Of a DNA stretch of 33,481 bases, positions 1-33,481 are shown in pieces. How positions within the stretch are numbered: position 1 is the stretch's first letter; each line of letters opens with the position of its first letter. The stretch comes from Saccoglossus kowalevskii (lineage: Eukaryota > Hemichordata > Enteropneusta > Harrimaniidae): contig NW_003115956.1 of assembly GCF_000003605.2 (NCBI RefSeq), positions 62,692-96,172 of the forward strand. The letters run 5' to 3'. A program made the position numbers and the translations under genes. The notes under the pieces were generated by a model. It searched no databases, was not told the origin of the DNA, and worked only from the letters and a program-made list of their open reading frames with translations.

Positions 1-264
1 GATTAATTAAAATCTGTACATTGTATTTATTAATCACACTTCAATATACGATTAATTAAAGTCTGTGCATTGTATTTATTACATCACATTTTACTATACG
101 ATTGATTAATTAAAATATGTGCATTGTATTTATTACATCACACTTCAATATACGATTAATTAAAATCTGTACATTGTATTTATTACATCACACTTCAATA
201 TACGATTAATTAAAATCTGTACATTGTATTTATTACATCACACTTCAATATACGATTAATTAAA
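1..264. repeat. Tandem repeat array, ~50-bp unit
   Basis: Five consecutive copies of a unit of about 50 bp that starts GATTAATTAAAATCTG and ends CACTTCAATATAC. Units begin near 1, 50, 100, 154 and 204, and a partial sixth runs into an A-rich tail at about 254. Units 4 and 5 are essentially identical, unit 1 lacks one base, and unit 3 has a 4-bp GATT insertion. The array is cut by the window edge, so its true length is unknown. No coding potential is seen. Confidence 0.93.
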
Positions 265-287
265 AAAATAAAAAAAATAATGTACAG

Positions 288-715
288 GTATAGCAGTATA
301 GCTACGCCATCGACCAAATCTGTAGTCACACTCAACAAGTGAAGCCACGTTATTTATGCAAATTACTGCAGTCATACTCACTATTGCGTGCCAGTTGTAG
401 CTACCAAATCTGCGTTGCTTACCATTATACGTCGTTGCTTACTTTTTGGTCGTCAAACTTACGATTAAATTACATTGTAACTATGCCTTTTTAAATCTAA
501 GCAGTCATACTCACCTTTATATTACAATGTAGTTATGTCATCGCACAAAGCTAGGTACTTATCCTTCGATATCGAGATCTCGGATGTTAATTTTATGAAC
601 TCTTCTAACGGGATAATTGCTTCTTTACTTTTTAATACACATTTTTCCTAAGCAGAAACGAAAACACCCGCCGTTACTAAGTTGTCTATTATCTCTTGTT
701 ATTACAAGGTACATT
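288..715. repeat. Degenerate ~48-bp minisatellite block X (copy 1)
   Basis: The block is built of diverged units about 45-53 bp apart that carry a TAGCTACGTCATCGCACAAA-like core, followed by CATACTCACC-like segments. Core-like starts are visible near 299, 342, 395, 477 and 530. The distal part, CTTCTAACGGGATAATTGCT and flanking bases, matches 12490-12515 closely, so the whole block has a second copy at 12199-12645. It could be the core of a non-autonomous mobile element, but I see no terminal inverted repeats. Confidence 0.7.
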
Positions 716-1041
716 CCATAATTGTATACACCTTTTATATCGCAAAATCGAGTTGGTTGGATTCAATTGTTTTGTTATCCGGAAATGTGTTGTTGCATTG
801 ATTTTTGGTTACGTACACATGTTTGTTTCATTTGGAACAACATTAAACTATTGGTCCAGCCGCGGTCGATGTACCAATTTGTCAACTTTCAGAGAGCATT
901 TTTGCTTGATTCAATTCAACAAATCTGTATATAAACCTTGTGTGGTAGTTGGTACGCGTGTTGTCTATGCGTTCCCTTCTACCAAGGACAATTAGTCATT
1001 TATCAATAATAGGTAAAGGATCACTGAGATACGTGAAGCTC
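716..1041. other. Unassigned sequence left of duplication A
   Basis: About 330 bp between minisatellite block X and the left edge of duplicated block A. I searched the minus strand here for the missing terminal exon of the phosphatase gene and did not recognise one. The plus-strand open frame over 696-995 has no family resemblance and no supporting splice sites, so I treat it as chance. Confidence 0.4.
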
Positions 1042-1140
1042 TGGTTTGTCGAAATATGTGATTAAAAAAACTGCCATTCTCTTAGTTGGGCATCAGTTAA
1101 ACTGACATCACACTGATAGAAGTTCTTCGCAGACACTTAC

Positions 1141-1309
1141 CTTGCCTAAATACAATGTTCTAACATAATGAAAGCCTTTTTCATCTTCATATAATTCAAA
1201 TGTTAAATCTGCTGCATAAGGTGGCCAAATATCATCAAATATATTCAAACCAATTAACAGCGCCATCAACGTCCCATCATGACATGAATAAATCCGGAAT
1301 ATCTCAATA
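1141..1309 (-). CDS. ACP6-like: Copy A exon 7: distal HD motif
   Basis: 169 nt between acceptor ATTATTACAG and an excellent donor GTAAGT at 1140-1135, phase 2 in and phase 0 out. It carries SCHDGTLMALLIGL, the conserved HD acid/base motif of histidine acid phosphatases, then WPPYAADLTFELYED. The strong donor implies at least one more coding exon downstream, to the left of 1135, which I could not identify within the window. Confidence 0.91.
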
Positions 1310-4300
1310 CTGTAATAATCAACAGTAATATTTTATTGTAAATTAAATTTTAATAGTATTATGGTTAAATTCTTTAAATGTAATATTATAAACTATATTG
1401 TTCAAACTTTTTGCCTAAGTCTATCAGATTCACACACTTGCAAATCAATACTTTTATGTATTAACCTATTGAGCGGTCGGAGCGTATATTAGCTTTTGCG
1501 CATGCACAGACTTCCCGAATGGTGGCCATCAAGCAGCACCACGTGGATTCCTCGAATCAACTCAAACTAGACATCTAAAAAAAGAGGGTTCACCAAGGCA
1601 TCAAATATTTCTTGGGCGAGCTCTGAGCTGTGTAAATCCTTGCAATGTGAAGACAATAAAAGTGAGACGATTTCCTGTAGCTGAGACGATGTACATTTAG
1701 AGAGTGGTGAATCTACATATATGCTGTATGATCTCTGGTTTGCTGGTTCTACTTATTTATCCATGTAAGTTTACAACTATTTGTCTATCGTACAAAGTTC
1801 ACCCCAGGTTTATTTCAGTTTTTGTTTGAAAAATAGATGTGTGATGAAACTCACTTGTTTGATTGAATAAGTTGTTTCATATTATCCCTGAGCATTTGTA
1901 CAATCCTGCCTCCCGACATCTGGAGCAATTCTAAGCGATGCTTCCCAGGTTGACTAACACTATCCTTCATCCAATTAACAGCGCATTCTTCAACAAAGTC
2001 TGGCAACTGATTCAGCATGTCCATAATTGGGATACCATGTGCCTATCGTGTGTAAGATATACGGAATTGCAATAGCTTGTTGACAAGAATTATTATTGCC
2101 TTACTTGATTATCTATTAGATTGGTCTTCGAAATGTGAAGAGGGAATCAACTATAGTAACTATTTTGTGTGCAGGTATAACGGGGTAAGCCATCTAGTCT
2201 TGTCTATGTTCAAACTTCGTTCCAAAGTAGGAATTTTATTTTGACGAGTGCTGAAACGTAATTTACTGTAATAATTTGTTACCGGTCAGCTTAGAGTGGA
2301 TTGATTGATAGGTAAGTAGCTTGTGAATAATCTTTATTTATATTCCCGATAAATACACTAGGCTATTATTTTTCATAAATGCCAAGCAACGGAACTAAAA
2401 TCTAAACATAAAACATTAACGATGATTATCTAGTTTGATGATACTAACTTATGAATAGGTTTATACTAAAACTAAATTGAACTAAAATTGAATAGTTACA
2501 TATTTATATTATATGGAATTAAAACATGCGGGGTTTATCCCTAAAATACTATTATATTGAGATTCACATATGAAAGTCCGAAAACTAGTTTGCGGTATTC
2601 ACTCCACAAAAAACGACGATCTTTTGACCTCGGGTTATTGTTTGACTTGTGACGTGGATATTGGCAACGAACGCATGTTTCGATAGTTATTCATTTTGCC
2701 ATATGAACGACGCTTACAAGCGAAGTGAGTAAGATTACATCTCGTTTAGTACGTTTGATGCCTCCTGTTACGGATCTTTGCATTCTTCATAATTGTTGTT
2801 CGAGAAATATGCACATTCAAATTTGTTTTTCCAATTTACCAAATTCCAATTTACACAGTATTATACATGACTTCCAATCACGTTTAACATTCGCTTGTTT
2901 AGGATTTATTGTGATTCGATAATAAGGCAAATTAAATAGTATAATATTCAACATCATTCATCAACTATTTTTTTTGTCAACACTATCCCTGTGCATATGA
3001 GTTTTATCAACTCATTACACTAATTTGAATATTATGTTTTGGAACAAATCCACTAACATAAATCCAGTGTTAACACGAACGATGAGTAGTATGGTCGCCA
3101 ACTCACCTTTTGACAGGAAATAACATCACTTATCTTGAATAAATCTTCTCGGTTGCATTTCGAAATGCCAAATATCTTCTGAATACGCTGAATATTTACT
3201 CTCATCTCTGGCGTAATATTTTCGTCACACATGTTTTTAGTAAGTGCACTAAGTCTTCCACAGGAATTGAAGTTTGGATACATGATGTCATCCATTGCTG
3301 TAGCAACAAAAATGGGAACAGAACCTGAAAATAATATAAGTTGGTAAATGGTTTGATTGTTGTTTTTGTTCTAAGTCATATTTATATGGTTATATAATAT
3401 ACGATCTTGTATTCTTGTTTTGACTTGTAAAATGACAATAGTGGCGTGAAATTTGTTTTTGTAGTTTCAGTGTCACTCATTTGTTAGCCGAATACTAAAT
3501 AACAACTAATTGCCGAACAAATTGTAGATCTAAAGATTGATTGGTTATATTGCACCGTCATGTGACTCATACCTGCTGTTCGTGATCATTGGAATGTACC
3601 ACATTAGGGTCAATTGACGTCGATATTTTTAACTGATAAAATTATGAAACTATATACACTGAGAAATAATTATGGCTGTATTATGTAATACCTTTGTCAA
3701 AAAAGTATTACTTACCTTTCTTATTAATTTCATTTCCAAACATCCCTGCTAATACACAGGCGGCAGACTCAATTGTGCGATTTAAATTAGAACTTCTAAT
3801 ACTGAACAAAAATAATAAAAATGACTGTATAAATAGATAGAGTGTTTTCGTATACAGATGTCTCGCATGTTCGTCTGATACGCACTATATATATATATAT
3901 ATATATATACAAGTCACTGTGCTGTACCTACTAGATATGTTCAGGTTCATACTGTGGATCAAGAAACCGCAATTTATCAATGTAGTATTTCTTGTAAACT
4001 TCTCCTAAGTGATGCATTTGATGTTTGCCTTTAGTGGTCAGCTGACCAGCATGTGTTCCACCCTATAAAATGTAAGTAACGTGTTTTAAAACACACGCGC
4101 TGCTACAGTAGTTCGTTGTTTTCATCTCAATTCATACATTAGTATTACCACGTGACATTATGCTTTAGGAATCGTTTCAAAAAAACAACTCATAGAGGAT
4201 ATCTTGCCAATATCAGTAGTAAAACGGATTGTGAAAAAGGATACGATCCTAGTCTACTCTTTGGTGTTTTAATGGAATTAAGTTACAATGTGAATGAGTA

Positions 4301-5063
4301 AGTATATCCATGATGTACTTTCGCAGTGTTCAGAACTTGTCCTTACCTTAAATAATACCGTTTTGTTTATAGCATCGAAATACTTTTCAGGCGCAGGACC
4401 ACCCCCAAGATCCTTGACAACATAATCAGCTAGTAAACCTTCTCCTCCCGAAAACAAAACATTCCTGTCCCACACTTGCTGTAAAACATAACAACCACGA
4501 ATAATATGCATCACAATGTACAAATATTTTTAGTTGTCAACACAGACTGACTCTAATCATCAGATCGTACAATATATAGCATTGGTTAATAGAGAGATGT
4601 CTAACAGGATTTATTATGTTAGCTGCAACCTTCTAACAGGTCCAAATAAAAAGCGTATTGTCTGATTAAAATATGAAACACCATATAACAAAAAACAAAC
4701 AAACAAACAAACAAATTACATTAAGTGATCTACAATATAAATGGTTCTATTCAAATGTATCAGCTATGTTTATACATTACAGTGGAAATAAATACTCACT
4801 TCTAGTTCTGGTATTTTCGTCGGATTTGCTAATAAATTCAGGGGTGTTCTAGCACCATGTCGGAAAAACACTTGAACCATTTTCAGTTGCAGTCCTCGCT
4901 TTGTGATGTGGTCAATCTGAAAACGAGCATCGTCCACCTCAATCCCAATAGATCCATCGTCCGAAATCGCTTTGGTAGAATTCACGAAATGAGCAGACCA
5001 AGTGAAGCACGCAGCGCATACACCTGTCCCGACAAAACACAGTTTACGGAAATATGTCGACAT
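1141..5063 (-). CDS. ACP6-like: ACP6-like histidine acid phosphatase, copy A (7 exons, 3'-incomplete)
   Basis: Spliced gene with exons 5063-4800, 4478-4347, 4062-3932, 3801-3716, 3324-3107, 2042-1855 and 1309-1141. Joined, they give 396 codons without a stop. Exon 1 carries RHGARTP, the phosphohistidine motif of branch-2 histidine phosphatases. Exon 7 carries SCHDGT, the distal HD proton-donor motif, followed by IFDDIWPPYAADLTFELY, which closely resembles the human lysophosphatidic acid phosphatase ACP6. Family members hydrolyse lysophosphatidic acid to monoacylglycerol; ACP6 is mitochondrial in mammals. The N-terminus has a hydrophobic stretch (CFVGTGVCAACF) that could be a signal, anchor or import segment. 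ATG at 5063 is the only ATG upstream of the conserved region in this frame, although its Kozak context is weak. Human ACP6 has 428 residues, so about 30-40 C-terminal residues in a final exon are missing, probably left of the window. Expression cannot be judged from sequence. Confidence 0.9.
1855..2042 (-). CDS. ACP6-like: Copy A exon 6
   Basis: 188 nt between acceptor ACGATAG and donor GTGAGT at 1854-1849, phase 0 in and phase 2 out. It starts AHGIPIMDML, where human ACP6 has AHNLPSCPML, and includes the LELLQMSGGRIVQML helix segment. Intact. The acceptor has a short pyrimidine tract but is conserved in copy B. Confidence 0.88.
3107..3324 (-). CDS. ACP6-like: Copy A exon 5 (cap-region exon)
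   Basis: 218 nt between acceptor TTATTTTCAG and donor GTGAGT at 3106-3101, phase 1 in and phase 0 out. It contains DDIMYPNFNSCGRL, aligning with SEVLYPNYQSCWSL of human ACP6, then a variable helical stretch. This is the most diverged exon between the two copies: 18 of 73 residues differ. Confidence 0.9.
3716..3801 (-). CDS. ACP6-like: Copy A exon 4
   Basis: 86 nt between acceptor TTTGTTCAG and donor GTAAGT at 3715. The split codon completes YIRSSNLNRTIESA, aligned with FIRSTNIFRNLEST of human ACP6, and the exon runs on to the CVLAGMFG segment. Phase 2 in, phase 1 out. Intact. Confidence 0.9.
3886..3909. repeat. (TA)12 microsatellite, intron of copy A
   Basis: A 24-nt TA run just downstream of the exon 3 donor, between exons 3 and 4. 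The orthologous site in copy B is 88 nt long. Confidence 0.97.
3932..4062 (-). CDS. ACP6-like: Copy A exon 3 (intact)
   Basis: 131 nt between acceptor TTTTATAG (AG at 4064-4063) and donor GTAGGT at 3931-3926, phase 0 in and phase 2 out. It begins GGTHAGQLTTKG, matching the GGMFAGQLTKVG segment of human ACP6, and ends at QYEPEHI plus two bases. Positions 4035-4048 form a perfect 14-bp palindrome (TGGTCAGCTGACCA). This part is deleted in copy B. Confidence 0.9.
4347..4478 (-). CDS. ACP6-like: Copy A exon 2
   Basis: 132 nt, 44 codons, between acceptor TTTTACAG (AG at 4480-4479) and donor GTAAGG at 4346-4341, phase 0 at both ends. It contains DYVVKDLGGGPAP, aligning with the VTNLAGGPKP region of human ACP6. 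No stop or frameshift. Confidence 0.9.
4690..4716. repeat. (CAAA)n microsatellite
   Basis: AAAC/CAAA tetranucleotide run in intron 1 of copy A. It is also present, slightly shorter, in copy B near 23099-23119. Confidence 0.85.
4800..5063 (-). CDS. ACP6-like: Copy A exon 1: N-terminus and RHGARTP motif
   Basis: 264 nt, 88 codons, from ATG at 5063 to a GTGAGT donor at 4799-4794, ending in phase 0. The order is hydrophobic N-terminal segment (residues about 8-21), a polar linker, then LQLKMVQVFFRHGARTPLNL. The catalytic His-Arg pair of RHGxRxP is intact. In-frame sequence continues upstream to a TTG at 5099 but has no other ATG. Confidence 0.92.
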
Positions 5064-5545
5064 CGAAAATATTTTTAAAATGGAGAGCTGGAATATCAAC
5101 TGCCCGGTACAAACATCGCCTGCTGACGTGGAATATAAATAATCTCTGGCAGATTATTTCTAACTGGGCAGCGCTATTTTTGTCTATAGGCGAATTACTA
5201 TCGTTAAAAATTACTACGAGTTATGTTTAGTGTAAAACATAAAATATATCTGTTATGCTCAATGGTCAATAGGTGAACAAGATCTCAGATATCAAACATT
5301 ATGTGTATAATGTGAAGCAATGTGTTTAATATTGGATATTGGTAATATCCTATATGTTATGATATGGTTTTTAAATCATAAATAACCCCGAGCAACAAAT
5401 AGAAAGGGTTGTGTTTCAAAGGTGTGAAATGATTTGAGAAACAATCGGGCATTTGTCTCTGTGTGTCATGTCATGTTCTGTGTATTTACAATTCTTTACC
5501 ACTCCGTTCTATCTACGTGTACAGCCATTCCATGAACGGCTCGTA
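5064..5545 (-). promoter_or_regulatory. Conserved 5' flank of copy A (putative promoter/5' UTR)
   Basis: Sequence upstream of the first ATG is conserved with copy B (23469-23936) nearly as well as exons, including the stretch around 5130-5175 with an AT-rich TATTTATA-like site (minus strand, 5141-5134) next to a CACGTCAG element. This would suit a promoter and 5' UTR. No transcription start can be fixed from sequence, and conservation may only reflect the shared duplication. Confidence 0.35.
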
Positions 5546-7090
5546 CAAGTGGCAACGCTCAACTCACTTTTCACCGCAAACTACCCCGGATGTTTCCGGA
5601 TGGGATATGCGTACAAATAAGTATAGAGGCACCTAAAAACCGTTATTGAACACAAAAAGAACACACAGTTTAATGTGTTTACTAATAAGCTGCTCTCTCC
5701 CAACTTGGTACGTCCGATAAATAATTTCATGGTTTAATTCAGTGTTTATCAGAGCAAAATAAACGAATTCAAATAATTAACTGCGTCTACAAACGTTATC
5801 CTCCAAAAAGGAGAGACTCAGTCTTTCACCGTAAGTCAATATACACCAAAAATAGGAGAAGATGTTGGCAACTATAAGTTTAAATGCCATAACTATGTCT
5901 AACATTAAAAAAAGTGATAATATACTAATACGTGGTGTGTCCTCTATATTTTTATATCCACCCACTTGCACATAAGGTTGAATAAAAATACAATATAAAC
6001 GAGTTGCTAAAAACAAATAATTGCTACACAAATACGATGCAATCTGTTTTGTTCAATCGTTTTTTAACACTGAATTGATGCCCTGAAACTTGGCACCTGA
6101 TATAATAGTATACATTGAGCACACATCTTGATTTTTGCATTCAAATTAGTAGGAACATTGGGCAGTCCAAGAATTAACACTCACAAATGTTCATGACAAC
6201 TGGCATATAATGTATACGTACAACATAACTGACAAGTGCACTACAATCCAAGAGGTGATGTCATGTGTTTTGAAAAGATTTACTGGCATCCATAGTCAAT
6301 TATTTTCTGCAATTAGAAACTGAAAACCATCTGAAATACAGTTGATTTAGAATAGGGTGACTGAAATACAAACAAATATGACTAGTATTCTTGTATTGTT
6401 CAGTATTCTCATTGAATTCTTAAAAAATCATTTACAAATATTAATGAATAATTACATATTATTGCTAGTTCACAAACGCTTGATCAAACAAACGCTAGAT
6501 CATTTCACATTGTTAGGTAGCATCACTTATTATTGCCTCATAGTTTTATTATTTGCAAAGCTAGGTAGACAAACGTACCGTGAAGTTGCATGACAGATCG
6601 TTCCTCGAAGCTCGGTATTCATACTTAACATTACACTGTATTTTATTGTTTCTTAAAGCTGGGTATTATTAAATTTATTTCCGTGTAGCTACGACATCGC
6701 ATAAAGCCAGATAGTCAGCTTACGATATCGAAACTTGTTATGACATTTTAAAAACCTACTGTAATGGAATATTTGTCTTTTTAACTTTGGAATAGAAACA
6801 TATATTCTCTTGAAAAGCGGCAAAACACAACCAAATATTCTATTTGCTGTTATGTAGATTTCCTGATATTACTCTTAACTGTGTGCCATTTGCTCCACCT
6901 ACGCTACATTTTACTAATTCAATGACAATGTTCGATTACATATATTGTACACCACAATAACTTTTATCACTTTACGCATCCACAAATGTGAGTCTCTATG
7001 TTATACAAATAGAACTGGTTTGCCTTTATATCAGAATATTGTATTTAATGTACTTTAATTTCCAGCTCTCGTTATATTGCAATTTTATGT
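5546..7090. other. Duplicated distal 5' flank, no gene recognised
   Basis: This stretch matches 24973-26495 of block B with moderate divergence. It includes a short ~48-bp periodic repeat at about 6535-6745. Reading frames on either strand lack family resemblance and are not conserved as frames between the two blocks, so I regard it as non-coding. Confidence 0.5.
6535..6745. repeat. Degenerate ~48-bp periodic repeat
   Basis: An AAAGCT(A/C/G)GGTA-like core recurs near 6556, 6606, 6654 and 6702, about 48-50 bp apart, and the last unit is preceded by TAGCTACGACATCGCATAAA. That core resembles the unit of blocks X and X', so all appear to be members of one minisatellite family. It is conserved at 25930-26130 in block B. 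Confidence 0.55.
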
Positions 7091-8112
7091 AGTGCACTCA
7101 CCATTATATGCTACCCAATCGCGAATAAATGCACCTGCCACAGTCTTTATGATGTGCAGTCTTGGGGGAGCTATATTCTGGAATGATGAGTAATTGTATT
7201 ATTCAAAACTAAACTAAAATGAGAATATATTGCATTCATTGTCGAAACCATAGTATAAAGTTGACGCTAGAAAAAAATGTAAAAATACAAAGTATATACA
7301 ATGTATGTATGGGTAACCTTCCACTTGAATTTCAATATTCCCATTAAACCTATCGAAGGCATTGCTTTTAGAGGGGGATATACCGGCGCTGCGTTCGAAT
7401 AAACGGACACGTGTGTTTAAATTTTGTTGGTACATGAGACATGCTACCAGAATAAACTGCAATCTGTATGGGGGCCTGCGATTGTTAGATTCGGACAGCA
7501 TCTGGTATGCGTATTATAATACAAGGGCTTGCTACTTTATAAACTTGCTATGTTACACTTGGCTGATTTGGCATTTGTGTTTCACGTTGTGTTGAACGAA
7601 ACTTCCGTGTTTTAGCTCAGCGAACTACCTACGTCTATGTGTTTGCATTTGCATTTGTCCTTGCCGCGAAGCGTGACATTCTTGTATGTTTGATAACATG
7701 ATCATACTCTGCTTTGTATTAACAACACGAGGTACAAACATGTCATGGGTCAACATCAACAAAACTAGGGCTATGAAAATGAGGACTATATATAAAATTT
7801 TAAAGTGATAAGTATAGGCGTTTGGAAGGGCTGGCGAGTCGTGCTGGATTAATATTGTTTTGCCTGAAGATACTGCCAATTGATGTACCCGGTGTTAACT
7901 ATATAAAACAGTCAACGCTTTGTTTTTAATGAATGTGGTCTTCTAACGTGATGATGGATATTGACGAATAAAATGTAGTCATAGATATAATGAACTATTG
8001 ACTAAAGTTCCAAATATTGTTTATGAAATGGCTGACAATATATCTTCTATCTGATTGAAAAATAAAAACGTTGACTTATTCTGCAATTGATTTTCATCCA
8101 AAGAAATAATAG
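7091..8112. other. Unassigned intergenic sequence
   Basis: About 1 kb between the right edge of block A and the retroelement fragments. The part from 7370 to 7640 is less AT-rich than its surroundings and lies just upstream of the integrase fragment, so it might be older retroelement sequence, but I find no LTR ends or recognisable protein. Nothing else is supported. Confidence 0.35.
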
Positions 8113-8610
8113 AATACCACATTTCAGTATTACCTTATCCCCAGCAAGGTCAATGCTCATACTTTAGGCAGCAACGTCGAGGTGAGGGGAGATATACGTC
8201 TTGGTGACCTGGTACTTCTTTATAGCGATAGGGATAAATCCTGTGCCAGAAATCGTTATTTGGTTCTTGGTGTTTCTGATGAACATTGTCAAATTATAAA
8301 GTTCATGAAATCCAAGTTCCTTGCTAAAATATATGAATATAAATATATTAGACTTAATTATTGCTACCTAATTAAGTCTACTGTGATACATCAGCCATTT
8401 TCCGACCATGTTAGAGACCTAAATGAAGTTGAAGACTCAGATTCGGATACTGGGATTACATCTTTGCTTACTACTATGGTTACCCCGACCTTATTCCAAG
8501 CCTCACCAGAAAGACGCGATAATAATAAAGAGCCAGCTGCTTGTATTATGTCGCGTAGATCTTCCAGAGTTAGAAAGCCACCTGAATGGAAACTAAATGA
8601 GAATTGGGTA
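8113..8610 (+). pseudogene. LTR-retrotransposon integrase C-terminal fragment
   Basis: An open frame with no ATG reads RGDIRLGDLVLLYSDRDKS, then CARNRYLVLGV and a short basic/aromatic stretch, and ends with SRRSSRVRKPPEW. The GDLVxLYSDRDKSxARxRY pattern followed by an R-rich, proline-containing tail matches my recollection of the C-terminal end of pol polyproteins of invertebrate LTR retrotransposons (probably Ty3/gypsy-like). Catalytic integrase residues, RT, protease and LTRs are not present, so this is a 5'-truncated remnant. The frame continues without a stop into a LINE fragment. Assignment to a superfamily is inference. Confidence 0.6.
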
Positions 8611-8958
8611 ATATGGTGCGAGTCTAGCCTAATTGTGAAGTTAAATAAACTTCTATGTGGTTGTCTTGTTGGCAACATTGTGATTAATAATATCAGTTAT
8701 GCAGATGGCATGTGTTTACTAGCGCCCTCTATAAAAGGGCCACGAAAACTACTTAACACATGTGAATTATTTGCTACTGATCAGGATATGCTCTATAATG
8801 TGGTGAAAACGAAGTGTATGCACTTTCCTTCCAAGCTTAAACTCGACATTCTGCTTCCGGTTAGCATAACCAAGTCAAACTATTTCATGAAATTTCCAGA
8901 AATATTGTATATAAATTTAGATAGTGTACTTAGTACTCGTCCAACAACAGTATATTGA
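8611..8958 (+). pseudogene. LINE reverse-transcriptase fragment
   Basis: In the same open frame as the integrase fragment, the protein changes character to VKLNKLLCGCLVGNIVINNI, then SYADGMCLLAPS and a KTKCMHFPSK segment. This is the palm region of a non-LTR retrotransposon reverse transcriptase, where the usual motif is YADD. Here the second catalytic Asp is Gly (YADG), which would abolish activity. Family similarity is lost after about 8850, probably by frameshift, and the frame stops at 8958. Both ends of the RT are missing. The following AT-rich 9070-9150 region could be its 3' UTR. Confidence 0.7.
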
Positions 8959-11900
8959 CTAGTTTATGGAACAGAGACGTGGGATAGAGGTCAGCCTTGT
9001 CACTGCGTTGGAATGAAATGTTATACTGAGACGTTATGGGCAATTACGTAATAGCAAGGAAAATATTGCTCCCTTGTATATTTCTTATTCATTCTAGTAT
9101 TTATTTATTATTATTTTTTTGATATGGACTATATAATAATAACAATATTGATTATTGAATTGTTTTCCGTATCTTTTTTTTTTTTTTACAAACATTCGTT
9201 ATACATACAAACCGAGTATTTCAGTTACCGCTTCTAAAATGTGTACACCTGACAAACTGAAAGACATAAACAATCTGGAACACGTAGGTCTGAGTCCTAT
9301 TACATGGTACACGTTCTTATTGTGTCAAGGCGATTTGTCACAGGTTAAATACTTGGATTTTGCTTGTTTATATGTTTGTAATATGCCTGTAATTACACTA
9401 CAATCAAATGCAATCGTTAATAATTAGTGATTCGGCATTTACTTCATCTATATCAAAAATACCATTAAAGAACAATTGTTTGTTGGCAATATCGTACTCA
9501 TTGTTAACATTATTATTGTTACAAACACTGTCATTTGTTTAGATCAAATTGGGTGCGTTCATCAGTATACTTTGAGAACCTGGCCTACACAGTCGTGGAT
9601 GAGAAAGAGACATACGTGGTAAGTAGTTAGCATGTTAAACTTTGTTTTTGTATTTCGAAACAACGTTATCCTCCGTAATTTTATTGGTCTTTTGTACAAT
9701 GTGAATTTGTGGATAAGACATCTGTTCATATCGTCTTTCTTTCTTTCTTTTGAGATTGAAAAATATATTTGGCGACATCAGAGTTACGTTCGGTCATTAC
9801 ATAAGACTCATCACCGTGTCTTAGAATGCTGTTTACATATTGAATGAAACGGTTCTCAAATCGCGTTAGGCCAATCCATATACAATCATATGCTAGCTAG
9901 ATTTGGAAAATAGTTGCAATTGTATTTGACAATAAATTGTTACACATTCTTCAGTATTGTTTTAATTTATATTTGGAGATTAATGTCCAGTTAAGTAGGG
10001 ATATTCATGAGTAATTGTTGTTTAAAGTGTTTACCTTGACGATGTATATATATTCTAAAAAGTTGTAATATGTATATATAAAGTTATATGCATAGTTGTC
10101 GTAATATTTTAACCGTACATGCTACTGTTACATCGGTGTTATGGGAGGAACCAAAATATCCCATTAGTTGAAGGGGGGGTCGATAAGGCTGAATGTTTTG
10201 CCCAGCCTTGTTTACCCTGGTATATATGGATACAAAATATGATGAAACATTCGGGATATCAGGCTATACAGATGTTACCAAATTACATAGATATGGTAAG
10301 CCGACAACATAAATATGTTAATATATGTTAACATAAATATGTTCATACAGTTATTGTTAAATCAATGGTATTGAGTATCATAGTTAAAGTTTTCTTATAG
10401 CCCATTATTGAAACTCTTGTTCAGACAGTGTGAATTTGAATGAATGAAGTGAATGTACTCTAATGAGTCATATTTATTTTCCTCATAAAACAATATATAA
10501 GTGTAATGAGATACACTATGCACATGTACATTAGCACCCAAGAAACAAAGATTTCTCATCTCTGTATTAAACTTACATGTAGATATGTGTGCCATAGCTA
10601 TATTTTAAAGAATTACATAAACACAAATTGTGTTGTTTTGTATACTAGACCGTTGGTTTTATTCATCGCTTGAGAAACAAGTTGGTTAACGAAAATGTCA
10701 AGAATAAAGCAGTCTTTGTGTCAATAGAATATAATATTATACTCACTGCAAAACCAATAAAAATTAGATTCTAATTTTACAATGAACATTTTTCATTTCA
10801 AACACATTTATACATAGGCTGACATGTAGGCGTTAGTGATGCACTGCTGACTGAACGCCTGACAGAATAGTGTATGTTTCGTTCGCAAGATCAATACTGC
10901 AAATTTGCAACGTTCACACCTTCTTGCAATGAGTTTCAATAAATATTCATTTTAGTGGTCATGTTTTCAAAATTGCAGAAATTTGCTAGCACCTTATCAT
11001 ACATAAATAAACAAACAAACAAACAAACAAACATACACTTTGCCGTAAATGGTCACTCTTTGATGACTCTCACTATCTGACGTTCCTGCAATTTGATTGG
11101 TGCCGACAAAAAATCGTTGGAAAAGGTGACAAAATACCGTTCTGTCATGCGTGTGTTGGGTTTGGAGCACATCGGAGGGCGTAACTCATGCAAACTTATC
11201 AGGCTAATGCGAACACTACTGTCTTCCTGCTGCAACTACGCCAGTCGAAGTTTGTTTATTCAACCACCGCCTCATTGCCGTCAGGGATTTAACCAAATAC
11301 TGGGTATAATTACCTAGAGTAAAACAAAACAAAAAAAGAAAATTACAATTACACAGTACCAAATGATTTACTTTATGAAATCAAATCTTATATAAATGTA
11401 TAATGAATATTCTTTACCTCGATATAGAATTTGTCAAATATCATCTCTCGATATCCACATTGCCAGAGATAAGAATTCATTTGTTAATCATTTTCGTTGA
11501 TTTAGAAATTACAGTGATTTTAAATACGCACCTGACGTTATAAATACCTCTGTCAGAAATTATTTCTAAATTTATGGAATTTGCATTTTACCACTACTTT
11601 CAATCAAATGTTAGACAAAATAAACACTTCAATCCCTGTTTACAATGATAGCTATGTCGCTTGAACATTTTGAAATTATTGTTGAGAATGTTTTCTTGGG
11701 GTTAATTAGTGCAGATTTAACTGTTCTACTGATACAAACTGTTTATATTGCAGTATGCCTTTTGCTATTTACAAGTTTTGTCATTCATGTGTTCACTCTA
11801 TTTTCAGAACGCGATTGCCAAGAGCTGTTAATAATAATAAGCCACAACAAAACGTGACATTTTTTTGAACAAAACATGCCAATTGAATAGGAATAACAAA

Positions 11901-12198
11901 TTACAAGCAAAATTAGCAAAAATATCAGTGACGAATTGATGGTCCAGTACATCAAAAATTCACCCATAACATTATTGTTTACACAACCTTCACTTCCTCT
12001 TGGGAGGCGAAATCTCTTATACTATATACTATAGTACGGTTAGTTGGAGTTCAACTGTTTCTGACTCAAACAAGATCGCAACAATACATAACACTGAAGA
12101 CCAATTGTGTACTACTATGATCAATTACCATATCAGACTCTACCAAAGTATTGACTATATTTAATCCAATAATGACTAACATGTATAATATACATTAA
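8959..12198. other. Unassigned 3.2-kb AT-rich stretch
   Basis: No gene is recognised. Contents seen are a poly-T run near 9172-9187, a plus-strand interval at 9543-9618 with good splice borders (see findings), a second exon-like interval ending at a GTAAGC at 10296, an (AAAC)n run near 11010-11034, and a slightly GC-richer stretch near 11050-11290. None has a family match that I can name. Confidence 0.4.
11010..11034. repeat. (AAAC)n microsatellite
   Basis: About six tandem AAAC/ACAA tetranucleotides within AT-rich intergenic sequence. Confidence 0.85.
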
Positions 12199-12645
12199 TG
12201 TGACAGTATAGCCACGTCATCGACCAAATCTGTAGTTACACTGGACAAATGTAGCCACGTGATTTGTACATTCATACTCACCATTGTGTAACAGTTGTAT
12301 CCACCTAAATTTGCGTTGCTTACCATCTTACAATATCTTTGCGAAATTACTAGTATTGGTTATTTGACATTGTAAATACGCCTTCCCAAATTTAAGCAAA
12401 TGTACTTACCATTATGTTAGTGTGGCTACGTCATCGCACAAAGCTAGATACTTATCTCTCGATATTGATATCTTGGATGTTAATTTTGTGAACTCTTCTA
12501 ACGGGATAATTGCTTCCTTACTTTTTAATACACATTTTTCCTATAAACAATCGCAAACACATGCGATTACTAAGCTGTTTGTTATCCCTTATTATTATTA
12601 CGTTTGTTGGATAATATCAAGTTTCACCCATTTTATTTTTGAATA
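12199..12645. repeat. Degenerate ~48-bp minisatellite block X' (copy 2)
   Basis: A second copy of the block at 288-715 in the same orientation. Matching landmarks are CATCGACCAAATCTGTAGT near 12217, GCGTTGCTTACCAT near 12313, CATCGCACAAAGCTAG near 12431 and CTTCTAACGGGATAATTGCT near 12494. Divergence is moderate with several indels. The units have the same ~48-bp spacing as copy 1. Confidence 0.75.
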
Positions 12646-13347
12646 AAGGTAATATAAGCCGATCGATAGTTTCTACCTATATCATGGCTGAGTTTTGTGA
12701 AGCTAGACGAAATATAATTTCGGAAATTGTGTTATTTGCGGACAATTTCTGGACATAGCAGCTTCATACACACATATGAAGGCGCATTTGTCACCTATAG
12801 TCCAGTAGAAATTGACGAGAACCAATACATTTTATATAACAAATATATTTTTTGTTCAATCTCTATATGTTGATGCTCTATAACGGTAAGAAAAATTCAA
12901 TCTGAACCTTGGGAAAGTTGTTTTTTAAGCATGTAAAATTGCAATTTTTGGTCAAAAGTGTAAAAAACGCAATTTTGATTTTCACGACAACATTTGTTTT
13001 GTTTATCATTGATAATCTAAAGAATAACAACAGTTAATTTGGTATATATATATTGGTGTCACAGAAGTGCAAATAACAATCAAGCAAGATAACCCTGGGA
13101 AACCGATGTTTTCTCGTGTATGAACAATGCTATTTTGGTTTGGTTTAATGACTACACAATTCCGAACATTTTCTGTACTGCGAAACAATGGAAAAATACA
13201 AACGTGATAAAGGCTGTGCTATATTCCAGAAATCCGATCTGGTATGTCTCCATCGAGATAATGCGCGCACTCAGAATAGAAACGTATTACTCATAAATAT
13301 GAGTTTGATGATGATCTGTTCATGTTACTGATTGCCAGAGAATCTTC
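12646..13347 (-). other. Possible 3' flank/UTR of the CXC-domain relic
   Basis: About 700 bp of AT-rich sequence directly downstream (minus strand) of the CXC-domain relic. It contains runs such as AATTGCAATTTTTGG and a short TA run at about 13042. It could be the 3' UTR of the relic, but that is only inferred from position. No gene is recognised. Confidence 0.25.
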
Positions 13348-16300
13348 TTACGCTGGATCTTCAATGTGCTTAATGTCTTTAGGATCGTCATTGTCATCTT
13401 CATCATCACCTGTCAAGTAGCTTGTTGATGGGCTATTCTCGCATTGTGCCTGACACCTGCAGTGAATACTACAATGGAGACCCTTTTTTTGAACATCCAC
13501 ATGATGAACATAAGTGCACACTAGTCCTGCATGAACATCTAATGATTGAAAAGAGTTTATGTGGTGTAGCTGCAATATCTGTAATAATAGTTGAAACTGA
13601 ACTATCTTTTAACTTAAACCCATAATCTTCTTTATTTGACACATTTTCACGATGCTTCCTTGTAGTAACCAGATGGTGCACACGCAGGCTGTGAAAGTAG
13701 CAGGCTCTGCTTGTAGGAGGCATACGCTCAACAGGAGTATACTTTGAAGATATAACATGAAGAGCTCATCTATACCATTTATTGCTTTCATATTTCCACT
13801 GTATAAGATTTTGACAATTGTCTCTCCAACATTACACAGCCCTTGGATTGGTGTTGATGTGTCCCCAAATACCAGTACATCAGTTCGTAGTTGTGATGAC
13901 TGGAGGAGTTTTATTATTTTTACCAGACATTTACAGACCATTTACAACCAGACATATCGTGGACAAACAAAAGACACATACAAAGTTCCAGTCCTATAAC
14001 TTCTTTTGCTGTCTTGATAGATATAGTATGTTGTTTCGTCTGCATAACGTTGTCAGCAGGCATACTTGAATGATAAAGCAGCAGGATCAACTCATCTGTG
14101 TCATCAGCAATCACAACAACATGATTGTTTGTTCCCGCAAGTTCAACAGCATTGCGAACAATTACAACATCAGCATCACCTGCATGCTTTACAACAACTC
14201 CAGCATCTGTCAGCTTTATAAGCTTTTGCTTGTTGGATTTATTCAAGAGAAAACTGTCTTATTCTGTGGAACAGGTGTCTTAACATTGACTGCAACATCT
14301 GATTATGCATCTTTGTTGTAGTGACTTCGTAACTATCAAACAGTATGTAGAGTGGAGTGGAGCCCCAACTGATCGTCTGTGAGATGCAGCAGCAACAAAA
14401 GATTCACATACTGAATCCAGTGCATCAACTTTTGGACAGGGTATACGGTGTAGAAGAGCACATCCATCAAACACCTTAACAGTAGGTTCATCATTTCTAT
14501 GAACAAGGATATCATCAACCATCCGGAGTAGATAATTAGCCATTTGTGACTTCTGTGACTTCCTTATGTTGCCATCATCTTGGAAAAAAGCTGGAGAAAC
14601 AGTGGCAAGCTCATGTACACATACACTTGGCTGTGGAAGTCCATTCAGATATGCAACTGACAGCAGACGTTGGTAGAGTTCTGCTGATGACATGGCAATA
14701 TTTTCATTTTCAACCTTAATCAGCTTTCTCATTACCGCAAAAGTTTTAGCTTGATCAACCTTCTTCATGGTGACTTCTGCAACTTTTTTGCCTGTTAGCT
14801 TGGCATGAATATTCAGTCCTATTTGTAGTGAATCATCGACATTCACTCGGTAATCAGCAATCAAGCCTGTTGCAACATTTCTTCATCATCTTCAACAGTA
14901 AAAGGATTGTGCTCAAGAAGGAAGGCCTTGAATCTTTTTGTTCTGGCTGATTCCTGGTGCATAATGTTTATAAGTCCTCCTTGTGTCTTCCCATACGTTA
15001 TTAGGCTTTGTTTATAGTTATTGTGCCCTGCTGCAGCAAAAATAAGGAAGCATGTCCTGTGTAGATTTAAGGTGAAGCTTCCAATTTCCATTTCTTTCAG
15101 CCCTTATGAACATTCTAACAACTGATACAATATTGATGAACATAACCCACAACTTTCCTGTTCTAGACTTTTCCTTGTCCTTTTTCATATCACACACTTG
15201 TTTGTGAAGGTTCCATAACATATCAGAAGAAGCTATTTCACCAACTGACATGTCACATACATAGCTGTGTATATATCTTCCAGTGTTGACCATATGCATT
15301 ATTATTCATTGGTGCATTAATTTCGTTAACGCCATTACCAGTATCACCATTCACCACTTGCTCTCCAGGAATTGAGACATTTGTTGTGTTGACGCCAATA
15401 TCATTCTGTTCAAGAGAGCCGGACTTTTCTTCCAGTGGCATCAATAATATCAAGGGTAGAGCAGCATATGTTAATAGATAAGCCCACAATGTCTTAGCTT
15501 AGGCCTTTCCATCCATCACCTTTGGCAATTTCTTGCATAAACAGTTGCCCATAAATTATTTAAACCACTACCGTACATTCATTGGCACCCTGCTCCTAGA
15601 AAGAACATCAGTTTGTGAAAGCCACCAAGATGCAAATTGATATGACTGAACTCAGGTTTATTGTCCTGTTTGATCTTGTAAGCCTTCAGGTATAGTGGAT
15701 AGTCTAGTGTCAATGTTGCACAACACATGCCTGCTTTCATAGCTTGGGACTGTACAAATACCATTGTGCTATAAACAGCTTCATTTGATTGGGGATTTAG
15801 GGGAATCATTGGACTGTATAACACAGCTGAGCACTCGCAATTACCATCTACCACTGTTGACATGAATTTGGTGGTTTTTGGTGTAGACGACTAGGAAACA
15901 GCCATAATGTGTCCACAAGTTCATATTCGATGACGTTTACCTCTATAGGCTGGTTAGGCTTGAACTTTACATCTGACATGTTTAATTTTGGTGGTGTTTT
16001 ATATGGTCGTATTATTTCGCCAAAATTACCAGCCTTAACAATTTCATCTGCTGAAACATGTCTTCGTTGAATTACATCTAACTGCTTGTCACTACTGCAT
16101 GGTGTTTTGCATGTAATGATACCCATGACGTGTGTGGAGTCATGGCCAGTTACTGTGTCTTCATTATAATCAAAGTTATCTGCCACCCACTGGCAAAAGC
16201 CGCCACCCCTTTCTTGTTCAACAAGGCTTACAGAAAGCCTGTCAATGGATTGACTGACGACTGAAGATTTTTCAAATGCCATTACTTGATCATATGATGC

Positions 16301-16715
16301 ACTTAATCCAAGAGAAGAAAGCACATCAAGAAGAACTCGAGACCTTATTGACTGGTGTATAAAAAGACCAACTGATAGAAGCACTGGTGATAAAATTATG
16401 TCTGTTTTAAGGCTACTTGCATTATTATGAGACATAGTGATACTTGCAAGAGCTTCTTTTTACGTTTAGCTTGTTTTGTACGTGAATCAGTAAACATGCA
16501 TGTTATTAGGTGCTGGGGGGAATCAGGGATATGGCCTTCAAGCTTCTCAAGATCTATCTCTGTGGGCATGGGGTACACATCTGTTGACTGATCTATGCTT
16601 TGTAAATCTTGCTTTATGTTGGATGAAACCAATTTTGCAAGTCTAATGTTTTCTTCTACACATTCAGAGATTTCTGAATCAGCATATGATTCGTGGAGAA
16701 TTGTTTGTATTCGGA
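13348..16715 (-). pseudogene. Decayed multi-copy CXC-domain protein gene (mobile-like family)
   Basis: Reading the minus strand from 16715 to 13348 across several frames gives one continuous ancestral protein. In order: an N-terminal acidic region, LFIHQSIRSRVLLDVLSSLG and WVADNFDYNEDTVTGHDSTH (near 16200), LGGFHKLMFFLGAGC (near 15600), FIRAERNGNW and DMLPYF (about 15110-15050), FAAAGHNNY, FDGCALLHRIPCPK (near 14450), GDADVVIV and IADDTDELILLLYH (14180-14080), PPTSRACYFHSLRV (near 13700), and a Cys-rich tail (CSCRT...CSSCGC, then GLHCSIHCRCQAQCENSP, about 13540-13440) typical of a tesmin/TSO1-like CXC domain. I recall this domain order from abundant uncharacterised proteins of invertebrate genomes. 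At least nine frameshifts and at least one stop (TAA at 15501-15499, in a GKA-stop-AK context where relatives have Tyr) show it is dead. The family's function is unknown; its copy number suggests mobility. No terminal repeats were identified. Confidence 0.75.
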
Positions 16716-19014
16716 ATCAAAAAAATGTCACAAACATTATTTCTTATGAAAACACAAGAATAGTTCAAAATGGCCTAACTATCAAAGTTTTAGATCGATA
16801 ATTATCGGAGAATTATTTTATACTTTTTTATGAAAGTTGTACTTCGATATTCATCTATCGCGGAATCGCAAGGTTGCAGTTTACATCCGGTAGCACCTTT
16901 CCAAATGTATCTGCATATTAATTAAAATCATTTATTTATTCATTATGCAAGAGATAAATAGGCACTGAATTTAGCATTCTGTAGTGTTTACATAAGTTTT
17001 TGTGATTTTCAAAAATACAAATACTATCTCTTTACATTCCTATATTGTGTGTTTTCGGGAAACATTCTTTGTTCACCTCCACACGTTTTCCTACCAATCA
17101 AAAACATTGATAGTTCGAAGAGAATTATGGGAGAATTCTATGTTTAAAACAAAAAAAATCACCACTCAGCTGTAAACCCTGTCTAATATCTATCTAAAAG
17201 ATCGAGAATTATCAGATAATTATCCGATAATTTAAATGTACAATAGGCCAGCTTCTTCTAATGCCAGGAGCCGGAATATTGCACAAGTTTATACTGTCTG
17301 CAAATTTGAATCATAATTCAACATTCAAGGGTAAGGTCCACATTATACAACATCCATCAGAATTCCACATTTGATTTTTTTTCTTAAAATTTCTCGCCCA
17401 TTCTCTCATAATGATCTTATTGTTAGATCGATATCAGAGCTGGATCTACATGTACAATAGAGTCGGAGTACGGTATTTTAATATTTTATCGAATTTGAAG
17501 ATAGCCTTGAGTAGCAGTCATTAAAATCAACAGGCACTCGTGATTTGCTTGAAATCGAAAATAGTTGAATAAAGTAAAATCCATCCTCCTAGATAATGGC
17601 TACTCGAATTAAATTATCTCCGTCCAAATTTTGGTTACTTTTGACGGAGAAGAAATTCGGGCCCAATAAATGCCCAGTCATAAATTATCCTGTTTCTATG
17701 CACTCAGAAAACCTGATAACTTTAAACATACTATTTTAAAGTTCTTCACTACAGTCAGATTTCATGTTGCTAGCATACTAATTTTCACTGACAATATGGC
17801 ACATTCTGGCCGGCTCACGTACTGAACAATGTCATTTAGATGTTCCCGAGTACAAGTTGTCAGAGGCCAACATGAAGACTGTCAGGTACATAGTTCATTG
17901 TTGATCTGAACGTTTGCCAATAATTAAACAACAATATGTTGCATCTGGAGCTTGATAGGATACTGCGCGTCTGAGCATATTGTTTGACATTGTAAATCTG
18001 AATGTACAATTGCCGACGATGATCACAAAACACCTCCATGAAAGCCCATGGCCAGAGGAGTGGAAAGTATTATAATCCGGCATACTTATTAATTTAATTG
18101 TAAAGAAATGTAACATTTTATTATGTAGCGTTTGAGCGTAGGATAATATCTGAAGGATAATATCTGAAGAAGAATAATAATATTTATTCTTATAGTAAAG
18201 AGATAAAAATGCAGTGAAATGTCAAAAACGTTTCTAAAATGTTGTAGGTGTCAGAACCTATTAGCATCTCAACATAGGGTTGTCGGAATATAGGTGTGTA
18301 TCCATAACGTAAACACTCTCGTGCAACCATCATAGTACTAATACTTCTACTGCTACGAGTAGACGGCTTTGAATTTGAGTGAACTTGAGAAATACAGTCG
18401 TTCGTGTGGGAATTCAACGTGCTTATCTCACTGTCAGAATTATGGAGGCACAACAGAGTCGTCGGCAAAAGAGCGCACTTTCCCTGTCGCTTGGTTTTGG
18501 TTGCAGTCATTGTTTTGATCTATAAAGTTGCATATATTCTCTCAAACCAGGTGCAGCGAACGACAAATATTTTAAGATATTTTCGCGTCACCATGGTTCC
18601 GCCTAACTGCCACTGGTACACCACGTAGACACATACAGATCACATACTCATATTAAGGTTTTAACGCATACATTTGAACCCATACTGAAGATTGTTATAT
18701 ATCGAACAATGCAATACATATGAAAACTCACTTTTTTGACCAAACTTAGCACAATTTGTAATATAATAAATGAGGTAGTCGTCAATCGTAAGCTGTCCGC
18801 CATCTTTAGTGAAATCACAGTAGGGGTCATGTCAAAAGGTCGTAGCCTCAGTCTCGCTATCTACGAGATGAGACTTGAATGGGATCTTGACAAAATGTTA
18901 CCATACAGTACTATGCCCGTTGCAACCCCCAAGTGATGTACCTCTGGTTAGTTTTAATATAAATAATTTTGGACACATCGCACGTTAATTGTGCAACAAA
19001 TAAAAATCATTACC
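16716..19014. other. Unassigned stretch between CXC relic and block B
   Basis: No gene is recognised on either strand. It contains the imperfect palindrome at 17208-17234 and a similar GATCGATAATTATCGG motif at 16793-16808. The phosphatase copy B terminal exon is expected somewhere to the left of 19117 on the minus strand; I searched this interval and could not recognise it. Confidence 0.4.
17208..17234. repeat. Imperfect AT-rich palindrome
   Basis: AATTATCAGATAATTATCCG and the bases after it form a nearly perfect inverted repeat centred on ATAATTAT. With 16793-16815 it may mark an element edge, but AT-rich palindromes arise easily by chance. Confidence 0.4.
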
Positions 19015-19116
19015 CTGGTTTGTCGAAATATGTGACTCTTAACAAAATGCCATTCTCTTAGTTGGGCATCAACTAAACTGACATCACACAGATAGAAGTT
19101 CTTCGCAGATACTTAC

Positions 19117-19285
19117 CTTGCCTAAATACATTGTTCTGACATAATGAAACCCCTTTTCATCTTCATATAATTCAAATGTTAAATCTGCTGCGTAAGGTGG
19201 CCAAATGTCATCAAATATATCCAAACCAATTAACAGCGCCATCAACGTGTCGTCATGACAAGAATAAATCCGGAATTTCTCGATA
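19117..19285 (-). CDS. ACP6-like: Copy B exon 7: distal HD motif
   Basis: 169 nt ending at a GTAAGT donor (19116-19111). It carries SCHDDTLMALLIGLDIFDDI. Four residues differ from copy A, one immediately after the catalytic HD (Gly to Asp). No following exon is recognised. Confidence 0.9.
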
Positions 19286-19503
19286 CTGTAATAATCAACA
19301 GCAATATTATATTGTAAATTAAATTTTGGTAGTATTATAGTTAAATATTTAAAATATATTGTAATAAACAATATTGTTTCATATTCACGCACTTGCTGCA
19401 TGTATTCTAATGAAATCACGAGTACCAGTTTTGCCCCGGACGCCACTTGCACTAATTACTGCAACAGTCAAAACCAGCATGTTTGTCTATAAGAGACTAT
19501 ATC

Positions 19504-19517
19504 CCGCGCATGCGCGG
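19504..19517. promoter_or_regulatory. CpG-rich 14-bp palindrome with NRF1-like core
   Basis: CCGCGCATGCGCGG is a perfect palindrome containing GCGCATGCGC, the consensus-type NRF1 site. It lies in sequence present in block B but absent from block A, in the intron between exons 7 and 6. Its CpG density is striking in this AT-rich window. Function is inference. Confidence 0.4.
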
Positions 19518-19916
19518 CGCGACGACTACCTTTAACCTATTGAGCGGTCAGAGCGTATATTAGCTTTTGCCCATGCGCAGACTTCCCGAATGGCGGCCAT
19601 CACACAGCAACACGTGGATTCCTCGAATCAACTCCAACTGAACATATCTAACAGCATTCCATTTCGTGATCACCAAGGCATCAAATGTTTTTTTGGGCGA
19701 GCTGTGAGCTGTGTAAATCCTTTTAATGTGAAGACAATGTAGCTGAGACGATGTACATTTAGAGAGTGGTGAATCTACATATATGCTGTATGATCTCTGG
19801 TTTGTTGGTTATATTTATGTATCCATGCAAGTTTACAATTATTTGTCTATCGTACAAAGTTCACTCCAGGTTTATTTGAGTTTTTGGCTGAAAAATATAT
19901 GTGTGATGAAACTCAC

Positions 19917-20104
19917 TTGTTTGATTGAATAAGTTGTTGCATATTATCCTTGAGCATTTGAACAATCCTGCCTCCCGACATCTGGAGCAATTCTAAGCGA
20001 TGCTTCCCAGGTTGACTGACAATTTCCTTCATCCAATTAACAGCGCATTCTTCAATAAAGTCTGACAACTGATTTATTATGTCCATAATTGGAATACCAT
20101 GTGC
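19917..20104 (-). CDS. ACP6-like: Copy B exon 6
   Basis: 188 nt, same borders as copy A. 8 of 62 residues differ, most of them conservative (Met/Leu/Val to Ile, Asp to Glu, Arg to Lys). Intact. Confidence 0.88.
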
Positions 20105-21290
20105 CTATTGTGTGTAAGATATACGGAATTGCAATAGCTTGCTGGCAATATTTAATATTACCTTACTTGATTATATATTAGATTGGACTTCGAAATTTGA
20201 AGAGGGAATCAACTATAGTAACTATTTTGTGTGCAGATATGACGGGGTAAGCCACCCAGACTTGTCTATGTTCAAATCTTCGTTCCCGTGTAGGAATTTT
20301 ATTTTGACGGGTGCTGAAAGGGAATTTACTGTAATACTTTGTTAACTTATTGTAGTAATAAGTGTTACATCATGTACTGGAATAATGATCAAATCGTGAA
20401 GGTCAGTGGGTTGAATAGCAGGTAAGTAGTCGGTAGATAATTTTTATTTATATACCCGGTAAATGCACTAGGGAATTATTTTTCGTGAATGCCAAGCATC
20501 ACAACTAAAATCTAAACATAAAACGACAAAAATGGTTATTTAGTTCAATGACACTAACTGATGAATAGATTTATACTAAAACTAAATTGAACTAAAATTG
20601 AATAGTTATATATTTATATATATGGAATTAAAACATGCGAGGTTTATCCCTAAAATACCGTGATTATATTGAGATTCACATATGATGTTATTGATGTACT
20701 TCGTTCGTATACTATCTTGAATTTACTCTAAAATGAATGAGTAGCACCAATGTAATATGGAGCGTCAGATAAAAGTGCAAAAATATGCCGCGGTATTCAC
20801 TCCACAAAAAAACGATATCTTTTGACCTCGGGTTGTTGTTTGATTTGTGGCCGTTACACGTGGATATTGGCAACGAACGCATGTTTCGATAGTTATTCAT
20901 TTCGCAAGCGAAGTGAGCAAGACTACATATTGTTTAATATGTTTCGTGTCACCTGTTTCGGCTGTTTGCATTCCTCATAGTTGTTGTTCGAGAAATATCA
21001 CATTCAAATTAGTTTTTTCCAATTTACCAAATTCCAATTTACACAGTATTATACACAACTTCCAATCACGTTTAACATTCGTTGGTTTTGGCTTTATTGT
21101 CACAGTGGTTCGGTAATAAGGCAAATTAAATAGTATGATTTTCGACGATATCATTCATCAACTATTTGTTGTCAAAACTATCCCTGTGGCATATGAGTTT
21201 TATCAACCCAATACACTGATTTGAATATTATGTCTACAAACATACATCTAGTGTTAACACACAAGATGAGTATCATGGTCGGCAACTCAC

Positions 21291-21508
21291 CTTTTGACAG
21301 GACATGACATCACGTATCCTGAACAAATCCTGGCGGGTGCATTGCGATATGCCAAATATACCCTGAATAGGCTCAATTTTTCGTCTCATCTCTCGCGTAA
21401 TATTTACGTCACACATGTTTTTAGTAAGTACACTAAGTCTCCCACAGGCATTGTAGTTTGGATACATGATGTCATCTGTTGCTGTAGCAACAAAAATGGA
21501 GACAGAAC
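21291..21508 (-). CDS. ACP6-like: Copy B exon 5 (cap-region exon, diverged)
   Basis: 218 nt between TTATTTGCAG and GTGAGT. Frame is open across all 73 codons, yet 18 residues differ from copy A, including several charge changes (for example EMRVNIQRIQK against EMRRKIEPIQG). DDIMYPNYNACGRL is retained. Confidence 0.9.
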
Positions 21509-21868
21509 CTGCAAATAATAAAAGTTGGTGAATGGTTTGAAGGTTGTTTTTGTTCACAGTCATTAGAATTTATATTGGTTATATAATGACTTGAAAAATG
21601 AAAATAGTGGCGTGAAGTTTGTATTTGAAGTTTCAGTGTCAAACAGTTGTTAGCCAAATACTATATAACAACTAATTTTTTCTCTAAGTGAGATCCGAAA
21701 AATTGCACCGTCATGTGACTTGTACCTGCTGTTTATGAATATTGGAATACTCATTATTAGGGTAAAATAACGTCGATATTTTTAGCTGATAAAATTATGA
21801 TACTATATACACTAAGAAATAATGATTGGTTGTAATATGTAATGCCATTGACAAAAGGTATTACTTAC

Positions 21869-21954
21869 CTTTCTTGTTAATTTCATTTCCAAACATCCCT
21901 GCTAACACACAGGCGGCAGACTCAATTGTGCGATTAAAATTAGAACTTCTAATA
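21869..21954 (-). CDS. ACP6-like: Copy B exon 4
   Basis: 86 nt, same borders and phases as copy A. One residue differs (Leu to Phe after RSSN). Confidence 0.9.
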
Positions 21955-22032
21955 CTGAACAAAATAATAAAAATGACTATAAATAGATGGAGTGTACTCG
22001 TATACAGATGTCTCGCGTGTTCATCTGATACG

Positions 22033-22035
<3 letters not shown>

Positions 22036-22123
<88 letters not shown>
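22036..22123. repeat. (AT)44 microsatellite, intron of copy B
   Basis: A pure 88-nt AT run immediately downstream of the exon 3 donor, between exons 3 and 4. The paralogous site in copy A is 24 nt. It also creates long Ile-Tyr frames that are artefacts. Confidence 0.98.
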
Positions 22124-22125
<2 letters not shown>

Positions 22126-22145
22126 AGTCACTGTGCTGTACCTAC

Positions 22146-22247
22146 TAGATATGTTCAGGTTCATACTGTGGATCAAGAAACCGCAATTTATCAATGTAGT
22201 ATTTCTTGTAAACTTCTCCTAAGTGATGCATTTGTTGTTTGCCTTTA
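22146..22247 (-). pseudogene. ACP6-like: Copy B exon 3 remnant (acceptor deleted)
   Basis: 102 of the expected 131 nt remain, from a bare T followed by AAAGGC to the GTAGGT donor. The 33 retained codons differ from copy A by one residue (His to Gln). The intron reads TTACATTTTAT and joins straight to TAAAGG, so the AG and ten codons' worth of exon start are gone. The assembly gap begins 15 bp upstream (minus-strand sense), which lowers certainty. Confidence 0.75.
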
Positions 22248-22262
22248 ATAAAATGTAAGGAA

Positions 22263-22542
22263 NNNNNNNNNNNNNNNNNNNNNNNNNNNNNNNNNNNNNN
22301 NNNNNNNNNNNNNNNNNNNNNNNNNNNNNNNNNNNNNNNNNNNNNNNNNNNNNNNNNNNNNNNNNNNNNNNNNNNNNNNNNNNNNNNNNNNNNNNNNNNN
22401 NNNNNNNNNNNNNNNNNNNNNNNNNNNNNNNNNNNNNNNNNNNNNNNNNNNNNNNNNNNNNNNNNNNNNNNNNNNNNNNNNNNNNNNNNNNNNNNNNNNN
22501 NNNNNNNNNNNNNNNNNNNNNNNNNNNNNNNNNNNNNNNNNN
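22263..22542. other. Assembly gap (280 N)
   Basis: A run of 280 undetermined bases in the intron between exons 3 and 2 of copy B. In copy A the matching interval (about 4075-4146) is only about 72 bp, so the gap is either a real insertion or an arbitrary gap size. Confidence 1.
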
Positions 22543-22737
22543 ACCACGTTACATTATGCAATTAGAGTGTCGAGTCAATGAAAAAAGATATCTTGCCAAT
22601 ATCAGTTGTAAGAACGGATTGTTGAAAAAGGATAAGAACCTAGTCTACTCTTTGGTGTTTCAATGAAATTAAGGTAAAATGTAAATAAGTAAATATACCC
22701 ATGATGTACGTTCTCAGTGTTCAGAACTTGTCCTTAC

Positions 22738-22869
22738 CTTAAATAATACCGTTTTGTGTATAGCATCAAAATGATTTTTAAGCGCAGGACCACCCCCAAG
22801 GTCTTTAACAACATAATCAGCTAGTAAACCTTCTCCTCCCGAAAACAAAACATTCTTGTCCCACACTTG
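22738..22869 (-). CDS. ACP6-like: Copy B exon 2
   Basis: 132 nt with the same CAG acceptor and GTAAGG donor as copy A. 6 of 44 residues differ, four of them consecutive just after GGGPA (LKNH against PEKY). Frame is intact. Confidence 0.88.
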
Positions 22870-23098
22870 CTGTAAAACATAACAAAAACAAATAATATGC
22901 GCCACAATGTACAAATATTTTCAGTTGTCAACACAGACTGGCTGTACTCATACAATACTCGACAAGATTATTTGATATAGCATTGGTTAATAGAATGATG
23001 TCTGACAGTATTTATTTTGTTGGCTGCAACATTCTAAATCAAATAAATAAGCCTCTGCATAACTTGCTCACACGAAAGTAAAATATAAAACAGCGTAT

Positions 23099-23119
23099 AA
23101 CAAACAAACAAACAAACAA
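23099..23119. repeat. (CAAA)n microsatellite, copy B
   Basis: A short ACAA tetranucleotide run in intron 1 of copy B, matching the run at 4690-4716 in copy A. Confidence 0.85.
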
Positions 23120-23204
23120 ATTACATTCAGCGATTGACAATCTAAATATTTTTATTCAAATTTATCAGTTATGTACACACATCACAGTGAAAATAAATAC
23201 TCAC

Positions 23205-23468
23205 TTCTAGTTCTGGTATTTTCGTCGGATTTGCTAATAAATTCAGAGGTGTTCTAGCACCATGTCGAAAAAACACTTGAATCATTTTCAGTTGCAGTCC
23301 TCGCTTTGTGATGTGGTCAATCTGAAAACGAGAACCGTTCACCTCAATCCCAATAGATCCATCGTCAGAAATCGTTTTGGCAGAATTCACGAAATGAGCA
23401 GACCAAGTGGAGCACGCAGCGCATACACCTGTCCCGACAAAACACAGTTTACGTAAATATGTCGACAT
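23205..23468 (-). CDS. ACP6-like: Copy B exon 1: N-terminus and RHGARTP motif
   Basis: 264 nt, 88 codons, from ATG at 23468 to a GTGAGT donor. It differs from copy A at 8 residues, mostly in the N-terminal segment and linker. The LKMIQVFFRHGARTPLNL catalytic region differs only by Val to Ile. Confidence 0.92.
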
Positions 23469-23936
23469 CGAAAATATTTTTAAAATGGAGAGCTGGAATA
23501 TCAACTGCCCGGTACAAACATCACCTGCTGACGTGGAATATAAATAATCTCTGGCAGATTATATCTAACTGGGCAGCGCTATTTTTGTCTATAGGCGAAT
23601 TACTATTGTTAGAAATCACTACGAGTTATGTTTAGTGTAAAACATAAAATATATCTACTATGCTCAATGGTCAATATGTGAACAAGGTCTCAAACATTAT
23701 GTGTATAATGTGAATCAATGTGTTTAATATTGGATACTGGTAATATCCTATATGTTATGATATGGTTTTTAAATCATAAATAACCTCGAGCAACAAATAG
23801 AAAATGTTGTGTTTCAAAGGTGTGAAATGTTTTGTGAAACAATCGGGCGTTTGTCCCTGTGTGTCATGTCATGTTCTGTGTATTTACAATTATTTACCAC
23901 TCCGTTCTATCTATGTGTACAACCATTCCCTGAGCA
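23469..23936 (-). promoter_or_regulatory. Conserved 5' flank of copy B (putative promoter/5' UTR)
   Basis: Counterpart of 5064-5535. Few substitutions or indels separate the two flanks up to the point where block B acquires its extra ~1 kb. Whether it drives transcription is unknown. Confidence 0.35.
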
Positions 23937-24972
23937 TCCACCGACTTGTACATTATCATACATTTTACACCTCAATTCGACCAAATAATCATCCCTGGCA
24001 AAATTTCATCCTGATGTAATATCCCATATTTCTTTCTCAGGAGAGCAGCCAATTTATGTTTCGTTTTTGTTTCAAGATTAACACGTAGACTAAATATAGC
24101 GAAATATATGATGGCCGTTAAGGGATTAGATTTGTTCCTTTATCATTCAAATCACTATGTATTTCCTGCTATTCAAAATACACACTAATCTAATATTTGG
24201 AATTAGTTCAGACTATATTTGAACTTATTAAACAGCCTTGTAAAGCCATACCATAGTTCAAAGAACAATTATTCACAAAATACAAAGAAAAAATAAATAA
24301 GGAGCCTACAATTAGCGTCGTGGTAATCGAAACTGATTCACTCCGACGACATCAGATCACTTCTACAAAATTTCAGATATAAAAATCAAATCTTGATGAT
24401 GTATAACATAGTGCTTAACAAATTGTAATATAATATATATGAGTATTACTGGAGAAAATACAATGCCCCCGTTTGAGAACGATTCAGCTATAACTTGCAA
24501 CAAGCTGACAATGTTTGTTGGCTGACTGTCATACAATATTCACACTGTCAGAGCGCAATGAATGACAGTTGTCACATAACAATCAAATGTCGTGTACATA
24601 ACTCATTAAAATATTTGATTTGTAGTTAGATGCAATATTGAACAAAAAACATATTGTTCTGCCGGAAATATGTAAACATTGTTGACAATTGACGTTGAAT
24701 ATAGTATTCACGCAGTTACCCAATATGATGACAGTTGATCACTTAATTGTATATTATTGTCCAAGAGCAGATCGTTTGACCGACTTTATGAAGTATAATT
24801 TTCTCCTAGCGGAAAGGCACGAAAACACATATTGGGACTGTAGTATTTGTATAACATGCCTTTGCCGTGATATGCGTGAGTTGTATTCACCCAGGACAAT
24901 AATAATCACCGGTTAACACCACCCAGACGAACATTTGCATGTGTCGCCATCTTTAACAAACGTTTCTGCGCG
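23937..24972. other. ~1.04-kb block present in B, absent in A
   Basis: Alignment of the two blocks breaks after ACCATTCC (A 5535, B 23935) and resumes at GAACGGCTCGTACAA (A about 5534, B about 24974). The extra B sequence has no clear terminal inverted repeats, target-site duplication or protein. It could be an insertion in B or a deletion in A. Confidence 0.7.
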
Positions 24973-26495
24973 TTGAACGGCTCGTACAATTGGCAACGGT
25001 CAACTCACTTTTCACCGCAAAATATCCCGGATGTTTCATTTTTAAACCACGTGTAGAAAGTATAAGTATAGAAGGCACCTGAAAAACTGGCATTGAATAC
25101 AAAAACAACACAAAGTTTTGTGTGTTTACTAAAAAGATGCCCTCTCCCAACTTCGAAAGTCCGACAGTGTTTATCCGAGCAAAATAAACGAATTCAAATA
25201 ATCAACTGCGTTTACAAACGTTATCCTCCACAAAGGAAAGACTTCGTCGCTCACCGTAAGTCAATATACACCAAAAATAAAAATAAAGATGTGGGAAACT
25301 ATAAGTTTAAATGCTAAAACTACGTCTAATATTAAAAAATACAAAAGTGATAATATACTAATACGTAGTGTGTTCACTTCATTTTTCATATCCACCCACT
25401 TGCACATAAGGTTGAATAAAAATTCAATATAAGGGAGTTGTTAAAAACCAGTAATTGTTACACGAATACGATGCAATCTGTTTTGTTTTATCGGTTGTTT
25501 TGTTTTTAAACACTGATTGCCCTGAACTTGGCACCTGACATAATAGTATACATTGAGCACATATCTTGATTTTTGCATTCAAATTGGTACGAACATTAAG
25601 CAGTCCAAGAATTTACACTCACAAATGACCATGACGACTGACATATAATGTATACGTACAGCATAACTAACAAGTGCACTACAACCCAAGAACCCATGTC
25701 ATGTGTTGGAAAAGATTCAATGACTGCCACAGTCAATTATTTTCTGCAATTAGAAACTGAAATTCAAACAAATATGACTAGTATCTTTGTATTGTCCAGT
25801 ATTCGCGTTGAATTCTTTAAAAGATAGTCCACAAATATTAATGAATAATCACATATTATTCCTAGTTCACAAACAATTAACACAGTTAGATCATTTCACA
25901 GAGCTAGGTTGCGCCACTGATTATTGCTGCAATAGCTTTATTATTTGCCGAAACTCGGTAAACAAACGTACCATGAAGTTGCATGATAGATCGTTCCTCG
26001 AAGCTCGGTATTCATACTTAACATTACACTGTATTTTATCGTTTCTTAAAGCTGGGTATTATTAATTTGTGTTACCGTGTAGCTTCGCCATCGCACAGAG
26101 CCAGATAGTCAGATTTCGATATCGAAACTTTGTATGACATTTTAAAGACATACTGTAATGGAATATTTGTCTTTTTAACTTTGGAATATACGTTTCTCGT
26201 GAAAAGCGCAACACACAACCAGATATTCTATTTGCTGTTACGTCGGTCTCTAGACATGACTGTTTACTGTGTGCCATTTGCTACACCTACGCTACATTTT
26301 ACTATGTTCGATGACATATATTCTACACTACAATAACTTGTATCAATGCACGAAATTACATTACGCATGCACGAATGCAAATTTCTCTGTTATACAAAAA
26401 GGACTCTTCATATCAAAATATTGTATATAACATGATGCTAGAATAAAAAACTTTTATTTACAGCGCTCATTATATTGCAATTTGCTGCAAAACGT
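24973..26495. other. Duplicated distal 5' flank of block B, no gene recognised
   Basis: Counterpart of 5546-7090. Frames are not conserved between the copies. It includes the periodic repeat at 25930-26130. Homology to block A fades after about 26495. Confidence 0.5.
25930..26130. repeat. Degenerate ~48-bp periodic repeat, copy B
   Basis: Cores near 25945, 25995, 26043 and 26091 (ACTCGGTA, AGCTCGGTA, AGCTGGGTA, GAGCCAGATA), matching the periodic repeat at 6535-6745. Confidence 0.55.
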
Positions 26496-29400
26496 GACAC
26501 CTATTAATGACGAATCCCCGCTGCCAAATCAGAAAGGTAGCTTGCACACAAATAAATCATTTTAGCCGTGCTCCTTGGTATATTGGCATTTATATTTTAC
26601 ACATAATTCACATTTCATTAATTCCAAGAAACTAATGTAATTAATTGGTTTAACAATAACCAAATGAACAGAAGCACACAGAGTGTACGGGAGTTTAAGT
26701 CCTTCCATTACATTAACGTGTATGATATGTATAAAAGAACATAGTTACTATGATAGTGAAAAAGTTGATAAATAAACAGATATACAAAAGTTTGCCACAA
26801 TTAAACACATTGTGAATAATTATCACGCACACTTGCCTAAATACATTGGGTATACCCTAAATACATTACAAATTATAAAGCTCCTGGCTTTAATACCTCT
26901 CAAAATAATTACAAGAAACAAAGCACAGAATAATACAATGAATAAACACACTAAAATAGGAGATTGTTTAGGAAAATGTGCATTGGTGATAAATCATAGG
27001 TCCAGGTTGTGTAAATTGATGACAGTCATTACTTTGCTATATAATGGTTAAATATCGTCAAACCATATTTATCAAAAACACTTCTAAATAGACACAAACA
27101 CAGCCTACAGGCATAGAAGACAAGACAATGCCACCACTTTACATATAATTTCAGACCATAGTATAGTATAACAAACAAACAATCAAACACAAACGGCCAT
27201 TACCTAATTTAAAAGACATAGCACATGACAATAATGGAATTTACATTTAATTGGTGATCAGTGCCTCCAACAACATTAGATACATTATTTAAATTCAGCT
27301 TTAAGTCCGGAATGCATTGCACTGAATTATTAGAGAATAATTAAAACAAAACATCAGAAAATGAGAAACAACCAATACAAATTCCAACGTACAACTGATT
27401 CGGGGGGGGGGGTCTTCTGTCATGATTTATATTTCCATGTACTTAGATGTGAGCAATCTGTTGGCAATTATAACGGCAACCTGATCAGCCCTGGACGATA
27501 TCAACCCACACCTGCTCGTAACTTGTCATGATCAGGTTCATTCGTATGTTAGGGGATCTGTACATGTCAACTATGGAATGATGTTTTAGTCTTTGTGGCG
27601 CCTATAAGTATGAACTAACGGTTTCAATGTATTATTTAATGAGTTATTTGCCGACATAGGGGGCAATTAATCAGATATTATGTCGTGGTAAATACTTTGT
27701 GTGATTGGCTATATGTGTGGACGCCACGCCTCGAACTCTTAAACTTCCATGTAAGGTGCGATGATTTTAAAGAAATCTCAGCCAGATTCAAGGTGGCCTG
27801 AGATGAAATGTGACACTATTCGATTCTCTATGTGTTTTGTTCAGTGAAAAGGCGGCGAATTCCCCGAACCCTGGTACCTCAGAATTGGTTTAATAATACG
27901 ATAATTAAGTCATCATACTTCTATAAATTTGCCAGCATGCATCGTCAATTTGGAATAATTCAACTTCAACATCATGTAATCATAAAAAAATTACATTACA
28001 TTACGATAAAAGTACAAAGACTTAATTGAAAAGAGATTCAAATTTTAAATATAATACTTAACTGTCATAGTCAATTCAATCAAACAATAGGGTATAAATT
28101 AAGGGAGGGACAGTTTTCAAGACTCCTCTGATTAATTTGGAAATTACTAATGAATGATTAATTTTATTTCAAAGTAGAATTTAAATCAAAGTTACCAAAT
28201 CAGTCAAATGGAAAATATAATTCCAATAAAACACGAAATGAATACAATGTTCCATAATCATGGTAACATAAGAAAAGAACAAGAGAAACATTATGATCAA
28301 AGCCCAGCTGAACTATACCATACAACATTTATCTATTTGAATTGGCATTCATTAACTAGCCATAAATAATATTATATTAATTATTTTAAATCATGTATAG
28401 CATATGTAGGCCAACGTCCACATTGACAGCTGATTCAAGTAAACAAATGGATTTATAACACATAACAGCTAACTTGATATCATCAAATTTACATCTTCCA
28501 ATTAAGACACAATGATCTCAGAATTGAAATTTTAGAAAATTTAGCAGGAATAAGCAGTATAAAATCACATAACAAAATCATATTTATATCTTATTGAACG
28601 CAAGCAAAAACAAAATACAGGATTGATTAGAACGATACTAGCCCTAAAACGTTTAGAATGGAACCTTAGCGAAAATTATAAATACAAATACTTCCAGTGA
28701 AAACTATTCATTGGTAACAAAAATACATCTCTACGTAAGAGGCCGCCATGTTTTGATGCACAGTTTATCAATCGAAATGGACCAATCCACCTAGTAAATG
28801 AGAAATTGAAAAGTAATAAAGAGCAGCCCTCACATTGTATCCAGCCATTATACAGCAAATCAATGCTCTCGGGTATACTTACTCGCAAGGAAAACTATTT
28901 GAATAGCCGGACTCATTTATGATGGATCCGACTTAGGCATTTCCTAGAACAGTTCTCTATACTTGGAAGTTTTGAATTGGAGGGGGTTCGAGTATGGCGT
29001 CACTATTTGATTTTCGAAGTCAATGATAAAATATCTCATAACATAACATGTTAACATAAATGTATCATGAAAAGTACTTTCCGTGAGTGTTTTGAGCAGT
29101 ATACTAACAAGGTTTAATAATATGGCGATATCATATAATGTTAAGTTTGAACATACGCATATACTATTTAGTGAACATGTGTATGTATGTGTGTTGATAT
29201 TTGAAGGAAAAATAGATGTATTATGTAACATATTGATAAAAAGTGCTTACATTAATTTGAACAACAAAACTAATACTGATACTAGTTACTGATTGTATCA
29301 TCTCAGTTAACACATGGGCATATTTGACTAACGTGCCGCAATGCATTCCCTATTTTTCACCCAAGGCATAATGCTACATGTACCAATGTAATGTATACGT

Positions 29401-31249
29401 ATGTTTAGCTTTTTAAAATGAAAATGAAGTACTGTTTTCTTAGTAAAATTGACACTTGTTGTTGAGTATGACGGATTTCTTCAAGTGGATACAAGAACAT
29501 TGGAGTTTAATATTAAAATGATTATCCATCAGAAACATGAAACCATCAAAAGTATAAACAACCATTTAATTCGTAGTAGGATGAGCGGAGTTAACACCCA
29601 TGATTTTATAAACACCTTGATCAACAAGATAATAAGTTACAGGGAAACATTATTTTGCTATTTCAATGGACCGATCAACGATTAATATATATCGTCTCAA
29701 TGTCAGTAAAACAATTGTGAGTATATTGGTTGATTATAAACGTATTCTCATTTACCGATGAACAGTTTACAAACAGTAATGAGAAGAATACAAATGTGTA
29801 CACGGTATTGGAGAATACACAATTATCAAGGCTTCAATTAAAGCTGCTGTGTTCTGATCGTACAATTTGACGTCCATTTCATTCGCTACATTTAAAAGTT
29901 GCCAACGGTTTTTGAGAAAACAAGTTGAATTAGAATGTGTTCATGTGAAAATATATATCTGTAGATACAATGTTACATTCAATACTCTGAATGATATCAT
30001 TGCGTGTATATATGTTGTTCAAATTGCAACGCAACGGAATTATATTCCAAATGATTTTTAATATTATCTTTGTTACTTTACACAATTTGCTAAAACATTG
30101 GTTATGCATAATTGAATTATAAATACTATCAAACTATCTACACTGTCTATAAGAAGCTACACCGAATATATACTCCTTTTAGTTGCCAAAAAGTTTCACT
30201 TAATTTGGTATATAGGTATATTGTAAATCATTAATCGTCTTTGTTATGATGGTATATGTGTAATATTTTGAAATGCCCAATGAGTTTGTTTGCAAGAGAT
30301 AGATAAGAAGATATATCTTGCCGACTCACACAACTAAAAAAAACAATCGAATTCGAAACAGTAATGAAATTATATATAGCAGGTATAACTACAGGCATAA
30401 TTATGTCGTAATTGTTGCAAAATTTAAGGTCAAGGTTGAGAAGAATGCTGACTATTATTAGTTAAAAGCAAGGGTGTGACATATTTTTATGTAATTCTAG
30501 TGCTTTTTTTGTATTTTACAGTTTTTTATTGTCCAATTTAATTTCTTTTTTTTAAGAATGCGAACACATTTATCATTTTTTGGAAGACACCCCAGATAGT
30601 AAGTTTAATTTATATAGTAAATAATGCAGTTTGGCCATGCCTCTAAAGTCACAGTAAAATAACCGAATTGAAGTTCGTCGTTGTAAAACGTTGTTGTAGT
30701 TGTTGTATAATATATTCATGATATCGTTCTGATTGCTTGGCCGCCGTTTGTAACAAATTGAATACGGAGGGAATGCCGGTAATTTTATTTGCACATTCCT
30801 GGTTCTGTAGCTTAATGTGTGAAATCATCATATTTATAGTCAAGTCACATAATTATTACAGCTGGAGTATTTAATATTCACGTATTCAGGTATGTATTGT
30901 ATTTTGATAGCAATTCGTTTTAAATGAGTAAATATTGTTTTATTACCCCACAATACACGATATGAAACATTAAAATTCACTCACCTCAAACCAGAGTGTG
31001 ACGGACTTGGAACCATGGCTCTATGAGCTCAGTCCTCACAAAATACCCCGAAATACCACTTTTCAGCAATAAATTACAACAAGTGTTTAAATAAATATGA
31101 AATATTAAAATGACTTCCATGAAACACATTAAAGTGATATGATAATGAAATATTACCGTTCTCTCACCTTAAAATTGAATGGGATGGGCATGTAAAGTCC
31201 AGCCCTCACATAATCTATTTGAAATATGTTTATTAGTAATTAGTAACCT
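26496..31249. other. Unassigned 4.75-kb AT-rich stretch
   Basis: No gene, RNA gene or recognisable mobile element was identified. Features visible are an 11-G homopolymer at 27402-27412 and, near 30980-31215, two similar minus-strand segments each running from GTGAGG to GGTGAG (see findings). The remaining open frames are short and lack family resemblance. Confidence 0.45.
27402..27412. repeat. Poly-G run (11 G)
   Basis: A single 11-nt G homopolymer in AT-rich sequence, flanked by GATTC and TCTTC. The length may be a sequencing approximation. Confidence 0.9.
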
Positions 31250-31535
31250 TTCAATTTGTTATTTAGTTGGTTGGTTGATTGGCATATTGGGTAATTGATT
31301 GGTTGATTGATTAAATGGTTGGTTGATTAGCTGCTTAATTAGTTGATTAATTGGTTGGGTGGTTGGTTACTTGGTTGGTTAATTGATTGATATGTTGGAT
31401 GGTTAATTGGTTGATTGATACGATTGGTTGACTGGTTATGTAGTTAGTTGGTTGGTTGGTTGGTTGATTGGTAAGTTAATTGGTTGGGTGATTAATTGCT
31501 TGATTGGTTAAATGATTAGTTTGATTAATTAATTA
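31250..31535. repeat. Degenerate TTGGTTGA/TTGATTGG simple repeat
   Basis: Nearly 290 bp built of GGTTGGTTGATTGG-like tetranucleotide variants (TTGG, TTGA, TTAA) with many substitutions and small indels. It is an old, diverged microsatellite with strong strand asymmetry (almost no C). Confidence 0.93.
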
Positions 31536-31549
31536 ATTTATTTCCTTAT

Positions 31550-31880
31550 TTATTTATTTACTCTGTATTTCTATGTTTAGTTCTATGTATTATTTATTTA
31601 CTGTTATAACTAGTCTTTGTAACATTTTTTGTAATAATCAATTGTGTGAATACTACGCCCTTGTATTTTTTTTCTCATTGAAGTAATTTTATACAAGGGA
31701 ACAGACTTGTCTAGCTTTACGATTGCTATCTTCTGTTACTCCAGCCATGGATCAGTTTCTCATTTTATTTTATTTTTTTTTAATATTGATTGTATCGCAA
31801 TGTACTCTCTCTCGTCGTATGTTTTTAATTCTTTGCACAACCTGTAATCTATGGCAAATAAATAAATACAAATACAAATA
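31550..31880 (+). mobile_element. Possible LINE 3' UTR/tail
   Basis: The sequence ends CCTGTAATCTATGGCAAATA followed by AATAAATACAAATAC, reminiscent of CR1/L2-type LINE 3' ends with short tandem tail repeats. It is preceded by a T-rich, non-coding 3'-UTR-like stretch. No reverse transcriptase remains. Assignment rests on tail resemblance only. Confidence 0.3.
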
Positions 31881-33481
31881 ACCACAGCTTTTTTCCATTT
31901 TTTTGAAAGATTGTAACCACGAGTTCGAACTATGATTTCTGTATTGGTAGTCAGCACTTTTAACCAATAGCCTATAATGGATGTGGTTGATGTACGTTTA
32001 TACAAAAGAGTTTGTTTCAAAAATAACTACTTTGCCACATGATATGCAAGACAATACGCCAAATAGAGCATTTTGCGTTTATGTGGATTGTGGTAGATGC
32101 AACCTTGCTGTTTAAATTCGGCCTCGTGATACTTAAAAGATGTTAATCATGCGTGTAGATGTTAAAATAAACAACACGGTTGTGCAAATTTTTCAAGATT
32201 ATATTTTCAGGCAAATATGAATACATTGCATTATGCTGCACAGTAGAGTGTGCAAAATCGCGGCATTATTCTGATACTGGCTCGCTTCTTAGGTATAATC
32301 ACAACATTGTTCAAGTTAAAATTGTTTAATGAATTGTTCTAGGAGTGACATTACTGACTTCAAAAGTTGGTTTCAAAGTCATACATCAGATAATGAACAT
32401 CGGCATACCCACGCTTCGTCTTAACCGACTTTTTGATTTTTAGAATCAGTTCATGCATATTACTAATTCGGGCATGATTCATGGAATTTGTATAGTGCCC
32501 GTTCACGAGTACATATTCTAAAAGTTTAATTTGGGAGAGTGGCGTCCTATCGGCTGGGATGGCACCCATCCGCAACACACATTACATAATCGAAGCATGT
32601 TTATCGCAACGAGTAAAAGACTTTGCAGGTTGTTGAATTCTTTCAGACATACTGCAATACTACAATCAATTATTCAATAAATCAAAGTATTCCTTGTAGA
32701 GTTTCAGATGTATAGTTGTGTAGGTGCAGTTTGTTTAATATTGGTTGAAGCTGAATACCAGTCACAAAAACACATTCTAGTCATTGTTGCCATAATGAAC
32801 ACAAACTTGTGATCATAACAAACATATACATTAATTTCGTTTACCACGTACATGAAAAAACTTCTAAAATAGTGATAGTCAAACATATGATAACCCAGAG
32901 TTTAATAAATGAACGAACATGTGACAGGTTTTGCAAACTCTGTGTGGGCTGGGTATTCGGTTAACATCGAACATAGTCTAATTTGCTCAAAGACATGATA
33001 TAGTAGAACGCGCACGTTTCCTTGAGGTACATCATGCCATCAACTGTTTCTCAGCCTCGACATTCAAACTTGGCACTGCCATCATTCATAATTCTTCAGT
33101 GAATATTTTGTCTAAAAGTTGTTACAATGACGAAATATAGTGCTATACGTATACACGCCAATATTTCCTTCGATTCCCTGACCCTTGATTGACTTTTGTT
33201 CATTTTTGCCCGATACAATAACAAAATTTCGCTTTGGTTGATTTTACTAGAACTTGCTCTCCCCACTTTATTTGACACGTTTAACCGACTTCATTTAAAT
33301 GTTTCATGTTATATTTCACTTAAGGTAGCGAGAAGGGAAATTTTCACTTTTTTCTTGATTTTTCAAAAATTGATAAAACGGTTACTTTAGACCTTGATAC
33401 GTCATCCCAGGTTTACAAAAGATCGAAATTGCGAAATAACGTTGCTCAAATTAGTGTTTTAAAACACAAGCAGAAAAGACT
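31881..33481. other. Unassigned right end of window
   Basis: AT-rich sequence without recognised genes. The minus-strand open frame near 32578-32360 has no family resemblance and no supporting context. Confidence 0.4.

Follow-up and report, generated by a model that had tools for sequence, protein, structure and literature searches.

Two tandem phosphatase genes

The window, by which we mean the entire 33,481-nt stretch of Saccoglossus kowalevskii DNA analysed here, contains two tandem histidine phosphatase genes resembling human lysophosphatidic acid phosphatase type 6 (ACP6), both on the minus strand and designated copy A and copy B (Table 1). They can be aligned in blocks extending from about 7085 to 1041 in copy A and from 26483 to 19015 in copy B, with an additional matching block, 294-704 against 12204-12597, which holds exon 8. 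The eight exons of copy A join at GT/AG junctions into a single open frame, for which the best solved structure is that of human ACP6 (4job; E 3.1e-65), with 134 of the 367 aligned residues identical over copy A residues 55-433; the next chain, prostatic acid phosphatase, follows at E 3.2e-22, and Pfam His_Phos_2 is matched at E 3.7e-29. The alignment to ACP6 extends over the catalytic domain, with the RHGAR and HD motifs in place; RHG and HD we take to be catalytic. Judging from these matches, copy A is an ACP6-like histidine acid phosphatase of branch 2 of the histidine phosphatase superfamily, with putative lysophosphatidic acid phosphatase activity. In copy B, the open frame around exon 7 matches His_Phos_2 on its own (E 1.2e-7). 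The locus differs from ACP6 in that there are two tandem copies, and in that the assembled copy B is missing the first part of exon 3, which in copy A encodes GGTHAGQLTT.

Table 1. Positions of the two phosphatase genes and of the features around exon 3 of copy B. The ends of exon 8 in both copies were derived from exon lengths.
Feature	Position	Strand	Remarks
Copy A gene, start to stop	522..5063	-	ACP6-like; eight exons, 437 aa; from joined frame, structure and Pfam matches
Copy A exons 1-8	5063-4800, 4478-4347, 4062-3932, 3801-3716, 3324-3107, 2042-1855, 1309-1141, 647-522	-	
Copy A exon 3	3932..4062	-	131 bases; copy B lacks 4064-4034
Copy B exon 1	23205..23468	-	
Copy B exon 2	22738..22869	-	
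Copy B exon 3 as assembled	22146..22247	-	Truncated to 102 of 131 bases; lacks an acceptor AG at its start, donor matches copy A
Copy B exon 4	21869..21954	-	
Copy B exon 5	21291..21508	-	
Copy B exon 6	19917..20104	-	
Copy B exon 7	19117..19285	-	
Copy B exon 8, through stop codon	12412..12540	-	Absent from the list in the earlier note
Gap-edge 29 bases of copy B	22234..22262	-	End of intron 2 (22262-22248) and truncated exon 3 (from 22247); deletion between 22248 and 22247
Copy-A-like patch	22124..22247	-	Rest of exon 3 and first 22 bases of intron 3; 123/124 identical to copy A 4033-3910
Perfect AT microsatellite	22035..22123		44.5 units, 89 bases, in copy B intron 3; copy A has only about 24 bases of TA
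N gap	22263..22542		280 bases, the only N run of the window; edges 67 bases apart in copy A (4146-4080 between)

The earlier note on this DNA described all six other exons of copy B as open, with good splice sites; they are open and bounded by GT/AG junctions, only their number is seven, as the genes have eight exons, and none of the seven carries a second lesion. It also called copy B an otherwise constrained gene, and over 391 codons outside exon 3 the two copies indeed show dS 0.166, dN 0.061 and dN/dS 0.37 (Fisher p 1.2e-5 on rounded counts), a pairwise value which mixes in the constraint on copy A and cannot be assigned to copy B alone. No sign of relaxed constraint is thus seen in copy B outside exon 3 by pairwise dN/dS, but a very young pseudogene would show none either. 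Among 51 residue differences between the copies (exon 3 included, codons split by an intron excluded), copy A agrees with human ACP6 at six, copy B at four and neither at 41, the last figure also counting residues that fall beyond the alignment or face a gap in it. The near-equal agreement with ACP6 and the pairwise constraint together suggest no visible decay of copy B. Between the copies, exon 5 has diverged most in dN, at 0.135 compared with 0.061 for all exons but exon 3 combined, and 13 of its 18 residue differences fall within residues 239-273.

Intron 7 is about 6.6 kb long in copy B and about 0.5 kb in copy A. The region 12600-19010 within it carries a run of minus-strand open frames (13469-16716), by eye resembling a decayed mobile element; a Pfam scan of six of its eight listed frames gave no hit that passed the cut-off, and a search of the region for inverted repeats of at least 20 bases (11-base seed) found none. 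Elsewhere in the window, a plus-strand open frame of 281 aa at 8113-8958, which by eye presumably resembles retroelement pieces, has no Pfam match, and positions 1-265, at the window edge, form a tandem array of 5.2 copies of a 50-base unit. Rfam and tRNA scans yielded nothing. As expected for an animal gene, an IMG/VR search for related copies gave 12 stretches fitting the pattern, none of which was confirmed, and a single back-translated exon 3 pattern had no matches in prokaryote genome contigs. In another animal, a lysophosphatidic acid phosphatase gene appears in a table of genes enriched in cercariae of S. japonicum (PMC5223471).

The deletion at the exon 3 acceptor

On the minus strand, copy A reads TTACATTTTAT followed by the acceptor AG (4064-4063) and then by GGTGG, the exon beginning at 4062, while copy B passes from TTACATTTTAT directly to TAAAGG, joining TTTTAT to TAAAGG at 22248/22247. 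The bases without a counterpart in copy B are exactly those of copy A 4064-4034, i.e. 31 bases comprising the acceptor AG and 29 bases of the exon, so that the deletion is as the earlier note had described it. Toward the gap, 14 of the 15 remaining bases (22262-22248) agree with copy A 4079-4065, the end of intron 2, indicating a deletion relative to copy A rather than an unrelated join. Within the 29 bases at the gap edge, copy B departs from copy A at 22260 and 22235. A chance or misread junction is ruled out, as the junction is exact and a 20-base string across it occurs in the window once at up to three mismatches, that is, as itself (mean 0.00 in 100 shuffles). An insertion in copy A, instead of a deletion in copy B, is likewise ruled out, because the 31 bases encode a conserved segment, GGTHAGQLTT sharing 7 of its 10 residues with human ACP6.

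With the sequence as assembled, skipping of the 131-base exon 3 shifts the frame, and the nearest AG in copy B (22242) is out of frame and leads to a stop after seven codons, both as previously proposed. Two AGs deeper in exon 3, which had not been taken into account, are in frame, with first exon bases at 22204 and 22165; their scores are -7.6 and 0.2, while the 13 other acceptors in the two genes range from 3.8 to 14.9 in leave-one-out scoring, although these scores are rough because the profile is small and built from these same genes, mostly as paralogous pairs. Splicing at one or the other would cost the protein 24 or 37 residues, among them the segment conserved in ACP6. Eight AGs upstream of the gap in copy B, which may lie in any reading frame, score at most 0.7, and every AG visible in copy B scores below the 13 other acceptors.

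A copy-A-like segment between the microsatellite and the gap

The lesion lies in a 139-base segment (22124-22262) delimited by the AT microsatellite on one side and by the N gap on the other; the break is 15 bp from the window's sole N run. This segment includes 111 consecutive bases identical to copy A, the next longest identical run in the 5.7 kb compared being 68. Identity in the other exon columns compared (exons 1, 2 and 4-7) is 92.6%, and in non-exon columns 86.1%, with indel events counted as differences; the comparison did not take in the AT tract, the 31 deleted bases, exon 8, the gap with the corresponding part of copy A, or regions lacking a blast match (copy A 1403-1460 and copy B 23934-24973 among them). 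When differences were shuffled separately within exon and non-exon columns, runs of at least 111 appeared in 263 of 20,000 shuffles (about 0.013); a uniform shuffle of all columns gave 2 of 20,000 for a run counted as 122 across the left-out AT tract, which overstates its rarity. The patch is unusual, yet not overwhelmingly so. Exon 3 has no synonymous change in 17 sites, compared with dS of 0.166 in the other seven exons, which taken alone is weak (about 0.06 by arithmetic). Beyond the AT tract, intron 3 returns to five mismatches and two indel events in 83 columns.

All the differences of copy B from copy A in this segment, namely the two mismatches and the deletion, fall within the last 29 bases before the gap or at the edge of that interval. 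The mismatch rate there (2/29, or 6.9%) is about that of exons elsewhere (7.4%), and at the exonic mismatch copy B encodes Gln, as does human ACP6, while copy A encodes His. The gap itself is 213 bases longer than its equivalent in copy A, leaving room for unseen sequence.

The patch can arise from misplaced copy A sequence or from a real gene-conversion tract, and the identity run does not separate the two. A hallmark of misassembly is present, in that the local sequence resembles the wrong paralogue and is bounded by a repeat and a gap, but a conversion tract would look alike; its own hallmark, paralogue identity above that of the surroundings, is likewise present in the 111-base run. Raised identity is also found elsewhere in the pair: between 4810 and 5489, across exon 1 and its upstream region, almost every 148-column window is 94-98% identical, and exon 4 together with its flank reaches about 96%, both above average, so that conversion or constraint may act in this pair. 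Upstream of copy B, about 1.04 kb (23934-24973) has no counterpart in copy A, where the flanking blocks meet at 5535/5533; this copy-B-only sequence adjoins the stretch of raised identity covering exon 1 and some 470 bases upstream.

Origin and meaning of the truncated exon

Taken together, the tandem duplicate, the microsatellite, the gap and the concentration of differences next to the contig end speak for a local assembly error, which we regard as the most likely source of the missing acceptor, with somewhat better than even confidence. During contig building or gap closing, the assembly would have left copy B inside the long AT microsatellite and continued with copy A sequence, whose exon 3 adjoins a shorter AT run, until the path reached a poorly supported contig end and halted at the gap. 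On this view, the two mismatches and the join at the 31 missing bases would be errors of the contig end or the product of a chimeric join, and the assembly would contain neither the true acceptor of copy B nor the true beginning of its exon 3. We favour such an error because it explains not only the patch but also the deletion, as a fault at the contig edge, and why that deletion lies 15 bases from the only gap. The earlier note had allowed for misassembly as a real alternative to recent inactivation, and we now rate it above inactivation on account of the copy-A-like patch between microsatellite and gap, which that note did not mention; recent inactivation is not established, since the lesion lies in the copy-A-like 139-base segment beside the gap.

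Several observations do not fit an assembly error easily. No bases are common to both breakpoints, as read from the sequences, and simple graph collapse through a shared repeat therefore does not explain the deletion. The Gln shared with human ACP6 looks like the mark of a genuine copy B edge, the difference rate near the gap is ordinary, the identity run is only moderately improbable, and identity is raised elsewhere in the pair as well. Thirty-one is a common assembler word size, to which we give no weight in explaining the length of the deletion.

A study of a tomato short-read assembly describes its high-coverage regions as richer in simple repeats and tandem genes, with more than a quarter of them potentially misassembled, and misassembled regions as tending toward flanking simple repeats, pseudogenes and transposons (PMC7852129). 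The present case resembles the errors described there in that a tandem paralogue, an AT microsatellite and an N gap all touch the aberrant segment, and differs in being known from the sequence of one assembly alone.

Less probably, although as a serious contender, the 31 bases spanning the exon 3 acceptor of copy B were really lost, by end joining without microhomology and perhaps after recent conversion from copy A; copy B would then be a young unprocessed pseudogene, or else the deletion would belong to one allele and heterozygosity for it would have broken the assembly. The deletion is exact, homologous intron bases are kept on its far side, no similar string occurs elsewhere in the window, and none of the visible AGs has a score comparable to those of the other acceptors; the Gln shared with human ACP6, and conversion as the source of the other patches of raised identity, would fit as well. 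Against this, a real lesion would have to fall by coincidence 15 bases from the sole gap, unless the lesion itself caused the gap, and the differences from copy A crowd at the contig edge. As the other seven exons of copy B are intact and the pair is constrained, inactivation would have to be recent, and conversion would in addition require a separate real deletion at the gap edge, unless heterozygosity for the deletion broke the assembly. The full sequence of events, in which a recent conversion from copy A overwrote a short stretch of copy B about exon 3, one of its ends falling in the AT microsatellite, and faulty repair deleted the acceptor and killed an otherwise constrained paralogue, perhaps still segregating, seems to us improbable. 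Copy B resembles an unprocessed (duplicated) pseudogene in being a tandem copy with its introns kept and one disabling lesion in the assembly, but this lesion is single, lies at a contig edge inside a copy-A-like patch, and is found in a gene whose copies are mutually constrained outside exon 3.

That copy B works despite the lesion, through one of the two in-frame acceptors (the one at 22165 having, by eye, a partly pyrimidine-rich tract) or because the N gap conceals an acceptor or an alternative exon, for which its surplus length would leave room, is very unlikely, as both AGs score below the other sites and would cost the residues noted above.

If the deletion is nevertheless real, transcripts of copy B would keep intron 2, omit exon 3 or be spliced at a cryptic AG, and any of these outcomes is expected to abolish phosphatase function, since every splice option considered shifts the frame or removes at least 24 residues. 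Copy B would then be an ordinary young tandem pseudogene of modest interest, and a clean example of a duplicate lost very recently, next to a conversion tract. If, as we consider most likely, the deletion is a local assembly error, the locus is a warning that, where a paralogue has been declared a pseudogene on the strength of a single draft assembly, its sole lesion can stem from the edge of a gap.
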